DNA from: Paenibacillus apiarius
Lineage (GTDB): Bacteria > Bacillota > Bacilli > Paenibacillales > Paenibacillaceae
Length of the DNA stretch: 64,000 nt
Reading direction: 5' to 3'
Assembly: GCF_017052585.1 (NCBI RefSeq)
Contig: NZ_JAFFHZ010000001.1
Coordinates: 4,774,001 to 4,838,000, forward strand
Shown here: in pieces, positions 1 through 64,000 of the stretch
How positions within the stretch are numbered: the first letter of the stretch is position 1
Layout: each line of letters begins with the position of its first letter
Notes under the pieces: model-generated
Told to the model about the DNA's origin: nothing
The model's database searches: none
What the model saw: the letters and a program-made list of their open reading frames with translations, nothing else
Position numbers and translations under genes: made by a program

Positions 1-1349
1 AGCGCTTCCTCGTATTTGGCCGATAAGGACGATTGGATGAATTCCATCACGAAATAGGCAGCGCGTCCAGTGGAAGCTTCGGACGTCCAGTCGAGGCTCT
101 GCTTCCGGTGCAGCTTGAACAGCGCCAGGCGGTATGGGCGTTCTTCCTGCAGCAGTTCTTGGAAATCAGCGTTTCGCGTATGAATCATTTTTAACTTGTT
201 CGTGTAAAAATAGTGGCGCAACAGGGAGTTTTTCCGTATCAGATCGCGATTCAGGCTTTGATTGCTCTCGAGCAGCTGCTGCACGTTTGAACCGATTTCC
301 TCCAACTCCATGATCCCTTTATATTTGAGCGCGTCCGCCCGTTTCAATTGGATCGTCCGCAGGAGACTGCGAATCGGTTGATGGATGCGCATGCTGAACC
401 AGACGGAAGCCGTCAATCCGATGACGAGCACGAGCGCGAGAATGCCGGCCAGCATCCAATTAAGCTTGGCGAGTTGAGCTGAGAGGCTGGACGCAGAGAT
501 AACGTTCACATATATGGATCCGGTGGCGGCTCCTTTTAAGTAGAAGAAAAACGAGTCTCCACTGGTAACGTATCCTTGGTTCTTCCGATAAGCCGCCATT
601 ACTTGCTCCGTATCGAAATGATCTGCGGTGCCGAACAAGAGGGAGCCTGCGTCCGGGGACAGAATGCCAAAGCCATCCGAGACCGGCGGCTGATAGGCGC
701 GAAGGAACGCGTCCGCGTCAAGGAAGGCGCTTGCATAAAAATGCCGCTGCAGCTTGTTCTTGACGATGAGCGGCATGAGATTTCCTTTGCGCAGCGTCTG
801 ACTTACGTTGTTCTCCGAGAATTCTCTCGCTGGGAACAGCCGGGTGGCCTCCGATCGGTTGAACTGTGCCATCCAGAAGGAAGGGGAATAATCGCTGCTT
901 GCGTAGAACTTTCCATACATCTGTTGCGGTGTGTTGATTCCGTCCTTCTCGATGACGAGCTTCGGTTCGTGGTACGTAATGGCAATGTTGTCTACATAGG
1001 GATAGAAGCTGGCAGACATTTTTTTGAGTTGAATCCGGATGTGGTCGGCGATGTCGTACCGGATGCGGTCGACGTTCAGCGCAAACGAGGAAACGGCATC
1101 GTCCATGTATAAATTCAACATCGATGTCGTCAACATGCCGATCTGCCGCTCATAGTTATCAACGGCATGCTGCAGGTCCGCTTTATTATAACGGATGATT
1201 TCATCCTGCATGAGGGAACGGAAGAACGCAAACGACAGCATGTGGAATGACAGCAGCAGCACAATGATGACCAAAAAGCTTGCCAGCAATTGCATGAACA
1301 GGGATCGTCTCTGGGGCTTGCTCCATTTGAACGATAGCGCGCGCGGCAT
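1..1349 (-). CDS. Membrane-anchored AraC-type transcriptional regulator, N-terminal part (runs off the window)
   Basis: Reading the minus strand from the ATG at 1349 gives an open frame of about 449 codons that leaves the window at base 1. A GGAGG site lies four bases before the ATG. A hydrophobic segment near residues 20-40, a long extracellular region and a second hydrophobic segment around residues 290-315 (LAGILALVLVIG) frame a sensor domain. The cytoplasmic part then has the linker and RxxLLRHYFY-like stretch typical of the 700-800 aa AraC regulators of Paenibacillus. The HTH itself lies outside the window, so the AraC call rests on architecture and context. A YesM-type kinase was considered, but no HAMP-HisKA order is seen. 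It is divergent from an Lpl-type transporter and probably controls it. Confidence 0.7.
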   Translation of the reverse strand, partial: MPRALSFKWSKPQRRSLFMQLLASFLVIIVLLLSFHMLSFAFFRSLMQDEIIRYNKADLQHAVDNYERQIGMLTTSMLNLYMDDAVSSFALNVDRIRYDIADHIRIQLKKMSASFYPYVDNIAITYHEPKLVIEKDGINTPQQMYGKFYASSDYSPSFWMAQFNRSEATRLFPAREFSENNVSQTLRKGNLMPLIVKNKLQRHFYASAFLDADAFLRAYQPPVSDGFGILSPDAGSLLFGTADHFDTEQVMAAYRKNQGYVTSGDSFFFYLKGAATGSIYVNVISASSLSAQLAKLNWMLAGILALVLVIGLTASVWFSMRIHQPIRSLLRTIQLKRADALKYKGIMELEEIGSNVQQLLESNQSLNRDLIRKNSLLRHYFYTNKLKMIHTRNADFQELLQEERPYRLALFKLHRKQSLDWTSEASTGRAAYFVMEFIQSSLSAKYEEA

Positions 1350-1524
1350 GGGTTCCTCCTTTTCCAAAATGATGAAGAATGAATTGCACTATTATGGTAG
1401 GTGCGATCGCAGTTCTCCACAATATTCTTTTTTTCTTATTTATATGCCGATGTTCGGATTTCAGCGAATTCGCAGATGGAGCGGAAACTTTGCCGATAGC
1501 CAGGAGGCGCCGCTTTCGAATACG

Positions 1525-2496
1525 ATGTCGTTGTCACGAAATGGTCACGAGAGGAGGATATGCGAAATCAGACACATCCGCGTCCGGTCTGAGAAGAACC
1601 TGCTGCGCAAGCTCAATCAGACCAAATATTTATGGCTGCTGTTTCTGCCTTGTTTGCTGTATTACGCCGTGTTCAAGTACGCCCCTATGTTCGGCATCAT
1701 CATTTCGTTTAAAGATTACAATTTGTTCAAAGGCATTCAAGAGAGCGCTTGGGTCGGATGGAAATATTACCGGATGTTTTTTGAGAATCCCGATTTCATG
1801 AAGCTGATGCGCAACACCTTGCTGCTCGGCGTGTACAACTTGGTGTTCGGATTCCCGGCGCCGATTGCATTGGCCGTGCTGCTGAACGAGGTGAAGCATT
1901 CGTTTTTCAAGCGCTTCGTGCAAACGGTAAGCTATTTGCCGCACTTCATTTCCAACGTGGTCGTCGCATCGATGGTAGTCATGTTCTTGTCGCCGACTGG
2001 GGGCATTCTCCACGAGCTGTTGAAATGGTTCGGCGCATCCAATGCGAATGTGATGATGGAGCCTGAATGGTTCCGTACCGTGTATGTCGCCTCGGAAATT
2101 TGGCAGCATGCCGGTTGGGAAACGATTATTTATTTGGCGGCGCTTACGACGATCGACCCTGTGCTGTACGAAGCGGCCGGCATGGACGGAGCGGGAAGGT
2201 TCCGCAAGCTGTGGCATGTCACTTTGCCCGGGATTCGGCCGGCGATTATCATTCTGCTCATTTTGAATATTGGCAAGGTGGTTGAAATCGGATTCGAAAA
2301 GGTGTTTCTGCTCTACAATCCAGCCACTTATGAAACCGCTGACATTATCGGCACCTATGTATATCGGGTCGGACTCGTGCAAGGAAATTACAGCTACGCA
2401 ACGGCGATTGATCTGTTCATGGGCATGATTAGCCTTGTATTCGTCGTGGCAGCCAATACGATTAGCCGCAGGGTCGGAAATACAAGTATCTGGTAA
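1525..2496 (+). CDS. lplB: Sugar ABC transporter permease, LplB/YtcP-type (start uncertain)
   Basis: Inner-membrane permease of the carbohydrate-uptake type 1 family, about 310-323 aa. It opens with the typical LLFLPCLLYYAVFKYAPMFG helix, has six predicted membrane segments and carries the EAA loop YEAAGMDGAGRFRKLWHV, which docks the ATPase. The ATPase is not encoded here, which is common because these systems share MsmX-type ATPases. The first in-frame ATG is 1525, with its AGGAGG (1502-1507) too far upstream. A better-looking ATG at 1560 right after GAGGAGG reads out of frame and stops after ten codons. Dropping one base near 1590 would join it to the permease frame. The next permease follows 20 bases downstream. 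Confidence 0.85.
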   Translation: MSLSRNGHERRICEIRHIRVRSEKNLLRKLNQTKYLWLLFLPCLLYYAVFKYAPMFGIIISFKDYNLFKGIQESAWVGWKYYRMFFENPDFMKLMRNTLLLGVYNLVFGFPAPIALAVLLNEVKHSFFKRFVQTVSYLPHFISNVVVASMVVMFLSPTGGILHELLKWFGASNANVMMEPEWFRTVYVASEIWQHAGWETIIYLAALTTIDPVLYEAAGMDGAGRFRKLWHVTLPGIRPAIIILLILNIGKVVEIGFEKVFLLYNPATYETADIIGTYVYRVGLVQGNYSYATAIDLFMGMISLVFVVAANTISRRVGNTSIW

Positions 2497-2516
2497 AAAA
2501 GGAGGTGGTATGCGTC

Positions 2517-3392
2517 ATGAGACGATTTCCCAAAAGAATCAGTCTGTTTCAATGCATGAATGCACTCATCCTGACAATCGTCGTCGTTGTCACATTGTAC
2601 CCGTTTATTTACATGGCTGTCATCTCCGTGAGCGGCGATATATATGTCATGAGAGGCGAAGTGTTTCTCTGGCCCAAAGGCTTCAACCTAAAAATGTACA
2701 GTCTCGTTCTAGGCGATTTGTCTATTTTGCAGGCCTACTTGAATACGATTATATACACCGTGCTCGGAACGGTCATCGCACTGGCCATCACGTCGGCGGG
2801 GGCGTATGCGCTATCCCGCAGCGACATGGTGTTCAACAAAGGATTTACGTTGATGGTTATCTTTACGTTGTTCTTCAGCGGCGGCATGATTCCCTCTTTT
2901 CTGGTGGTCAAGGAGCTTGGCATTATCGATACGGTCTGGGCGATGGTGCTGCCTGGCGCGGTAAGCACGTGGAATTTGATCATCATGCGCACTTTTTTTG
3001 CCAATATACCGAAGGAGCTTGAAGAGTCCGGCAAGATGGACGGTCTGAATGACCTCGGCTTGTTCTTCCGCATCGCGGTTCCGCTGTCCAAAGCCTCGTT
3101 CGCCACGATCGGCTTGTTTTATGCGGTATCGCTCTGGAACAATTTCTATTTTCCGCTGTTATATTTGCGCGATCCGGGGCTGTTTCCGCTGCAGGTCCTG
3201 CTGCGCAATCTGGTGCTGGCAGGGCAGGTGATGTCGGGGGACGTCACGCAAATCGGGGGTGATCAGCTCATTGTGGAGGAGTCGCTGAAGTACGCGACGA
3301 TTATGGTATCGACACTGCCGATATTGCTCGTGTATCCGTTCTTGCAAAAATATTTTGTGAAGGGCGCGCTCATTGGCGCGGTTAAAGGGTGA
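2517..3392 (+). CDS. lplC: Sugar ABC transporter permease, LplC-type
   Basis: Second permease of the uptake system, 291 aa with six predicted membrane helices. The EAA loop reads LEESGKMDGLNDLGLFFR and the protein ends in the family-typical KYFVKGALIGAVKG. ATG 2517 was chosen because GGAGGTGG (2501-2508) lies eight bases upstream; the GTG at 2505 would overlap that site. It follows lplB by 20 bases and its stop lies six bases before the solute-binding protein start, so the three genes form one operon. LplB and LplC would form the heterodimeric channel. Confidence 0.92.
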   Translation: MRRFPKRISLFQCMNALILTIVVVVTLYPFIYMAVISVSGDIYVMRGEVFLWPKGFNLKMYSLVLGDLSILQAYLNTIIYTVLGTVIALAITSAGAYALSRSDMVFNKGFTLMVIFTLFFSGGMIPSFLVVKELGIIDTVWAMVLPGAVSTWNLIIMRTFFANIPKELEESGKMDGLNDLGLFFRIAVPLSKASFATIGLFYAVSLWNNFYFPLLYLRDPGLFPLQVLLRNLVLAGQVMSGDVTQIGGDQLIVEESLKYATIMVSTLPILLVYPFLQKYFVKGALIGAVKG

Positions 3393-3397
3393 GACAG

Positions 3398-4945
3398 ATG
3401 AAGAAGAGTTCGACACGCATCCGGAAGTGGACGGCTGTGCTGCTGGCGGGTTGCCTGCTTGCCCTGGCGCTTGCAGGATGCGCGAAGGAAGGCGGGAAGA
3501 GCGGCACGGATATCGCACAGAAGGGCGGGGATCAATCTGATAACAAGACGTTTACGATGCTTATTGATTCGAATCCGACCTTCCCGTATAAGAAGGATTG
3601 GCCAATATGGAAATGGATTGAAGAGAAGACCGGGGTAACGCTCCGTGTGCAGCTCCCATCGGGAAAGCTGGCTGATACCTTAAATCTTGTGATCGCCTCG
3701 AACCATTTGCCGGATTTGATGTTCATGAGCGATCGCCGCACTGCCAACAAGTACGGCCAGCAGGGGGCGCTCGCGAACATTTTGGAATATACGGATGAAA
3801 TGCCGAATTTCAAGAAGTGGATGGAGAAGTATCCGGAAATGGTGAGGCAGGCGTTGTCCGCGGACGGCAAGCTGTTCATGTTCCCGAATGAAGGCTTCGG
3901 GGAGACGAACCGGATGATATGGATGTACCGGGAAGACGTGCTTGCGAAGCACGGTTTGAAGCCGCCGAGCACGTACGATGAGCTGTATGAAGTGGCAAAA
4001 CAATTGAAAGCGCTATATCCGGACAGTTATCCGTTTAGCTTCCGGTTCGGTGAAGAATTGGGCATTTTCATCAACTTGGCGGAAAACTTCGAGACAGGCA
4101 GCGATATTTATTACAATTACAGCTCGAACGAGTGGGAATACGGACCGGTGCAAGACAACTATAAAAAATTGGTTGAAGCGATGCGCCGGATGTACAAAGA
4201 CGGTCTCATTCCGCCGGATTGGCTGTCCATTCAGACGAAGCAGTGGCAGGATATCGTGTCGACGAACAAGGCGTTCATCACGGTTGATTATATCAGCCGG
4301 ATTGATTTTTTCAATATCCCGCTGCGCAAGGATAATCCGTCATTCAATCTGGCCTTCATGGATCCGCCTGCCGGATGGCCGGGCGCACAGCGGGTCAATC
4401 CTTACTTGCACACGCTGGAGACCGGATTGACCGTCGCCTCGACCTCATCCCGCATCAAGGATGTCATGAAATATATGGATTACTTCTATTCCGGGGAAGC
4501 GCGCGACATCGCGAGCTGGGGGAAGGAAGGTGAAACGTTCACGACGGAGGGCGGCACGCGCAAGTTCAAGGCCGAGTATGGCGATGCGGTTGAATTGCGG
4601 GCGAAGACAGGAATCGCGACGAATGGCGCTTATACGTGGATCGATTATGATTCCCAGCTCGCCCTTGCATCAGAGGATTTGAAGAAGGCGTATGAACAAG
4701 CGCGCAAATTCGATGCGAAGTTGCAGCCGAAGCCCGCCTTCAACGAGCAGGAGACGGAGGTGATCGCTTTGACCGGCGAAGCGGTCAAGAAGCATCGGAG
4801 CGAAACGATCGCCAAGTTTATTTTGGGCACACGTCCGCTGTCAGAATGGGATCAATATGTGAAGGAGACGGAAAACCTCGGATTGCAGAAGCTGCTCGAC
4901 ATATATAAGCAGGCGTATGCGCGTGCTGCCGAGTTGCAGCTGTAA
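3398..4945 (+). CDS. lplA: Extracellular sugar-binding lipoprotein, LplA/YtcQ-type
   Basis: 515 aa. Basic N-terminus, hydrophobic core and lipobox LALAGC with the lipidated Cys at residue 28 show a membrane-anchored lipoprotein. The mature part, about 485 aa, begins with a Lys/Gly/Asp-rich linker and then NKTFTMLIDSNPTFPYKKDW, the layout of family 1 oligosaccharide-binding proteins of this transporter type. ATG 3398 is preceded by AAAGGG at 3384-3389; a GTG at 3389 is less likely. The ligand cannot be told from sequence. The glycosidase-like and oxidoreductase genes downstream suggest a plant or microbial glycan fragment. Confidence 0.92.
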   Translation: MKKSSTRIRKWTAVLLAGCLLALALAGCAKEGGKSGTDIAQKGGDQSDNKTFTMLIDSNPTFPYKKDWPIWKWIEEKTGVTLRVQLPSGKLADTLNLVIASNHLPDLMFMSDRRTANKYGQQGALANILEYTDEMPNFKKWMEKYPEMVRQALSADGKLFMFPNEGFGETNRMIWMYREDVLAKHGLKPPSTYDELYEVAKQLKALYPDSYPFSFRFGEELGIFINLAENFETGSDIYYNYSSNEWEYGPVQDNYKKLVEAMRRMYKDGLIPPDWLSIQTKQWQDIVSTNKAFITVDYISRIDFFNIPLRKDNPSFNLAFMDPPAGWPGAQRVNPYLHTLETGLTVASTSSRIKDVMKYMDYFYSGEARDIASWGKEGETFTTEGGTRKFKAEYGDAVELRAKTGIATNGAYTWIDYDSQLALASEDLKKAYEQARKFDAKLQPKPAFNEQETEVIALTGEAVKKHRSETIAKFILGTRPLSEWDQYVKETENLGLQKLLDIYKQAYARAAELQL

Positions 4946-4987
4946 TGGAAAATAGACCAATTGATAGGAACAGGAGGAGCTTTGCTC

Positions 4988-5944
4988 ATGATGAACGATA
5001 GCAGCGCGAATAAGAAGTCGGTGCTTAAGCCGGTGCATTCCCGGGAATGGCTGCGCATCGGCATTATCGGCACCGATACTTCTCACGCGATTGACTTTAC
5101 GGAGCTATTGAATAATGAGGGGCATCCGCATCATATCCAGGGCGGTGCGGTGAATATCGCGTATCCGGGCGGCTCCCCCGATTTCGGCATGAGCATCAAC
5201 CGGGTCGGAGGATTTGCGGAGAAGCTGGCCGAATCGTACGGCGTCGAGATTGTGTCCTCGCCCGAAGCGGTGGCGGAGCGCTGTGACGCGATTCTGTTGG
5301 AAGCCGTCGACGGACGCGTTCATAGCGAGCTGTTCGCACGCATTGCCGATTACGGCAAACCGGTATTCATCGACAAGCCGCTTGCCGTATGCCGAGCGGA
5401 TGCGGAGATGATTGCGGAGACGGCCGAACGGGCGGGCGTGACGGTCATGAGCTGCTCGGCGGTCCGCTTCGCGGAAGGCATTGCGCAGTGCTTGCGGGAT
5501 GCGGCTCCGGACGGAATCGCCGGGGCGGATTGCTTCGGCCCGATGGATCTGGAGCCGACGCAGCCGGGCCTGTTCTGGTACGGCATTCATACGGCGGATA
5601 TGCTGTATGCTTTGCTGGGCAAAGGGTGCCGCAGTGTCCGCACCGCATCCAGCGCAGGACATGACATGGTCGTTGGCGAATGGGGAGACGGCCGCCTCGG
5701 CACGCTGCGCGGCAATCGGGTAGGCAACCGCAAGTTCGGCGGCACCGTGCATACGAAGAAAGCGACGATGTACGTCGATGTATACGCGCACGAGAAACCG
5801 TACTATGCCAGCATGCTGGAGCAGGTAATGGCCATGTTCCGGACGGGATCGATTCCCGTGGATCTGAGTGAAACTTTGGAAATTATCCGTTTTATTGAAG
5901 CGGCCAATGAGAGCCGCAAAACAGGCAGGATCGTTCATTTATAA
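4988..5944 (+). CDS. Gfo/Idh/MocA-family oxidoreductase
   Basis: 318 aa NAD(P)-dependent sugar or inositol dehydrogenase-like protein. The N-terminal Rossmann motif reads IGIIGTDTSHAIDF, so the usual GxGxxG is replaced by GxxGTDTSH. FIDKPLAVCRADAEMI (around residues 118-135) carries the conserved DKP(L) lysine. The C-terminal half is the shortened substrate domain. AGGAGG at 4972-4977 sits ten bases before ATG 4988; ATG 4991 is equally possible. The gene lies 42 bases after the binding-protein gene and so probably acts on the imported sugar. The atypical GTDTSH motif is shared by a subgroup of these proteins, so altered cofactor use is possible but unproven. Confidence 0.85.
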   Translation: MMNDSSANKKSVLKPVHSREWLRIGIIGTDTSHAIDFTELLNNEGHPHHIQGGAVNIAYPGGSPDFGMSINRVGGFAEKLAESYGVEIVSSPEAVAERCDAILLEAVDGRVHSELFARIADYGKPVFIDKPLAVCRADAEMIAETAERAGVTVMSCSAVRFAEGIAQCLRDAAPDGIAGADCFGPMDLEPTQPGLFWYGIHTADMLYALLGKGCRSVRTASSAGHDMVVGEWGDGRLGTLRGNRVGNRKFGGTVHTKKATMYVDVYAHEKPYYASMLEQVMAMFRTGSIPVDLSETLEIIRFIEAANESRKTGRIVHL

Positions 5945-6041
5945 GCATGAGTTCAATAAAGCAGCTGAATATGCTCCCGTCCTGCCTCGTTATGCAATGG
6001 GGAAGTGGCAAGCAACCTCAATAACGTGGAGCGTGATTCTG

Positions 6042-8345
6042 ATGAAGCGTAGTGCCGTAAAATGCCTCAACATTGTTGTGCGGATATTGTGCTGTGCGGT
6101 TCTATTGTTGACAACGGTGACGTCAGCGCTGCCCCGCGCGGGTCTGACTGCCGGGAAATCATTCATCACCATCGATCAGGTTCAGGAAACGGAGGGCAAG
6201 CGCTTCATCATAACCGGGAGTTATACCGGTGTGTATAACGTCGTGCTGTCCGTGGCCGGCCGTGAGACGGTCGGTACGCGAATGATGCCGACCCTTGGCC
6301 CGCATACGGGAACATGGACGGCCACATGGGATGCCTCCGCTTATGACGGGGATATGGAGCTTGTGGCCCGCGGCAATGACACTGCAACCCGATATGGCGT
6401 ATGGTCGCCGTTCATGACTGTCTCCGTAGATAATCCGCATCTCAGCAAGCCGAAGGTGCGGATAACCGGACCTGTGGATGGGGAGGCTGTCAGCGGGCAG
6501 GTGAAGATAAGGGTGTCGGTAGACAGCAAAAACCCGGTGGCGGGCGTTGAAGTGAGGGTGACGGGGCGGCCGTGGCAGAAGGCGCAGCAGGCTGAGGACG
6601 GATATAAGTTTTACTGGAGTCCATCCAGTGACGAACGTTCCGCCTACGCTATCCAGGCAAGGGCTACGGATAGCGCAGGCAATGTCGGAATGAGCTTAAG
6701 CACGTACGTGTTGGCCGGGTCCGAAGAGGAGGACGGCGGCGGGGACGAAGAGCATGCCGTATTGCCGCGCCAAGACCGCGCTATGTGGATATGGGAGCCG
6801 TCATCGTACAACCTGCTGCTTAATCCGGGCTCCCGTGACGTGTTGGAGCAATTTGCGAAGGACACGACAACATTTGCATCTCAACCCGTGACGACGCTCT
6901 ATTACGCGACCGGCAAATATGCGGATATGGCAATGCTTGAGGATGAGCCGGAGCGGGTGGGGGAATTCGTGAAGTGGGCGCATGAGCATGGGTTTCAGGT
7001 TCATGCGTTAATTGCCGGCGGGACTTCGCCGCCTTATATTGCCGTTTATCCGCAGTATCATGACGATGCGGTCCGCGAAATTGAAAGCGTCGTCAATTAC
7101 AATCTGGCAGCGGATGAGACCGCGCGGTTCGACGGCGTCAATATTGATATCGAGCCTTATATATTGCCTGATTTCGCAGACAGAGCCCCTTTTTTGCAGC
7201 AGCAATATTTAAGGCTCATGGAGAGGATGAAGAATAGGGTCGATGTATCCAGAACGAATATCGCCTTCGGACCGGCGATTCCCAGGTGGTATGACACGAA
7301 CGTAAATACGAAGGCGGTGGAGTGGAAGGGGATAGTGAAGCCGTTGTCCGAGCATATCCAAGATATAAGCGATTATATCAGCATTATGGATTACCGCGAT
7401 ACAGCGTCCGGCAGCGCAGGGATTATCGCGGGGGCGCAGACCGAACTGGATTACGCGGAATCCATCGGGAAGGCGAATTCGGTTGTCATCGGAGTCGAGA
7501 CGCTTGATATCGCCAGCAGCGGCGACCCGGAAACGATTACGTTCCGGGAGGAGGGGCGGGTGGCGATGGAGACAGAGCTGGCTCTGGTCTACGATGCTTT
7601 TGCGGCGTATTCCTCCTTTGCAGGCGTCGCTGTCCATCATTACGACTCGTACAGGGAGCTGCCGTCCGATTGGAGCCGAACCCGCTATGTCTGGAGCCCG
7701 CCGCCGGATTCGGAGCCGCCCACCCAGCCGGGAGCCCTTCAAGCCGAGGCGCTTGATTACGAGCGGATTGAGCTCCGCTACGATCGAGCGTACGACAATC
7801 AGGAAGTAGGCGGGTATTTGATTTACCGCGGAACGGAAGCCGGCTTCATCCCCGATCCAGATGGATACGAGGCGCGAGTGAGAGGGCTGTCGCACACAGA
7901 TGCCGGATTACTCCCGAATACGACATACTGTTATCGGGTTGCCGCCGTCGATCTTGCAGGCAATGTCGGCCCGCTGTCCGGCGAGAGCTGCGCAACGACG
8001 GAAGAGACGGACTTGCAGCCGATGATTATCGGCAGTATGACGGCTGCGGCAGGCAACGGAAAAGTGAAAGTGATGCTTCAAGTGGTCGATGCGGAGACGA
8101 ACGTGCCGGTGACCGCAGCGGTGTACGGGCGCTTCGAATTCGCTTCCGGCAAGTACCAGCAGGGGGCGACCGATGCCGCCGGCTTCTATACCGCGACGTC
8201 CGAAGCATTGGCACCCGGGCTATTGGTGGGATTCAAGCCTGATCGAATCGTCGCTGGCTCGTATTATTGGGCCCAAGCGCATGATCGCCCGCATTCCGTA
8301 CGTATTTACACGGATGAGACGGTGCCGGGAAGTTCATTACGATAG
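6042..8345 (+). CDS. Large secreted protein with Ig-like, TIM-barrel (glycosidase-like) and FnIII domains
   Basis: 767 aa from ATG 6042, which opens a standard signal peptide (MKRSAVKCLNIVVRIL...). The open frame continues upstream but lacks a better start. In order it has a beta-rich N-terminal region (about 35-130), an Ig-like module starting PKVRITGPVDGEAVSGQVKI (about 135-225), a TIM-barrel-like region from RAMWIWEPSSYNLL (about 245-545) and a fibronectin-III module from PPTQPGALQAEALDY (about 555-645). A beta-rich tail follows. The barrel contains FDGVNIDIEPY, similar in position to the DxxDxDxE strand of GH18-like barrels. The actual activity is not recognisable. It lies about 100 bases after the oxidoreductase gene and closes the sugar-uptake island, consistent with releasing the transported oligosaccharide. 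Confidence 0.72.
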   Translation: MKRSAVKCLNIVVRILCCAVLLLTTVTSALPRAGLTAGKSFITIDQVQETEGKRFIITGSYTGVYNVVLSVAGRETVGTRMMPTLGPHTGTWTATWDASAYDGDMELVARGNDTATRYGVWSPFMTVSVDNPHLSKPKVRITGPVDGEAVSGQVKIRVSVDSKNPVAGVEVRVTGRPWQKAQQAEDGYKFYWSPSSDERSAYAIQARATDSAGNVGMSLSTYVLAGSEEEDGGGDEEHAVLPRQDRAMWIWEPSSYNLLLNPGSRDVLEQFAKDTTTFASQPVTTLYYATGKYADMAMLEDEPERVGEFVKWAHEHGFQVHALIAGGTSPPYIAVYPQYHDDAVREIESVVNYNLAADETARFDGVNIDIEPYILPDFADRAPFLQQQYLRLMERMKNRVDVSRTNIAFGPAIPRWYDTNVNTKAVEWKGIVKPLSEHIQDISDYISIMDYRDTASGSAGIIAGAQTELDYAESIGKANSVVIGVETLDIASSGDPETITFREEGRVAMETELALVYDAFAAYSSFAGVAVHHYDSYRELPSDWSRTRYVWSPPPDSEPPTQPGALQAEALDYERIELRYDRAYDNQEVGGYLIYRGTEAGFIPDPDGYEARVRGLSHTDAGLLPNTTYCYRVAAVDLAGNVGPLSGESCATTEETDLQPMIIGSMTAAAGNGKVKVMLQVVDAETNVPVTAAVYGRFEFASGKYQQGATDAAGFYTATSEALAPGLLVGFKPDRIVAGSYYWAQAHDRPHSVRIYTDETVPGSSLR

Positions 8346-8362
8346 TGAGCAATTCCTATAGC

Positions 8363-8397
8363 AAGGAGCGGCTTCTAGTGAGGCCGCTCCTTCTTGT
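8363..8397. terminator. Hairpin terminator between convergent genes
   Basis: AAGGAGCGGC at 8363-8372 pairs with GCCGCTCCTT at 8383-8392 across a ten-base loop. It sits between the secreted glycosidase-like gene and the convergent degV gene and could serve either strand. Confidence 0.75.
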
Positions 8398-8437
8398 ACA
8401 GGGGCGTGTATTGGATAAGCAGCAATCCGCGCCCCGG

Positions 8438-9301
8438 TTAGTTGTATGATTTGTTTCTGAAAAACAACGCCAGCGTACCCGGTCCGGAGTGGGCGCCAAT
8501 GGCGCATCCAATTGAGCTGGTCATGAAATTGTTCATCCCGAAGCGCTCTTGAATCATGTGCTTCAACGATTCCAACGCTTCCTCGTCATCGCCATGAGCG
8601 ATCCCGATAAGCTGCTCCTTGTCCTCCAGATTCGCGCGATTTCCGAGCAGATCGGCTAGGCGCATAATCGATTTTTTTCTGCCGCGCACCTTATCGATGG
8701 GGATTAGCTTGCCGTCCTCCACATCCAATACAGGCTTGATGTTCAACAAGCCGCCGATAACAGCGGACGACTTGCTTACCCGGCCGCCACGGTATAAGTA
8801 TTCCAGATCGTCCACGGTGAACACGTGCTCCATCTGCTTCGCGAGCCGTTCGGCTTGAGAGGCGATGTCTGCTCTGGACAGACCTTCGCGCGCCCAGAGC
8901 GCTGCTTGATGCACGACCAGGCCGTAGCCTAGCGATGCGCATTTCGAGTCGATAATCTCGCAAGCGAAAGAAGGATAATCTTCCTGCACCATCTCAAGCA
9001 TCATGCGCGAGGATGCATACGTGCCTGACAGCTCGGAAGAAAAAGCGATGTAGATCGCCTCATCCCCTGCCTTCGCAATCGCCTCGAATGTTTCTCTGAA
9101 CAATTCCATCGGCACTTGCGATGTCTTATACACGCGGCCATTGCGCATCCCATCGAACATCTGCTTCGGCATTATGGTGACGCCGTCCTCGTATTGCTCG
9201 CTCTCTATGGTTACGACGAGCGGCATTACCGTAATGCCCAACTGTTCTGCGATGGCACGGGGCATGTCGATTGCGCTGTCTGCAAGGATATGAATAGTCA
9301 T
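8438..9301 (-). CDS. DegV-family fatty-acid-binding protein
   Basis: 287 aa. The N-terminus MTIHILADSAIDMPRAIAEQ and the internal ISGTYASS-type loop (SSELSGTYASSRMM), together with the YRGGRVSK segment, are hallmarks of DegV/FakB proteins. These bind a fatty acid and present it to the FakA kinase. The open frame extends about 55 codons further upstream, but ATG 9301 was chosen because it matches the family N-terminus and has TAAGGAGCG upstream. No FakA gene is nearby. It is convergent with the sugar island and apparently monocistronic. Confidence 0.9.
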   Translation of the reverse strand: MTIHILADSAIDMPRAIAEQLGITVMPLVVTIESEQYEDGVTIMPKQMFDGMRNGRVYKTSQVPMELFRETFEAIAKAGDEAIYIAFSSELSGTYASSRMMLEMVQEDYPSFACEIIDSKCASLGYGLVVHQAALWAREGLSRADIASQAERLAKQMEHVFTVDDLEYLYRGGRVSKSSAVIGGLLNIKPVLDVEDGKLIPIDKVRGRKKSIMRLADLLGNRANLEDKEQLIGIAHGDDEEALESLKHMIQERFGMNNFMTSSIGCAIGAHSGPGTLALFFRNKSYN

Positions 9302-9529
9302 CTGATCTACGCTCCTTATACGGATTGTTTCTTTTATCATACCATGAGTAGGCGCAACTTCCATGAACAATTGTACATCGGATAGGATGGCGCGTTGACC
9401 TTGCCGAGCGGAGTGACGGGAGGGGCTTATCAACGCATGAATATTATGGGGGCTGCGCTCATACAAGTAGAGAAAGGATGCAGGACTGCATTCGTATTAC
9501 GAGCTTGCGCTAAAGGGAGAGAATAGTTC

Positions 9530-9712
9530 ATGGCGAAGAACAAACGCGGCAAAGCCTTGTGGAATATGCCATCTCACGGACGAGGGACATGCCCTGTCTG
9601 CAGAAGCACCCGCATCAAGCTGCTCTACACGCGGACGAAAGGAAACGGCACGGCGCTAAAGGTATGCAAAAAGTGCTTCAATGCAGCTCAGGAACGGATT
9701 GACGCATCATAA
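9530..9712 (+). CDS. Small two-CXXC putative zinc-binding protein
   Basis: 60 aa, very basic at the N-terminus (MAKNKRGKALWNMPSHGRG), with CPVC at residues 21-24 and CKKC at 46-49, a zinc-ribbon spacing. An AGGGAGAG site precedes ATG 9530. The basic tail plus ribbon is what small ribosomal or nucleic-acid-binding proteins look like, but I do not recognise a named family. It stands alone, downstream of and divergent from degV. Confidence 0.75.
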   Translation: MAKNKRGKALWNMPSHGRGTCPVCRSTRIKLLYTRTKGNGTALKVCKKCFNAAQERIDAS

Positions 9713-9934
9713 AGTTAAGATGAGCGAAAACGAGTGAAGGCGGACACTGGCCGAATACAAATGGAGATGTTGGAGAGAAGCATCGAAAATTATAGACGAT
9801 GACAACCAAATATGTCATGAAACAACCGGGGAATGTAATAACAGTCCAGTTAAAATCATTGACCTAATTTATTACAATAGAACAAGGAAGTGTACACTCC
9901 ACTAATTCCAAACAACAAAGGAGAAAGATAACTG

Positions 9935-10360
9935 ATGAAAAAGATGATTCTTACCATTTCCGCACTGTGCATGTTGGTTTCGGCCAGTCCGGTATTCGCC
10001 CACAAGGCAAGTGCCGCTCCGCAAAATCAAGCAAGCGCATTTAAGACGCAGTCATCCTATAGCTACGGATTCGAACTAAGCAGAGATGAAAGGGATGAAA
10101 GCGGAACTTTCTATGCAGCCAGCAATAAGGTAAAATTATATGTTACGCAAAAAGGCGACAGAAGCAGCGCCACCGAAGTCAAATATACTTTAGTTCAAGT
10201 AAACGACGACGGTTGGGAAACGTATGGCTCTGTCGTTGTAGATGGCAACACTAGAGACGAGTATGTAAAAACATTTAATGTCGAAAAAAATAATAAGTAT
10301 TATTTCCTGATCACCAACAAGGGGAAGTCGGTACGCGGCAATATTGAAGCAACGCATTAA
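9935..10360 (+). CDS. Small secreted protein of unknown function
   Basis: 141 aa with a clear signal peptide ending near VFAHKASA. The mature region of about 110 aa is predicted beta-rich and polar (LSRDERDESGTFYAAS..., GDRSSATEVKYTLVQVNDDG) and contains no cysteine. AAGGAGAAAG lies eight bases before ATG 9935. No family is recognised; similar small extracellular proteins occur widely in Bacillales. It is monocistronic, with a hairpin terminator 55 bases downstream. Confidence 0.75.
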   Translation: MKKMILTISALCMLVSASPVFAHKASAAPQNQASAFKTQSSYSYGFELSRDERDESGTFYAASNKVKLYVTQKGDRSSATEVKYTLVQVNDDGWETYGSVVVDGNTRDEYVKTFNVEKNNKYYFLITNKGKSVRGNIEATH

Positions 10361-10413
10361 TCCAAAAAAATGACGTCTGTGCCCGACGAGGCCTTGAAAA
10401 AGCCCACTTAAAG

Positions 10414-10460
10414 AAAAAGGTATAGTTCCTCAATTTATGAGGAGGCTGTACCTTTTTTCT
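10414..10460 (+). terminator. Rho-independent terminator after the small secreted protein
   Basis: AAAAAGGTA... at 10414-10422 pairs with ...TACCTTTTT at 10449-10457, with CCTCA/TGAGG continuing the stem. The loop is a few bases and the T-run follows directly. Confidence 0.8.
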
Positions 10461-10973
10461 GTCTGATAAGGTATCAAAATTAGCGGGTGAGTCCGATGAT
10501 TCAAACCAACAAACGATGATCTTAACATAGTCGTTCCGAAGAATAATTTGTTGTGGCAAATTAACGAGCTCTAAAGAGAATAGTGAAACTAAAAAATTAA
10601 TCTGCGGTAGACTGCATCCCTACCGTTCGCAAAAAAGGATTCTCATTCAAAAAATGAATAAGAGTCGTCTTTTTTTGTTGTATTAATCAGATACTCCGAA
10701 TAAATTGCTTCTTTAGTGGACTTAAGTGAGGAGAACCAAGCCATCTTTGCAACGGATAAAATCAAAGATTTTCTGTAAAAGGAGAATAAAGATATATTTT
10801 AGAAAGTGTAGAAATGGAAAAAATATTTTGTCATATAAACAAATTGTGGTTATATTATATATATTGCCCAATAAATAGATAAATTTACCTCGTTGTGTTA
10901 GGCGTTAGGGAGGCTGAATTTTGAAATTGTTTGAGAGGGTACTAGAGTTAATAAAACGTAGGAGCGTAAAACG
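10461..10973. other. AT-rich intergenic stretch without a supported gene
   Basis: About 510 bases with no ORF I would defend. It holds a second, weaker hairpin (about 10631-10677, GGATTCTCATTC against GAATAAGAGTCGTC with A- and T-runs outside). Then comes a very AT-rich tract (10800-10890) that probably contains the promoter of the toxin-like gene starting at 10974. Base composition drops sharply here compared with the GC-rich genes before it, which fits an inserted accessory islet. Confidence 0.6.
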
Positions 10974-11666
10974 ATGAGAAAAAAATCTTTCTTTCAATCT
11001 CTAATTTGCAATACAGCAATGGTTGTTGCATTCCTTGTCTTTTTCTTAACTGCTACGCACACATATGCATTAAATACGCAAGTCGATTTGCAATTTAATC
11101 ATAGTCAGATAGAATTAAGGGACGATTACTCATCACGAACGAATATTTCAGAACACCCAGATTCTCATGGAAATGATAGTATGTTTGTTGTTCCAGCTCT
11201 TCCATGGATAGGTTGGGGAATTGGACAATTAATAGGTTGGTTGACAGCAGGAGCGGCTGTCACAATTGTCACGATTGAATTGGCTGGAGAAACATATGCT
11301 TTTGTAAATGAAATGGCGGAAGCAATCAGCAAAAGTAAAAAAGAAGACAAGCCTAGATTTTATGTAGCCAAATCTCGAAATGGAAACAAAGAACCTTTGC
11401 TTGTCGGAAAACCATTAGGAGAAGGCGAAGCTGAATTATGGTTAAAAGCGAGTATTCATAACGAAGTATGGGCAGTAAGCGATAAGGATGCGAAAGGTCT
11501 TGCTATGAGAGTAGGGCAAGGGAAATTTGTAGGACCTGAGAATCACTGGCTGACAGGATATAACGATACTCGCTATTATTATCATTATCATGGTGGCAGC
11601 AGAGGAGACACAGGCCATATCTTTTACGGAACAAGTAATTTTTTGGGTAAAAATAAAAGATCATAA
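10974..11666 (+). CDS. Putative secreted toxin, resembling the SAR2788 family
   Basis: 230 aa. A signal-peptide-like N-terminus (KSFFQSLICNTAMVVAFLVF...ATHTYA) is followed by a linker, a Gly/Ala/Ile hydrophobic segment (IGWGIGQLIGWLTAGAAVTI, about residues 76-95) and a polar C-terminal domain. That domain has EVWAVSDKDAKGLA and a His-rich end (RYYYHYHGG...GHIFYG), resembling the C-termini of proteins named SAR2788-family putative toxins. The match is from memory of the motif pattern, not a search. TAGGAGCG precedes ATG 10974. The next gene, 94 bases downstream and of similar AT-rich composition, is a plausible immunity gene. No secretion apparatus is adjacent. Confidence 0.55.
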   Translation: MRKKSFFQSLICNTAMVVAFLVFFLTATHTYALNTQVDLQFNHSQIELRDDYSSRTNISEHPDSHGNDSMFVVPALPWIGWGIGQLIGWLTAGAAVTIVTIELAGETYAFVNEMAEAISKSKKEDKPRFYVAKSRNGNKEPLLVGKPLGEGEAELWLKASIHNEVWAVSDKDAKGLAMRVGQGKFVGPENHWLTGYNDTRYYYHYHGGSRGDTGHIFYGTSNFLGKNKRS

Positions 11667-11760
11667 TCTTCGATAGTTCAAGCAAGAATAAAATGCTCTA
11701 GTACCTTCTCAACTAAATTTAATTTAAAGCGATAAGATGAAATTGAAAAGAGGGAGAACA

Positions 11761-12309
11761 TTGAATCTCGACATCAACAAGTTATTCAAAAAATACTTGA
11801 CTTTGGATATTCCAAATCCTTTCACTCTAGAGCAAATCAATAATAGATTTAAAAACTGCTATTTCGCTGAGGAAGTGGATATACACTATTTTTCTGATTT
11901 GGAAAAAGATCCGCATGCCAATTTTGATACAGTTGTAAAAGCTTATATATTCCGAGATGAGCGAGGAATTAAGGAACTTCTTAAGCTTAACCCTGACGAG
12001 TATTTAGAATGTTATCATCCTAATGGAATTAACATCATTCTTAACTCAGAGGATAAGACATATTTGTCAGGGGCTACAGAGCAAGGGATGTCATTCTTGC
12101 TAGGTCTTGAGACAAGTATTTTCTGTGGGATCTCACAAGAAGACATGGCGCTTGGAAATGAGAAGTTCGAAGATTATCTGAAGGCACTATATTTAGCGGG
12201 ATATATTCAATTTGAAGACGACCCACTGATTGAGAGAGCTTATCAGCGTTATCGAGACGGGTACACACTAAAATGGTATGGATTAACTGACGGAGAATCA
12301 ACATTTTAA
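11761..12309 (+). CDS. Unknown protein, possible immunity partner of the upstream toxin-like protein
   Basis: 182 aa from TTG 11761, which has AGGGAG four bases upstream; an ATG at 11737 would add eight residues but has a poor ribosome site. The protein is soluble, acidic (many Asp/Glu) and without signal peptide or membrane segment, and ends ...GLTDGESTF. No family is recognised. Small acidic cytosolic proteins directly after a toxin gene are often immunity proteins. That role is inferred only from position, shared AT-rich composition and charge. Confidence 0.55.
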   Translation: MNLDINKLFKKYLTLDIPNPFTLEQINNRFKNCYFAEEVDIHYFSDLEKDPHANFDTVVKAYIFRDERGIKELLKLNPDEYLECYHPNGINIILNSEDKTYLSGATEQGMSFLLGLETSIFCGISQEDMALGNEKFEDYLKALYLAGYIQFEDDPLIERAYQRYRDGYTLKWYGLTDGESTF

Positions 12310-12611
12310 TGAAATAAAGCATCAAAATAAACTTTAAGTGACTGGGTTTCTCGTCGAGCGCAGTCATTTTCTTGCCTGTTGGATTCTGCACAAGGTCACT
12401 CCACGTTTTTGACAAGAGTGAGTTAGAGATTTAATAGTAATCGGCAAATAATTAAGTGCTAACAAGAAACGATGTCATAAGAATGCCGAAGCCAGCGCTT
12501 CTATTTCTTAAAAATCGTCGGGGCTCTATTAGGGATATCATTATGATAATATTTCCTTTATACTAGTATAAAAATATTAACTATAATGGATATTTATCGG
12601 AGGTTATGGGA

Positions 12612-14030
12612 ATGCGATATGTCAAATATACGTTTTATGGGCTTGGGCTCGCGGTTATATCTCTTCTCATTTATGTGCTGTATGTTGTCGGCGAAGAGCG
12701 GCCGGCCCCCATGCCTCCGGTTGCGGAGCCGGTCAAGATCGATGTGAAGCAGCTGGAGCAAATCGATAGGCAGAAGCAGAAGGTCAAGGAAGATCTGGCG
12801 TTCGTGATGAGCAATATAAAACATGTGCATCCCGCGTCATTCAATGGCCTGCCGGAGCCTGTCCAACGGACCTATGATCAGCTTATCGCGCAAGTGAGCC
12901 AGACGGATCGGCTGCTTACGAATTACGATACGTTTTTGTACGCATTGCGCTTGCTGGCGGAATTGAAGGACGGTAATTCAATTGTCGGATATCCGTTGAT
13001 CTACAATAAGAAAGCGCTTCCAATACGAGTGCGGTGGGTCGGCGACGAGTTGTACGTCGCGGATAGCGCGGACGAGCGAATTCAAGTCAATGACAAGCTG
13101 GTTCGGATCGGAACCGAGTCCATTCCGCACTTGCTGGAAGACGTGAAGAAGCTTGTGGCTGACGTAAATCCTTATTATGTAAAAGCGGTTGCGGAGCGCC
13201 GCGATATGTTTGTGAATGAGGTATACCTGTCCTCTTTTGGAGCGGTGCAGGATGGCGTCGTGGAGGTTGCGGTCGAACGCGGCGGGCAGTCCCATTCCGC
13301 TCCGCTGAAGCTGGGTTATTATTCACTGCATGTCGCGAAGCCGTTGCCGGAGCGCTGGAGCTATCGTTTTGAGCCGAAGGAGAAGCTGGGTATTTTAACG
13401 GTACACGCATTCGTGCTTGATGAGAGTTATATGCAGACGCTGCAATCTTTTTTTACCGAAGTGAAGCGGAAAGGGATTGAGCATGTCGTTATTGATTTGC
13501 GGAGCAATGGCGGCGGAGATTTCCGGGCTGGCAGCATGCTGCTGGAGTATTTGCCGATTGCCGAATACAACGGTTTTGGCGAAACGGTGTTCCATTCGCC
13601 AGAGACAGCTGTCCCGGGAGGGAGCCATCCGCCTGCCGGGAGCACCTCGTTTTCGGAACACAAGATTCAAAATAAGCAGCGCCAAGGGCTGCTGTTCAAG
13701 GGCAAATTGTATGTGTTGACGTCCAAGTATACGATGGGCTACGCCACGTGGATTCCGGCGATTGTTCAGGACAATCGGCTCGGGGCCATCATCGGGGAGC
13801 CGACAGGAGGCAAGCCGAATCATTACGGCGGCATGGCTTCATTTACGATGCCGCATTCGAGGCTTAACTTTCAGTTATCCCACAAGTTGTTCGAACGCCC
13901 AGACTCGGCTCGCAATGGGGAAGACGCTTGTTATCCTGATTGGTCCGTACCCGATCAGATAGATGATTGGGCAGCCGGCAAGGATACGCAGGTGGAGTTC
14001 GTCAAGTCGTTGATTCGGAAACGGGCTTGA
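12612..14030 (+). CDS. Membrane-anchored S41-like (C-terminal processing protease-fold) protein, possibly inactive
   Basis: 472 aa. One N-terminal membrane segment (about 8-25) is followed by a helical region and a core with the S41 signature VVIDLRSNGGGDFRAGSMLL (about 290-310). A later stretch reads YVLTSKYTMGYATWIPAI. In S41 enzymes this position normally carries the catalytic serine in TFSSA or similar; here the aligned residues are TMGYA, so the serine appears missing. ATG 12612 was chosen over 12606 because CGGAGGT at 12598-12604 gives a normal spacing. The IGEPTGGKPNHYGG loop is also S41-like. It stands alone between the toxin-like islet and argS. Confidence 0.75.
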   Translation: MRYVKYTFYGLGLAVISLLIYVLYVVGEERPAPMPPVAEPVKIDVKQLEQIDRQKQKVKEDLAFVMSNIKHVHPASFNGLPEPVQRTYDQLIAQVSQTDRLLTNYDTFLYALRLLAELKDGNSIVGYPLIYNKKALPIRVRWVGDELYVADSADERIQVNDKLVRIGTESIPHLLEDVKKLVADVNPYYVKAVAERRDMFVNEVYLSSFGAVQDGVVEVAVERGGQSHSAPLKLGYYSLHVAKPLPERWSYRFEPKEKLGILTVHAFVLDESYMQTLQSFFTEVKRKGIEHVVIDLRSNGGGDFRAGSMLLEYLPIAEYNGFGETVFHSPETAVPGGSHPPAGSTSFSEHKIQNKQRQGLLFKGKLYVLTSKYTMGYATWIPAIVQDNRLGAIIGEPTGGKPNHYGGMASFTMPHSRLNFQLSHKLFERPDSARNGEDACYPDWSVPDQIDDWAAGKDTQVEFVKSLIRKRA

Positions 14031-14039
14031 AACGGACGG

Positions 14040-14069
14040 TTGATTTTTGCAGGCGACTAAGGATATAAT
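14040..14069 (+). promoter_or_regulatory. Sigma-A-type promoter of the argS leader
   Basis: TTGATT (14040-14045), an 18-base gap and TATAAT (14064-14069) lie just upstream of the T-box leader. Transcription would begin near 14077, giving a leader of roughly 320 bases before argS. Confidence 0.65.
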
Positions 14070-14099
14070 GTGTAAAAATCAAATTGCACAATGACGATG

Positions 14100-14372
14100 A
14101 ACGGGAGAGTACTCAGCATAAAGCCGTGAAGCAGCGAGCCGGGATGGTGGAAGCCGGCACGGTGTGCGGAGGAAGCGGACCCGGGAGTTGATTGCTTGAA
14201 CTCGTTCCGATTGCGGGATGGAAGTAGGGGAATCCGGCACAGCCGTTACGAACAGGAAGTGGATTTCGAATCATTGCGTGCTGCATGCAGCGAATGTGCG
14301 GATCGAATTCAATTAGAGTGGTACCACGGAAAGGTTCAGCCTCCGTCTCTTGCAGACGGGGGCTTTTTGCAT
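14100..14372 (+). promoter_or_regulatory. T-box leader controlling argS
   Basis: The stretch has the T-box order: GAGAGTA near 14104, a stem I distal region reading GGGATGGTGGAAGCCGGC (about 14139-14156), and the anticodon-independent T-box AGAGTGGTACCACGG at 14315-14329, which pairs with the uncharged tRNA acceptor end. A terminator follows, with CCGTCT pairing with AGACGG and then GGGGGCTTTTTG (about 14342-14369). Uncharged tRNA-Arg would stabilise the antiterminator and raise argS transcription. I could not assign the specifier codon with confidence. Confidence 0.92.
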
Positions 14373-14397
14373 TTTCAAGCACATTGGAGGGTTATGT

Positions 14398-16125
14398 ATG
14401 TTGAAAGATTTTGCGGCAAAGGCGCTAGCGCCGATGCTGAACATGCCGCAGGCAGACATCATCAAATCGCTAGAGGAGCCGCCCAAAGCGGAAATGGGCG
14501 ATCTCGCGTTTCCCTGCTTCCCTGTGGCGAAAGCGTGGAAGCGCGCCCCGCAGCAAATTGCCGCGGACGTTGTCAAGCTCGTAAATGAGCAGCATGGCGA
14601 AGAAGGCATCCGCGCAGAAGCGGCGGGTGGCTATGTAAATCTGTTTTTCGATCCGGCCATGCTGTCGGCAGCCTTGCTCCATAGCATGCTGCAGCCTGCC
14701 TATGGGCAGCCTGCGCTCGGTCACGGGAAGCGGATCGTTATCGATATGTCATCGCCGAATATTGCGAAGCCGTTCGGGATCGGCCATTTGCGTTCGACGA
14801 TGATTGGCAATGCGCTGATGAACCTGTACCGTACCGCCGGTTACGAGGTAATGAACGTCAACCACCTGGGGGATTGGGGAACGCAGTTCGGCAAGCTGAT
14901 AGCGGCCTACAAGCATTGGGGCAATGATGAGTTGCTCCAGCAGCAGCCGATTGAGGAGAGCTTGAAGCTGTACGTGCAGTTCCACGAAGAAGCAGAGTGT
15001 CAGCCGGAGCTCGAGGACGAGGCGAGAGAGTGGTTCCGCAAGCTGGAGGACGGCGATGAAGAGACGGTGCGCCTGTGGACTTATTTTGTGGACATCAGCA
15101 TGAAGGAGTTCGAACGCGTCTATGAAAGACTTGGCGTCGGATTTGATTATGTATTGGGCGAAAGCTTCTATAACGACAAGATGGATGCGGTCGTGGAGCA
15201 ACTGCAGCAGAAAGGACTGCTGGAGGAAAGCGACGGCGCGCTGGTCGTCCGCTTGGACGAGGAAGGGATGCCGCCATGTCTTATCCTGAAATCGAACGGC
15301 ACGACGATTTATCCGACTCGCGATCTCGCTACCGCGATATACCGCAAGGAAGTGATGAAGGCGGATAAGCTTTTATATGTCGTCGGTGCGGAGCAGCGTT
15401 TGCATTTCCAGCAGGTATTCACCGTCCTTAAAAAAATGGGCTATGAGTGGGCCGGCGATTGCGAGCATGTGGCGTTCGGCCTCATGACGGTGGACGGCAA
15501 AAAGATGTCGACCCGCCGGGGCAAGGTGGTCTTCCTGAATGAAGTGTTGGATGAAGCGGCGGGGAAAGCGAAAGCGATTGTGGAAGAGAAAAGCCCGTCG
15601 CTGCATGATAAAGAACAGATTGCGGAAGCGATTGGGGCAGGTTCCGTTGTCTTCGGCGACTTGAAGAACAGCCGCACGCTCTCCGTTGATTTCAGTCTGG
15701 ATGAGGCATTGCGCTTCGAAGGAGAGACCGGGCCCTATTTGCAATATACTTATGCAAGAACGGCGCGCCTGCTGGAGAAAGGCTTGGAAACGATGGGGGC
15801 ATCCGGCTTGGAGCAATACGCGGCGGAGCAGGCGAAGGCTGCCGCAAATCCGTATGTGGCCGGGAAGGAAGCTTGGGCCTGCACCAAAACGTTGAGCCAA
15901 TACGAGCAGATTATCGTGTCAGCCATCGCATCCAACGAGCCGTCAATTCTCGCCAGATATTTGCTTGATGTCGCCAAGCAGTTCAACCGCTTCTACAATC
16001 ATGAAGCGATTCTCGTAGAGAACGAGGCGGAGAAGTCGACCAAGCTTGTGCTCGTCGCAGCCGCATCGCGCATTTTGCAGCACGGACTTCATTTGCTCGG
16101 CATGAAGACGCCGCAGCGGGTATAG
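14398..16125 (+). CDS. argS: Arginyl-tRNA synthetase
   Basis: 575 aa class I synthetase charging tRNA-Arg. It has the Arg-specific N-terminal domain (residues 1-100), the HIGH-type motif GIGH at 127-130 within SSPNIAKPFGIGHLRST, and the KMSKS-type loop KKMSTRRGK. The C-terminal tRNA-binding DALR-type helical domain ends in HGLHLLGMKTPQRV. TTGGAGGG sits seven bases before ATG 14398. It is preceded by a T-box leader and followed by a GC-rich inverted repeat, so it is probably transcribed alone. Length is normal for bacterial ArgRS. Confidence 0.97.
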   Translation: MLKDFAAKALAPMLNMPQADIIKSLEEPPKAEMGDLAFPCFPVAKAWKRAPQQIAADVVKLVNEQHGEEGIRAEAAGGYVNLFFDPAMLSAALLHSMLQPAYGQPALGHGKRIVIDMSSPNIAKPFGIGHLRSTMIGNALMNLYRTAGYEVMNVNHLGDWGTQFGKLIAAYKHWGNDELLQQQPIEESLKLYVQFHEEAECQPELEDEAREWFRKLEDGDEETVRLWTYFVDISMKEFERVYERLGVGFDYVLGESFYNDKMDAVVEQLQQKGLLEESDGALVVRLDEEGMPPCLILKSNGTTIYPTRDLATAIYRKEVMKADKLLYVVGAEQRLHFQQVFTVLKKMGYEWAGDCEHVAFGLMTVDGKKMSTRRGKVVFLNEVLDEAAGKAKAIVEEKSPSLHDKEQIAEAIGAGSVVFGDLKNSRTLSVDFSLDEALRFEGETGPYLQYTYARTARLLEKGLETMGASGLEQYAAEQAKAAANPYVAGKEAWACTKTLSQYEQIIVSAIASNEPSILARYLLDVAKQFNRFYNHEAILVENEAEKSTKLVLVAAASRILQHGLHLLGMKTPQRV

Positions 16126-16139
16126 CGAGCAACGAGGAC

Positions 16140-16172
16140 GGGCGGTTGCCGCAACATCTCCGGCAACCGCCC
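16140..16172. terminator. Strong GC hairpin after argS
   Basis: GGGCGGTTGCCG (16140-16151) pairs perfectly with CGGCAACCGCCC (16161-16172) over a nine-base loop. There is no T-run on either side, so it may be a factor-assisted or bidirectional terminator between argS and the convergent gene. Confidence 0.65.
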
Positions 16173-16188
16173 GCACCGCTTATTGCTT

Positions 16189-16518
16189 CTATACCCGATT
16201 CGTGTACGATGCCGTCGTGTATTGCGGCTGCGCGTATGCGACATTGGCCGATGCTTGAATCGAATGCTCCAGCTCGCGGCACACTTGTGTAATTTGCTGC
16301 ATTTGCTGCATGGCCACTTGATGTCCTTGCAGAGCAGATTGGATGATTTGCGTTGCTTGGCGTTCGCGCTGAGCCAGATCTTCGAGACGCGACACGTTTT
16401 GCTGCTCCTGCTGCAGCAGCTGCTGATACATTTGGGATGCGCGCTGTGTTTGCTGCATCATTTGTTGGACGATTTGTTCGCACTGATGAAGCTGCGAAGA
16501 CATTTGTTGATTGTACAT
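16189..16518 (-). CDS. Glutamine-rich, coiled-coil-like small protein
   Basis: 109 aa with very many Gln residues (QQMMQQTQRASQMYQQLLQQ and similar) and heptad-like spacing of hydrophobics, so a long coiled coil is likely through about residue 90. A Tyr/Thr/Ala-rich tail follows. There is no signal peptide or membrane segment. AAAAGGTGG precedes the ATG at 16518. I do not recognise a family; related Q-rich proteins in Paenibacillaceae are sometimes linked to spores, which is only a guess. It is convergent with argS and lies just downstream of the kinase gene on the same strand. Confidence 0.7.
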   Translation of the reverse strand: MYNQQMSSQLHQCEQIVQQMMQQTQRASQMYQQLLQQEQQNVSRLEDLAQRERQATQIIQSALQGHQVAMQQMQQITQVCRELEHSIQASANVAYAQPQYTTASYTNRV

Positions 16519-16594
16519 GCTGAATCCACCTTTTCTTATATGTTCATATTCCCTGCTTTATTGTGAACTGGAATCTCCTGTTTATGCGTGGGAA

Positions 16595-18004
16595 TTATTG
16601 GTGTTTTTTGGTGGGTTCATATTGCGCCAGCATGACCGAGAAAACCGTGCCCTGGCCGGGCTCGCTCCGCACATCGATGCGGCCGTGGTGAAGTTCGACC
16701 AGCTTGGAAACGATAGCGAGCCCAAGTCCGGTTCCGCCATAATCGCGCGAACGGGATTTCTCCACTCGATATAATCGCTCAAAGAGAAAAGGGAGTTCTG
16801 CTTCCGGGATGCCGATGCCCGTATCTTGGACGCGTACTGCAAACTGCTCTTTCAACGGGACAATGCTCACCTGAATGGAGCCTGCTTGCGTGTAGCGGAT
16901 GGCATTGTCGAGCAGGTTGAGCCAGATTTGCTCCAGTCTCATTCCGTCCCCCCATACGATTGCCTCCCGCAGTTCGGCATGAAATTGCAATTCAAGCCCT
17001 TTTTGCGCGGCCGCGCGTTCGACTTTGGCCACGGCGCTTGCAACGAGCGGGATGAGATCGACCGCTTCCGGGATCAGCTCCATGCGCCCTTCTTCCATCT
17101 TGGATAAGTCGAACAGATCGTTGATTAACCGATTCAGCCGCACCGCTTCCGCCGAGATGATCTGCAAGTAGGCGTTCTTCTCTTCCTCCGATTCATACAT
17201 TTCCTCCGAAATGACCTTCGCATAGCCCTCTAAATAAGTGATCGGCGTCTTCAGCTCATGCGAAATGTTGGCGAAAAATTCATTGCGCGATTCGCGCAGC
17301 CGCTGCAAATCACGGGCCAAATCGTTAATGGCATGGGCAAGGGAGCCGATTTCGTCTTGGGACGTAACCGGGACTCTCGTTCCCAATTGTCCGACCGCAA
17401 TCTGCCGGGTCGCCTGAACCATATGCCGCAGCGGCTTGGACATGCGACGAGACAGGACGAGCGAGAAGCCCAGCGCAATCAGGACGCCGATAACGCCAGA
17501 GATGGCAATCATTTGCCGCACTTGGGCGACAAAGCTGCGCACACTGTCCAATGACGATGTAATAATGACGCCGCCCATAAATTGCCCGTTACTCATAAAG
17601 GCTCGCCCCGACACGATGCACGGTTCTTGATCAGGCGATTCAAATTCCTTATCGATAACCTGCCCTGCCTTGAGCCGATTCCATTCTTCCGTCGTCAGCA
17701 GCGTGTTCATGTTCCGGGAATGGCGATTCGAGCTGTCCGTGGCGTTGCCGTTCCGATCGAAGATATGGATGCCGACTTTTGAAAATTCCGCCATCGTAGA
17801 GACCGCATCCGAGGTCAAGCCGTGCTGCGCTTCGGCCATTTTAACAAAATGAGCAGACAGCTCCATCACTTCTAGATGGGCCTTCTGATAATAGAACGAA
17901 GTGAAGATCCGATCCGTTACGATACCGAGCGGAATGAGCACGACGAGGAACAGCGACATCATGGAAGCGCCAATCTTGATGTCGACGCGATTCCAGTTCA
18001 TCAT
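16595..18004 (-). CDS. HAMP-domain sensor histidine kinase
   Basis: 469 aa membrane kinase. TM1 about residues 12-32, an extracellular sensor (about 33-163), TM2 about 165-185, HAMP (186-238), then HisKA with the phosphoacceptor His249 in ISHELKTP. The ATPase domain has LLDNAIRYT (N box), DTGIGIP (G1) and GTGLGLAI (G2). The start overlaps the end of the response-regulator gene (ATGATGA), showing translational coupling. The extracellular stretch has DRNGNATDSSNRH, with no recognised ligand motif. A PhoR/ResE-like subgroup fits, but the signal is unknown. Confidence 0.93.
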   Translation of the reverse strand: MMNWNRVDIKIGASMMSLFLVVLIPLGIVTDRIFTSFYYQKAHLEVMELSAHFVKMAEAQHGLTSDAVSTMAEFSKVGIHIFDRNGNATDSSNRHSRNMNTLLTTEEWNRLKAGQVIDKEFESPDQEPCIVSGRAFMSNGQFMGGVIITSSLDSVRSFVAQVRQMIAISGVIGVLIALGFSLVLSRRMSKPLRHMVQATRQIAVGQLGTRVPVTSQDEIGSLAHAINDLARDLQRLRESRNEFFANISHELKTPITYLEGYAKVISEEMYESEEEKNAYLQIISAEAVRLNRLINDLFDLSKMEEGRMELIPEAVDLIPLVASAVAKVERAAAQKGLELQFHAELREAIVWGDGMRLEQIWLNLLDNAIRYTQAGSIQVSIVPLKEQFAVRVQDTGIGIPEAELPFLFERLYRVEKSRSRDYGGTGLGLAIVSKLVELHHGRIDVRSEPGQGTVFSVMLAQYEPTKKHQ

Positions 18005-18705
18005 GATGTTCCTTTCTGATTGAACTTATAACCGACGCCCCATACCGTTTGAATCGGGTCGTAGCTTAATTGCGCTCTATGAACTTTATCCCGAATGTTT
18101 TTCACATGATTATCGACCGATCGGATATCGCCTTCATAATCATAATCCCACAGTTGTTCGACGATCCGATCGCGGGAATACACACGCTGCGCATTGGCAG
18201 CCAACAGCAGCAGCAGCTCGAATTCCTTCGGCGTGAAATCGACGGCTTGTCCATTGATGCGAATCTCCCGGCTGTCCGGATAGATATCCATCCCGGGAAC
18301 ATGAATGGCCGGGGCCGCTGACGCGCCGGCAAGGCTCGCCTGCGCCCTGCGCAGCAATGCGCCGACTCTCGCCACGAGCTCCTCCCCATCAAACGGCTTG
18401 ACGACGTAGTCATCGGCCCCCATATTGAGCCCTTGCACTTTATCCTTCGTGTCCGTCCGTGCCGTAAGCATAAGGATCGGAATGGGCCAGCGTTCGCGAA
18501 TCCGTTCACAGACACTCCATCCGTCCATGCCCGGCATCATGATATCCAAAATGACGAGATCCGCCGCTTCTTTTTCCATAATCTCCAACGCTTGTATGCC
18601 ATTATCGGTTTCAATGACGTCATAACCATGCTTTTTCAAATAAATTCGAATCAAGTTACGCATATTTCGCTCGTCATCGACGACGAGAATCCGTGTGCCT
18701 TTCAT
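18001..18705 (-). CDS. OmpR-family response regulator
   Basis: 234 aa. The receiver domain has the acidic pair Asp10-Asp11, phosphoacceptor Asp54 in VILDIMMPGMDG, and the conserved Lys in DDYVVKPFDGEEL. The C-terminal winged helix (about 135-230) has FTPKEFELLLLLAAN and the DNA-contact region RSVDNHVKNIRDKV. It is the partner of the HAMP kinase that starts within its stop codon. A truncated multicopper oxidase gene lies divergently upstream, so a role in copper or envelope stress is possible but weakly supported. Confidence 0.95.
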   Translation of the reverse strand: MKGTRILVVDDERNMRNLIRIYLKKHGYDVIETDNGIQALEIMEKEAADLVILDIMMPGMDGWSVCERIRERWPIPILMLTARTDTKDKVQGLNMGADDYVVKPFDGEELVARVGALLRRAQASLAGASAAPAIHVPGMDIYPDSREIRINGQAVDFTPKEFELLLLLAANAQRVYSRDRIVEQLWDYDYEGDIRSVDNHVKNIRDKVHRAQLSYDPIQTVWGVGYKFNQKGTS

Positions 18706-18777
18706 AGCAACCTCCTTATCCGCTCCTCCTTATTGTAACGCAAAAGGTTGTATAAATTGTGTATTGCTCAACAGGTA

Positions 18778-19391
18778 TGCCATCTACAACATCAACAGTC
18801 CGGCCGTCATTCAAAATCAACTGCTGTCCATTGCTCCAGGAGAGCGTTATGATGTGGAATTCGTGGCGGACAACCCCGGCAAATGGCTTATTGAAGAGCC
18901 ACCCGACATTGGATTTGGCGAAATACGGAGAGATGGCAAATGCAAAGTTCACTTTGAAAGAAGCACATGATCAAGATGTCAAAATGGACTTGAATACCGA
19001 GGTGCGCGCAGGCAAAACCGTATACACCATTAACGGCAAAGTGTTCCCGGATACGGACAAGATCAAAGTCAAGAAAGGGGAGCGGGTGAAGGTGACATTC
19101 GTGAATCTGTCCAAGAGCGAAGATCATCCGATGCATTTGCATGGGCACTTCTTCCAAGTGCTGAGCAAGAATGGCAAGCCGATTGCAGGAGCACCCATTA
19201 TGAAGGACACGTTAAACGTCGAGCCGGGAGACACGATCGTCGTCGCCTTCGAAGCCGACAACCCGGGCGAATGGATGTTCCATTGCCATGATTTGCATCA
19301 TGCGGCAGATGGAATGGTCACGGACGTGCATTATTTGGATTATAAAAAAAGCTATGTGCCTGATCCGGCGGTGAACAATATCCCGGAATAG
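18778..19391 (+). pseudogene. Multicopper oxidase (CopA/CotA-like) remnant, 5'-truncated and frameshifted
   Basis: The C-terminal part of a multicopper oxidase survives. One frame gives LLSIAPGERYDVEFVADNPG up to about 18900. Then a -/+1 shift moves into the frame that contains the third cupredoxin domain with the copper ligands HPMHLHGHFF (about 19126-19155) and HCHDLHHAADGM (about 19282-19317). The first two thirds, including the other copper motifs, are absent, because the sequence upstream is the divergent regulator gene. It would not give an active oxidase. The stop is at 19389-19391. Confidence 0.85.
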
Positions 19392-19451
19392 TTTCAAATC
19401 GTTATATGGCATGATGCCGCATTTGTTCAAGCTAAACATAAAATGTGCCTG

Positions 19452-19483
19452 AAAGCAGATCGGAGAGGAGGTCTGCTTTTTTG
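19452..19483 (+). terminator. Terminator after the multicopper oxidase remnant
   Basis: AAAGCAGA (19452-19459) pairs with TCTGCTTT (19472-19479), followed by more T. It is the relic of the oxidase gene's own terminator. Confidence 0.7.
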
Positions 19484-19518
19484 CTTGGAAAGGGCTCGAT
19501 TGATGTAAACTTCAATGC

Positions 19519-19660
19519 CTCAGATTGCGGTAAAACTGGAGTGTAAAAAGTGCTCTTTGTTCACTCTCCCCGTAACTCAGCTAGAAGTAGAACGAGAGTG
19601 TTCGAAGTACTCTTCGTTCATTCTCCCCCCCGTAACTCAGATTGAGGCAAAGCAGGTGAC
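19519..19660. repeat. Two-and-a-bit tandem copies of a ~58-base unit
   Basis: CTCAG boundaries recur at 19519, 19576 and 19636. Each unit contains a GAGTG...CTCTT(T/C)GTTCA(C/T)TCTCCCC segment that can fold into a small hairpin, followed by GTAACTCAG. The unit divergence is about 25 percent. The ORF over it is only a by-product of the repeat. The rest of 19392-19987 shows no gene apart from the operator region at 19817-19866. Confidence 0.7.
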
Positions 19661-19816
19661 TGGACTCTGTGAATTGAAATTTGATTGTTTTCTCGTTTTT
19701 CTGAATGAAGGGGTTAGTGGATCAAAGGTCTTTTTGGAACACTAAGAGCATTGCAAGCGACGAATAGCAAAGAGCCTTGGCAGAGATTTTTTTATTGGAA
19801 AAAGAGATGAAGACCC

Positions 19817-19866
19817 TTGACAGTAGGCACATAGTGTGAAAAAATTCAATTAACTAATGTTAGTTA
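19817..19866 (+). promoter_or_regulatory. Promoter with TetR-type palindrome ahead of the SMR operon
   Basis: A TTGACA -35 element at 19817-19822 is followed by an AT-rich -10 region around 19840. A perfect palindrome, TAACTAA (19851-19857)-TG-TTAGTTA (19860-19866), then overlaps the likely start of transcription. The operon encodes a TetR repressor as its third gene, so this is its probable operator. The -10 is not a good consensus match. No guanidine riboswitch, common before ykkCD genes, was recognised. Confidence 0.65.
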
Positions 19867-19987
19867 GGTAAGTGTTGAAAGGGGAGGCACACAGGAATAA
19901 TATCGCCTTTTTATGGCGCGCAATGTTAAAGGTGGATGTGTTCGGCAAGTTTAGATAGACAAGGCCTCGGAGAGGAATGAAGGAATC

Positions 19988-20329
19988 ATGAATATTCATT
20001 GGATTAAAGTGTTTATTGCCGCCTTCTTTGAAGTGTTCTGGGTTATCGGTCTGAAGCACGCGTATGATGCATGGACTTGGATTGGGACGATCATTGCAAT
20101 TGTCATAAGCTTCTACGTCATGATTATGGCGGGGCGGAATCTCCCTGTCGGAACGGTGTATGCGGTATTCGTCGGCTTGGGGACGGCAGGCACCGTTTTT
20201 GCGGATATCGCCTTCTTCGGCGAACCGTTCAACATGACCAAGGTGCTCCTTATTCTGCTGCTGCTGGCCGGCGTGATTGGTTTGAAGCTGGTCACGAAGG
20301 AGAAGACGGAGAAAGGGGCTGAATCCTGA
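19988..20329 (+). CDS. SMR-family efflux pump subunit, YkkC/SugE-like
   Basis: 113 aa with four predicted membrane helices. The conserved membrane Glu sits in [17 protein letters not shown] (Glu14 region), and [16 protein letters not shown] gives the family core. It exports small cations such as guanidinium or quaternary amines by proton exchange, as one half of a heterodimer with the next gene. The two genes overlap by one base (TGATGG) at 20329. Confidence 0.92.
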
Positions 20330-20643
20330 TGGCATGGATTAGTTTGCTGTTGGCTGGCGTGTTCGAGATGGTAGGGGTTTCCATGATAAATAAATTCCAT
20401 AAGGAACATACATGGCAGTCGCTTGTCTATATGATGGCAGGCTTCGGCGCCAGCTTTTTCTTTCTCGCCTTCGCGATGGAGACGCTGCCGATGGGAACCG
20501 CATATGCGATTTGGACCGGAATCGGCGCTTCCGGGGGTGCCATTCTCGGCATGATTTTGTACGGGGAATCCCGGGAATGGAAACGCATTTTGTTCATTAG
20601 CATGGTGCTTGGCGCGGCAATAGGTTTGAAATTGGTATCATAA
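20329..20643 (+). CDS. SMR-family efflux pump subunit, YkkD-like
   Basis: 104 aa, four helices. The active Glu lies in LLLAGVFEMVGVSMINKF and the GTAYAIWTGIGASGGAILG motif is the SMR signature. As in B. subtilis YkkCD, the two unequal subunits are encoded in tandem and probably insert with opposite topology. It shares an operon with the TetR gene 20 bases downstream. Confidence 0.93.
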   Translation: MAWISLLLAGVFEMVGVSMINKFHKEHTWQSLVYMMAGFGASFFFLAFAMETLPMGTAYAIWTGIGASGGAILGMILYGESREWKRILFISMVLGAAIGLKLVS

Positions 20644-20663
20644 TTGCTGGGAGGGGAGAGTTT

Positions 20664-21239
20664 ATGACCGCGAATCGGATTGTCGAGGTTGCTTTGGGTC
20701 ATTTTGCGGAGCATGGATATGAGGGCGCTTCATTGGCTCACATCGCAGAGCAGGTAGGCATTAAGACACCGTCCATTTATGCCCATTTCAAGGGCAAGGA
20801 TGATTTGTTCCTAAGTGTCATCAAGCAAGCGATTCATGATGAGCTTAAGCTATTGCGGGAATTTTGCGGGCAGCATCAGGAAGACACGGTCCAGCTTCAG
20901 CTCTATAAGCTCATTGCGCAATATAAAGATAGGTATGATAACGACAATAGCGTGAAATTTTTGCTGCGGATGATGTTTTTCCCGCCCGTGTCTTTGCAAG
21001 CATTGGTGATGGAGCATATCAACGGTTATTTGGACAAGATGGAGCAGTTGCTCGGTACGGTGTTCGAACGCGGAATGCAACGGGGCGAAGTGACGCCGCT
21101 GGACGCGGGGACGGTTACGGCGTCATTCATGTGCCTGCTCGATGGCGTGCTCGTGGAGATGCTGTTGGGCGGACCGGTACGCTTCAAGAAACGTTTGGAG
21201 GCATCCTGGAACATATATTGGCTGAGCTTGACCCCATAG
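20664..21239 (+). CDS. TetR/AcrR-family repressor of the SMR pump
   Basis: 191 aa. The N-terminal HTH reads RIVEVALGHFAEHGYEGASL and then IAEQVGIKTPSIYAHFKGKD, the standard TetR recognition helix. The C-terminal helical ligand domain ends in FKKRLEASWNIYWLS. It begins 20 bases after the second pump gene, with GGAGGGGAG upstream. It probably binds the TAACTAA-TG-TTAGTTA palindrome 5' of the operon and is released by a pump substrate. Confidence 0.92.
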   Translation: MTANRIVEVALGHFAEHGYEGASLAHIAEQVGIKTPSIYAHFKGKDDLFLSVIKQAIHDELKLLREFCGQHQEDTVQLQLYKLIAQYKDRYDNDNSVKFLLRMMFFPPVSLQALVMEHINGYLDKMEQLLGTVFERGMQRGEVTPLDAGTVTASFMCLLDGVLVEMLLGGPVRFKKRLEASWNIYWLSLTP

Positions 21240-21422
21240 ACGATTGAGGCATGGTGCAATGATTAGAAGATTACGAATTCAAGGCGCTACGCAAACGGTT
21301 ACGTTCGGGGCGTTTTTCTATGTCGCATGATGATGCGTGGAAGGAATATCGCAGGCTGCAAGCGAAATGTCTAGCGTGCAAACAACTCGTTATCTATCAT
21401 TTGGAAGTGAGGCGCCCTGAAA

Positions 21423-22382
21423 ATGGAGATCCATGCTTATATCGATCAATTTCTAATCGAGCAAAGCTATAATGGCTCATTCTTATTTGCCTATGAAGGC
21501 ACTATTCGCCTATGTAAAGGCTACGGTTGGGCTGATATGGAGCAGAAGCGGCTTAACGACGAGCATACCGTATTTAAAATTGCTTCGATCGGCAAACAGT
21601 TTACGGCAACAGCGATCATGCTCCTGCAGCAACGGGGCCAGCTTGGCGTTCAGGATAAGGTGGCGCAATACGTGCCGGAATTGCCGGGACTCAAGCATTT
21701 GACGATTCATCAGCTTCTGACGCATGCGGCTGGATTGGACGAGGATATTCTTGTAGATTGGAATGTTGATGAAGATATGGCCCCTCTACGTCTCCAAGAG
21801 ATGGAGACGGTTGTTCCGGCCCATCAGGTCGGCAGCTTTCATTACAGCAATTTTGGTTACGCTTTGCTCGGACTCATCGTAGAAAGGGTGTCAGGCCGGA
21901 CATATGAGGAGTTCATTCAACAGGAGCTCTTCCTCTCCCTTCATATGGAACGGACGGGAGGGCATCTCGCTTCCTATCTTGCGGAAGGGAACCGGGCAAT
22001 CGGTTACGCGGAGGGGAAACCGGCCTGGAAACAGGATATTCCGAGCTATAACAGCGCCGGGAGCATTCTCTATTCCACGGTAAGGGATTTGTATCGGTGG
22101 GAAAGAGCATGCTATGCCGCGCAGTTGATTGGAAGCGATGCATTGCGCGAAATGTTCACGCCCCATGTCGCCATTGATGACGAGCGAGGCTACGGATATG
22201 GCTGGATGATATATTCCGGACGCCGGAATACGGTCTATCATAATGGCAGCTTGGCTGGATTCCGCTCTACGTTATATCGAAATACGGAGAAAGATGCGGT
22301 GTTGATTGCACTCAGCAATCTGGGCGATACCGGTCTGGAACCGATCGAGCGCTTGAAGCGGAGTATCGCAAGCTGGTTATGA
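21423..22382 (+). CDS. Serine hydrolase of the beta-lactamase class C/PBP4* fold
   Basis: 319 aa with the three active-site motifs of the family: SIGK (residues 55-58, nucleophilic Ser55 and Lys58), YSN (141-143) and HNGS (273-276) in the KTG position. There is no signal peptide, so a cytosolic esterase or peptidase is more likely than a beta-lactamase. The start ATG 21423 follows GGAAGTGAGG. It stands alone, with a wobble-rich terminator downstream. The substrate is unknown. Confidence 0.9.
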   Translation: MEIHAYIDQFLIEQSYNGSFLFAYEGTIRLCKGYGWADMEQKRLNDEHTVFKIASIGKQFTATAIMLLQQRGQLGVQDKVAQYVPELPGLKHLTIHQLLTHAAGLDEDILVDWNVDEDMAPLRLQEMETVVPAHQVGSFHYSNFGYALLGLIVERVSGRTYEEFIQQELFLSLHMERTGGHLASYLAEGNRAIGYAEGKPAWKQDIPSYNSAGSILYSTVRDLYRWERACYAAQLIGSDALREMFTPHVAIDDERGYGYGWMIYSGRRNTVYHNGSLAGFRSTLYRNTEKDAVLIALSNLGDTGLEPIERLKRSIASWL

Positions 22383-22459
22383 CTAGTAGGATGTTATTTA
22401 TTTAAAAATGGTTATTGAGCGAGATGAACTGAACGTGTTCGATAGCGCTGGAGATTAAA

Positions 22460-22495
22460 CCGGTCGTGGGGCATGCCCTATGGCTGGCTTTTTCT
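22460..22495 (+). terminator. Terminator after the serine hydrolase gene
   Basis: CCGGTCGTGGGGC and GCCCTATGGCTGG pair through GC and several GU pairs, followed by CTTTTTCTTTTTC. Confidence 0.6.
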
Positions 22496-22670
22496 TTTTC
22501 ACGGACCCGGTGGCTAGAAGGTATGCAGGCTGTAATTGGTCCAATGGATGAGACAGGTGGAACGTCCGAGCTTATAGCTATAAAGCGACATGACTATTGA
22601 ACATTGGCCGGATGCGATGGCAGCGATTGACGCCATTAGAAATAATGTGATATTCTCTCTATGGAATTAA

Positions 22671-22685
22671 TCGTAATTATTACGG
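22671..22685 (+). promoter_or_regulatory. Zur box upstream of the permease/TIGR03943 pair
   Basis: TCGTAAT-T-ATTACGG, a nearly perfect inverted repeat flanked by AA and ATA, matches the Bacillus Zur consensus (TCGTAATnATTACGA) with one mismatch at the last base. It lies 51 bases before the permease start. Zinc-bound Zur would repress the operon. Confidence 0.85.
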
Positions 22686-22735
22686 ATATATAAACAAATC
22701 TATGTACTACTCTGTATCGGAAAGGGAGAACGCGC

Positions 22736-23788
22736 ATGAATGGACTGCTGCGAATAGGCACCTATGCGACGGCTTTTATTTGCATGGCCATTTTGTATTT
22801 GATTTTTACGAACCAATCCATAACCGAGCTGCAATTCTCCATCGATCAGACCGCCTTGACGAACGCAACGACGGTCGGTATCAGCCTGATGCTGGAAGCA
22901 CTGCCGTTCCTCATGCTCGGGGTCGCCGTGTCCGCCGTGCTGCACGAGTTCGTGCCCGAAGGAGCCATGCGGCGATTCATCCCGCGGCATCCGCTGTTAG
23001 GCGTCATCGCGGCATCGCTTATCGGCGTGCTGCTTCCACTGTGTGAATGCGGGATGGTACCAGTCGTCCGCCGTCTCATACAGAAGGGCATGCCCGTATA
23101 TATCGGCATTACGTACATATTGGCATCTCCGATTATTAATCCAATTGTTTTTGCCTCTACGTCGATGGCGTTTCGCAGCCAGCCGGAAATGGCGATGTAT
23201 CGGATGGTGCTGGCTTTTGCCGTAACGACCCTGATTGGGCTCGTGCTGTACAAGACGGTGAAGCGCAATCCGCTGCGGAATAGCGGAGCGGCCGGGCATG
23301 AACATGTGAACCACCATCAAGCCCCGCATGATCAAAAGTCGCGCCATCAAGCGATTGCGCTGAAGGACAAGCTGTCTTGGCTGCGGAGAATGCAGTCGAG
23401 TGTATATCATATGGGTGATGAGTTCATGGATATGGGGAAATATTTGCTCATGGGCGCTTTCATTACCGCGGTGATTCAAACATGGGCGGGCAGAGAATGG
23501 TTCGCCGATGTCGGCCCTACGGGGCTGGGCGCGCACCTCTTTATGATGGCTTTTGCATATATCATTTCCTTATGTTCCACCTCAGATGCCTTCATAGCCG
23601 CTTCGTTCGGCACAATGTTCGCCAAAGGACCGCTGCTGACCTTCCTCGTATTCGGTCCGATGCTCGATCTGAAGACGTCCTTCATGCTGGCTGGCGTGTT
23701 CCGCAAGTCGTTCATCGTCAGACTTAGTCTGCTGATTGCGGTTGCCGTATTAGGTTGTTCCCTGCTGCTGCAAACGTTTGTATGGTAG
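22736..23788 (+). CDS. Permease of the YraQ/YcgR (DUF318) family, zinc-regulated
   Basis: 350 aa integral membrane protein with about eight helices in two groups joined by a His-rich cytosolic loop (HEHVNHHQAPHDQKSRHQ, about 182-202). PLCECGMVPVVRRL and the paired LCSTSDAFIAASF are the conserved Cys motifs of this permease family. ATG 22736 follows AAAGGGAG. A Zur box lies upstream and the TIGR03943-type gene follows. In Firmicutes this pair is associated with zinc limitation, and the His-rich loop agrees. Confidence 0.88.
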   Translation: MNGLLRIGTYATAFICMAILYLIFTNQSITELQFSIDQTALTNATTVGISLMLEALPFLMLGVAVSAVLHEFVPEGAMRRFIPRHPLLGVIAASLIGVLLPLCECGMVPVVRRLIQKGMPVYIGITYILASPIINPIVFASTSMAFRSQPEMAMYRMVLAFAVTTLIGLVLYKTVKRNPLRNSGAAGHEHVNHHQAPHDQKSRHQAIALKDKLSWLRRMQSSVYHMGDEFMDMGKYLLMGAFITAVIQTWAGREWFADVGPTGLGAHLFMMAFAYIISLCSTSDAFIAASFGTMFAKGPLLTFLVFGPMLDLKTSFMLAGVFRKSFIVRLSLLIAVAVLGCSLLLQTFVW

Positions 23789-23876
23789 CGATTGTGCAAT
23801 AGAGAAAGAACACGCAGCGTTAATGAGTCACATTATGCGCCGATTTCACCATTCACCACTCGAAAGGAGCATGACC

Positions 23877-24923
23877 ATGACCTTGTCATCTCGTCCGTGG
23901 AAACAGGGATCTATATACCTTTTGCAATCGCTAGTCATGTTCGCATGGTCGTTATTCGTATTCATTCTGTTATGGCAAAATAAGCTGCAGCTCTATATCG
24001 CCCCGCGTATGGAAATATGGGTTAAGCTTGGGGCGGCTGCGCTGTACGGCTTGGCGGCGTTCCAGCTGTATCGCGGAATGCGGGCGCTGTCTGAGCCGTC
24101 TGCGGCGCAGCAGCACGATTGCGGCTGCTACAGTCATCACGAAGCGTCCTATTCGCTGCAGAAGCCGCTATTGCTGTGCGCGCTGTTTCTGTTGCCGCTC
24201 GCAGTGGCTAACGCGCTCCCCGCGACGTCCCTCGGAAGCGCGATGGCTGAGAAGAAAGGCGTGCAGTACGCCGCTTCCTCCGAACGTTCCTCTCCAGCCG
24301 CCCCGTCGCCTTTAGCCGCGGGAACGAAGGATGGGACTGATGCAGCTGATGCAGCGCCGGACTCTGACGATGACAGCTTCTTCTTAGGAGCCGACGGAAA
24401 GCCCATTCCGATCGAAACCGTCATCGTCCAGCGAGATAAGGGACGGCCCGACAAGTCGGGAACGATCGATGGAAAGTTCAAGTACGACTCCTATTCGAAA
24501 GTATACGCGGAGCACGCCTCGTCGCTTGATAAGCAAGCCGTTATCGACATTCCCGAGGCGCTGTTCATCGAGACGATAACGACGCTCGATCTGTACAAGC
24601 AGCAGTTTTCAGGGAAAAAGGTAAACATTCGCGGCTTCGTTCACCGGGGGGAAGGAATGAACCGCAACCAATTCGCGGTGGTGCGCTTCTCCGTGGAGTG
24701 CTGCGCGGCGGATGCTTTTCCGTACGGTGTCGTGGTGGAAACTCCGCAGGCGAGCCGCTATGCGAATGATACATGGATCGAAGTGAACGGCACCTTATCG
24801 ACGACGACCTTCGACGACGCGGAAATTATGAAGATTGAAGCGGAAAAAATCGGTAGCATTGCGCCAGCGAAGGAGCCTTACGTCTATATGGACCCGGATT
24901 TCTATTTCGGTAAAAGAAAATGA
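23877..24923 (+). CDS. TIGR03943/YcgQ-family protein, partner of the permease
   Basis: 348 aa. Two N-terminal membrane helices enclose a metal-binding-like loop, HDCGCYSHHEASYS (about 78-92). After a low-complexity Ser/Ala/Pro/Asp linker comes the extracellular C-terminal domain with IRGFVHRGEGMNRNQFAVVR and FSVECCAADAFPYGVVVE. ATG 23877 was chosen over 23871 because AAAGGAG at 23863-23869 then has a seven-base gap. The gene follows the permease by 88 bases and is probably under the same Zur box. Exact chemistry is unknown; metal ferrying is inferred. Confidence 0.85.
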   Translation: MTLSSRPWKQGSIYLLQSLVMFAWSLFVFILLWQNKLQLYIAPRMEIWVKLGAAALYGLAAFQLYRGMRALSEPSAAQQHDCGCYSHHEASYSLQKPLLLCALFLLPLAVANALPATSLGSAMAEKKGVQYAASSERSSPAAPSPLAAGTKDGTDAADAAPDSDDDSFFLGADGKPIPIETVIVQRDKGRPDKSGTIDGKFKYDSYSKVYAEHASSLDKQAVIDIPEALFIETITTLDLYKQQFSGKKVNIRGFVHRGEGMNRNQFAVVRFSVECCAADAFPYGVVVETPQASRYANDTWIEVNGTLSTTTFDDAEIMKIEAEKIGSIAPAKEPYVYMDPDFYFGKRK

Positions 24924-25142
24924 GCCAGTCCAAGTCATGTTGGCAGCATGCAAATTACGATGACGGAATCGCTAGCCGAATACGCAGCTTCGCACGAAGA
25001 TAATGGAAGAAAGTTGTGGAAGAGTCGAAAAACAACGATAAAATGATCTATAAAATACCATAGTTTACATTTAGGATGTGGAAAATCGTTCCTTCATCTA
25101 GTAAAGTGAAATGAGATTTTAAAAATGAAGGAAGGAGCGGCT

Positions 25143-26114
25143 ATGAGAAAATATAAAATATGGGGAATCATACTGCTGGCATTGGCCATCCTTGCAACTG
25201 GAGGTTTTCTCTTTCGCAAGCAGCTGGCGGTTCTTGCATTTGATATGTTCCTGTCCGATCGGGTTGAGAAGACGCTGGAACAAACGTACAAACCCATTAT
25301 CGGAAAAAAAGAAGTCATCCGCGAAGAGAATACTCCGTTCTCCATGCTGCTGCTGGGCATCGACCAACGTGACAAAGAGGCGGGCCGTTCGGATTCATTG
25401 ATTTATTCCATTATGCGGCCCAAAGAGAATCGGATTCTGCTCTTGTCTATCCCGAGAGATGCCTATGCAGAGATCGTCGGAAGGGACATGCAGGATAAAA
25501 TCGCACATGCATATGCATTCGGAGAGGCGAAAATGAGCGTGGAGACCGTGGAGAAGCTGCTTCAGCATCCGGTGAATCATTACGCGGCCATCAACTTCAC
25601 GGGGTTCAAGGACGTAGTGGATGCGCTGGACGGCGTCAAATTGCCGATTACAAAAGACATCGTCAATAAACATTGGAGCCACGATAAATTCAGAATCGAA
25701 GCGAACAAGCCGATATACAACGGGCTGGAGGCCCTGAACTATGTACGGTACCGCGAGGATTCGGATATGAACCGCACGATGCGGAATCGCATCTTCTTGC
25801 AGGCTATCATGGAGAGGGCTGTCGAGCTGGACAAAGTCGGCCGCATTCCCGAGCTGATGGAAATTGCGGGCGATAACTTCACTACCGATATGCTCCCCAA
25901 GGATATGATTGACTTGGCGAAGGCGATGTTTGCGAAAGACAGCCTCCCTGCATTCAGCACCTATATGCTGGACGGAGAAGGGGCGATGATGAATGGAATA
26001 TGGTACTACATGCTTGATGAAGAAGATCTTCAGTATGCGCGGCAGCTGATCGAGAACTGGCTCGATCCGGCGGTGGACTCCGTGAGCTTGATGGAGCCAA
26101 GGGAAAAAGCATAA
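25143..26114 (+). CDS. LytR-CpsA-Psr (LCP) family cell-wall glycopolymer transferase
   Basis: 323 aa. One N-terminal membrane segment (about 6-26) precedes the extracellular LCP domain, which begins with NTPFSMLLLGIDQRDKEAGR. It carries the conserved Arg/Asp pattern SDSLIYSIM...LLLSIPRDAY and, near the C-end, YVRYREDSDMNRTMRNR, the phosphate-binding Arg cluster. LCP proteins move teichoic acid or other undecaprenyl-linked polymers onto peptidoglycan. ATG 25143 is preceded by GAAGGAAGGAG and was preferred to ATG 25125, which overlaps that site. The preceding 219 bases hold no gene. Confidence 0.94.
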   Translation: MRKYKIWGIILLALAILATGGFLFRKQLAVLAFDMFLSDRVEKTLEQTYKPIIGKKEVIREENTPFSMLLLGIDQRDKEAGRSDSLIYSIMRPKENRILLLSIPRDAYAEIVGRDMQDKIAHAYAFGEAKMSVETVEKLLQHPVNHYAAINFTGFKDVVDALDGVKLPITKDIVNKHWSHDKFRIEANKPIYNGLEALNYVRYREDSDMNRTMRNRIFLQAIMERAVELDKVGRIPELMEIAGDNFTTDMLPKDMIDLAKAMFAKDSLPAFSTYMLDGEGAMMNGIWYYMLDEEDLQYARQLIENWLDPAVDSVSLMEPREKA

Positions 26115-26176
26115 CGATATATAAGGCTGCACTTATTCATATATAGGCCGCCTTACGGCATACATACGGAACAGCA

Positions 26177-26207
26177 CCGCTTTCTCAGGAAGGCGGTGTT
26201 TTTTTGA
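26177..26207 (+). terminator. Terminator after the LCP gene
   Basis: CACCGC (26177-26182) pairs with GCGGTG (26195-26200), extended by wobble/CTTTC-GGAAG pairs, and is followed by seven T. Confidence 0.85.
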
Positions 26208-26260
26208 CGATTACGGAATGTTTATGTTCAGCGATTTGACGGATCATCTACGATGTTATA

Positions 26261-26280
26261 TTATACCCCTATGGGTATAA
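26261..26280 (+). promoter_or_regulatory. CsoR/CstR-type operator ahead of the persulfide reductase gene
   Basis: TTATACCC-CTAT-GGGTATAA is a perfect inverted repeat of the kind bound by CsoR-family repressors, both the copper type and the persulfide-sensing CstR type. It overlaps the TATAAT-like promoter end, 18 bases before the start codon, where a bound repressor would block initiation. The sulfur-handling product points to a CstR-type sensor, but the repressor gene is not in the window. Confidence 0.8.
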
Positions 26281-26297
26281 TAATGGAGAGGATGATC

Positions 26298-28796
26298 ATG
26301 ATGTCGAACCACAAAAAAATTGTCATTGTCGGCGGTGTCGCCGGAGGCGCGACCGCTGCGGCAAGATTGCGGCGCTTGGACGAAAGGTCCCATATCGTGC
26401 TGTTCGAGCGGGGAGAGCATATTTCATTCGCGAACTGCGGACTGCCTTACCATATCGGCAACGTCATTCCGAAGCGGGAAGCGCTGCTCGTGCAGACGGC
26501 GGAAGGAATGTCGAAGAAGTTCAATCTTGATATCCGGCCATTGAACGAGGTTACGGGCATCGATTGGGAGCGCAAGGTCGTCGCTGTGCGCAACGTGAAG
26601 ACAGGGGAGAATTACGAGGAATCGTATGACGAGCTGATTCTATCTCCGGGGGCGAAGCCGATTGTGCCGCCAATTGAAGGCTTCAACGAGGCGAAACACG
26701 TATTTACGCTGCGCAATATCCCGGATACCGATCGCATCAAGCAATTCGTGGATGAAGCAGGACCGAAGCAAGCGCTTATCGTTGGCGGCGGCTTTATCGG
26801 CTTGGAGATGGCCGAGAATTTGCACCTGCGCGGCATTCAAGTAACCATCGTGGAGATGGCCAATCAAGTAATGGCGCCGCTGGACCCGGAAATGGCCGCG
26901 ATGGTGCACAGCCATCTGCGGGATAAAGGAGTTCGGCTCATCCTGAACGACGGGCTGTCGTCTTTCATGGAGGAAGGACGCAAGGTGAAGCTGGGGAGCG
27001 GCAGAATCTTGGAGACAGACATGACGATCCTGTCGATTGGCGTGCGTCCCGAACACGAGTTGGCGAAAGCAGCGGGACTGGCGCTGGGCAGCCGCGGCGG
27101 CATCGTGGTCAATGAGCAGCTGCGTACGGAAGATCCGCATATTTGGGCCATTGGCGATGCCATTGAAGTGAAGGATTATATTCAACAGACGCCGGCGATG
27201 ATCCCGCTCGCATGGCCGGCCAATCGGCAGGGAAGACTTGTGGCGGATCATATCTATGGCAAGGGGCGCCCGTATCGGGGGACATTGGGCACGTCTGTCG
27301 CGAAAGTGTTCGACTTGACCGTGGCAGTCACGGGCAACAACGAGAAGACGCTGAAGCGGCTTGGAACTGCATACGAAGCGGTGCACATTCATCCGGCTTC
27401 CCATGCCAGCTACTATCCGGGCGGATTTCCGGTATCGTTGAAAATGACGTTCGACAAGGAGACCGGGGAGATCTACGGTGTGCAGGGCGTTGGCATGAAC
27501 GGCGTGGAGAAGCGGATTGACGTGATCGCGACCGCCATTAAAGGCAAGCTGACGGTGCATGATCTGCCGGATCTGGAGCTTGCTTACGCGCCGCCGTATT
27601 CTTCGGCAAAGGATCCGGTGAACATGCTCGGCTATGTCGCTTCCAATGTGGCGGACGGCGTGCTGGACGTCGTTCATTACGACCGTATCGACGAGCTGAT
27701 TCGGAACGGCGCAACGCTGGTTGATGTCCGGGAGCCGGTGGAACGCGAGTCCGGCTTCATTGCGGGCTCGATCAATATTCCGCTTGGTGAACTGCGCTCG
27801 CGCCTGCACGAGCTGCCTGCCGGCGAGCCGATCTATGTCAGCTGCCAAGTCGGGCTGCGCGGTTACTTGGCTGCCCGGATGTTGGAGCAGCACGGCTTCA
27901 AAGCGATTAATGTAAGCGGCGGATATAAGACGTATTCAGCGTACTTCGGGAAGCGGGCGCCGGAAGAGGCGCAGGGACGGCACGAGTCCGGATCATCCGC
28001 GCCGCAGGGCGAGCCCGATACGGAGCCGACGCAGTCTGCATTCAGCGACGATCTGCAGGCCCGCTATCACTTGGATGTGTGCGGGCTGCAGTGCCCCGGC
28101 CCGATTAGCCAAGTGTACCAGCTGATGCAGAAGGCGGAGGACGGAGACGTAATCGAGGTGTCCGTTACCGATCCGGCGTTTCCGCAGGACATTGCGGCTT
28201 GGTGCGGCAAAACGGGGAACGCGCTGCTAAAGCAGGTAGCGGAGAAGGACAAAATCCGCGTCTGGCTGCGAAAGGGCGCAGCTGCCGCGAGTCCGGCCGC
28301 GGCCTCCGGCAATGAACCGAAGGGCGAGAAGGGCGCGACGCTCGTCGTGTTCAATCAAGATTTGGATAAAGCGATCGCTTCCTTCATCATTGCGACCGGG
28401 GCTGCAGCGATGGGAAAAAAGGTGACGATGTTTTTCACCTTCTGGGGGCTGAATGTGCTGCGCAAGGCGAATGCGCCGCGCTTGGACAAAGACTTCATGG
28501 AGCGGATGTTCGGGAAAATGATGCCGCAAGGACCGGACGCGCTGCCGATCTCCAATATGAACATGGCAGGCATGGGAGCGCAGATGATTAAGCGCGTCAT
28601 GAAAAAGAAGAATGTGGATAGCCTTGAGACACTGATGCGCAATGCAATGGAGCTCGGCGTGGAGCTGGTGGCTTGCTCTATGTCGATGGATGTGATGGGC
28701 ATTCAGGCGGAAGAACTGATTGACGGCGTTACGATCGGCGGTGTCGCCACCTATTTGGGCAAGGCGGAAGATGCCAACCTGAACCTGTTCGTGTAG
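26298..28796 (+). CDS. Four-domain CoA-disulfide/persulfide reductase (FAD-reductase + rhodanese + TusA + DsrE)
   Basis: 832 aa. Residues 1-450 are a pyridine nucleotide-disulfide reductase with the FAD motif IVIVGGVAGGATAAARLRRL and the single redox Cys47 in SFANCGLPYHIG, as in CoADR. Next is a rhodanese domain (about 465-560) with catalytic Cys516 in YVSCQVGLRGY. Then comes a TusA-like domain with LDVCGLQCPGP (Cys595, Cys599). The C-terminal DsrE-like domain (about 670-832) begins TLVVFNQDLDKAIASFIIAT. The set would reduce CoA-SSH, pass sulfur between persulfide-carrying cysteines and detoxify sulfide. GGAGAGG at 26284-26290 fits ATG 26298 or 26301. Upstream is a CsoR/CstR-type operator. 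It appears monocistronic. Confidence 0.93.
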   Translation: MMSNHKKIVIVGGVAGGATAAARLRRLDERSHIVLFERGEHISFANCGLPYHIGNVIPKREALLVQTAEGMSKKFNLDIRPLNEVTGIDWERKVVAVRNVKTGENYEESYDELILSPGAKPIVPPIEGFNEAKHVFTLRNIPDTDRIKQFVDEAGPKQALIVGGGFIGLEMAENLHLRGIQVTIVEMANQVMAPLDPEMAAMVHSHLRDKGVRLILNDGLSSFMEEGRKVKLGSGRILETDMTILSIGVRPEHELAKAAGLALGSRGGIVVNEQLRTEDPHIWAIGDAIEVKDYIQQTPAMIPLAWPANRQGRLVADHIYGKGRPYRGTLGTSVAKVFDLTVAVTGNNEKTLKRLGTAYEAVHIHPASHASYYPGGFPVSLKMTFDKETGEIYGVQGVGMNGVEKRIDVIATAIKGKLTVHDLPDLELAYAPPYSSAKDPVNMLGYVASNVADGVLDVVHYDRIDELIRNGATLVDVREPVERESGFIAGSINIPLGELRSRLHELPAGEPIYVSCQVGLRGYLAARMLEQHGFKAINVSGGYKTYSAYFGKRAPEEAQGRHESGSSAPQGEPDTEPTQSAFSDDLQARYHLDVCGLQCPGPISQVYQLMQKAEDGDVIEVSVTDPAFPQDIAAWCGKTGNALLKQVAEKDKIRVWLRKGAAAASPAAASGNEPKGEKGATLVVFNQDLDKAIASFIIATGAAAMGKKVTMFFTFWGLNVLRKANAPRLDKDFMERMFGKMMPQGPDALPISNMNMAGMGAQMIKRVMKKKNVDSLETLMRNAMELGVELVACSMSMDVMGIQAEELIDGVTIGGVATYLGKAEDANLNLFV

Positions 28797-28850
28797 AATA
28801 TTCGCGGCAAGCAAACGATACAGCAATAGCCTATTTCTGAGATTCACGAA

Positions 28851-28879
28851 GCCTGCATCGGAGGATGCGGGCTTTTTTT
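28851..28879 (+). terminator. Terminator after the persulfide reductase gene
   Basis: GCCTGCATC (28851-28859) pairs with GATGCGGGC (28864-28872) over a GGAG loop, followed by seven T. Confidence 0.9.
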
Positions 28880-29163
28880 ATAGCAAGAAACGGTACATAA
28901 TACGCACATTATTGTCATCCTTTAGTTCAGATTCGGGACATGCAGTGCGGTGAAGGAGCATGCGAAAGATAGAGGAACCATCATGGCGATCGGGTGTCTG
29001 ACGCTGGTGGAGAAAGAGAGGCTGGCAAAGTAAGAATGGTCCTGCGCGGGGACGAAGCAGCGATCGGGAAATCCGGGGTTCCTCCGTTTATTGTTGGAAC
29101 TTAGTCAAGTACCCAGGAATATACAGATAATGTAATGAAATAAATATGAAAAGAGGTATTTAA

Positions 29164-29445
29164 ATGATTTATAATCAATACCACCATTGTAATTCTCCAA
29201 CAAGAGCACCTTTTTCCAACTTAATCGGTCAATTTTACACAATTGCCAATCCTATCCCCTTAATGAATGGTTATGTAATTCCTCAGAGCACACGGGTGTT
29301 TATCCACACTGTAACATATCTGCCTTCAGGTGAAGAGTCAGTTACAATCGTGTTTCCGATGCAATCGGGAGGCACTTGCGTCTCAGGTGCAACAAAAGTT
29401 AATGCAAGCCAACTTCTAGGCAGTCCCGTACAAACCATTCAATAA
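29164..29445 (+). CDS. Small unknown protein (93 aa)
   Basis: 93 aa, AAAAGAGG upstream of ATG 29164. No signal peptide or membrane helix; rich in Thr, Ser and Pro, with a predicted beta-strand core (STRVFIHTVTYLPSG...SVTIVFPM). The codon use is AT-rich compared with the persulfide reductase gene before it. I recognise no family. It is the first of a run of orphan genes in an AT-rich patch to about 31.5 kb. The 28880-29163 gap before it has no gene. Confidence 0.6.
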   Translation: MIYNQYHHCNSPTRAPFSNLIGQFYTIANPIPLMNGYVIPQSTRVFIHTVTYLPSGEESVTIVFPMQSGGTCVSGATKVNASQLLGSPVQTIQ

Positions 29446-29556
29446 TTGAAATCCAACCGAGATACCAGCTACTGCAAGACCACTGGGGGCGGGTTTAAGT
29501 TATTTTTCGCAATAAATAAATACAAACTGCTTAAAGAACTGGTGATGGCCAGTTCT

Positions 29557-29823
29557 TTATTTGTTTAATCCAAGTCTGCTTCGGCCAACTGTGAATAACG
29601 CACGATCGGCAAGGGCGATGGCATCTAACGCAACATCTTCGTCGATCTGACGATGAACGTTATCAATGGCCTCCAAGATCTCAACGGTCGCTGTGACTAA
29701 GGTGCTCCTTACCCCTTGTAACTGCTCAAGGATTTCGTTGAGCTTATCATTGATGTGGCCGTGGGCCATTATGGTCGTAATAGCATTAATGGTCCCAGCA
29801 GCGGCGGAGCAGCGCCAGCCCAA
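29557..29823 (-). CDS. Short helical unknown protein, possibly a gene fragment
   Basis: An open frame of 88 codons; an internal ATG at 29769 (MAHGHINDKLNEILEQLQ) may be the true start, giving 71 aa. The sequence is amphipathic helix throughout (VRSTLVTATVEILEAIDNVHRQIDEDVALDAI). A Gly/Ala-rich lead-in and another frame with a hydrophobic stretch lie just upstream (29786-29971), so this may be the middle of a longer, decayed protein. No family is recognised. Confidence 0.35.
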   Translation of the reverse strand: MGWRCSAAAGTINAITTIMAHGHINDKLNEILEQLQGVRSTLVTATVEILEAIDNVHRQIDEDVALDAIALADRALFTVGRSRLGLNK

Positions 29824-29963
29824 CTAAATAAACCACCATTATAACCATATAAAATTGGAAATAAAGGGAGGAGCCGTGATAACAGCCCAGAGCAAATTCT
29901 AGGCAGGCGCATAGGTATATCTTAATTGCTTTAATTATTCTTTCGGGAGTGTGAAATTTCAGA

Positions 29964-30350
29964 ATGAGCATGATAACACCGATGATGAGCGAAAATGCAA
30001 GCGTAAGTTCAGCATGTGGTCACGATCTTGGCATGTGTAATCATATCGGCTGGCCTCCTCAAGCTCAACCAAGCCCGCCGTTTATTCCTAACCCGCCTAC
30101 TCCTCAAGATTTAATTCCGTGCGTTAATGGGTGGGCATATTTTTGGACGAATACTCATTTGGGTAATTTCTGGATGTTCATTCGAAAAGTTGTTATTGGA
30201 ACCTCTAATGAAGTAGTCGGCTGTGTTTTGTTACAAGATCAGTCTGGACAGCCGAGATACTACATCATTGAAATAAATCTTGAATATATAACCTCTCACT
30301 TATGTAATCTACAAGACATATATGCAGCCACAGACTACAAATACGTATAA
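29964..30350 (+). CDS. Unknown small Pro-rich protein with a W/F/Y-rich core
   Basis: 128 aa. A Cys/His-containing N-terminus (CGHDLGMCNHIGWPPQ) and a proline linker (QPSPPFIPNPPTPQD) lead into CVNGWAYFWTNTHLGNFWMF and ...GCVLLQDQSGQPRYYIIEINL. That pattern, NGW-Y-W...FWF then a G-hydrophobic patch, resembles small Bacillus/Paenibacillus proteins often labelled hypothetical or 'transporter' without evidence. No signal peptide. The start is uncertain (ATG 29964 or 29970; the CGGGAGTG site is distant). Confidence 0.55.
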   Translation: MSMITPMMSENASVSSACGHDLGMCNHIGWPPQAQPSPPFIPNPPTPQDLIPCVNGWAYFWTNTHLGNFWMFIRKVVIGTSNEVVGCVLLQDQSGQPRYYIIEINLEYITSHLCNLQDIYAATDYKYV

Positions 30351-30517
30351 CTAATTTAAGAAATTACAATTGTTCGAGACCGGACCAAGATTTATTGCCT
30401 TGGTGAAGTTGGCTTAATTCAGCGATCCCTGAATGGAACTGGAGCTGATATCAAGAGAGTATCCGCAGTCGCAGAAGAGTACGGTAGAGGACCCCCCTCT
30501 TAATTCCCCCTAATTCT

Positions 30518-31453
30518 TTATTTGACAAAGGCCGTTGTGTTGTCCTGATAGAAAAAACCACAAAAATGCGTATAATTCTCTCGGCAAATGTTAGTTGGAT
30601 CTAAATCAGGTTCCAGAAAGAAAGCTTTCTTAACAATGGGACGCCCACACTCATCTGTGTATCTAGCTGGTGTGCCTCCTCGTTTGTGGCCCCACATATA
30701 ACCGGGCCCGCCCGTGACAAGCCGGTAAAAGTGAAAATCGTTCGCTGGCCAAACCACGCATGCAATAGTCAAAGTGTTTGGCTGGCACCCATCCTTCCAA
30801 CCATCAGCGTGTAGACCCGCTATTACTTCACTACAGGTCATTTCCCTTGCTGGACGGCCTCCGTGTAGGCCAGGGCGTGCATAGCGGCGCTGCGCCAGAT
30901 GATTGCTGGCGAAGCAATAGCAATTATTCTGACTGACATACTGGGTCATATTGAAAAGGTCTACATTCGCATCAAAGTAATTGTTATCGCATAAGATCCA
31001 GGGTATATTAATGGAACGACTGACTTCCCCATTTTCACTAGTAGTATCTGTGTCTGGTTCGACAACTTCACGAGACGATGGTACTAATTTGACACCTTTT
31101 GCAGCCACTTCACGCAGTTCGTCTCTTAATTTACTGCCTTTCTTTTCTGATGTTTGCAAAAGCCACTCAGCAGCAGGGGCTCGTCTCGCCGGCTTGCTCC
31201 CGACTCGGAACTCCCTAGGAAATGGACTTTCCAATGCCCGATTGGTCCTGTTCCAAATGCCCTCATCCGTCTTAATTTCCCGGATAATCAATCCGCCATA
31301 ACCAAGGCCTATCACCTCGTCAGGAGTATGCACGGGTGAAATTTGTGCCGGATCGGAAGTTAACATATCAAGCAGTTCCTTCTCTTCTGCTTCAGACAAA
31401 AGCCATTTAGGATTGGGCATCCCGGAAAAGATATCCAACTCTACTTCTAGCAT
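30518..31453 (-). CDS. Unknown two-part protein with a cysteine-peptidase-like C-terminal domain
   Basis: 311 aa from ATG 31453, which has GGAGGA eight bases upstream. The N-terminal third begins with LEVELDIFSGMPNPKWLLSE, a motif seen at the head of many unrelated-looking bacterial hypotheticals. The C-terminal half (from about residue 155) has NNCYCFASN, CSEVIAGLHADGW, then DFHFYRL and MWGHKRGGTPARYTD. A Cys followed by two His-containing motifs in this order is the layout of papain-fold/NlpC-like enzymes. The catalytic set would be the NNCYCF Cys and the DFHFYR or WGHK His. There is no signal peptide. It is divergent from apbE. Function unproven. Confidence 0.65.
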   Translation of the reverse strand: MLEVELDIFSGMPNPKWLLSEAEEKELLDMLTSDPAQISPVHTPDEVIGLGYGGLIIREIKTDEGIWNRTNRALESPFPREFRVGSKPARRAPAAEWLLQTSEKKGSKLRDELREVAAKGVKLVPSSREVVEPDTDTTSENGEVSRSINIPWILCDNNYFDANVDLFNMTQYVSQNNCYCFASNHLAQRRYARPGLHGGRPAREMTCSEVIAGLHADGWKDGCQPNTLTIACVVWPANDFHFYRLVTGGPGYMWGHKRGGTPARYTDECGRPIVKKAFFLEPDLDPTNICRENYTHFCGFFYQDNTTAFVK

Positions 31454-31775
31454 GATCAATGTCCTCCAATGTCTTATCAATTTCTCCTGGCAGGCGCCAC
31501 CGCCTTATTTCCCCAAGAGGCGGGGGGATGCTCTTTTTTTATATTGTCGCGGTTCTAGGTATTCTATACGCAGGCTAGGTAACAATCTTTGATAAGATGC
31601 GTATTAACGAAATAACCGTTACGATGAAAAATCTGGAATTTCGCTATGCCGGCAGTATAAGCGCAATATGTAAGTATGGAGCAAGGTGAAGATGATATTT
31701 ATCACATACATCCATGTGCCACATCGACGATAATTTTGATGGTTTTCAAGATTTCGTGAGGAGGCTTTCATTGAT

Positions 31776-32858
31776 ATGACGAACAGTAAAAAGGTGAAAA
31801 TAGCAGGGGCGGCATTTCTTCTGTTCGTAGTGACAGGCATTGGATATTTTCTATGGAGTAACGATTCCGTGTTCAGCAAGAAAGAGCCGCCGAATGCGCT
31901 TGTGACCAAAACCCTTTTTAAATTCGATACGATGATTAGTTTGAAGTTGTATGGTGATAAAGCGTCGGAAAAGCATCTTATGGAAATCGAGAAGATGCTG
32001 GATCAAATCGATCAACAGATTAATATGAACAATCATGCGAGTGAAATCCATCAGGTGAATGCGGCCGCAGGAAAACAAGCGGTAAAAGTCTCACAAGGTA
32101 CGTTCGATCTGGTGAAAGTGTCCGTGGACTATGCCGTGGATACAAAAGGTGCCTTTGATCCGAGTATCGGTTCGCTAGTCAGTCTATGGAAGATTGGAAA
32201 TGGCGGAGAGCACCCCCCGGCTGCAAGTCTTATTCAACAGGCAAAGTCGCTCGTAAACTATCGAGACATAGAGATGGATGCGAAAAATGTAACGATCAAG
32301 CTAGCCAAAGCAGGTATGTCTATCGATCTCGGAGGGATTGGCAAAGGGTACGCAGCAGACCTGGCGGCTAATTATCTGCGTCAAGAGAAGGTGGAGAGTG
32401 CGATTATCGATCTCGGCGGCAGCAGTATTATCGCGATTGGCAGCAAACCTACAGGGGAACCATGGCGCATTGGACTTCAAGACCCAGACCGGGAGCGGGG
32501 GGAACGATTAGCCGTCATTCAGCTTCAAGATGAGACGATTGATTCTTCAGGCGTGTATGAACGGTTCTTTATGGATAACGGGGTTCGATATCATCATATT
32601 CTAGATCCGGAGACAGGATCTCCTACACAGAATGGGATCAAGAGTGTAACGATTATCGGTGGAACCGCTACGGATGCCGATGTACTCTCTACGGCAGCCG
32701 TTATTATGGGACTGGAAGATGGGCTGGCTTATATTCAGCAAAAGCCTGACGTAGAAGCGATGTTCATTATGGAGGATAACAAGGTTTATGTGACATCGGG
32801 CTTGCAAGGGAAAATTAAGTTAACGAATACGAGATATACCGTCGTTGATACGAACTGA
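31776..32858 (+). CDS. apbE: ApbE-family FAD:protein FMN transferase
   Basis: 360 aa. One N-terminal membrane anchor (about 9-27) without lipobox, then the ApbE domain: FDTMISLKLYGD, DPSIGSLVSLW, SIDLGGIGKGYAADLA (FAD/flavin-binding Gly loop) and, near the end, GTATDADVLSTAAVIMG with the metal-binding Asp/Thr. It transfers FMN to Thr in extracellular flavoproteins, for example in extracellular electron transfer. No acceptor protein is seen nearby. ATG 31776 follows GTGAGGAGG. It is monocistronic and divergent from the cysteine-peptidase-like gene. Confidence 0.94.
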   Translation: MTNSKKVKIAGAAFLLFVVTGIGYFLWSNDSVFSKKEPPNALVTKTLFKFDTMISLKLYGDKASEKHLMEIEKMLDQIDQQINMNNHASEIHQVNAAAGKQAVKVSQGTFDLVKVSVDYAVDTKGAFDPSIGSLVSLWKIGNGGEHPPAASLIQQAKSLVNYRDIEMDAKNVTIKLAKAGMSIDLGGIGKGYAADLAANYLRQEKVESAIIDLGGSSIIAIGSKPTGEPWRIGLQDPDRERGERLAVIQLQDETIDSSGVYERFFMDNGVRYHHILDPETGSPTQNGIKSVTIIGGTATDADVLSTAAVIMGLEDGLAYIQQKPDVEAMFIMEDNKVYVTSGLQGKIKLTNTRYTVVDTN

Positions 32859-32901
32859 CCCAGTTGTTGGGTGGATTTTGGGGGGGACGAGCGATAGGAG
32901 T

Positions 32902-32940
32902 TGTATTGAACTTGAAGGCGAAGTTCAATACAGCTTTTTT
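32902..32940 (+). terminator. Terminator after apbE
   Basis: TGTATTGAACTT (32902-32913) pairs perfectly with AAGTTCAATACA (32921-32932), and T's follow. Confidence 0.92.
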
Positions 32941-33409
32941 GGCATGCAAAAAAGATTGAAAACGTTTAAAAATCACTGCTCAATCAGGACGCTCATCCGA
33001 TTTCGTCAGGAGAGTTAATTCCGTGGCAATCACCTCGAATTAGTTTACAGGAACTGATACGATTTTTGAATTATATGGAAGTATTGGTCGCAGACAAAAA
33101 CAGGCTACATCATCCATTCCATACAGTTTCATTTCCTGTGAATCCGTGATCGGTTTTCCTCTTATTCTTGCAATCGTTCTATAAATGAATCGGTCTACCT
33201 TTTTCAAATCATACTTTCCAAGAATTTTACTCTTTTTAAACCACCTACTTAATCGCGTGAGGAAGGGGTTGTTTTCTCGTGTGACAGATCATCGCTGTGT
33301 CCCATCCACTGTAGAATATGCAAACCGAACCTAACTCAATACCCCAGAAATTCACAGTATGAGCCACCGTGCATTTACAGGCAATGTCTGCTTAAACTTC
33401 CAATAAGTT
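32941..33409. other. Intergenic stretch without a supported gene
   Basis: About 470 AT-rich bases between the apbE terminator and a gene remnant. No ORF, RNA or operator is supported. It probably contains decayed 5' sequence of the remnant that follows, since that remnant is in an open frame only for its last 72 codons. Confidence 0.5.
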
Positions 33410-33628
33410 TTGCTATACGGGAAAGACACGCTGGCCTTTTCTAAGTATACGCTGGACTCAGGGGGAAGTAAGAAGAAAGGTTTCTTTGACGATGACCTAC
33501 CGGGGCATATCTTTCCAAAATACGTTTTTTGGCATGATGGCGACAAATTGGAATACAGTATTTCAACCTCATCGGATATGACCAGGGAACAGAAGAACGA
33601 AATTCTGAAAGATGCGGTGAAAAAATAA
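33410..33628 (+). pseudogene. C-terminal remnant of a secreted protein of the blaI-regulon family
   Basis: 72 codons opened by TTG, with no ribosome site. The translation lines up with the C-terminal end of the two downstream family members: YGKDTLAFSKYTL matches NGEDFISFQSFHF, then PKYVFWHDGDKLEYSIST matches RNYLFWEGGEKSFQIVT. EQKNEILKDAVKK matches EEDLIKLAKTAVKK. The signal peptide and central region are missing. It lies just upstream of blaI, which suggests an ancestral cluster of three or four copies. Confidence 0.7.
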
Positions 33629-33779
33629 CATTTTGATCCAGCTACAGGTCTTGCGGACAGACTCGTACAGATCTAGAAACAGGATTGTATGGGTTCTTTT
33701 GTAGATCATCATTCCCGCAGGTGGGGCGAATCATTTTTGCATGTAACAAAAACGAGAAAATTTTTCTCTACCAAACATG

Positions 33780-33831
33780 TTGACTTTACCAGACTGCAGT
33801 TGTAGCATAATTCATAACTACATGCGTAGTT
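33780..33831 (+). promoter_or_regulatory. blaI promoter with BlaI-type operator
   Basis: TTGACT at 33780-33785 is a -35. A partial site, ACTGCAGTTGTAG, lies between -35 and the TAGCAT/CATAAT -10. The perfect dyad AACTAC-ATGC-GTAGTT occupies 33816-33831. The same CTACA/TGTAG half-sites recur before the two downstream secreted-protein genes. Autorepression by BlaI is the expected outcome. Confidence 0.75.
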
Positions 33832-33859
33832 TTGCAAATTGATTTTGGAGGTTTTATGC

Positions 33860-34270
33860 ATGAATCAAATACCGTCCATCACGGATGCAGAGTTGGAAAT
33901 TATGCGCGTCTTGTGGACAAATCCGAATTGCCCTTCAAGTGAGGTCGTCAAGAAAATGATGGATCGAATGGGGTGGAGCCCGAATACGACCCGGACGCTC
34001 CTTAGTCGTCTGGTGCAGAAGGAAGCGGCTGGTGCGAAGCTGGAAAAGGGTTCGAAGCGCACCCAATTATTTTATCCGATCATCAGCGAGCAGGAGTACC
34101 TGCGGTCTGAAACTAAATCCTTCATGAAAAAACTGTATGGCGGAGCATTGAAGCCAATGTTGGCCAACTTTTTGCAGGATAAAAAGCTGAATGCGCAAGA
34201 AATCGAGGATCTGAAGGCATTGTTTGACGAAAACCGCAGCGACGGGGAATCGGAAAAGAGAGAGCCCTGA
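33860..34270 (+). CDS. blaI: BlaI/MecI-family repressor
   Basis: 136 aa winged-helix repressor. ITDAELEIMRVLWTNPNCPSSEVVKKM and WSPNTTRTLLSRLVQKE are the family's DNA-binding helices. The C-terminal dimerisation helices follow, with the FMKKLYGGALKPMLANFLQD region where related proteins are cleaved. ATG 33860 is preceded by TTGGAGGT at eight bases. Its TGA overlaps the ATG of the M56 sensor gene, the usual blaI-blaR1 coupling. Likely targets are the ACTACA-NN-TGTAGT dyads in the cluster. There is no beta-lactamase or PBP gene in the window, so the regulated function is something else. Confidence 0.95.
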   Translation: MNQIPSITDAELEIMRVLWTNPNCPSSEVVKKMMDRMGWSPNTTRTLLSRLVQKEAAGAKLEKGSKRTQLFYPIISEQEYLRSETKSFMKKLYGGALKPMLANFLQDKKLNAQEIEDLKALFDENRSDGESEKREP

Positions 34271-36168
34271 TGAATCCTGCATGGAACGAATGTTTATTGT
34301 CGTTCTTCGGCTGGGTCATCCGCGGGTCGTTAATGGCCGGCATTCTGGTCGTGCTTGTCCTGAGTTTGCAATTTCTGTTGCGCAAAAGGCTTGAGGCGAG
34401 ATGGAAATATTGGCTCTGGTTGCCTGTCGCGATTCGTCTGCTGCTCCCTTGGGCGCCGGAATCCTCGCTTAGCTTATACAATGTTCTGCCTGTGGATGTC
34501 TTAGCGCCCGGAATTCAACAACAAACGCCAAATCCATCAGCTTGGCATCAATGGTTGAAGGGGACTGAGGGGGATTACGAAGAGACAGCTCAAGCAGAGC
34601 GTTTCTACACCGCGGAGAAAAGCAGCCAAATCAGAGGAGATGCGGAAGTATCAGATCCGTCCCATAAATCGGGAACTGTGCGGGACATAAGCATCTGGTG
34701 GAGCGGGTTCAAACAAATGGGATTCACCAATCTGCTGATGTTGGTTTGGCTTGCAGGCGTGCTGTTTCTTGCGGCGAAGACGGCATACGACCAGCTTCGA
34801 TTGAAACAAGCTCTGCGCGCGGGCCGATGTATTGACACGCCTTTGTTATCGGCAGTCTTCAGCGAAACGAAGCAGCTAATGGGCGTAAAGCGTGAAGTGC
34901 GGTTTGTAGCAAGTGAGCGCATTCCTGGGCCTGCCGTAGTCGGTTTTCGCAAGCCGGCGATCGTTGTTTCGCCGAGTCTGCTCGTTACGCTGCGAGAGCA
35001 TCAGCTTCGGTGTATTTTGGCGCACGAATTTGCGCATATACAGCGGCGGGATGTGGCGGTGAATTGGACAATGCACATGTTGCTCATTCTCCATTGGTTT
35101 AATCCATTGTTGTGGCTTGCCGTACATAAAACAAGGCAGGATCAGGAGATGGCCTGCGATGCATGCGTACTGAATCGGATGAGTTCACAGCCAAATCTAC
35201 AGCATATCAATACATATGGGCAAACCATCATCCATGTGCTGGAGCATTTTCATTTGTCAGGCAAACGACATCAGCCAGGGCTTGCCGGATTGTCCGCGAC
35301 GCATAAACAAATGAAGAAAAGATTGTTAATGATCAAGCGATTTCATAAAAAATCCTATCATTTGTCCATTTTGGGGATGGCGATTATTGTTGCGCTTGGC
35401 AGCGTGACACTGGTAAATGCGAAGGGAAACGATGTTGGGGCCGCTCCATCCCCTGCTGTCAACGAGATTGCCTTGAAAACGGCGGCAACTAAACCACAAG
35501 CTGAGGGTGAAGGGGAGAAGCTGGAGAAAGCGGAGAAAGAGAGAATCGCCAAGTTGCTTGAAAAAGATCCGGATGATACGTATATCGTATATGTCAGCAA
35601 TGAATTAAAGGAAGGAAAAGGCGGCCTTCCAGTTGAGGGTTTTTCTCTTTCCGAATTTTATCTCATGGGAAGCCCTTCTCCAAGCTTCGATACCTACGAG
35701 GCATATCTCAAAAGAGCATCTGCTTTGAAAGAGGCGGTACCGCAGCAGCCAACTGACTTGCCGAAGGGTTATACTTTCGCCGAAGCGAATATTTATAACG
35801 TGTTCACTTCTAAGGATTTTGCACCAGTGAAAGCCGAGGCTAAAAAGCTGGGCAAACAGGTATATTCCAAGAAAATTAACGTGACAAACAGCCACCACAT
35901 CGGGTTAACGTACACGAATGGAGAAGACTTTATCTCATTTCAGAGCTTTCATTTTGACGAGGAAGATGTAAAAGATAAGAAGAGGAAAGAAAAGGAATAC
36001 AACTATATATCCGCTAAAGACAGAGAAAAGAAAGATCCGAAGCACGAAGGAAGAAATTATCTTTTCTGGGAAGGAGGCGAAAAAAGCTTTCAAATCGTAA
36101 CCAATAAGGGTAATCCGTTGACGGAAGAAGACCTGATCAAGCTGGCGAAAACGGCAGTAAAAAAATAG
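34270..36168 (+). CDS. BlaR1/MecR1-like M56 sensor-protease with a non-PBP extracellular domain
   Basis: 632 aa. Membrane helices near residues 13-37, 44-60 and 155-172 precede the zinc-protease motif HEFAH at 252-256 (HEFAHIQRRD), with AVHKTRQDQEMACDACVL downstream supplying the third ligand. A final helix at about 363-382 is followed by about 250 extracellular residues. In BlaR1 that part is a penicillin-binding domain. Here it is a charged Lys/Glu-rich domain with LPKGYTFAEANIYNVF and a DUF4367-like end (LTEEDLIKLAKTAVKK), and it lacks SxxK or KTG motifs. That domain is nearly identical to the secreted protein encoded at 36379. It should sense an extracellular signal and trigger BlaI cleavage. 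Confidence 0.92.
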   Translation: MNPAWNECLLSFFGWVIRGSLMAGILVVLVLSLQFLLRKRLEARWKYWLWLPVAIRLLLPWAPESSLSLYNVLPVDVLAPGIQQQTPNPSAWHQWLKGTEGDYEETAQAERFYTAEKSSQIRGDAEVSDPSHKSGTVRDISIWWSGFKQMGFTNLLMLVWLAGVLFLAAKTAYDQLRLKQALRAGRCIDTPLLSAVFSETKQLMGVKREVRFVASERIPGPAVVGFRKPAIVVSPSLLVTLREHQLRCILAHEFAHIQRRDVAVNWTMHMLLILHWFNPLLWLAVHKTRQDQEMACDACVLNRMSSQPNLQHINTYGQTIIHVLEHFHLSGKRHQPGLAGLSATHKQMKKRLLMIKRFHKKSYHLSILGMAIIVALGSVTLVNAKGNDVGAAPSPAVNEIALKTAATKPQAEGEGEKLEKAEKERIAKLLEKDPDDTYIVYVSNELKEGKGGLPVEGFSLSEFYLMGSPSPSFDTYEAYLKRASALKEAVPQQPTDLPKGYTFAEANIYNVFTSKDFAPVKAEAKKLGKQVYSKKINVTNSHHIGLTYTNGEDFISFQSFHFDEEDVKDKKRKEKEYNYISAKDREKKDPKHEGRNYLFWEGGEKSFQIVTNKGNPLTEEDLIKLAKTAVKK

Positions 36169-36287
36169 CTTTGTTGCCCATGCAGTCTGAAATAGAATGC
36201 AGGGGCTATCTTTTTGAGCGTGATCCGCAGGTTGAAATAGGTCAACTTCTGCATGTATGAAAAGTGAAGAAATTTACATCAATGATG

Positions 36288-36340
36288 TTGACATTTACAA
36301 ACTACAACTGTAGTATATTACTAAACTACAGTTGTAGTTT
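36288..36340 (+). promoter_or_regulatory. Promoter with two BlaI-type dyads
   Basis: TTGACA (36288-36293), a 17-base gap and TAGTAT (36311-36316) form a strong sigma-A promoter. Dyad 1, ACTACA-AC-TGTAGT (36301-36314), covers the -10. Dyad 2, AAACTACA-GT-TGTAGTTT (36323-36340), lies just downstream. Both share half-sites with the blaI operator, so BlaI should repress this gene tightly. Confidence 0.85.
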
Positions 36341-36378
36341 ATTTTGATTGAAATCAATAATGAGAGGAGTACTACAAA

Positions 36379-37164
36379 ATGAAAGCAGCATCAAAAGTAG
36401 CAATTACAGCATTAAGCAGTATTTTATTACTGGGTTCTTCGATGAACCTAACGGCAGAGGCGGCCCCATCCCGTGCTTCAAGCGACATCGCCTTGAAGAC
36501 GGCAGCCGCTAAACCTAAGGCGATAAGTGAAGGGGAAAGGTTAGAAAAAGAAGAGAAGGATAAAATAAATAAGTTGATGAAAGAAAATCCGGATGATACG
36601 TACATGCTATATGTCAGCAATGAATTAAAGAAAGAAAAAGGCGGCCGGGAAGTTTTTCTCATGGGAGGCTCACCTCCAACCTTCGATACATATGAGGCTT
36701 ACCTCAAAAGAGCATCGACCTTGAAAGAGGCGGTTCTGCAGCAGCCAACTGACTTGCCGGAGGGCTATACCTTTAGCAAGGCGAATATTTATTTCGTATT
36801 CACTCCTAAGGATTTTGCAGCAGTGAAAGCCGAGGCTAAAAAGCTAGGCAAACAAATATATTCCAAGAAGATGAACGTAACAAAAAGCCACCACATCGGG
36901 TTAACGTACACGAAAGGAGAAGACTTTATCTCATTTCAGAGTTTTCATTTTGACGAGGAAGATGTAAAAGATAAGAAGAGGAAAGAAAAGGAATACACCT
37001 ATATATCCGCTAAAGACAGAGAAAAGGAAGATCCGAAGCACGAAGGAAGAAATTATCTTTCCTGGGGAGAAGGTGAAAAAAGCTTTCAAATCGTAACCAA
37101 TAAGGGTAATCCGTTGACGGAAGAAGACCTGATCAAGCTGGCGAAAACGGCAGTAAAAAAATAG
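36379..37164 (+). CDS. Secreted protein duplicating the M56 sensor domain
   Basis: 261 aa with a signal peptide (MKAASKVAITALSSILLLGSS...AEAA). From IALKTAAAKPKA onward the whole mature protein matches the extracellular end of the M56 sensor. DNA for the last ~290 bases (36876-37164 versus 35880-36168) differs at only scattered positions, a recent duplication or gene conversion. The central SPPTFDTYEAYLKRAS and LPEGYTFSKANIYFVF segments are more diverged, and an internal segment present in the sensor (PVEGFSLSEFYL) is missing. GAGAGGAG precedes the ATG. It probably acts outside the cell as a soluble form, decoy or effector. Confidence 0.85.
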   Translation: MKAASKVAITALSSILLLGSSMNLTAEAAPSRASSDIALKTAAAKPKAISEGERLEKEEKDKINKLMKENPDDTYMLYVSNELKKEKGGREVFLMGGSPPTFDTYEAYLKRASTLKEAVLQQPTDLPEGYTFSKANIYFVFTPKDFAAVKAEAKKLGKQIYSKKMNVTKSHHIGLTYTKGEDFISFQSFHFDEEDVKDKKRKEKEYTYISAKDREKEDPKHEGRNYLSWGEGEKSFQIVTNKGNPLTEEDLIKLAKTAVKK

Positions 37165-37231
37165 CTTTATAAACGGAATGATTGTAGAAATGATGAGAAT
37201 ATAATATGGATTCGTCTTAGTTCTTGCGTAC

Positions 37232-37271
37232 AAGCCCATGCAGTCTGAAATAGGATGCATGGGCTTTCTTT
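37232..37271 (+). terminator. Terminator after the secreted sensor-domain gene
   Basis: GCCCATGCA (37232-37240) pairs with TGCATGGGC (about 37255-37263) and TTTCTTTTT follows. A degenerate copy (CCCATGCAG...CTGCAGGGG-like, about 36178-36215) follows the M56 gene. Confidence 0.8.
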
Positions 37272-37347
37272 TTGAGCGTGATCCATAGTCGAACGGATCA
37301 TTTTTGCATGTAGTAAAAGCGTGAAAACAACTTTCGAATAAATCATG

Positions 37348-37376
37348 TCGACATCAATGGACTACAATTGTAGTTA
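37348..37376 (+). promoter_or_regulatory. Promoter with BlaI-type dyad ahead of the truncated relative
   Basis: TCGACA (37348-37353), a 17-base gap and TAGTTA (37371-37376) mirror the promoter at 36288. The dyad ACTACA-AT-TGTAGT (37361-37374) overlaps the -10 in the same place. The flanking sequence is also shared with the region before 36379, so the whole promoter was duplicated. Confidence 0.82.
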
Positions 37377-37415
37377 AGTGAGTTTAAACATCATAAATGG
37401 GAGGGGGGTTACCAA

Positions 37416-37715
37416 ATGAAGGTAGCAACAAAAGTGGCAATCGCTACACTAAGCAGTGTTTTATTATTGGGTTCTTCAGTGAACTTTGCGGCAGAGGCGC
37501 AATCCTACGAGAAAACCCAAAAAACCGCTGCTACAAAAACAGCCCAAAAGGCTCCGACTTCAGAGGAAAAAAAGTTTATCGAAAGTGAGATCAAGAGAGT
37601 GAGGGCGCTGGCCGAAGAGTCGGGCGATTCGTATGTTCTGTCTCTTAAATACAAGGATCCATTAAAGTACGTATCTAATAAAAGAATCCACGCTGTGGGT
37701 GTTCCCTCTGAATGA
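37416..37715 (+). CDS. Short secreted relative of the sensor-domain proteins, probably truncated
   Basis: 99 aa. The signal peptide (MKVATKVAIATLSSVLLLGSS) is almost the same as that of the 36379 protein, followed by a diverged region (KKFIESEIKRVRALAEESGD...YVLSLKYKD). It stops after NKRIHAVGVPSE, where the other family members continue for about 150 residues. It either encodes a short secreted peptide or is a truncated gene. GGAGGGGGG precedes the ATG. It has its own BlaI-type promoter. Confidence 0.6.
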   Translation: MKVATKVAIATLSSVLLLGSSVNFAAEAQSYEKTQKTAATKTAQKAPTSEEKKFIESEIKRVRALAEESGDSYVLSLKYKDPLKYVSNKRIHAVGVPSE

Positions 37716-37905
37716 TATACATTAATTCTCTTTGCAATAGTTGCGGGATACATGGTTGACGCCTGGATATCAACCACAAGTCTTAAAGTATTCTCTTTCT
37801 CACTGCATTCAAATACCGCAACATCTGCACGGACTTTTTTCCATTAATAGAATGGTTGTACTCTTCTTTCACCTGATATCCTGCTTGCTCCAATTACTTA
37901 AATAT
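37650..37905 (-). pseudogene. Minus-strand remnant resembling a CoiA-like nuclease-domain protein
   Basis: Reading the minus strand from about 37903, EQAGYQVKEEYNHSINGK is followed, after a one-base shift at an A-run near 37838, by VRADVAVFECSEKENTL. It continues RLVVDIQASTMYPATIAKRI...YHSEGTPTAWILLLDTY. The order fits CoiA-type/PD-(D/E)XK-like proteins of the 'RADVAI...I-E-Q-S...ERT-Y...WIL' kind. It has no start and overlaps the truncated secreted gene. The rest of 37716-38020 shows no intact gene. Confidence 0.45.
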
Positions 37906-37983
37906 AAACTATATTAATGCGGTGAATGATTGAAGTGTTCTTATAAAAACAAGACTGGCGACAGGACTTTGTCGACAGTCTGA

Positions 37984-38010
37984 AAGCTGGTGAAACACCA
38001 GCTTCTCTTT
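37984..38010. terminator. Bidirectional hairpin next to the aminotransferase gene
   Basis: AAGCTGGTG pairs with CACCAGCTT over an AAA loop (about 37984-38004). It lies at the 3' end of the minus-strand aminotransferase gene. Confidence 0.7.
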
Positions 38011-38020
38011 CCTTATGCCT

Positions 38021-38899
38021 TCAATTTGTTCCTTTTAAAGGTGCAATACTTTCCTCAAAGGCAGCTTGCAGTTTCTTCGTAACCGGGCCGCTTTCTCCAT
38101 TGCCAAATGGCTTATCTCCAATCTGAATAACTGGGAATATTTCAAGGGGCGTCGCTGTAAAGAAGCATTCATCCGCCTCATATACTTCTTGCACTGGAAA
38201 CTCTCTCTCTTCTACTTCAATATGTAGAGCTTGTGCTAACGAAATAACATGATGACGAGTAATTCCATGTAAAATAAAGTGATCGGCTGGGTGCGTAATC
38301 ACTTTATTATTTTTTATAATAAAGAAATTGGAATGGCACCCTTCTGTTACAATTCCATCTCGAACTAATATTGCTTCTTGGTATCCTTCTTCGCTAATTT
38401 TATTTTTAATCATAATATTCGGAAGTAAATTTAAGGATTTGATATGGCAAAACTTCCAGCGGATGTCCTCTTCCACAGTTGCCTTTATTCCCTCTTTCAT
38501 CGTGGCAACCGGTCTTGGAAACGCTACAAGGTTTGCAAAATAGGTTGGTTTCAAATTCGATTCATATACATGATTTCGCGGCTGAACACCTCTTGATATT
38601 TGAATATATACATTTCCGTCTTCTTGAAATTGATTTTTTTCAATTAATTGCTGAAGCTGTCCAATCAATTCCTCCTTGGTAAAAGGCGGGTTAAGATGAA
38701 TTTCCTTCATAGATGTAAAGAATCTTTCTAAATGTAAATCTAACAAGTGTGGTTTCCCATTATATAAACGAAACACTTCATAGATTCCATCACCAAATTG
38801 CAGGCCCCGTTCTTCTAATGCAACCATCGGCTGCTCTTCCTTTATATTCACAATTCTCCCATTAAACAAAATCCAATCTTCATGCGTACCTTTCACCAT
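38021..38899 (-). CDS. dat: D-amino acid aminotransferase
   Basis: 292 aa fold-type IV PLP enzyme that transfers amino groups between D-alanine and D-glutamate, supplying D-Glu for peptidoglycan. EERGLQFGDGIYEVFR is the family N-terminal signature. Lys154 in CHIKSLNLLPN binds PLP, and EGCHSNFFIIKNNKV with GITRHHVI supports the call. The ATG at 38899 has AAAGGAGCG upstream. The sequence is AT-rich next to GC-rich neighbours and resembles Bacillus enzymes, so acquisition is possible. Branched-chain aminotransferase-like lyases are the alternative, but the D-specific signatures fit better. Confidence 0.9.
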   Translation of the reverse strand: MVKGTHEDWILFNGRIVNIKEEQPMVALEERGLQFGDGIYEVFRLYNGKPHLLDLHLERFFTSMKEIHLNPPFTKEELIGQLQQLIEKNQFQEDGNVYIQISRGVQPRNHVYESNLKPTYFANLVAFPRPVATMKEGIKATVEEDIRWKFCHIKSLNLLPNIMIKNKISEEGYQEAILVRDGIVTEGCHSNFFIIKNNKVITHPADHFILHGITRHHVISLAQALHIEVEEREFPVQEVYEADECFFTATPLEIFPVIQIGDKPFGNGESGPVTKKLQAAFEESIAPLKGTN

Positions 38900-39257
38900 T
38901 TTTCGCTCCTTTACGAATTATTAATTTCACTTTACAACTTATCTGTACGTTATGCCAACTTAGAAGGCAGTGCAGAGGAATTAAAATTTGGAATGTATAT
39001 TATTATATGTTCCTATTCTCCAAAATAGTTCGGAGTCATGTGATACCGTTCGTACATTAGCTAACTGTTTCATTTGTTGTTTACTGTAACAAGCGATTGA
39101 TGGTAAAATATCGGAAAATTAGCATAGGAGGCGTCGGAGTTGCATTGTGCGCGGTTCGTAAAGAAAGAGTAGATGAATTGCTGACCGCATGGAATGCCGC
39201 CAGGCATGCAAGCAAGCTGTAACCCAATTAGCCATGGACGCGAGGAGTGGATGTTCA

Positions 39258-39987
39258 ATGACATCGGCACGATCAAATCGTCAACATAGGATTGAAGAGA
39301 TGGTAACCGCCGCAAATCAGAATGGACTGCGCATAAACGCCAATCAAGTGGAACTAAATGAATCGGGGATGGATTTCCTTGTGGCATTCGCGAAGGATGA
39401 GGCGGGCGAGCTGTGGGTGCTTCGCAAGCCGAGACGACCCGACGTCTTGAAGCGGGCTGAGAATGAGCATAAGGTGCTGCAGCTTGTGCGGGCGCAGCTG
39501 CCGATCGATGTGCCGGATTGGCACATTTTTACGTCTGAGCTTATCGCATATCCGCTGCTCCGCGGCAAACCAATCGCAACGGTAGACCCGGGGGGCGGCG
39601 GATACGTATGGCAGTTCGAGCAGCAGTCGCTTTCGGGTGTCTTTTTCGATTCGTTCGCGGAGGCTCTGGCAGCGCTGCATCGCACCTCCCAAGACGAGGC
39701 TGCCAAGGCGGGTGTCCGCATAAAAAGTCCTCAGGAGGCGCGCGCGGAATTTTCAAATCATATGGATGAGATCAAAGGCAGCTTTACGATACCGAAGATG
39801 CTGGAAGAGCGCTGGATGGCATGGTTGTCTGATGACTCTTACTGGCCCGGGCATTCGGTGCTGAACCACGGGGACATGCATCCTCCGCACCGCTTATCCG
39901 GTGTTGGTGGCCAAGTTTGCGCTTATTACCGGCCAGGAAGCCGATATGGAGATGGCTAGAGGCATGCTTGCGAACTGGAACACGTAA
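39258..39987 (+). pseudogene. Macrolide 2'-phosphotransferase (Mph)-like gene with internal deletion
   Basis: The first 210 codons from ATG 39258 match Mph kinases (ELWVLRKPRRPDVLKRAENEH, GPPLRG-type nucleotide loop, SVLNHGDMHPPH, the catalytic loop). At that point the frame changes. The sequence then gives, in another frame, YPVLVAKFALITGQEADMEM and RGMLANWNT with a stop at 39985. In intact proteins about 50 residues, including the metal-binding Asp (GLIDW...), lie between. The missing segment and the frame change show a deletion, so the product cannot be active. The catalytic-loop His-Gly-Asp is present but the activating Asp is not. Confidence 0.85.
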
Positions 39988-40178
39988 ATACAGCAGAGAG
40001 GGATAGCCATCTGTTAGCGGATGGCTATTTTTTAGTTAGATAGTGCAGTGCTGGGTCATTCCGCTAACGGAAAGCGAGAGAAACACTTACCGAACGCGGA
40101 AGATGACTACTTTCCATTTGGAGAGAACGATTCATGGAGGAATTCTATTAGACTCGATACTCGTCGAATTTTGGGGAA

Positions 40179-40205
40179 TGAAACCTTTTTTCCGATTTTA
40201 ATGTA
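40179..40205 (+). promoter_or_regulatory. Sigma-W-like promoter of the pspA-ydjGHI operon
   Basis: TGAAAC at 40179-40184 and, after 17 bases, TGTA at 40202-40205 approximate the sigma-W form TGAAAC-N16-CGTA. It lies 54 bases before the PspA start. The homologous B. subtilis operon is known to be sigma-W-controlled. Confidence 0.65.
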
Positions 40206-40258
40206 TTTTTTAATGTATTATTATGAAGGGGGATAATCTTTTCGAGGGGGAGCGCATC

Positions 40259-40933
40259 ATGGGAATCTTATCGAGATTTAGGGATATTATGGGGATTGAT
40301 GTAAACGTTTTATTGAACAAAGCAGAAGATCCGGAGAAGACGATTGATGATTACATGCGGAGCTTGAATAGCGAGCTGGGTAAGGTTAAAGCGGAAACGG
40401 CCTCGATGTTGGCGGATGAGAGAAGGGCGAAAAGAGCAGCGGATGAATGCAACGCGGAGATCAAAAAGCTGCAAAAATATGCCGAGAAGGCAGTGGAAGA
40501 CGGTAATGAAGAAGACGCACTAAAGTTCCTGGAGAGAAAGGCAATGCAGGCCGAGAAACAAAAGCAATTGCAAACTGCTTATGATCTGGCATCTTCAAAC
40601 AACGCCAGGATGAAACAAATGCAGGATAAGCTCGTTTCCGATATCGGGAAGTTTGAAGCACGGCGCGCCACACTGAAAGGGAAAATGGCGGCTGCCAAAG
40701 CACAGCAAAAATTGAATTCCGGCGGCTCCCCCTTGGGAGCTGTTGAATCCGTATTCGAAGCCATGGAAGAGAAGGTTAATCGGGTTTATGATGAAGCAAT
40801 GGCTATAGCCGAACTTAGAGCAGGAACGAAGGACGATCTAGATGACTTATTCACACAATTAGAGAAGGATACGAGTGCGAATGCAGAGGATGAATTAGCT
40901 GCAATCAAAGAAAAGATGAAAGAGACAGAATAA
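40259..40933 (+). CDS. pspA: PspA/IM30-family membrane-stress protein (YdjF-like)
   Basis: 224 aa. MGILSRFRDIMGIDVNVLLNKAEDPEKTIDDYMRSL is the PspA N-terminal amphipathic anchor, followed by an almost uninterrupted coiled coil (about 25-215) rich in Lys/Glu/Gln. PspA proteins assemble rods on the membrane and limit ion leakage. ATG 40259 was chosen because GAGGGGG lies upstream and MGILSRF is the family start; an upstream ATG at 40223 is unlikely. It heads a four-gene operon. Confidence 0.93.
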   Translation: MGILSRFRDIMGIDVNVLLNKAEDPEKTIDDYMRSLNSELGKVKAETASMLADERRAKRAADECNAEIKKLQKYAEKAVEDGNEEDALKFLERKAMQAEKQKQLQTAYDLASSNNARMKQMQDKLVSDIGKFEARRATLKGKMAAAKAQQKLNSGGSPLGAVESVFEAMEEKVNRVYDEAMAIAELRAGTKDDLDDLFTQLEKDTSANAEDELAAIKEKMKETE

Positions 40934-40961
40934 AAGCTTCTTTGTTATAGGGGTGAACAGG

Positions 40962-41999
40962 TTGCCGGTTATCGAGTACAAATGTCCAAGCTGTGGAAGC
41001 GGGATGGTTTATGACGCTGAAACGGAGATGTTATCCTGCCACAGCTGCGGAAGAAAAGACAATATTCAGGAAATTCCTGATCCATTAACGAAACATGTTT
41101 TTTCAGAAGAAGATGAAACCAGGGAGTATCATTGCAATAGCTGTGGAGCCGTCATTATGACCGAAGCGGAGACGAGCGCAACGAGCTGCAGTTTCTGCGG
41201 TTCAGCCGTTATTCTTGGGGATCGATTGACTGGAAAGTTGGCTCCGGTGAAGATCATTCCTTTTGCGATTAGTAAGAAACAGGCGATGAAAGCCTTCAAA
41301 AAATGGTGCAGAAGAGGCCTCGTGACACCGAGGGGGTTTATGACTGCAGATCGAATCAAGGGAATAACCGGGTTGTATGTGCCTTTCTGGCTCTATGATT
41401 TGCATAATGACGTGGAGGTTTATGGCCGTGGCACGAAAGTGAGTACATATAGGTCAGGCGACTATGAGTATACACAAACGGATTATTATGAAATATACCG
41501 GGAAATCTGTCTAGATTATGTAAAGGTACCGATTGACGCATCGGAGAAAATGAATGATACACTGATGGATAAATTAGAGCCCTTTCATTATAACCAGTTG
41601 GAACGCTTTAAAACTCCGTATCTTGCCGGTTACATTGCCGAAAAATACAGCTATAACGATGAGGAGCTTTTACCTCGGGCTAAAAATAAAATACATAAAT
41701 ATATTTATTCTTATATTAATTCTACGGTGAAAGGATATACCACCGTGAACTATACCGATGTAGATATAGATACAGAGTTAGAACGTGCTGATTATGTCCT
41801 GCTTCCGGTATGGCTGGTACACTATGACTACAATAAATCGGAGCATATGTTTGCCATGAACGGCCAGACGGGCAAGGTGGTCGGCAAGCCTCCCATTAGC
41901 AAAGTGAAAGTGGCTGCATGGTTTGTAAGTATTTCTGCTATCTTTTTCTTAGCCATACAGTTGCTTTCCTCTTGGATATTAGGAGGTGAAATCTGGTGA
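40962..41999 (+). CDS. ydjG: Zinc-ribbon membrane protein (YdjG-like)
   Basis: 345 aa from TTG 40962, with AGGGGTG six bases upstream. It contains two zinc ribbons: CPSCGSGMVYDAETEMLSC (with CHSCG) and CNSCGAVIMTE...CSFCGSA (residues about 8-83). A central domain with GITGLYVPFWLYDL and VDIDTELERADYVLLPVWLV follows, and one C-terminal membrane helix (about 318-338). The order PspA, zinc-ribbon, TPM, SPFH equals the B. subtilis ydjFGHI operon. The stop overlaps the GTG start of the next gene. Confidence 0.9.
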   Translation: MPVIEYKCPSCGSGMVYDAETEMLSCHSCGRKDNIQEIPDPLTKHVFSEEDETREYHCNSCGAVIMTEAETSATSCSFCGSAVILGDRLTGKLAPVKIIPFAISKKQAMKAFKKWCRRGLVTPRGFMTADRIKGITGLYVPFWLYDLHNDVEVYGRGTKVSTYRSGDYEYTQTDYYEIYREICLDYVKVPIDASEKMNDTLMDKLEPFHYNQLERFKTPYLAGYIAEKYSYNDEELLPRAKNKIHKYIYSYINSTVKGYTTVNYTDVDIDTELERADYVLLPVWLVHYDYNKSEHMFAMNGQTGKVVGKPPISKVKVAAWFVSISAIFFLAIQLLSSWILGGEIW

Positions 42000-42793
42000 G
42001 AAGGAAGAGAGTGATCTTTGCTGTCCTGTTATTTTTCGCAATGTTGTTGGCTATTCCTATGGAATGGTTTGCGGGCGAAGCGGTTGCACAGGATGCTAAG
42101 CTGATGATTTTTGATTCAGTGGGACTGCTCAATATAGAAGAGTATAATGAGTTGAACGCTCTGGCTAATCAATATGGAGCCGAAAGAGAAACGGACATTA
42201 TCATTTTTACGATCAACAGCCCGGCAGCTTATGACGTTAAGAGAATGACGCAGGATTTCTACGACGAGTATGCCCCCGGTTATGATAAGCCCCATGGCAA
42301 TGCCGTAATTTTGATGGTGGACATGACACATAGAGAAGTGTATTTAGCCGGCTTCTATAAAGCGAAGACGTATCTCGATGACGAGAGATTAGATAAGATA
42401 CGTGATAAGATCACTCCGGATTTGACGAATGGAGATTATAAGCTTGCTTTTCAAAAGTATATTCAAACGGCACACAAATATATGGGATTCCGCCCAGGGG
42501 TCAACCCGGACAATATCTTCTTTAATATTTGGGTTCAATTGGGCATTTCGCTGTCCATCGGAGGCATTATCGTTACCTTGATGGTTCGAAGTGCTGGCGG
42601 CCGGATTACGGTAAATGCGCAGACCTACGAGGATGCAAGCACTTCAGGACTTCTGGATTGTGAAGACACTTACCTTCATACCAGTACAACAAGCAGGAAG
42701 ATCGAAAGCAGCAGCAGTAGCAGCGGCTCAAGCGGCGGCGGTGGAACCACCTCAGGCGGTCATTCGCATAGCGGCAGCAGAGGTTCATTTTAA
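41996..42793 (+). CDS. ydjH: TPM-domain protein (YdjH-like)
   Basis: 265 aa. The GTG at 41996 follows AGGAGGTG and overlaps the preceding TGA. After a signal/anchor helix (about 7-24) comes a TPM-domain (KLMIFDSVGLLNIEEYNELN..., about 33-155). A second helix (about 178-198) and a long low-complexity tail (SSSSSSGSSGGGGTTSGGHSHSGSRG) follow, a frequent layout of YgcG-type membrane proteins. It probably works with the SPFH protein encoded next. Confidence 0.9.
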   Translation: MRRKRVIFAVLLFFAMLLAIPMEWFAGEAVAQDAKLMIFDSVGLLNIEEYNELNALANQYGAERETDIIIFTINSPAAYDVKRMTQDFYDEYAPGYDKPHGNAVILMVDMTHREVYLAGFYKAKTYLDDERLDKIRDKITPDLTNGDYKLAFQKYIQTAHKYMGFRPGVNPDNIFFNIWVQLGISLSIGGIIVTLMVRSAGGRITVNAQTYEDASTSGLLDCEDTYLHTSTTSRKIESSSSSSGSSGGGGTTSGGHSHSGSRGSF

Positions 42794-42812
42794 GTGAAGG
42801 GATGGATATAGA

Positions 42813-43802
42813 ATGGGGTTCTTCAGAAACCAATTTGCGAATGTTGTGGAATGGGAAGAGTTTAGGGACGATATGATTTTTTGGAAGTGGAGCAACCGAG
42901 AGATTAAAAAAGGAAGCAAATTAGTTATCCGCGCCGGTCAAGACGCGATTTTCATAAATAACGGCAAGATCGAAGGGATTTTCGAGGACGACGGGGAGTA
43001 TAGCATTGATTCAGATATTATCCCGTTCCTGTCTACGTTAAAAGGGTTTAAATTTGGCTTTAACAGCGGAATGCGGGTGGAAGTGTTATTCGTCAACACG
43101 AAGGAGTTCACCGTCAGATGGGGGACGCAGAATCCGATTCTGATTCCGAGTCCCCAGCTCCCGGGCGGCATGCCCATTCGGGCCAACGGCACTTTCAATT
43201 TTAAGGTGAACGATTACGTTACACTTATCGATAAGATTGCCGGGGTAAAAGACAGTTATCTTGTTGAGGATGTTAAAATCCGGATTACTTCCGTGTTGGA
43301 TCAGTTGTTAATGAAGTGGATCAGCAGAGAAGGGAAGGACTTGTTTAATCTGCAGGCGAATGCTATCGATATTGCCAAAGGCATTCAAGAAGATCTGGAC
43401 ATGGAAGTGATGGACAACGGCATGACGATTACGGGCTTTCAAGTGATGAGCTTCAATTACCCTCAAGAAATCCAAGATATGATTACGAAGACGGCTTCCC
43501 ATGAGATGATCGGCAATCTGCAAAAGTATCAACAAGTATCCATGACGGACGGTATTGCATCCGGCAAAGTAAAAGGCGGCGGCGCTGCCTCGGACATGGC
43601 GGGCATGATGATGGGGATGAACATCGCCAATGAAATGATGAAAAATATGAACCAAAACCAAAAGCCTTCGGCTGAGACAGAGCCTGCACCTGCTGCTCCC
43701 TCTCCTCATGAAGCCAATAAAAAGCCTAACTTCTGCCCGAACTGCGGCGCGAAAAACGAAGGGGCTAACTTCTGCCCGAATTGCGGTCACAAACTGAACT
43801 GA
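42813..43802 (+). CDS. ydjI: SPFH-domain membrane-scaffold protein with C-terminal zinc ribbon (YdjI-like)
   Basis: 329 aa. An N-terminal SPFH/virion-core-like domain (about 20-210, with EVLFVNTKEFTVRWGTQNPI and ITSVLDQLLMKWIS), a Gly/Met-rich segment, a Pro/Ala linker and a double zinc ribbon (CPNCGAKNEGANFCPNCGHKLN) at the end. It is the fourth gene of the operon, 20 bases after the TPM gene. SPFH proteins cluster in membrane patches. In B. subtilis YdjI recruits PspA to the membrane, so the operon encodes a membrane-integrity unit. Confidence 0.93.
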   Translation: MGFFRNQFANVVEWEEFRDDMIFWKWSNREIKKGSKLVIRAGQDAIFINNGKIEGIFEDDGEYSIDSDIIPFLSTLKGFKFGFNSGMRVEVLFVNTKEFTVRWGTQNPILIPSPQLPGGMPIRANGTFNFKVNDYVTLIDKIAGVKDSYLVEDVKIRITSVLDQLLMKWISREGKDLFNLQANAIDIAKGIQEDLDMEVMDNGMTITGFQVMSFNYPQEIQDMITKTASHEMIGNLQKYQQVSMTDGIASGKVKGGGAASDMAGMMMGMNIANEMMKNMNQNQKPSAETEPAPAAPSPHEANKKPNFCPNCGAKNEGANFCPNCGHKLN

Positions 43803-43833
43803 ACTTGTAACCCGGACAGCCGACGCCACCATG

Positions 43834-43862
43834 AAGCCGACCACGTAAGGTCGGCTTTTTGT
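43834..43862 (+). terminator. Terminator of the ydjFGHI-like operon
   Basis: AAGCCGACC (43834-43842) pairs with GGTCGGCTT (43849-43857), then a T-run. Confidence 0.92.
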
Positions 43863-43924
43863 GTTCTGTGAAGTAGGTTGTATCCTTATTTCCTATTGGC
43901 ACACAATCCTTCAAATAAAGAGCT

Positions 43925-44833
43925 TTACAGCTCATCAGCAATACCTAACAATGCGATGCCAACAATGACAACGACAATAATTGCATATTGCTTCTTGTTC
44001 AGCCGTTCCTTGAGAAATATTCGGGACAGGATGACAGAAAAAATGCTGTAGGAAGCAATCAGGGGTGCTGCAATAATGGCGTTGCTCGACATGGCGAACA
44101 CATAGAAGAATTGCCCCGTTGTTTCAAATATGGCGGCATAACCTTTAACACGTTCTTTGAACATGTTGAACTGCTGTTTTTTAATAAACTTGAGGTATGT
44201 AAATGCCAACACGGCGCAAATGAAAAAGGTGAATTCATAAGCGAGCAGGGCAGCGTCTTCACTGATCAGACTCAGCTCATCCAAATAAATCGCATCGGCA
44301 AAGGTTCCGAGCCCGTCGATGAAGCAGTATAGAATCGGGAATGTGATCGCCATAAAACCGATTTGATATTTTTTATCCATTTGCGTTGAACGATTCTGGA
44401 GGGCTTCACGTTCAGCTCTCTTTTCCAAAATAGCAATTCCGATAACGCCTAAAGTAATAATGCTCACACCCAATATTTCAATGATGCTCAGGTCGTGGGT
44501 GAAAAAAATGAACAACAGGACGGCCGTGACGGCTCCTGAAGAATTCTGCACGGGAGATGCAATGGAAAGCTCAATATAGCGTAAACCAATATAACCGATC
44601 GTCATCGACAAGATGTAAAGTGCAGATACGGGAAAATAGCGAATGAAGTCTATGGGATCAAAGTTGATTCCCTGGATGAACATATAGGCCGTGGCGTGAA
44701 TCCCCATAACCAAGCCCACCATAATGACGATTTTAATATGGCTGAACCGATCATGACTGTCACTTCCTTTTTTATAAAATAGATCAGCACCTCCCCAAGC
44801 TAAAGCTGTTAATAAAGCAAATACAAACCACAT
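43925..44833 (-). CDS. DMT-superfamily (EamA-type) transporter
   Basis: 302 aa with about ten membrane helices in two repeats; MWFVFALLTALAWGGADLFYKKG is the typical first helix. The C-terminal repeat has ASYSIFSVILSRIFLKERLNKKQ, the EamA signature. The substrate is unknown. The gene is AT-rich compared with the operon before it and may be acquired. AAGGGGAGCG lies before the ATG at 44833. Confidence 0.9.
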   Translation of the reverse strand: MWFVFALLTALAWGGADLFYKKGSDSHDRFSHIKIVIMVGLVMGIHATAYMFIQGINFDPIDFIRYFPVSALYILSMTIGYIGLRYIELSIASPVQNSSGAVTAVLLFIFFTHDLSIIEILGVSIITLGVIGIAILEKRAEREALQNRSTQMDKKYQIGFMAITFPILYCFIDGLGTFADAIYLDELSLISEDAALLAYEFTFFICAVLAFTYLKFIKKQQFNMFKERVKGYAAIFETTGQFFYVFAMSSNAIIAAPLIASYSIFSVILSRIFLKERLNKKQYAIIVVVIVGIALLGIADEL

Positions 44834-45145
44834 GATTCGCTCCCCTTGTTACAGATTTCACATATAGTTTAAACTTTATTATTATAAAGACTTCACCATG
44901 AATGTCAAGAGCAAATCAGAGTCCCGTACTACTATCTGGGAGCGAAATTGAAATCGGTGGGGAATTCGTCTTCGCCAATCACATCTCCGGTTGCCATCCT
45001 GTTTCACCAGTTTAAAGATGAAATGTTATTTATTACCTTCACTTATATAATAAAAATGATAGTATTTATTATAGGAATATTTATAATTTATAGGGATTTA
45101 TTGAAATTAATTGCATAGGCGAATGTTGAGGAGGTGAATCTAATT

Positions 45146-45706
45146 GTGAGAGAGAGAGACGAAAGAGATGATATTTTTTTTAATGAAATATGCGACAAAT
45201 ATTTCGATAACATATATAGATATTGCAAAAAAATGATAAAATCACAGCCCGAACTTATGGATTTCGCCGATGAATGTACGCAAAATACATTTCTGGAAGC
45301 TCGAAAGCAAATCTCAAAATTAAAAAGTCACCCTAATCTTGAAGGGTGGCTATACACTACGGCAAGGAACCTAATCAATCTTTCATTTAGAACCATGTAT
45401 ATCAAAAATAGATACGAGGTTATGATTACTGATGACATCAATAATAGATTAGAATCACAGGATAATGAATTAGAACAGCTTTTAGAAAATGCTGTCGATG
45501 TGGATGCATTATATAATGAAGTATTAAAGAACTTGAATTCAAACGAATACGAGCTTTATACCGATTATTATAAAAAGAAAATGTCAATTTCGAACCTATC
45601 GAATAAACATGATGTTTCGGGTACCGCTATAACGACAAGAATTTATCGGGTCAATAAAAAAATCAGAAACATTGTTCAAACTATTCTAGTGAAGCTTGAT
45701 ATCTGA
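45146..45706 (+). CDS. ECF-type sigma factor, orphan
   Basis: 186 aa. GTG 45146 has AGGAGGTG nine bases upstream. Region 2 reads YFDNIYRYCKKMIKSQPELMDFADECTQNTFLEARKQ; LEGWLYTTARNLI is the core-binding part. Region 4 (about 140-185) contains MSISNLSNKHDVSGTAITTRIYRVNKK, a helix-turn-helix. No anti-sigma gene is beside it. The gene is very AT-rich with many Asn/Lys. It resembles the sigma-70-like regulators carried by accessory islets in Bacillales. Confidence 0.85.
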   Translation: MRERDERDDIFFNEICDKYFDNIYRYCKKMIKSQPELMDFADECTQNTFLEARKQISKLKSHPNLEGWLYTTARNLINLSFRTMYIKNRYEVMITDDINNRLESQDNELEQLLENAVDVDALYNEVLKNLNSNEYELYTDYYKKKMSISNLSNKHDVSGTAITTRIYRVNKKIRNIVQTILVKLDI

Positions 45707-45731
45707 ATAAGTTCCGCCTATTTAGATAATT

Positions 45732-45762
45732 CAATCGCAATGAGTAAACCCCATTGCGATTG
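45732..45762. terminator. Bidirectional terminator between convergent genes
   Basis: CAATCGCAATG (45732-45742) and CATTGCGATTG (45752-45762) form a perfect 11-bp stem between the convergent sigma-factor and SH3 genes. Confidence 0.85.
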
Positions 45763-45771
45763 AAATTAGAA

Positions 45772-46131
45772 TTACCTTTCCGCCAGATAATCGGCTACGA
45801 CCCAGCCCCAAGTGTTATGCTTGTAGCTGTACACACTCTTCCAGGCATAGCCGTCTGCGTAGATAGGTTCTGAATGACCCGTGTTTACCATATCACCCTT
45901 ATAAAGCAAGCCAACCACTGCTCCAGATAAGGAAGGATTGCTTCTGAATCTAACTCCATCTTCAGTTATTACATACGTGATACTTTGAATGATCACTTCA
46001 TCATTGACTGTTTGAGTATGATGTTGAGTGTTAACATTGCTATGGATGTTATTCTCGGCAGCATAGGCTCCTTGAGTTAAAAATACCATACTTGCGATTG
46101 CCAATGAAAAGCTTGCAAATTTTTTAAACAT
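45772..46131 (-). CDS. Secreted bacterial SH3-domain protein
   Basis: 119 aa. Signal peptide to about residue 25 (TQGAYA-A), a short Asn/His/Thr linker, then one SH3b domain (about 55-117) with GVRFRSNPSLSGAVVGLLYKGD and NTWGWVVADYL. SH3b domains bind cell-wall peptides. No catalytic domain is attached. Its convergent, AT-rich neighbour is the ECF sigma gene, but no functional link is shown. Confidence 0.88.
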   Translation of the reverse strand: MFKKFASFSLAIASMVFLTQGAYAAENNIHSNVNTQHHTQTVNDEVIIQSITYVITEDGVRFRSNPSLSGAVVGLLYKGDMVNTGHSEPIYADGYAWKSVYSYKHNTWGWVVADYLAER

Positions 46132-46544
46132 ATGAATAGCTCCTTATACATTGTATTGGTTTCTATTGTCCACAATTACGAGGGCATATCTCATTTGGGG
46201 AATAATTGAGAAGCATTGTCTTTACTCGGTGATCGTATATGGAACATATCTCCGCCTCCTTTGCATTGTTTTTTGCTTTATAACTGACTAAAGGATGAGA
46301 TACAACTCCTTCATATATAACATTGCATATATTTTCCTAAATCACATAAAAGTTGTGAACAATTTTAAAAGAAAGGAATAAATGGTTTTTTTATAGACGT
46401 TCAGGAAGGTCTGACGAAGCTCACGAATCGGATGCAAGATAATAGGGAGAAGGTAAAAGATGAAAAAGCCGCCCATAATGCGGCGGCAGGTGAATGATAT
46501 ATGTTGATTATGAACCGGAAGAAGCTTGCGGTCAGGGTGCTTTC
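46132..46544. other. AT-rich intergenic stretch without a supported gene
   Basis: About 410 bases upstream of the SH3 gene and downstream of the minus-strand acetyltransferase gene. Only short open frames are seen. A small imperfect stem (GCCGCCCATAATGCGGCGGC, about 46470-46489) lies near the acetyltransferase end and may be its terminator. Confidence 0.5.
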
Positions 46545-47708
46545 TTAAAGTGATTCCGCAAGAATCCGCGCGATCTGTTCGCTGTCCTCTTCTCTGTAGA
46601 CATGTTCATGATAATGCGGTTGATGGATGTCTATCCATCCCTTGCCGACAGCCTGCTTGTAATAGTGTAAGGCGCGTTCTTTCTCACCGATCAAATAAAA
46701 CAAGCAGGCGGCGTTCCAATACAATGCCACATCTCCATTCCAGTCCCAACCGTTATCTAGCGCTTGGGAGTAACACCATGCTGCGCGGGCGTAGTCTTTT
46801 TCCACGCCATACTTCATATCGCCGCGCATATAATGGTTTCCGTTGACAAGGAGGTTGTTCAAGGGAAGGTTCCATCCGAACAGGACCGGGAAATCCGCAA
46901 GCAGCTTGAAACCGGCAGATAAGGCTGTTCTCTGCGAGCCTCTATTATTGGACCAGCACTGCCAACCGACTCTTGTTATGCCCCGCTGTTTTGCGAGTGA
47001 GAGCGCGCCTAATGCTGTCTTTCGCGCCCACCCGTATCCGCGATAGCTCTCATCCGTTTGAATGCCAAGTTCGCACTCATGTTCAACTACCCAGTCCGTA
47101 AGGCACCAGCTTATAATGGCCGGACCCTCATCCGTGTCTTGAATGGCAACACATCCAAAGCCCTTGTCCTCGTAAGCTTCCAATGAAGCCCAGCCTTCTA
47201 AAATTTCATGTATAACATCATCGATCCCCGCTAAATCTTGACGTTTCAATAAGACGCTGTCGACCGCGACAATATTATCATCACAAGGGGGAGCTATACT
47301 GCTTAAATCGTGAGTAAAAGTCATGCGCCCGCTTCTCATAGGCAATAAATCTTCCATCACCACTTCCAGAGCATCTTCCCACTGCTGATCGGATGGATAA
47401 TACAGTACATAGTCCAACTCTCCATCAGACGCAAATTTGGGTAACAGCTCCTCTGTGAGCAACTTATTCACTTCTTCGAAAAAGAGGTTGTTATCTGGAC
47501 TGCCTCCCAGAAAAATACCTTGAGAATTTGTCAACACGGCTGTTGCGCAGTCATTAGACAGAAATACTCTGCCAAGCACATTGCCTGTAATGACGCCTTT
47601 AATGGATAAATGGTGCTGCAACGCCGTAAAAAGATGCGCTGCTTTATAAAAGTTTTCACTCGTGAGTTCCAGTCCCTGAACCATGTTCTTGGAATACATC
47701 ATGTCCAT
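46545..47708 (-). CDS. GNAT acetyltransferase with C-terminal TPR-like extension
   Basis: 387 aa. The central domain (about 195-275) has the GNAT A motif CELGIQTDESYRGYGWARKTA, with the acetyl-CoA loop RGYGWA. The preceding ~190 residues are a helical domain of unknown role. The C-terminal part (YARAAWCYSQALDNGWDWNG..., YKQAVGKGW) has two TPR-like units. The minus-strand ATG at 47708 has GGAGGC upstream. A substrate cannot be predicted. Confidence 0.8.
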   Translation of the reverse strand: MDMMYSKNMVQGLELTSENFYKAAHLFTALQHHLSIKGVITGNVLGRVFLSNDCATAVLTNSQGIFLGGSPDNNLFFEEVNKLLTEELLPKFASDGELDYVLYYPSDQQWEDALEVVMEDLLPMRSGRMTFTHDLSSIAPPCDDNIVAVDSVLLKRQDLAGIDDVIHEILEGWASLEAYEDKGFGCVAIQDTDEGPAIISWCLTDWVVEHECELGIQTDESYRGYGWARKTALGALSLAKQRGITRVGWQCWSNNRGSQRTALSAGFKLLADFPVLFGWNLPLNNLLVNGNHYMRGDMKYGVEKDYARAAWCYSQALDNGWDWNGDVALYWNAACLFYLIGEKERALHYYKQAVGKGWIDIHQPHYHEHVYREEDSEQIARILAESL

Positions 47709-48132
47709 TTGCCTCCCATAAGCATCGAGAGGTGTTATTCAATTATAAATATAGACCTCTCACATGCTTCTCGATTTGTTTGTTCGTATTCAAACATCAT
47801 CACTCCTTTACATGGATTAGAGGATATCTAAGGTGACTCGTGCTCTGCGCCCCCATTTCATTATGGATAAAGAATACAATTTATTCAAGGAGATCTTCAT
47901 TGGGCTAACGGGTGACGATCGATAGTTCAATCATTTGTTAGCAGCAGGGATAGGAACGATTAAATTTACCACGACTTAATCAAGAAAACACATCCTTAAA
48001 AAGGCGGTACAACATGAACTTGGAACAACGGAAGAGGTGGAATAAAAACGATAAATGGTACCCTTCGATTAAAGTTGAACGACCTAAGATCGCAGAAAAA
48101 TATATGCTGCGCATATAACGGGAACGATTGAA

Positions 48133-48335
48133 GGGGCTTCTCCAACTGCAATTATACATTTGAAAGTTCCCTTTTAAGTCTTTTGTCACACTGAACTGCA
48201 ATTGAGCAGTTCTTTTTCGTGAGATCACATAAATAATGGTAATTACCTCGATTTGAAATGCACATTTGCAGTTCAAACGCTGAAATGGGCGGTATGTGGC
48301 CAAAACAACTGCACATTTGCAGTACGCCAAACCTA
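48133..48335. repeat. Cluster of AACTGCA/TGCAGTT palindromic elements
   Basis: Four related elements lie here: AACTGCAATT (about 48144), GAACTGC-AATTGA-GCAGTTC followed by TTTTT (48193-48217), AATGCACATTTGCAGTT (about 48258-48274) and AACTGCACATTTGCAGT (about 48307-48323). The second folds as a terminator-like hairpin. The spacing of 50-60 bases and the shared core TGCA(C/A)ATT suggest an interspersed repeat family. The stretch 47709-48760 contains no supported gene otherwise. A further imperfect hairpin (GAATACCAA...TTGGTGTTC, about 48568-48608) lies within it. Confidence 0.6.
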
Positions 48336-48760
48336 ACCTCGCCTGATGAGGATGTCCTTCTGAACGAGAGGGAGAGTAGGTGAAAAGAAGAATGGCCGTC
48401 TGTGTGATTGCATGGGAATACGAAGTGGATTGCGGGGATTGTTTTTAAGAATGCAGTGAAAATCTTTGGCTTAAGCGGTCATTGTTGCTATTATTAAGGC
48501 AGAGATGCATTGAGAAGGAGCATATAACCTATCGTGTGTACAGTTCTGTAAGGATTAACAAGTAGATAGAATACCAATTATAGTGATGTCACTATTCTAT
48601 TTGGTGTTCTTATCTTTAACCTTACAGGGTACGCAGGGATGAGTGTATCATAAACCCATGTTGCGGATACCTAAGGTATCCGTTTTTCGTTTTATGGGAA
48701 ATTGCATCTCTATTGAGCTCTTTCTGCTTATCCTCCTAATCAGGAATGGAGGAAAAATAC

Positions 48761-49262
48761 ATGCTCTCATTGAAAAACAAAATAGCAATCGTTACGGGCG
48801 CAAGCCGATCAGCGGGGATCGGTACAGCAATATGCCGTTCCCTTGCAAGTTTTGGAGCAGATATATTTTTCACTCATTGGCATCCTTTTGATGAAATGGA
48901 GGGCAATGGCGGGGAAAAGGATTGGCCTGCTCATTTATGCAAGGAATTGGAAAGTATGGGTGTGAGGGCAAGTCATATGGAGGCGGATTTCGCCAACCTG
49001 GAAATGCCGTCGCTTATTATGGAGCGGGTAGAAGAAGCGCTTGGCTCCGCTCCATATTACTGTTAACGGGTTCGATCTAGGGCCAACCGATTCAGGCTGG
49101 ATGAATGAAGAGATGAAAGCCCTGTTTCTGCCGATGTTTCCTATGGGACGGATCGGATTGCCGGAAGATGCAGCCAGAACGATTAGCTTCTTGGCAAGCG
49201 ATGAATCACAGTGGATTACGGGACAAGTGATAAAATCGGAAGGCGGATTTCTGGGCAAATAA
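48761..49262 (+). pseudogene. Short-chain dehydrogenase with internal deletion
   Basis: ATG 48761 (after TGGAGG) opens MLSLKNKIAIVTGASRSAGIG, the Rossmann TGxxxGIG motif. The first frame ends after LGSAPYYC (stop at 49064-49066). From 49047 another frame supplies the C-terminal half: APLHITVNGFDLGPTDSGW and ...GRIGLPEDAARTISFLASDESQWITGQV. The segment between them, carrying NNAG and the catalytic Ser/YxxxK, is missing. The junction lies in GGCTCCGCTCCA, where the two halves share sequence, so a deletion of roughly 80-90 codons is likely. Not functional. Confidence 0.85.
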
Positions 49263-49422
49263 TGTAAGTGTTAAAAATAATTACAAACAGAAGGGATTTT
49301 GAAAGTTAAGCAGAATAACTTATAGGATTCCTTAGAATGCTTGGAGGTCATATTTTTGTTGCTTTACTTTTGATATATATCACCTGTCTAATAAGTTAAT
49401 AGATATTAGGAGCTGATATATT

Positions 49423-49827
49423 ATGATATACAAGAACTCACTCGAGGGTATTTCTTCTGATATGCTGGAGGGCTTTTTTGTGGATTGGCCTAATCCACCA
49501 AGTCCACAAACTCACTTACTACTGTTGAAGAACAGCAGTAAAGTGGTACTTGCGATTGCTGATAATACGAATCAAGTAGTTGGATTTATTACAGCGATAA
49601 GTGATGGAGTTCTATCGGCCTACATTCCATTTCTTGAAGTTTTACCAGAATACAAAAATAAAGGTATAGGCAAGGAATTAGTAAATCGGATGCTAAAAGA
49701 ACTTGATGACATATATATGATTGATTTATGTTGTGACGATGACTTAGTTCCTTATTATGACAAGTTCCGAATGACGAAGACAAATGGTATGATTTTGAGG
49801 AACTATAAAATGCAATCTGGAAGTTAA
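49423..49827 (+). CDS. GNAT-family acetyltransferase
   Basis: 134 aa compact GNAT domain. VVGFITAISDGVLSAYIPFLEVLPEYKNKGIGKELVNRML contains strand 4 and the acetyl-CoA-binding R/Q-x-x-G-x-G/A (KNKGIG). The C-terminal part (DLCCDDDLVPYYDKFRM) supplies the usual Tyr. ATG 49423 follows a TAGGAG site with a wide gap. The substrate is unknown. AT-rich, near the degraded SDR gene. Confidence 0.88.
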   Translation: MIYKNSLEGISSDMLEGFFVDWPNPPSPQTHLLLLKNSSKVVLAIADNTNQVVGFITAISDGVLSAYIPFLEVLPEYKNKGIGKELVNRMLKELDDIYMIDLCCDDDLVPYYDKFRMTKTNGMILRNYKMQSGS

Positions 49828-49846
49828 AAAATAAATATACGCCAGA

Positions 49847-49876
49847 AACGCTTGGAAAGTTGTCCAAGCGTTTTTT
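49847..49876 (+). terminator. Terminator after the acetyltransferase gene
   Basis: AACGCTTGGA (49847-49856) pairs with TCCAAGCGTT (49863-49872), followed by T's. Confidence 0.92.
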
Positions 49877-50011
49877 GTGCTAAAGAGGATGGCCTTTTCA
49901 GACTTTTCAAAATTTGCCGTCACAGACAGCGCGGACAATCGTATCGCACAGAGCGGTACGGCAGCGGGAGGTAATGGCGGCTGAACCGACATTACGTATG
50001 GCTTCTGTCGG

Positions 50012-51595
50012 CTAACCGATTGTAATCGCAGTCCCGTCAAACTTGGTGAGGGAAAAACCACAAAAGTTCTCATGATAGGTTTTTTTGTAATCCTGAAGCA
50101 TTCCTATCGCGACTGCTTCGCCTAGCTTTAGCCCCTCGATGCCGTCCGACCGCCAGTGGACACCAGCAGCATCGCGTCCAAGCGCAATATTTGCGGCAAG
50201 TTTGTTTAATTCCCCGCCTATGGTTAACAGAGAATCTAAGCAGGGGAGCAATGAGAGTCCATCCGAACTGGCTGCGACGGGATGGGGGATAGGGAACGAT
50301 TCGTTAAAAAACGCCTTCAGCACAGTAGCTCCAGCCCCGGCTATACAGGCGTGACCAGCGGGGTAAGACGGATGGATCGGAGATCCTTCCGCATAAGCCG
50401 AGGGCAGCAAGTAGGTTCCAAACTTGTTGTAAATCTCTTGAATCGCCTGTGAGTCGAGCAGTTCTGAATTGATGCCGTAATTGGCGGCTCCCGTCAATTG
50501 GTTGTGCACACGTCCCCCGAATTCCTCGGGGCGGAGCCGGCGATGAACGAGGAACTTCTGAAACCAAGCGGCATCCAGCACCGCTCTTGCCGTCCGGGCT
50601 GCCCAATCTAGCACATACGGGGCACCGAATGTGGAGAAACCGCTCTGGGTTGCAGAGTTAAAATAGGGATTGGCTGGATCTAATGCGTTCTTTCCGTAAC
50701 TGAGCAGAATTAGACAAGCGCTAAGAACCGATTGGTAGGAAAAATCCACATGGACATATTCTCCTAAATCGCGGCCGCTGCGGATATAACGGGAAGTGGG
50801 ATCGTATACATTTGGCGCGTTCGGAGCGGAGCCGTTTTGAATTCGCAGCCACTCTTCATAGGACGTCATATGGTCATCGCCGACAATAGTCGTACGATAT
50901 CGCTGAACAACCGTTGTCGCTCCGAAAGGAATGTCCTTCCATAGGAACTGAGAGATATACGGTCCCGCTATGTCACCGGGGGTATCCCCTCTGAACAAGG
51001 TGCCGGTGGTGACCGCTCCATTTACTTCCGGCCCGCGAAAATCGGAAAATGCGGTCAGATCCGCAGCAGCCTTCAGGGTTAAAGGATGGATATCGTAGTC
51101 TGTGAAGGGCACATCGCGGGTCAGCGCCTGCCAGTAAACCTCCGCCATCTCACCGGCCTCCCAGGTACTGCTGAAAGCCGGTGGTGAAGCTATCCCTAAA
51201 TGATGACTATCAGGTCCAACCAAATCGAACGCGTATGAGGCTTGAGGGTTGACGATCTTTGCAACCCCGCCGAGCGGTATGGATTCAAAATCCTCACCTG
51301 TCTTCAGAGCGGCAATGAATGCATGATACGCATTAAGGTCTACCTCACCAAGGCCATTATGCGGCAACCCTTTCGTAAAGCAGCCGATTTTATTCGGATA
51401 CCTGCTTTCGTCACCATTGCATGGGTGAGCGGGGGAAGGGAGTCTTTCCTGCCGTTGGGCTGCTGTTGTTCGAATTCGCAATGCCTTGCGGCGGCGCTCG
51501 CAATTGTTCAACGGACCAATCAAGCAAGCTCGCCTCGGTTTAATAGTTCCATTCCCCTTGCTTATCTTACTCACGGGCATTTCATCATGTTTCAT
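50012..51595 (-). CDS. Vanadium-dependent haloperoxidase/PAP2-superfamily protein
   Basis: 527 aa. The C-terminal two thirds carry the vanadate/phosphate-binding set in order: a Lys/Arg-rich start of the site (FLVHRRLRPEEFGG), PSYPAGHACIAGAG (the Ser-Gly-His motif) and GRDAAGVHWRSDG (Arg...His). No signal peptide is seen; an N-terminal Arg/Lys-rich 40-residue stretch is atypical. The family includes bromoperoxidase-like enzymes and acid phosphatases; which is not decidable here. The start at 51595 is preceded by AAAGGATGA. It is divergent from marR, with the MarR operator region between them. Confidence 0.85.
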   Translation of the reverse strand: MKHDEMPVSKISKGNGTIKPRRACLIGPLNNCERRRKALRIRTTAAQRQERLPSPAHPCNGDESRYPNKIGCFTKGLPHNGLGEVDLNAYHAFIAALKTGEDFESIPLGGVAKIVNPQASYAFDLVGPDSHHLGIASPPAFSSTWEAGEMAEVYWQALTRDVPFTDYDIHPLTLKAAADLTAFSDFRGPEVNGAVTTGTLFRGDTPGDIAGPYISQFLWKDIPFGATTVVQRYRTTIVGDDHMTSYEEWLRIQNGSAPNAPNVYDPTSRYIRSGRDLGEYVHVDFSYQSVLSACLILLSYGKNALDPANPYFNSATQSGFSTFGAPYVLDWAARTARAVLDAAWFQKFLVHRRLRPEEFGGRVHNQLTGAANYGINSELLDSQAIQEIYNKFGTYLLPSAYAEGSPIHPSYPAGHACIAGAGATVLKAFFNESFPIPHPVAASSDGLSLLPCLDSLLTIGGELNKLAANIALGRDAAGVHWRSDGIEGLKLGEAVAIGMLQDYKKTYHENFCGFSLTKFDGTAITIG

Positions 51596-51829
51596 TCTAT
51601 CATCCTTTCGAGAAATGATGGTTCTACGCTTGGGTAAAAATGATGGGATGTACCGTTCAGGTGTTGGTTCATTATATTCTTCTACAAGATAAGAGAATGG
51701 GGTCTTGTACGATATTATTGGCCGCTTTTCATAGGGTGGAAATGGAGATAGAGAGGAATAACGAAAAAAAATAGTTCAATAAACACAAGGGTTGCAATAA
51801 CAACAAATATCGATTATATTAGCTTATAG

Positions 51830-51842
51830 TTAGATAATCTAA
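51830..51842 (+). promoter_or_regulatory. MarR-type operator upstream of marR
   Basis: TTAGAT-A-ATCTAA, a perfect 13-base dyad, lies 20 bases before the marR start. The same dyad with one central base changed is found before the MFS gene. Confidence 0.8.
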
Positions 51843-51861
51843 TTATAAACAAGGTGATGAA

Positions 51862-52416
51862 ATGAGAAAGAAGATTGAGAAGGAGCATGCGGGTGAACAG
51901 CAATTGCCAAGATTGGGCGTTGCTCCTTACTTGGAGCTTATGAGGAACACCGCTTCTGAGGATACCAATCAAGCATCAGCTCATATGGGGTTACTGCTGC
52001 TGTGGATTGGCGATAACATCCAGGATATGATGGATTTGAACCTGTCTTCTTTTGGAATTACAGAAAGCAAGCTGGATCTGTTGCTGCTGCTGATTCTGCA
52101 TCCAGATAAAGAGGTGATTACCCCTTCATCTATCGCAGCTCGGCTTGGAATCCGGCGCGCTTCGGCAACGGCTCTGCTCGATTGGCTGGAGAAACGAAAC
52201 TGGATCGAACGTCAGCCGAATGAAAACAATCGTCGTATGGTTCATGTCCGCATTACGCCAGAAGGCCGTAATCTGGTCGATCAGATACTGCCGACTTTTT
52301 GGTCAACTTGCGAGTCATTCATCAGTGATTTGGAGGTGGAGGAGCAAGCGGTGCTGAAGAAAATTGTAATGAAGCTCAATGAAAGCTTAGAGAGAAGGTT
52401 GGGCGTGGGTAGATAA
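51862..52416 (+). CDS. MarR-family transcriptional regulator
   Basis: 184 aa. Winged-helix core about residues 65-160: ITESKLDLLLLLILHPDKEVITPSSIAARLGI and RRASATALLDWLEKRNWIERQPNENNRRMVHVRITPEG. A long N-terminal tail (about 50 aa) contains a helical arm. It precedes the MFS gene by about 70 bases, with a second operator in the gap, so it probably autorepresses and controls the exporter. Confidence 0.93.
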   Translation: MRKKIEKEHAGEQQLPRLGVAPYLELMRNTASEDTNQASAHMGLLLLWIGDNIQDMMDLNLSSFGITESKLDLLLLLILHPDKEVITPSSIAARLGIRRASATALLDWLEKRNWIERQPNENNRRMVHVRITPEGRNLVDQILPTFWSTCESFISDLEVEEQAVLKKIVMKLNESLERRLGVGR

Positions 52417-52433
52417 ATTTTTTAACATTATAA

Positions 52434-52446
52434 TTAGATTATCTAA
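52434..52446 (+). promoter_or_regulatory. Second MarR-type operator, before the MFS gene
   Basis: TTAGAT-T-ATCTAA lies 40 bases before the MFS start, in the marR-MFS gap. The half-sites are identical to those of the site at 51830. A repressor bound at both sites would control marR and the exporter together. Confidence 0.82.
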
Positions 52447-52485
52447 CTATCGTCGTTTGAAAACTTGAAAAGTAGAGGTGTTATC

Positions 52486-53700
52486 ATGACTCAGTTGAGC
52501 AATCAATCCGCTGTGCGCCGAAACTACTCACTGATGACAGCGGTGCTGTGCTGGTCGGGAATGGCGGTCATGTGCAGCTTGTACGTAACCATTCCCCTGA
52601 TTTCCGTTTTTGCTACTACATTTGGCATTACCACTACACACGCTGCGGCGACAGGCAGTATTTTTTCACTCGGCTTTGCCGTGGGATGCCTGATTTATGG
52701 CGCGCTGTCTGATAAATATGGCCGCAAGAGGGTAATAGTTATCGGACTTATCGCCTTAACCATTATCTCATTGCTGCTCGGAATGGTTCACAGCTTGACA
52801 TGGCTTATTGTTCTAAGGGGACTGCAGGGGGCGGCTGCGGCGACATTTTCTCCGGTTGCTTTGGCCTATGCGGTAGAGATGTTTCCAGCAGAGAAGCGGG
52901 TAACCACCATCGGATTTATCAGCACTGGATTCCTGGTTGCGGGAATTGTCGGCCAGGTCATCAGCGGTCTCATCAGTCAGCAATATGGATGGAACGCTAT
53001 CTTCCATCTGCTTGCAGCCGTGTATGCAGTTACTTCGCTTCTAGTACTGTGGCTGTTGCCGAAGGGAGAAATACATCAAGCGCATGCCAACGTGTGGGAA
53101 CCCATCAAGCACATCGGAAAGGTATTTAGCCAGAAAAATCTAGTACTGAGTTATCTGGTGGCGCTTGTGCTGCTAATGTCTTTTGTAAGTATGTATTCTG
53201 TGCTAGGCACTTATCTGAGCGGTCCAACGTTCGGGCTGGGCGAGCAGGAAATTTTATACGTTCGTTCGATTGGAGTGCTTGGCATGCTGATTTCCCCGTT
53301 TGCAGGCCGGCTCGCCAATCGGTTTGGTGTACGATCCGTGTTGCGGGGCGGCTTGACTCTGGCTATACTTGGACTCTCTTCATTGGGCTTCATATCCAGC
53401 CTGCCGCTACTGGTGGTAATGAGCTTAATCTTTGTAGCGGGGATTGCGCTTGCCGTTCCTTCATTGGTCGCGCTCGTTGGCCAATTGGGCGGGAAATCGC
53501 GCGGTATAGCGGTGTCGGTGTATACTTTTGTCCTGTTTGCAGGAACGAGCTTAGGCCCAATTTTGTCCATTCAATTCATGAAGGCAGGCAGTTTTGGGAT
53601 TACCTTTCTTTTGCTTGCGCTCGTGCTCGGCATTGGTTTGCTTGCAGCTTGTTTGATTCATCGGGAAACGTCGATGGAGATCACATCTGAAGTGCGCTAA
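52486..53700 (+). CDS. MFS-family drug exporter (DHA1-type)
   Basis: 404 aa with 12 predicted helices. The loop 2-3 motif GALSDKYGRKRVIVIGL (DRxGR[RK] type) and the helix-5 motif C-like FISTGFLVAGIVGQVISG support drug-proton antiport. ATG 52486 follows GTAGAGGTG; an upstream in-frame TTG at 52465 is unlikely. Neighbouring MarR and operator sites indicate induction by a substrate of the pump. Confidence 0.93.
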   Translation: MTQLSNQSAVRRNYSLMTAVLCWSGMAVMCSLYVTIPLISVFATTFGITTTHAAATGSIFSLGFAVGCLIYGALSDKYGRKRVIVIGLIALTIISLLLGMVHSLTWLIVLRGLQGAAAATFSPVALAYAVEMFPAEKRVTTIGFISTGFLVAGIVGQVISGLISQQYGWNAIFHLLAAVYAVTSLLVLWLLPKGEIHQAHANVWEPIKHIGKVFSQKNLVLSYLVALVLLMSFVSMYSVLGTYLSGPTFGLGEQEILYVRSIGVLGMLISPFAGRLANRFGVRSVLRGGLTLAILGLSSLGFISSLPLLVVMSLIFVAGIALAVPSLVALVGQLGGKSRGIAVSVYTFVLFAGTSLGPILSIQFMKAGSFGITFLLLALVLGIGLLAACLIHRETSMEITSEVR

Positions 53701-53857
53701 TGGGAAATATTCGTTCATTAAACAGGCTCGGATTCCTTCAATCGGGTTTTCCATTTAGCAATTGATTGGAAATCACAATAAATGTGACATGAAACAATTG
53801 GAGATATTATAATCAATTCATGAAGTGAGGGAATCAACTTTCAAAGGAGAAATCTTT

Positions 53858-54103
53858 ATGACAAAAGGTAAAGACGAAGTCTTGGGTGGCTTGCAGTTGA
53901 ATAAGAATGCACCGGAAAGTGATCTTCCGGCCGGGTTAGCCAAGCCGGCACGACGGGCACTCACCGGGGCTGGATACGTGCGGCTTGAGCAGTTCACGAA
54001 GCTCAGCGAGGCAGAGGTTCTGGGATTGCATGGCATGGGCCCAAAAGCGCTGGATCAGATCCGTCGCGCCCTTGCCGCGAAGGGCCAATCGTTCGCCGAA
54101 TGA
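53858..54103 (+). CDS. Helix-hairpin-helix (RNA polymerase alpha-CTD-like) small protein
   Basis: 81 aa. LPAGLAKPARRALTGAGYVRLEQFTKLSEAEVLGLHGMGPKALDQIRRALA (residues about 24-74) is the alpha-CTD/HhH fold: two helices, then GMGPKAL as the nucleic-acid-binding hairpin. Such stand-alone domains are common in Bacillales and bind DNA non-specifically. AAAGGAGAAA precedes the ATG. A terminator follows. Confidence 0.9.
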   Translation: MTKGKDEVLGGLQLNKNAPESDLPAGLAKPARRALTGAGYVRLEQFTKLSEAEVLGLHGMGPKALDQIRRALAAKGQSFAE

Positions 54104-54183
54104 AATAAAGTTTGAAGCCCGCTTTTGCTCCATTATTTTAAACACTTTGGTACCTGTTTGGATGGATAAGCCAGGAGATTTAG

Positions 54184-54222
54184 GCTGCAGATGAACGCTT
54201 TGTTCATTTGCGGCTTTTTTTG
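54184..54222 (+). terminator. Terminator after the HhH gene
   Basis: GCTGCAGATGAAC pairs with GTTCATTTGCGGC (wobble and one mismatch), followed by TTTTTTT. Confidence 0.85.
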
Positions 54223-54243
54223 TTAATAAGGGAGGAATAACAT

Positions 54244-54828
54244 ATGCAATTAAATGGCGGTTGGTCAGAGGACATGATTTCATATGATTTATCGACTGAA
54301 TATTCCATCCACCGGGGGGAGCCTGAAGTATGGGGAAATTATTGTTCAGTGTATTATAACATGCCACTATAATGGATTTTTTAGAGAAGAAGGCTACAAT
54401 GCTCCGCATAGACACTCCTTTTGGATCTATAAAGCAGATTGCAGAATAGGCGGGGTTACGATGGCGCCTAATCGAATATACCATTTATTTTTTATCCCTC
54501 CGTTCAACGATGCATTTGAGGTGTTGAAATTACTTGAAAAGACGTTATTGCAATGGTCGGATAAAACTCAATATATAAAAGCTTTTGAGGTCCTTCCCGA
54601 TCAAGTTCATTTATTTGCGCGGGCAGGCTTCTGGCCGGATGAGTTCAGATGCCGTTGGATGCAGCGGCTAGGAGAAAAAAACGTTCCATCGAAGATTTCA
54701 TCCCAACCGATGCGATTCTAAGGCTGTATATGATGGAAGGCAATGATGCCGAGTCTGTTTATTTTAATCTCGGGTTTGTTCCTGGAGTACAGGAGATACA
54801 AAATATGTATATTCCTCCGAAGGCATAG
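54244..54828 (+). pseudogene. GNAT acetyltransferase with at least two frame breaks
   Basis: ATG 54244 opens MQLNGGWSEDMISYDLS...GEPEVWGNYCSVYYNMPL and stops at about 54372. A second frame continues the same protein (FFREEGYNAPHRHSFWIYKADC...GGVTMAPNRIYHLFFIPPF...FEVLPDQVHLFARAGFWPDE). Near 54680 a third frame supplies KRSIEDFIPTDAIL...NLGFVPGVQEIQ, ending at 54828. The chained translation matches a known Bacillus GNAT-type family. Two frame changes make it inactive. Confidence 0.8.
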
Positions 54829-54910
54829 TACTCGTGTTCGAATCAAACTAAAGTGTGATGCGCATGGCATCAAAACGACAGGAATTTAGGGAGAATTAAC
54901 ATTAAATTTT

Positions 54911-55257
54911 CTAGTACATATAATTTTCATAGTACCATACTCCAATAAAAAAAATGATTCCAATGATAAAAATAAGTGCAAATAGAGAAATGAGAACTAT
55001 CAATAGTCCTTTTCCAATCCTTTTGCCCGTCTTCTTATTACGATTCCCCGCTCAGGCCCGAGACCGACACAAAAGAAGTCCATGCAGCTTTTATGGGAAG
55101 GAGCGGGGCCGCCGTTCACATCGGCCCATATGATGCTGCCTGCCGCCATGACGAGCGCGTCATAGCTTAAGGTATGCTGACTTCCTGATGTATCCATGTA
55201 TATCAGCTGCCGCTTCTGGCCACTCTCCCAAATGTTCAGGCAGCATGACTTGTGCAA
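54911..55257 (-). pseudogene. Minus-strand remnant: oxidoreductase-like fragment joined to a hydrophobic tail
   Basis: Minus-strand ORF 55000-55257 has SYDALVMAAGSIIWADVNGG, an NADH-dehydrogenase-like fragment. Continuing past its stop in the next frame gives KRIGKGLLIVLISLFALIFI and IGIIFFIGVWYYENYMY, ending at 54911. Neither part is a complete gene. A single gene with a frameshift, or two fused fragments, would both fit. Confidence 0.4.
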
Positions 55258-55418
55258 TTTGTTACAATATCTCCATAAAGGAAGATTGTAAACGCCGGGG
55301 AGGAATGATATCTTTAAGTGGCAGGATGAGTTATCGATATCTCATTTTACATTTCGTGATAGTATGTGTTTTCACAAATAGAAAATCATGAACAGCATGG
55401 ACAAAGGAGCGAGTAGAT

Positions 55419-56345
55419 ATGCAACACAACGGGTTACATGGCATCGTCCCTCCAGTTATTACGGCAGTCAATTCATCCGGAGCTTTGGATCGGCCGGGCA
55501 TGGGCCGCATGATCGATCATTTGATCGCCTCCGGCGTGCACGGATTGTTTTTCCTCGGTTCGGCGGGGGAATGCTTCCATCTCTCGAAGGAGCTCAGACA
55601 AGAGGTTGCGGAGTTCGTCGTGTCGCATGTGAATGGGCGCCTGCCGGTGCTGATCGGCGTCGGTTCGACGAGCACGGCGGAAGCAGTGGATTACGGCAAG
55701 CATGCGGAGGCCATCGGGGCGGACGGGGTGGTTGTCATCAACCCGTATTTTGCGAAGCTGAGCGACGAGCTGTTGTTCCGCCATTATGCGGATATTGCGG
55801 AGGCCGTCAGTGTGCCGATCTACATCTATAATTTCCCGGCGCTGACGGGGCAGGACGTGAAGGTGGATCTGGTCAAGGATCTGGCCTTGACGTACCCGAA
55901 CATCGTCGGCATCAAAGAGACGGTCGACCGCGTAGAGCCGATTCTGGAAGCTATCGCGAAGGTGAAGAGCGTGCGTCCGGATTTTCAGGTGTTCGCGGGT
56001 TATGATCATCATTTGTTGGAGACGCTCATTGCCGGCGGGGACGGAGTTGTTCCGGCGAGCGCCAACTTCGCGCCGCATCTGACGTGCGGGCTGTATGACG
56101 CTTACCGGCGCAGCGATTTTGCGATGGTCCAGGAGCTGCAGCGGAAGCTGTTCCGCGTCGTTACCGAGGTGTATGCGGTGGACACGCCGTTCTTCAATGT
56201 GCTTAAGGAAGCGGTCCGTGCCACTGGAGTGGATATTCCGACCGATGTGTTGCCCCCGGCGCGCTCGCTGTCGCAGGAGAAGAAGGCGGAGCTCGAACGT
56301 TTGTTGAAAAAATATGATCTGATTCGGATTATCCAGCACGCTTGA
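55419..56345 (+). CDS. Dihydrodipicolinate synthase/N-acetylneuraminate lyase-family aldolase
   Basis: 308 aa TIM-barrel class I aldolase. Key residues: IYIYNFPALTG (catalytic Tyr), GIKETVD (Schiff-base Lys, about residue 167) and LPVLIGVGSTSTAEAV (substrate loop). GLFFLGSAGECFHLSKEL carries a GxxGE motif rather than the GTTGE of true DapA, so another keto-acid sugar is a likely substrate. AAAGGAGCG precedes the ATG. No operon partner is visible. Confidence 0.9.
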   Translation: MQHNGLHGIVPPVITAVNSSGALDRPGMGRMIDHLIASGVHGLFFLGSAGECFHLSKELRQEVAEFVVSHVNGRLPVLIGVGSTSTAEAVDYGKHAEAIGADGVVVINPYFAKLSDELLFRHYADIAEAVSVPIYIYNFPALTGQDVKVDLVKDLALTYPNIVGIKETVDRVEPILEAIAKVKSVRPDFQVFAGYDHHLLETLIAGGDGVVPASANFAPHLTCGLYDAYRRSDFAMVQELQRKLFRVVTEVYAVDTPFFNVLKEAVRATGVDIPTDVLPPARSLSQEKKAELERLLKKYDLIRIIQHA

Positions 56346-56525
56346 CAGGGCAGTTCGTGCTCGGCTATCTCCGACAAAAATGGGACGATCCGTTGCAGCC
56401 TGAAAAGCCAGACCCGTACAAGCGGGATGGGGGCGCAACGGGTCGTATTTGGTTGATCCGGGGGGCTACGCCAAGATGTGGCGGCATGCTGGGATTTTCG
56501 TGCGCTGGGAGTCAATAATTAATTT

Positions 56526-56897
56526 TCAATTGTACAATATGACTAATATGCTGAGTATCAAAGCAGCCAATACTAAGTGTTGAACTGCGCCCTCATCAAG
56601 TGACTGACAATCGCTGAAGTTAACTTCATCCTTCATATGGCCGAAGAACGATTCCATGGATGCATTGTCCCAACAAGTACCCCTGCGTGACATGGATTGC
56701 ATAAAGCCATTAGTAATCCGGCGCCTTACTTTGGGATGGGTATAATGCATGTCCTGATCGGAGTGAATGATGGCTTCAGGATGTATGTTGCCATCAAGCC
56801 GTTCCAGTAGTCGCTCAAAATTTCGTTCGACATGAGATAATTCCAGCGTAGAGGAGACACATTCGACAAGGATCTGTTTTGTCGCACCATCCTTCAC
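56526..56897 (-). mobile_element. IS3-family transposase C-terminal fragment
   Basis: 123 codons of the DDE integrase core of an IS150/IS3-type OrfB: IHSDQDMHYTHPKVRRRI (second Asp) and SRRGTCWDNASMESFFGHMKDE (catalytic Glu). The first Asp region, OrfA and the terminal inverted repeats are absent. It is a decayed insertion between the DapA-type gene and the lipoprotein gene. It could explain the loss of flanking genes. Confidence 0.85.
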
Positions 56898-56956
56898 GCA
56901 GGAGAGAAACGCCCGCTGCTAGATCTAGGGGCCCGCCAACATTTTAACGGAAATAT

Positions 56957-56994
56957 ACGCTAAGCCCTCGATCATGTCCGGCTTGGCGTTTTTT
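56957..56994. terminator. Hairpin terminator downstream of the IS fragment
   Basis: ACGCTAAGCC (56957-56966) pairs with GGCTTGGCGT (56980-56989) with one wobble, then TTTTTC. The rest of 56995-57104 has no gene. Confidence 0.75.
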
Positions 56995-57104
56995 CTTACG
57001 TCTGGAAGGCCAGGATTGACGAGGCGGCAACATGCACGAAAAGGCACCGTTTGCCGCTTCGTTTCCAAAGAGCGGTATTACAAGATTTGCACGTTATTCA
57101 CCCG

Positions 57105-57767
57105 TTATTTAACCGTTATATTCCCGGATGCCGTCTTAATCTGTAAATTAAATGAACCATCCCCTGTCCGGCCCTCTGTTTTTCGACTGGTTTGCTGACG
57201 ATTTTCCAATGGAATAGCAACGGATCGTCTCCCGCTGCCAGTCTGAAGAAGCCATTGAACGTTGGAATCTGTGTTTTCCAGTTTTAAAAGCACATTGCCG
57301 CTTTTTACAGAAACTTTGATTTCATTCGTTATTTCTGTATAATCCAGCGATATATTCCCGCTTTTTCCTCTGATGTCAAGCTCCTCTGCATGTAAATCAT
57401 TAATATTGACATGTCCGGAAGAGCCGTCAACAATTATTTTGCCCTCATAACCTATTGGTACGCGAATGAAAAGCTCAGGCATTTGCCCGATATTCAACAC
57501 GCGACGTACATCGCTCTTCAAGCGGATTTTAAGATTGCGCCTTCCTTTATCGAATAGGACCCCCGGTCCATTGTCGTACATCAGCAAGGAGGCTTCAAGC
57601 TCAGCGACATCAGCTGTACTTACATGCACCGTTGTGCTTCCATGATCAATATGGATTGTATCTATGCCGTACAGCGACATCATTTGCAAATCTTCGATCT
57701 CATTGTGACCGCACGCGCTAATAGAAAATATGCAGATCAACAATAGGCAGCCGTAAAACTTCTTCAC
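57105..57767 (-). CDS. DUF4097-like lipoprotein
   Basis: 220 aa. Lipobox FSISACG with Cys near residue 19. The mature part is a repetitive beta-strand ladder: IDGSSGHVNINDLHAEELDIRGKSGNISLD, then VKSGNVLLKLENTDSNVQ, and TASGNITVK. This SG-N-I/V repeat is typical of DUF4097/GIN-type putative adhesins that form beta-helices. The function in general is unknown; many sit beside ECF sigma or regulator genes. It is divergent from the MerR unit. Confidence 0.85.
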   Translation of the reverse strand: MKKFYGCLLLICIFSISACGHNEIEDLQMMSLYGIDTIHIDHGSTTVHVSTADVAELEASLLMYDNGPGVLFDKGRRNLKIRLKSDVRRVLNIGQMPELFIRVPIGYEGKIIVDGSSGHVNINDLHAEELDIRGKSGNISLDYTEITNEIKVSVKSGNVLLKLENTDSNVQWLLQTGSGRRSVAIPLENRQQTSRKTEGRTGDGSFNLQIKTASGNITVK

Positions 57768-57866
57768 TCCATCACCTCAGTTTCGTTATAAGAATTAGTA
57801 TATAAGATTACGCAACGTCACTTTCAAGTTTCATGAACAAAAAGCGCAGCAAGTAATAAAAAAAGC

Positions 57867-57897
57867 TTGAAAATGACGCGGCGTCATTTTGTATAAT
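57867..57897 (+). promoter_or_regulatory. MerR-type promoter with 19-bp spacer
   Basis: TTGAAA (57867-57872) and TATAAT (57892-57897) are separated by 19 bases, the MerR-family spacing. A perfect dyad, AAAATGACGC-G-GCGTCATTTT (57870-57890), fills the spacer, so the regulator encoded two genes downstream should bind and bend it. Confidence 0.9.
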
Positions 57898-57959
57898 CAA
57901 GTTTGGTGAAGATCCCCCTTATTCAGGAGGGAAATAATTGCACAAAGGGGAGGATGGCT

Positions 57960-58100
57960 GTGAAGAAAGGAGATATCATTATATATGGATGTGTGATTGT
58001 GGGGGCGGGGATTGGACTTATGATTAACCATACGTTTCCCGCGGTATTGGTAGGTCTTGGGGCAGGCTATTTGATTAAGTATGCATTATATAAGGAATAA
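57960..58100 (+). CDS. Small membrane protein (46 aa) in the MerR unit
   Basis: 46 aa from GTG 57960, with AAAGGGGAGG seven bases upstream. Two hydrophobic stretches (IIIYGCVIVGAGIGLMI and TFPAVLVGLGAGYLI) make it nearly all membrane, with Lys at both ends. No family is recognised. It is the first gene after the MerR-type promoter and 26 bases before the merR start, so it is co-expressed with it. Confidence 0.7.
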   Translation: MKKGDIIIYGCVIVGAGIGLMINHTFPAVLVGLGAGYLIKYALYKE

Positions 58101-58126
58101 CGTGGTGTCGTTGGAGGTATTCAAAA

Positions 58127-58903
58127 ATGATTCACATAAAAAAAGTTGCGAAGCAGACCAACATTACGGTCAGAACACTTCGGTATTACGATCAAATCGG
58201 GTTGTTGGCCTCTTCTTCCAAAACAGAGGGCGGGCACCGGCTATATTCTGAAGATGACCTCAAGAAGCTTCAGCAAATTCAATTTTTAAAGGGCATGGGG
58301 TATGGATTGCAAGATATCAAGGATATGCTCACTGACCCCAAATGGAATTGGTCAAGGGGGTTGAAAAATCAACTGACTTTTATATTGGAGGAGCAAGCAA
58401 GATTAAAGGAAATCGAGCTATCTCTGCGCGGGTTATTAAATGGCCTTGCAGTAGAAGGCGGCGATGAAGAACTGGCAATTCAAAAGCTTATTCAGTTGTC
58501 CAATCAGGATGAAAAGAGGCTGAAGTTGTTCAGGGACAGCATGTTCAATGACATGGAGCTTGAGCTTTGGACAAGATTGCCGAACATGAATGATGAACAT
58601 CCCGAATCGATGGAATGGATTGCTCTGATTGGTCAAATTACCAAATGTTATGCGAATAAGGAACCTTCGTCACCACGTGTGCAAAATATTATAAGGCGCA
58701 TGCTGGAAAAGCAAAGGGAAGAATTTAAAGATGAGGACGAGTTTATTAATAAATTATGGGATTTGAGGAAATCGCCCGCGGCGTCCGAGAAACTGGGGCT
58801 TTATCCTATCAAAAAGGAAGTTCTTGATTTTATGGAGCGTGCATATGAGATTTTTATGTCCACCGTTCCGGACAGTTCCACCAAGCAAGGAGGAAAATCG
58901 TGA
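58127..58903 (+). CDS. MerR-family regulator with C-terminal TipA-like helical domain
   Basis: 258 aa. Winged-helix HTH: IKKVAKQTNITVRTLRYYDQIGLL and RLYSEDDLKKLQQIQFLKGMGYGLQDI. A dimerisation coiled coil (about 80-115) precedes a ligand domain of about 130 residues with no Cys-cluster, so organic-ligand rather than metal sensing is likely. It overlaps the transporter gene by four bases (GTGA). It probably autoregulates the promoter at 57867. Confidence 0.93.
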   Translation: MIHIKKVAKQTNITVRTLRYYDQIGLLASSSKTEGGHRLYSEDDLKKLQQIQFLKGMGYGLQDIKDMLTDPKWNWSRGLKNQLTFILEEQARLKEIELSLRGLLNGLAVEGGDEELAIQKLIQLSNQDEKRLKLFRDSMFNDMELELWTRLPNMNDEHPESMEWIALIGQITKCYANKEPSSPRVQNIIRRMLEKQREEFKDEDEFINKLWDLRKSPAASEKLGLYPIKKEVLDFMERAYEIFMSTVPDSSTKQGGKS

Positions 58904-59555
58904 GCAATGAGTTACTGCTGATGATTGGCGGGTTAGCCCTGATGGATACCCTCAGTCCAGCTACGCTGGGGGTAACGGCCTATTTGCTATTAACTGAGAA
59001 AGAACGACTGAGTTCCCGACTAATGATTTATTTATTGACAGTCGCCGGATTTTACTTTTTAGTTGGCGTAGCGCTCAAATTGGGACTTGGTGTAATTTTA
59101 GAGGCGTTCTCCACAGTTTTTCAAAATCGTATAGTAAGTTGGGTCATGCTCATTATTGGGGGGGTTTGTTTATCGCGAGCTTCTACGTTCCCCAAAGTGA
59201 AAAATCGGAATTGCCCAGACCCCGGTCAAAAAGTAAAGCAGCGATGGTGGCATTGGGATTCACAACATCAATCATTGAAGTGGGTACAGCCTTCCCCTAT
59301 TTTGCGGCAATCGGCCTTATGACGACTTCTGATTTAGCGCTGTACCAGTGGTTTCCTCTGTTGGCGGCTTATAATGTCGTAATGGTGCTGCCGCCATTGA
59401 TTGTGTACGTGCTGCACGTGCTGTTTGGTCACGCGATGCAAAGACCATTGGAAAGCCTTCGGCTTAAAATCGCCAAGCATTCGGGTTCGGCGCTTTCGTG
59501 GGTCATGTGTATCGTTGGACTGCTTTTGATTTTCAATAGCCTTGACTATTTGTAA
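58900..59555 (+). pseudogene. GAP-type membrane transporter split by a frameshift at a G7 tract
   Basis: GTG 58900 opens MSNELLLMIGGLALMDTLSP, the GAP-family membrane protein, to GGVCLSRASTF. From about 59155, LFIASFYVPQSEKSE..., ending LIFNSLDYL, continues in another frame to 59555. The shift sits at GGGGGGG (59158-59164); eight G would restore one frame of about 218 aa with six helices. The frame conservation on both sides argues for a recent or phase-variable event, or a sequencing error. GAP proteins export small molecules such as glycolipid precursors in mycobacteria; the function here is unknown. Confidence 0.8.
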
Positions 59556-60147
59556 GTATTTGCAGCAGGTTTGGCGGCAGCGGCTAAGGTGGCATTGTTC
59601 GTTCAGGAACCGGTGCTGCTCATTCGCGCTGCCGGAACGTCCAACTCAATAAAAGAGCCACAACAAAGCGGAAAGCACGACGAGTCGTTGAAACGGTTGG
59701 CCGAGGTGATGCGATCTGCCCTGAAGCATCGCAAAGCGAGTGGGCGAGTATGATGGGAGTTACGCATTGTTCGATTTTGCTCCGTTACTCTTGTTCCGGA
59801 TCGATAGGCTCCAGCAGCTCACTCACTAATTATGCTTCAGGAGCAGGATGCCCGGTTGGTCTGGGACTGTCACCCGGACCAGCTTTCCCCTTCAATGCGC
59901 CAAAGTACAGCTCGATCAGGGCAAGGTTACGTCATCGGTCGCCGCCCAAGCCGACATTCCCCTTTGTAGGGAAATCGGCTTTTTTCTATGCCAATCAACT
60001 TGAACAGGGATTGACGGAGTGAATATTCAGTAATAACATATAACACATCATTTCTATAGGGAAAACACCTATTATGCTGCCACAGCCCTGTCTTTAGATT
60101 AGACTCTGCAAATATAGAAACACGATGAAGCGGAAGGAGACTGCGCA
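59556..60147. other. Intergenic stretch with one terminator
   Basis: About 590 bases with no supported gene; the short plus-strand ORFs have no ribosome site or conserved motif. A terminator-like hairpin (AAGCCGA 59948-59954, TCGGCTT 59975-59981, then T's) is present. Confidence 0.5.
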
Positions 60148-61026
60148 ATGTCTGAGAATCACGAATATTCAGAACCTTACCCCGGTAGTAATCGCCTCAC
60201 TCTGCAAGCTGACTGCGAGCACTGCTTCGGCTTGTGCTGTGTCGCGCTGCCCTTCGCTGCTTCGGCAGACTTCGCGACTGACAAAGATGCCGGAAAGCCC
60301 TGCCAAAACCTGCAATCGGACTTCCGTTGCGGCGTTCATACCAGCCTCAGGCAGCTGGGCTTTCGAGGCTGCACGGTTTATGACTGCTTCGGCGCAGGGC
60401 AAAAGGTTTCCCGAGTTACCTTCGGCGGACACGACTGGCGGCAAGCCCCAGAATCCGCGAAACAAATGTTTGAGGTGTTCCCGATCATGCGGCAGCTCCA
60501 TGAGCTCCTCTGGTATCTGACCGAAGCGCTAACGTTGCAACCTGCCCGTCCGATCCAAGGTGAGCTCCGCTTGGCGCTCGACGAGACGGAGCGCCTCACG
60601 CACCTCGATCCCGACTCCATCATGGATCTGGACGTGGCAGCGCACCGGGCAGATGTCAATGCTCTGCTTCTGCGGACGAGCGAACTCGTCCGGGCCGAAG
60701 CCCTTCGCACGCAGAATGTCCCCTCAGGCCGCCGGAAGACCTATGGCCGAGGTGCCGACCTTATCGGTGCCAAACTGAGAGGTGCCGATCTTAGATGCTC
60801 CAATTTGAGAGGGGCCTATCTTATTGCTGCTGACCTCAGAGGCGCAGATCTTAGAGTGGCTGATCTCATCGGTGCTGATTTCCGAGATGCTGACCTCAGG
60901 GGCGCCGACCTCACCGGAAGTATTTTTCTCACCCAAGCCCAGATCAACGCGGCGAAGGGAGATATCAACACCAAGTTGCCGCGTTCACTCGCACGCCCAA
61001 CGCACTGGTCCGTCTTCAGAGGATAA
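60148..61026 (+). CDS. Pentapeptide-repeat protein with an N-terminal Cys cluster
   Basis: 292 aa. The C-terminal part (about residues 205-270) has A-(D/N)-L-X-X repeats: GADLIGAKLRGADLRCSNLRG...ADFRDADLRGADLTG, about twelve units forming a right-handed quadrilateral helix. The N-terminal region is Cys-rich (CEHCFGLCC, then CQNL, CG and GCTVYDCFG). Most pentapeptide proteins have no such domain, so the protein may bind metal. AAGGAGACTG precedes ATG 60148. A gyrase-protecting Qnr-like role is not supported, since the repeat region is short. Confidence 0.85.
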   Translation: MSENHEYSEPYPGSNRLTLQADCEHCFGLCCVALPFAASADFATDKDAGKPCQNLQSDFRCGVHTSLRQLGFRGCTVYDCFGAGQKVSRVTFGGHDWRQAPESAKQMFEVFPIMRQLHELLWYLTEALTLQPARPIQGELRLALDETERLTHLDPDSIMDLDVAAHRADVNALLLRTSELVRAEALRTQNVPSGRRKTYGRGADLIGAKLRGADLRCSNLRGAYLIAADLRGADLRVADLIGADFRDADLRGADLTGSIFLTQAQINAAKGDINTKLPRSLARPTHWSVFRG

Positions 61027-61122
61027 CGCAAGCCCTTGAGCCCTCTGGCAAGATGCCGTATTACTTGGCAACTTCTATCATTTTTGAGGTGGATTGCCGT
61101 CTGCAATGTAGTGTAGTGCTAA

Positions 61123-61203
61123 CCCCTGCTTTCGACTCGAAAAGCGGGGATTTTTGGCATTGAATCAGCACACCGAAGCCCGCCTTCGAGTGCTTTTTTT
61201 TTG
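61123..61203 (+). terminator. Two tandem terminators
   Basis: CCCCTGCTTT...AAAGCGGGG then TTTTTGG (61123-61155), and CACCGAAG...CTTCGAGTG followed by T8 (61171-61202), lie in series after the pentapeptide gene. Confidence 0.8.
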
Positions 61204-61336
61204 TGCGTTGGAAAATGTGGCCTACCTTCATTGCCATATGACCAGTTATCGTTCGAAAATGACCGAGTATCCAAATTCCATTTACAATAAGCCTCTTGGT
61301 TTTTATAGTGAATACGGATGAAAGGAATGAAGCGCC

Positions 61337-61777
61337 GTGAAATTTGAAGTATCGATTGATCCAGCTTGCAAAGAACCGAAAATTATCATCCTAACCGACA
61401 AAATGACGGATGAAATAACTGATATCGTGAAGCTGCTTTCAGAATCCTTTACCGATTCATTAGCGGTGTTTTCGGAAAGAGGCGTTAACATCGTGGAAAG
61501 CAGAAAAATCGTCAGAATTTATACGGAGAGGAAAAAGGTTTTTGTTCAGACCGCTCATGGTACGTATACGGTTCGTTCAAGATTATATGAGCTGGAAGAA
61601 AAACTGAACAGTCAATTATTTGTCCGTATTTCAAATTCGGAAATCATTAATATTAAAATGATTATCAATATGGACATAAGTATTACCGGGACAATTGGGA
61701 TCCTGTTAAGGGGTGACATTAAAACATATGCATCTCGCCGATACGTTTCAAAAATTAAAAAATTGTTAATAGGATGA
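61337..61777 (+). CDS. LytTR-domain transcriptional regulator
   Basis: 146 aa from GTG 61337 after AAAGGAATG. The C-terminal LytTR domain (about 45-145) reads ERKKVFVQTAHGTYTVRSRLYELEEKL and VRISNSEIINIKMIINMDI. There is no receiver domain. These stand-alone LytTR proteins control the adjacent DUF3021/ABC exporter genes in many Firmicutes. It begins the four-gene unit; the next gene follows by ten bases. Confidence 0.93.
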   Translation: MKFEVSIDPACKEPKIIILTDKMTDEITDIVKLLSESFTDSLAVFSERGVNIVESRKIVRIYTERKKVFVQTAHGTYTVRSRLYELEEKLNSQLFVRISNSEIINIKMIINMDISITGTIGILLRGDIKTYASRRYVSKIKKLLIG

Positions 61778-61787
61778 GGTGATCAAC

Positions 61788-62240
61788 ATGTTGAAAAAAT
61801 TATTGAGTCGAGCTGCTGGAGGGTTTGCATATGGTGTGTTAGTCGGACAAGTGGTGCAAATCATCATCTCCCTCTCTTTGGGAGAAGGGAAGTTTATGCC
61901 AGTAATCTCAGACTTTCGCTCGTTATTTCAAAGTGAGATTACAGCTGTAATAGTTCAAATGATATTGACAGGTATTATTGGTGTGGCTTTTGCTACGAGC
62001 TCTGTTGTATTTGACATTGCAACATGGAGCTTACTGAAGCAATACGTCGTACACTTTTGCATCACAGCGATTGTATGGGTGCCGATTGTTATTATTTGCT
62101 GGATGCCAAAAACGTACAAGAGCATCCTCATTCTTGGTGTTAATTTTTTAGGAACGTATTTGATTACATGGTTCATCCAATACACGATTTCCAAAAAGGA
62201 TATCCAAGAGATTAATGCTGCTATCAAGGCTGAAAAATGA
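61788..62240 (+). CDS. DUF3021-family membrane protein
   Basis: 150 aa with four predicted membrane helices. ATG 61788 has GAGGTG upstream; a GTG at 61779 is less likely. DUF3021 proteins nearly always accompany LytTR regulators and are presumed to modulate them, which matches its place here. The stop overlaps the region leading into the ATPase gene. Confidence 0.9.
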   Translation: MLKKLLSRAAGGFAYGVLVGQVVQIIISLSLGEGKFMPVISDFRSLFQSEITAVIVQMILTGIIGVAFATSSVVFDIATWSLLKQYVVHFCITAIVWVPIVIICWMPKTYKSILILGVNFLGTYLITWFIQYTISKKDIQEINAAIKAEK

Positions 62241-62262
62241 TGAAAAGGCAGGCGATAGATCG

Positions 62263-62991
62263 ATGTCAATTGAAATAAAGGAACTGACGAAGCAGTATCA
62301 ATCAAGAAAGGCGGTCGATCATTTCACTCTCTCGATTCATACGGGTGAATGTTTTGCACTGCTTGGACAAAATGGTGCAGGCAAAACGACAACTATTAAA
62401 ATGCTTTCTTGTTTACTAACACCGACAAGTGGAGATGCATTACTGCTTGGTGATAGTATTGTCACAAATTCAAAGGCTGTGAAGCAAAAAATCAATGTGT
62501 CACCGCAGGAAACGGCTGTTGCGCCGAATCTTTCCGTAAAGGAAAACCTTGAGTTTCTTGCAAGAATCTATGGCAGCAATAAGCAACAATCACAAATGAA
62601 AGCTGTTGAGATGATGAAAGAGTTTGGTTTAACAGAACGAGCAAAGAACAAAGCGAAAACATTGTCAGGCGGTATGCAACGACGTCTGAGCATTGCCATG
62701 GCACTCATTTCCAATCCTGAAATACTTTTTTTAGATGAGCCAACACTTGGACTTGATGTTCGTTCAAGACGTGAACTATGGAAAGTGTTAAGCGGGCTTA
62801 AAGGAAAGATTACGATTATTTTAACAACGCACTATTTGGAAGAAGCAGAAGCACTGGCTGACCGAATCGGGATTATGCACGGCGGGGAATTACATGCGCT
62901 TGGCACGGTGGATGAGTTGAAGGAAACAACGGGACAATCTAATCTTGAAGATGTATTCCTTACACTGACTGAGGAGGAGAGCGATGTATGA
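62263..62991 (+). CDS. ABC-2-type exporter ATPase
   Basis: 242 aa. Walker A GQNGAGKTT (about 37-45), Q-loop in SPQETA, signature LSGGMQRR, Walker B ILFLDEPTLGLD and the switch His in TTHYLEEAE are all present. ATG 62263 (MSIEIKELTKQYQSRKA) is the usual start, though its ribosome site is weak. The product, with the membrane partner encoded 4 bases overlapping downstream, exports an unknown substrate, often a drug, bacteriocin or lipid. Confidence 0.96.
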   Translation: MSIEIKELTKQYQSRKAVDHFTLSIHTGECFALLGQNGAGKTTTIKMLSCLLTPTSGDALLLGDSIVTNSKAVKQKINVSPQETAVAPNLSVKENLEFLARIYGSNKQQSQMKAVEMMKEFGLTERAKNKAKTLSGGMQRRLSIAMALISNPEILFLDEPTLGLDVRSRRELWKVLSGLKGKITIILTTHYLEEAEALADRIGIMHGGELHALGTVDELKETTGQSNLEDVFLTLTEEESDV

Positions 62992-63713
62992 GATATTTCG
63001 CATTTGCTTCACGTAATCGTAAAGAGATTTTTCGAGATCCGTTAAATCTCCTATTCGGTCTTGGACTGCCTGTTGTTATGATGGGGATCTTTTCAGTCAT
63101 GCAGAAAAATATGCCGTTTGACCTTTATAATATTGAAAAACTAACGCCGGGTATTATCGTTTTTAGTTTTTCTTTTATTACGTTATTCTCGGGCATGCTG
63201 ATTGGTCGAGATCGAAGCAGTTCGTTCTTACTGCGAATCTTTGCTTCTCCAATGTCGGCATCTGATTATATTGTTGGCTATGCATTTCCGCTATTACCGG
63301 TTGCCACCCTGCAAATTATCGTTTGCTTTATGACCGCATTTTTCTTTGGCTTATCTTTTAATGCGAATGTACTTCTTACAATCGTTGTGTTGATTATCAT
63401 TGCAATGCTTTATATTGGATTTGGTCTGCTGCTTGGCACTTACTTCACAGACAAGCAAGTTGGCGGGATTTTTGCCATCTTCGTCAATATTACAACATGG
63501 TTAAGTGGCACATGGTTTGATCTGGCCATGATTGGCGGAGTGTTTAAAACAATAGCGTATGCGCTCCCATTTGCTCATGCGGTTGATGCAACACGAGCTG
63601 CTCTTGCAGGAGAATACGGTGAGCTCGCAGTACCCTTATTATGGGTGATTGGCTATACAATCGTCATAATTGTCATTGCGGTTACTGGTTTCAAGAAGAA
63701 AATGAAAAGCTAA
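62988..63713 (+). CDS. ABC-2-type exporter permease
   Basis: 241 aa with six predicted helices of the ABC-2 family; FRDPLNLLFGLGLPVVMMGI is the first helix, and LSGTWFDLAMIGGVFKTIAYALPFAHAVDATRAALAGE lies near the end. The start overlaps the ATPase stop (ATGAG, 62988-62991), so they are translated together. Followed by a strong terminator. Confidence 0.94.
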   Translation: MRYFAFASRNRKEIFRDPLNLLFGLGLPVVMMGIFSVMQKNMPFDLYNIEKLTPGIIVFSFSFITLFSGMLIGRDRSSSFLLRIFASPMSASDYIVGYAFPLLPVATLQIIVCFMTAFFFGLSFNANVLLTIVVLIIIAMLYIGFGLLLGTYFTDKQVGGIFAIFVNITTWLSGTWFDLAMIGGVFKTIAYALPFAHAVDATRAALAGEYGELAVPLLWVIGYTIVIIVIAVTGFKKKMKS

Positions 63714-63720
63714 TTAAGAA

Positions 63721-63777
63721 AATAAGCTATTTGAACATATTAGTCATAGATAATATGTCAAACAGCTTATTTTTATT
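63721..63777 (+). terminator. Terminator of the LytTR-ABC unit
   Basis: AATAAGCT...CATATTA (63721-63742) pairs with TAATATG...AGCTTATT (63751-63771) with small mismatches, then a T-run. Confidence 0.85.
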
Positions 63778-63845
63778 GATTTTTTTAAAGTTAGCTCTTG
63801 ATAATTTCTAAGGGGAGGGGCTAACTTCCTCTGTCTCTTGATGCC

Positions 63846-64000
63846 TTATGTGAAAAAGATGAACGATAAGATAAAGCAAGAGACGATCCCGACCAGAATC
63901 GGCACGGATGTGCGTTTGACGATTTGTATCGGGTTGACCTTAATAATCGAAGCAACGACGATGATGACCGCCGCCACCGGCGATATGGAACGAACCAAGT
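63846..64000 (-). CDS. DcuC-like C4-dicarboxylate carrier, C-terminal end only
   Basis: The minus strand enters from base 64000 and ends with TAA at 63846. The 51 codons read RSISPVAAVIIVVASIIKVNPIQIVKRTSVPILV and then a hydrophobic end (LVGIVSCFILSFIFFT). SISPVAAV and the VKRTSVP segment with its flanking helices are typical of the DcuC/YfcC end. The rest is outside the window, so the family call is moderate. Confidence 0.65.
   Translation of the reverse strand, partial: LVRSISPVAAVIIVVASIIKVNPIQIVKRTSVPILVGIVSCFILSFIFFT

Follow-up and report, generated by a model that had tools for sequence, protein, structure and literature searches.

A conserved BlaI-M56 locus of Paenibacillus apiarius in which the sensor domain is paralogous to an adjacent, putatively secreted protein

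RESULTS AND DISCUSSION

Organization of the locus

The locus lies within a 64,000-nucleotide stretch of the P. apiarius genome (contig NZ_JAFFHZ010000001.1, positions 4,774,001 to 4,838,000; hereafter the window), and all features described below are on its forward strand. It encodes a 136 aa BlaI repressor (33860..34270; PF03965, 101.3 bits, cut-off 22.6), for which the ATG at 33860, preceded by GGAGG, is most likely the start. The blaI stop is overlapped by the gene for a 632 aa M56 protease and antirepressor of the BlaR1 type (34270..36168), matched by PF05569 across residues 16–355 (176.6 bits, cut-off 31) and carrying the zinc motif HEFAH at residues 252–256, so that both proteins were correctly recognized in the original prediction, made from the sequence alone. 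HExxH is present in all 40 M56 homologues, including that of the window. Residues N103-F104 of the window BlaI are of the same types as the published BlaI cleavage site N101-F102 (PMC9834060). An N-F pair occurs near this position in 34 of 44 BlaI open reading frames (ORFs) and is missing from 10, several of which have H-F or N-L instead.

The extracellular sensor domain of the M56 protein (type A, 35425..36165) has a counterpart of its whole length in the next gene (36379..37164), which encodes a 261 aa type A protein with an N terminus that, judged by eye, resembles a signal peptide. DNA identity between the two is 87% overall and 95%–100% over approximately the last 250 bases, which bears out the proposal that the ectodomain is duplicated as a secreted protein. 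Upstream of the soluble gene is a predicted promoter (36288..36338), comprising TTGACA at 36288, TAGTAT 17 bp on, and two perfect dyads at 36301–36314 and 36325–36338. The soluble protein is the putative output of the switch. A dyad search also placed operators at the blaI promoter (33793–33806 with two mismatches and 33817–33830 with one, spaced by 24 bp).

Two incomplete genes flank these features. The first (33410..33628) is the C-terminal remnant of a soluble family member of type C (profile scores of 119.7 bits for C and 59.1 bits for B, no match to A). The second (37416..37715), preceded by a perfect dyad at 37361..37374, encodes the N-terminal part (99 aa) of a type B/C member (approximately 50 bits with the B/C profiles, no match to A). 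Hence, these remnants belong to the same family as the intact pair, as proposed, but not to the same subtype; judged by these profiles, the window holds fossils of another subtype beside an intact type-A pair. The 33410 remnant is situated upstream of blaI, near the place that the intact soluble gene occupies in most other loci.

Properties of the sensor domain and its soluble double

The window M56 ectodomain had no Pfam match to a penicillin-recognizing (class D-like) domain, and the NCBIfam model blaR1_generic scored 167 bits against a cut-off of 400, covering residues 18–378 only. The stated lack of a penicillin-binding protein (PBP) domain therefore holds for the M56 protein, and beta-lactam sensing was ruled out on this basis. 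Instead, the ectodomain appears weakly related to Pfam DUF4367 (PF14285; 22.0 bits for the ectodomain and 19.4 bits for the soluble protein, cut-off 22.1), a family without an assigned function that is named in no paper of the open-access literature searched. This profile matched 11 of 30 family members at E ≤0.1 and 13 of 18 at E ≤1, and four relatives on an anti-sigma chassis exceeded the cut-off (23.8–30.8 bits). A known sensor at this position would have counted against the original prediction; the domain found there does have a named relative, if a distant one, but one that offers no function.

Cysteine is absent from all sensor domains (n = 40) and soluble proteins (n = 38), and no catalytic signature was seen, so any protective action of the soluble protein is a guess. 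The soluble gene is under purifying selection: dN/dS between the window copy and its counterparts was 0.22 (L034) and 0.24 (L035), and values were below 1 in 14 of 14 soluble-gene pairs (range 0.02–0.51), which rules out positive selection on the gene as a whole. AlphaFold2 models were too weak for a firm fold assignment, both for the mature soluble protein (pLDDT 48.5, from a five-row alignment of the window and L021 only) and for its C-terminal part (pLDDT 54.5). In the low-confidence model, the C-terminal half shows a weak likeness that may point mostly to the C-terminal domain of RseB. Sequence-profile searches of the PDB gave nothing convincing (best E 0.059, to fluorescent proteins and taken as chance; 0.43 in another search).

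Distribution among relatives

M56 proteins with this ectodomain were found at 40 loci in four genera of one family, and an intact soluble paralogue adjoins the M56 gene in 38 of them, a survey that the original prediction had called for. These counts rule out a lone local duplication. L036 stands for both itself and L021, which are one P. profundus contig; L038, in which the M56 gene is cut off by the end of its contig, was left out; and a 565 aa ORF at L106 was treated as an N-terminally incomplete second M56 rather than as the nearest soluble gene. The soluble copy and M56 occur in two gene orders. At L045, M56 lies behind dyads without an adjacent BlaI or soluble gene, and at L052, M56 is split and the soluble gene is present as fragments only. 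None of 20 other BlaI-M56 loci, taken as controls, had a soluble copy. The same arrangement recurs in ECF sigma/anti-sigma operons of relatives. The observation is real, and it is part of a conserved system.

Among 299 genomes of the phylum, a profile of the family (A4) matched two, the P. apiarius genome itself and one of its own family. At the search sensitivities used, phages, plasmids, and viral contigs yielded no relatives, and the family is hence not visible mobile cargo. One genome (G008) encodes soluble members but yielded no such M56.

Operators and the visible regulon

The search used a dyad consensus that we take to be that of the bla and mec systems. Perfect matches to its 12-base pattern number only three in the 6.58 Mb genome, each of them at the window locus: 36301 and 36325, before the gene at 36379, and 37361, before that at 37416. 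The copies with intact 5′ ends thus do sit behind BlaI-type dyads, as originally noted. Allowing up to one mismatch gave seven places compared with 23 for a reversed control, which shows no enrichment of one-mismatch sites as such; for one of them, at 2368084, no target was identified. In nine further genomes, where perfect matches only were counted and weaker BlaI operators may exist elsewhere, 33 of 33 perfect dyads were at loci encoding the M56 ectodomain, bringing the total to 36 of 36 with the P. apiarius genome included. Three genomes of the same genus without such an M56 locus had zero. All 38 M56 loci with an intact soluble copy have two dyads, at a spacing of 24–29 bp. Perfect dyads are not unique to this system; three control BlaI-M56 loci out of the 20, all from other families, have one as well.

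Because perfect dyads in the ten genomes were confined to the loci with this M56 ectodomain, the visible regulon consists of blaI, the sensor, and its soluble double, and the operators support a putative link between the soluble gene and the local BlaI. Family members located away from M56 had no dyad with zero or one mismatch (20 loci, L008–L010 and L053–L069), and sites with two mismatches were found at three of these. Together with the genome that has soluble members but yielded no such M56, these dyad-less members indicate that the soluble protein can serve alone.

Pairing of sensor and soluble protein

Distances among sensors and among soluble proteins were closely correlated (r = 0.978), including after removal of the catalytic part (partial r = 0.960, a value reached by 0 of 5,000 permutations, which ignore shared ancestry). 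Sensor and soluble protein share a subtype in 38 of 38 pairs, with the soluble protein of the same locus being the single best match of the sensor in only eight of the 38 (ranks down to 22). The 3′ ends of the two copies are homogenized within genomes, and gene conversion could account for part of the likeness of adjacent paralogues. In one close relative (G001, locus L037), protease DNA is 94.9% identical to that of the window, while sensor and soluble gene are 67% and 68% identical, respectively, and its own sensor and soluble copies are 92% alike. These identities indicate that sensor and soluble protein were replaced together in this relative. We also considered whether sensor domains had been widely swapped between protease lineages. 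In the protease tree, however, type A forms one clade and type B needs two placements; direct cases of replacement are therefore limited to L037 and the fossils in the window.

Proposed mechanism and alternatives

A switch that appears to control a soluble copy of its own sensing domain suggests that both copies recognize the same substance, or each other. We give about an even chance to a BlaR1/BlaI-type switch that controls a secreted protein and senses through a tethered copy of it. The best reading of the sequences is a bla-type logic in which the ectodomain would be a recruited copy of a secreted effector, with one ligand for both. An extracellular ligand would bind the M56 ectodomain, the ligand-bound sensor would cause the protease to cleave BlaI, and cleavage would lift repression from the soluble gene as well as from the blaI-M56 operon. 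The secreted double would then sequester or neutralize the same ligand, protecting the cell and ending the signal. This would be the logic of beta-lactamase induction, with a cysteine-free, DUF4367-type binding domain replacing the penicillin-recognizing domain, possibly without catalysis. If one ligand is seen by both proteins, they would be exchanged jointly when that ligand changes.

The main rival, which we consider somewhat unlikely, is that the soluble protein is a direct regulator: the double would bind the tethered ectodomain, homotypically or heterotypically, and set the gain of the sensor in the manner of RseB/MucB, whose binding partner is the ectodomain of the anti-sigma factors RseA/MucA. 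The co-variation of the pair would then reflect a shared interface; the distribution of dyads, which shows no other target, favors an effector role. Autoinduction, with the secreted double as the inducing ligand and a switch that measures density or export and locks on, seems improbable. It fits the presence of one domain on both sides with matched subtypes and the BlaI-type operators before the soluble gene, and nothing specific opposes it beyond the expectation that dyad-less arrays of family members would trigger the sensor constitutively. Neutral tandem duplication with gene conversion, leaving the soluble copy as a by-product uncoupled from the sensor, would explain the 3′ homogenization, remnants, and arrays, but is disfavored as very improbable by the retention of the soluble copy across four genera, its operators at every such locus, purifying selection, recurrence on the ECF sigma/anti-sigma chassis, and its absence beside other BlaI-M56 pairs.

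A bolder reading, which we consider less likely than not, is a self-referential receptor module whose sole output would be its own free ectodomain. The matched pair would be exchanged as a unit between subtypes and carried on two unrelated membrane-signaling chassis, M56/BlaI as well as ECF sigma/anti-sigma, and the twin would either bind the receptor or compete for its ligand. A regulon with three gene products, in which one domain serves as both sensor and output, would be about the simplest receptor-effector circuit possible. The locus presents a BlaI-M56 pair freed from beta-lactams together with its likely output, and places DUF4367-like domains in a functional context for the first time. 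The ligand should be readily approachable through the only visibly operator-controlled protein, which is putatively secreted and purifiable. The joint replacement of sensor and effector may provide a natural record of specificity changes, and the idea that receptors of bacteria originate when a secreted binder becomes tethered to a protease or to an anti-sigma factor becomes testable.

Comparison with known systems

The original prediction knew of no described system with this layout. For the layout this stands, with no description in the open-access papers searched; the principle has precedents in the BlaR1 sensor with its class D relatives and in the GH10 module of RsgI6. A further precedent is the class D beta-lactamase of Clostridioides difficile and its BlaR-type regulator. 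BlaR1-BlaI and MecR1-MecI share with the window a BlaI-family repressor, an M56 protease with HExxH, and operator dyads at the repressor and target promoters. They also share a sensor domain akin to a secreted protein, there the class D beta-lactamases, and signal peptidase also releases the sensor domains of BlaR1 (PMC9834060). Unlike BlaR1 and MecR1, the window M56 protein lacks a penicillin-binding domain, and the one further gene seen behind operators encodes the soluble twin of the sensor rather than a beta-lactamase or PBP2a.

RseB/MucB with RseA/MucA likewise pair a secreted soluble partner with a transmembrane sensor. To our knowledge, the ectodomain of RseA is not itself an RseB homologue. 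RseB/MucB is a lipid-sensing partner (PMC7400510), whereas the possible fold likeness of our family lies mostly outside the lipid-binding N-terminal domain, and the PDB profile searches gave no sequence match. In the RsgI anti-sigma factors of Clostridium thermocellum, the ectodomain is a module also found in secreted proteins of the system: the GH10 module of RsgI6 is 57% identical to the secreted xylanase Xyn10D (PMC4711584). These systems differ in having a SigI/anti-sigma chassis, carbohydrate modules, and many target enzymes. Here, by comparison, the soluble protein consists of the bare sensor domain and is the sole visible output, and the window chassis is M56/BlaI, with the ECF anti-sigma chassis seen in relatives only.

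Locus organization in the window

The window (C1:4774001-4838000 in a 6.58 Mb genome) carries, on one strand, blaI (start ATG 33860), an M56 protease gene that overlaps it (34270-36168), and a gene for a secreted soluble protein of 261 aa (36379-37164), flanked by family remnants at 33410 and 37416. The 261-aa product equals the M56 ectodomain, i.e., the sensor (79% protein identity and 87% DNA identity, the latter climbing to 95-100% at the 3' end of the pair). At its promoter (TTGACA-17-TAGTAT), a BlaI-type dyad that fits the 12-base operator pattern perfectly spans the spacer and -10, with a second dyad 24 bp on; blaI is preceded by dyads of equal spacing that are weaker than those at the soluble promoter. 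Subtype profiles placed both remnants in type B/C and the intact pair in type A of this DUF4367-like domain family. In the simplest reading, a former type-C soluble gene at the common upstream site would have been swapped for the type-A pair.

Distribution of sensor and soluble paralogue among relatives

A search with the M56 protein (threshold 1e-10) of 60 genomes, including that of the window, gave M56 matches of whatever kind in 37, and a 30-row domain profile matched in at least 122 of 394 family genomes (up to seven candidates scored per genome). Nineteen loci besides the window were chosen from the first search, in which the M56 match extends into this ectodomain, and 21 were M56-sized reading frames (600-660 codons) among the matches listed in the second. 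Of these 41 loci, L038 was set aside (the stretch ends within the M56 gene), leaving 40, spread over genus groups g1, g6, g8, and g13. The original prediction, that the sensor's extracellular domain is also made as a free secreted protein, extends well beyond the window, as an intact soluble member was found close by in 38/40 loci; the exceptions were L052 (split M56 and soluble fragments) and L045 (no soluble member). Two gene orders occur: soluble-blaI-M56 (the majority) and blaI-M56-soluble (as in the window). Locus L021 is from Paenibacillus profundus. In L045 (4161-6041, genome G013), an M56 gene with a divergent ectodomain lies behind two perfect dyads, and an adjacent BlaI or soluble gene is absent. 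Arrays of several soluble members were seen in L106, L111, L039, and L054, and are a possible reservoir for recombination. Extra blaI genes lie beside the main locus in L039 and L111, L106 has a second, N-terminally incomplete M56, and L054 combines blaI with its array, M56 being absent from the stretch read.

BlaI-type dyads and the visible regulon

Every nearest soluble gene (38/38) has at least one perfect dyad, as well as two dyads with at most one mismatch, spaced 24-29 bp. For comparison, we used 20 other BlaI-M56 loci (L070-L089; 18 from relatives and two from the window's genome), where the match did not extend over this ectodomain. All 20 have a BlaI ORF, and blastp at 1e-3 revealed no soluble ectodomain paralogue at any of them. 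A perfect dyad occurs in three of them (L070, L081, and L082, all from other families), so it is not specific to this system and represents a general BlaI-type site. In L070, the perfect dyad lies before blaI. The BlaI-M56 pair of L070 (2628-6060) and L071, from another family of the order, adjoins a secreted protein that we take to resemble a chitin-binding monooxygenase, and L081 (3505-11778) holds a tandem of three M56 genes with a common related, partly repeated ectodomain. Family members not accompanied by M56 were read at 20 loci (L008-L010, L053-L069); dyads with zero or one mismatch were absent there, and three of the loci (L054, L060, and L062) have a dyad with two mismatches.

Genome-wide, perfect dyads numbered three in the window's genome and 33 in nine of twelve further genomes. 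The remaining three (G002, G008, and G009) have none, and M56 of this kind was likewise not found there in the 60-genome search. The reversed pattern gave nine perfect sites in the twelve genomes. With one mismatch allowed, the dyad occurred at seven places in the window's genome versus 23 for the reversed control, so only perfect sites carry weight. All 36 perfect dyads map by coordinates to these M56 loci, before a soluble gene, blaI, the truncated copy, or, in L045, the M56 gene; judged from these positions, the visible regulon would comprise the switch and its soluble double.

Matched pairs of sensor and soluble protein

In a short-search tree built from 40 sensor domains and 38 soluble proteins (78 rows), the three subtypes had supports of 90-95, and the major subtype agreed between sensor and soluble protein in 38/38 pairs. 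Sensor and soluble distances correlated at 0.978, compared with 0.66 and 0.69 for correlations with the protease, and the partial correlation was 0.960 (reached by 0/5000 permutations). Speaking against a simple reading, the own soluble protein is the sensor's single best match in only 8/38 loci, and in subtype C it ranks as low as 22. The pairing is therefore by subtype and lineage and is not strict, and gene conversion between neighbours is an alternative cause of the likeness within pairs. L037 is the clearest case of a matched pair: its protease is 94.9% identical to that of the window in DNA, its sensor 67%, and its soluble gene 68%, and its own sensor and soluble gene share 92% DNA identity. 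In 36/38 M56 pairs and in 11/12 anti-sigma loci scored (L164 was left out for its broken anti-sigma frame), the soluble copy was more basic than its tethered counterpart, although this difference is only suggestive, since stand-alone soluble copies are also basic (median +6.5).

The pairing on ECF sigma/anti-sigma operons

In genus group g18 and others, an ECF sigma factor is accompanied by an anti-sigma factor that has a single membrane helix and whose ectodomain belongs to this family (the two tested scored 30.8 and 25.6 bits for DUF4367). A secreted soluble paralogue follows the anti-sigma gene in 13/22 loci read (9/22 are without), a share biased upward because the soluble gene was the basis for choosing 9 of the 13; among 14 clear anti-sigma places, it is present in five. 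One or two such paralogues lie directly downstream in L122, L123, L146-L149, and L159-L165. In the window's genome, a stand-alone soluble member directly follows the genes of an ECF sigma factor and of a DUF4179 protein (L009:4405-7677), in which Pfam did not find DUF4367, and four tandem ORFs (323-357 aa) with signal-peptide-like starts lie beside a short soluble-family remnant (L010:6229-10496).

Putative mechanism and relation to known systems

In BlaR1, a ligand on the ectodomain shifts the M56 domain so that it cuts BlaI at the N101-F102 bond, and signal peptidase releases the sensor domain (PMC9834060). The window BlaI has N103-F104 at this site by matching count, and N-F is present in 34/44 BlaI ORFs of the 40 loci (absent in 10, several having H-F or N-L instead). 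VNA-K at the end of the last M56 helix could be cut by signal peptidase, as in BlaR1. We infer that an extracellular ligand would derepress the soluble gene, whose product would then act on the same ligand as the sensor. An effector is favoured over a pure regulator because no other output is visible and because G008 has soluble members where neither genome search found such a sensor. Direct contact of the soluble protein with the tethered ectodomain is suggested by the charge difference, the sensor/soluble pairing, and a weak likeness to RseB, and can hold together with the effector role.

The individual parts are of known kinds. In the open-access literature searched, we found no description of an M56/BlaI switch whose only visible target is its own soluble ectodomain, nor of reuse of the ectodomain/soluble pairing on anti-sigma factors. 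Precedents for the principle are BlaR1, with a sensor domain that has class D beta-lactamases as relatives (PMC9834060), and RsgI6 (PMC4711584).
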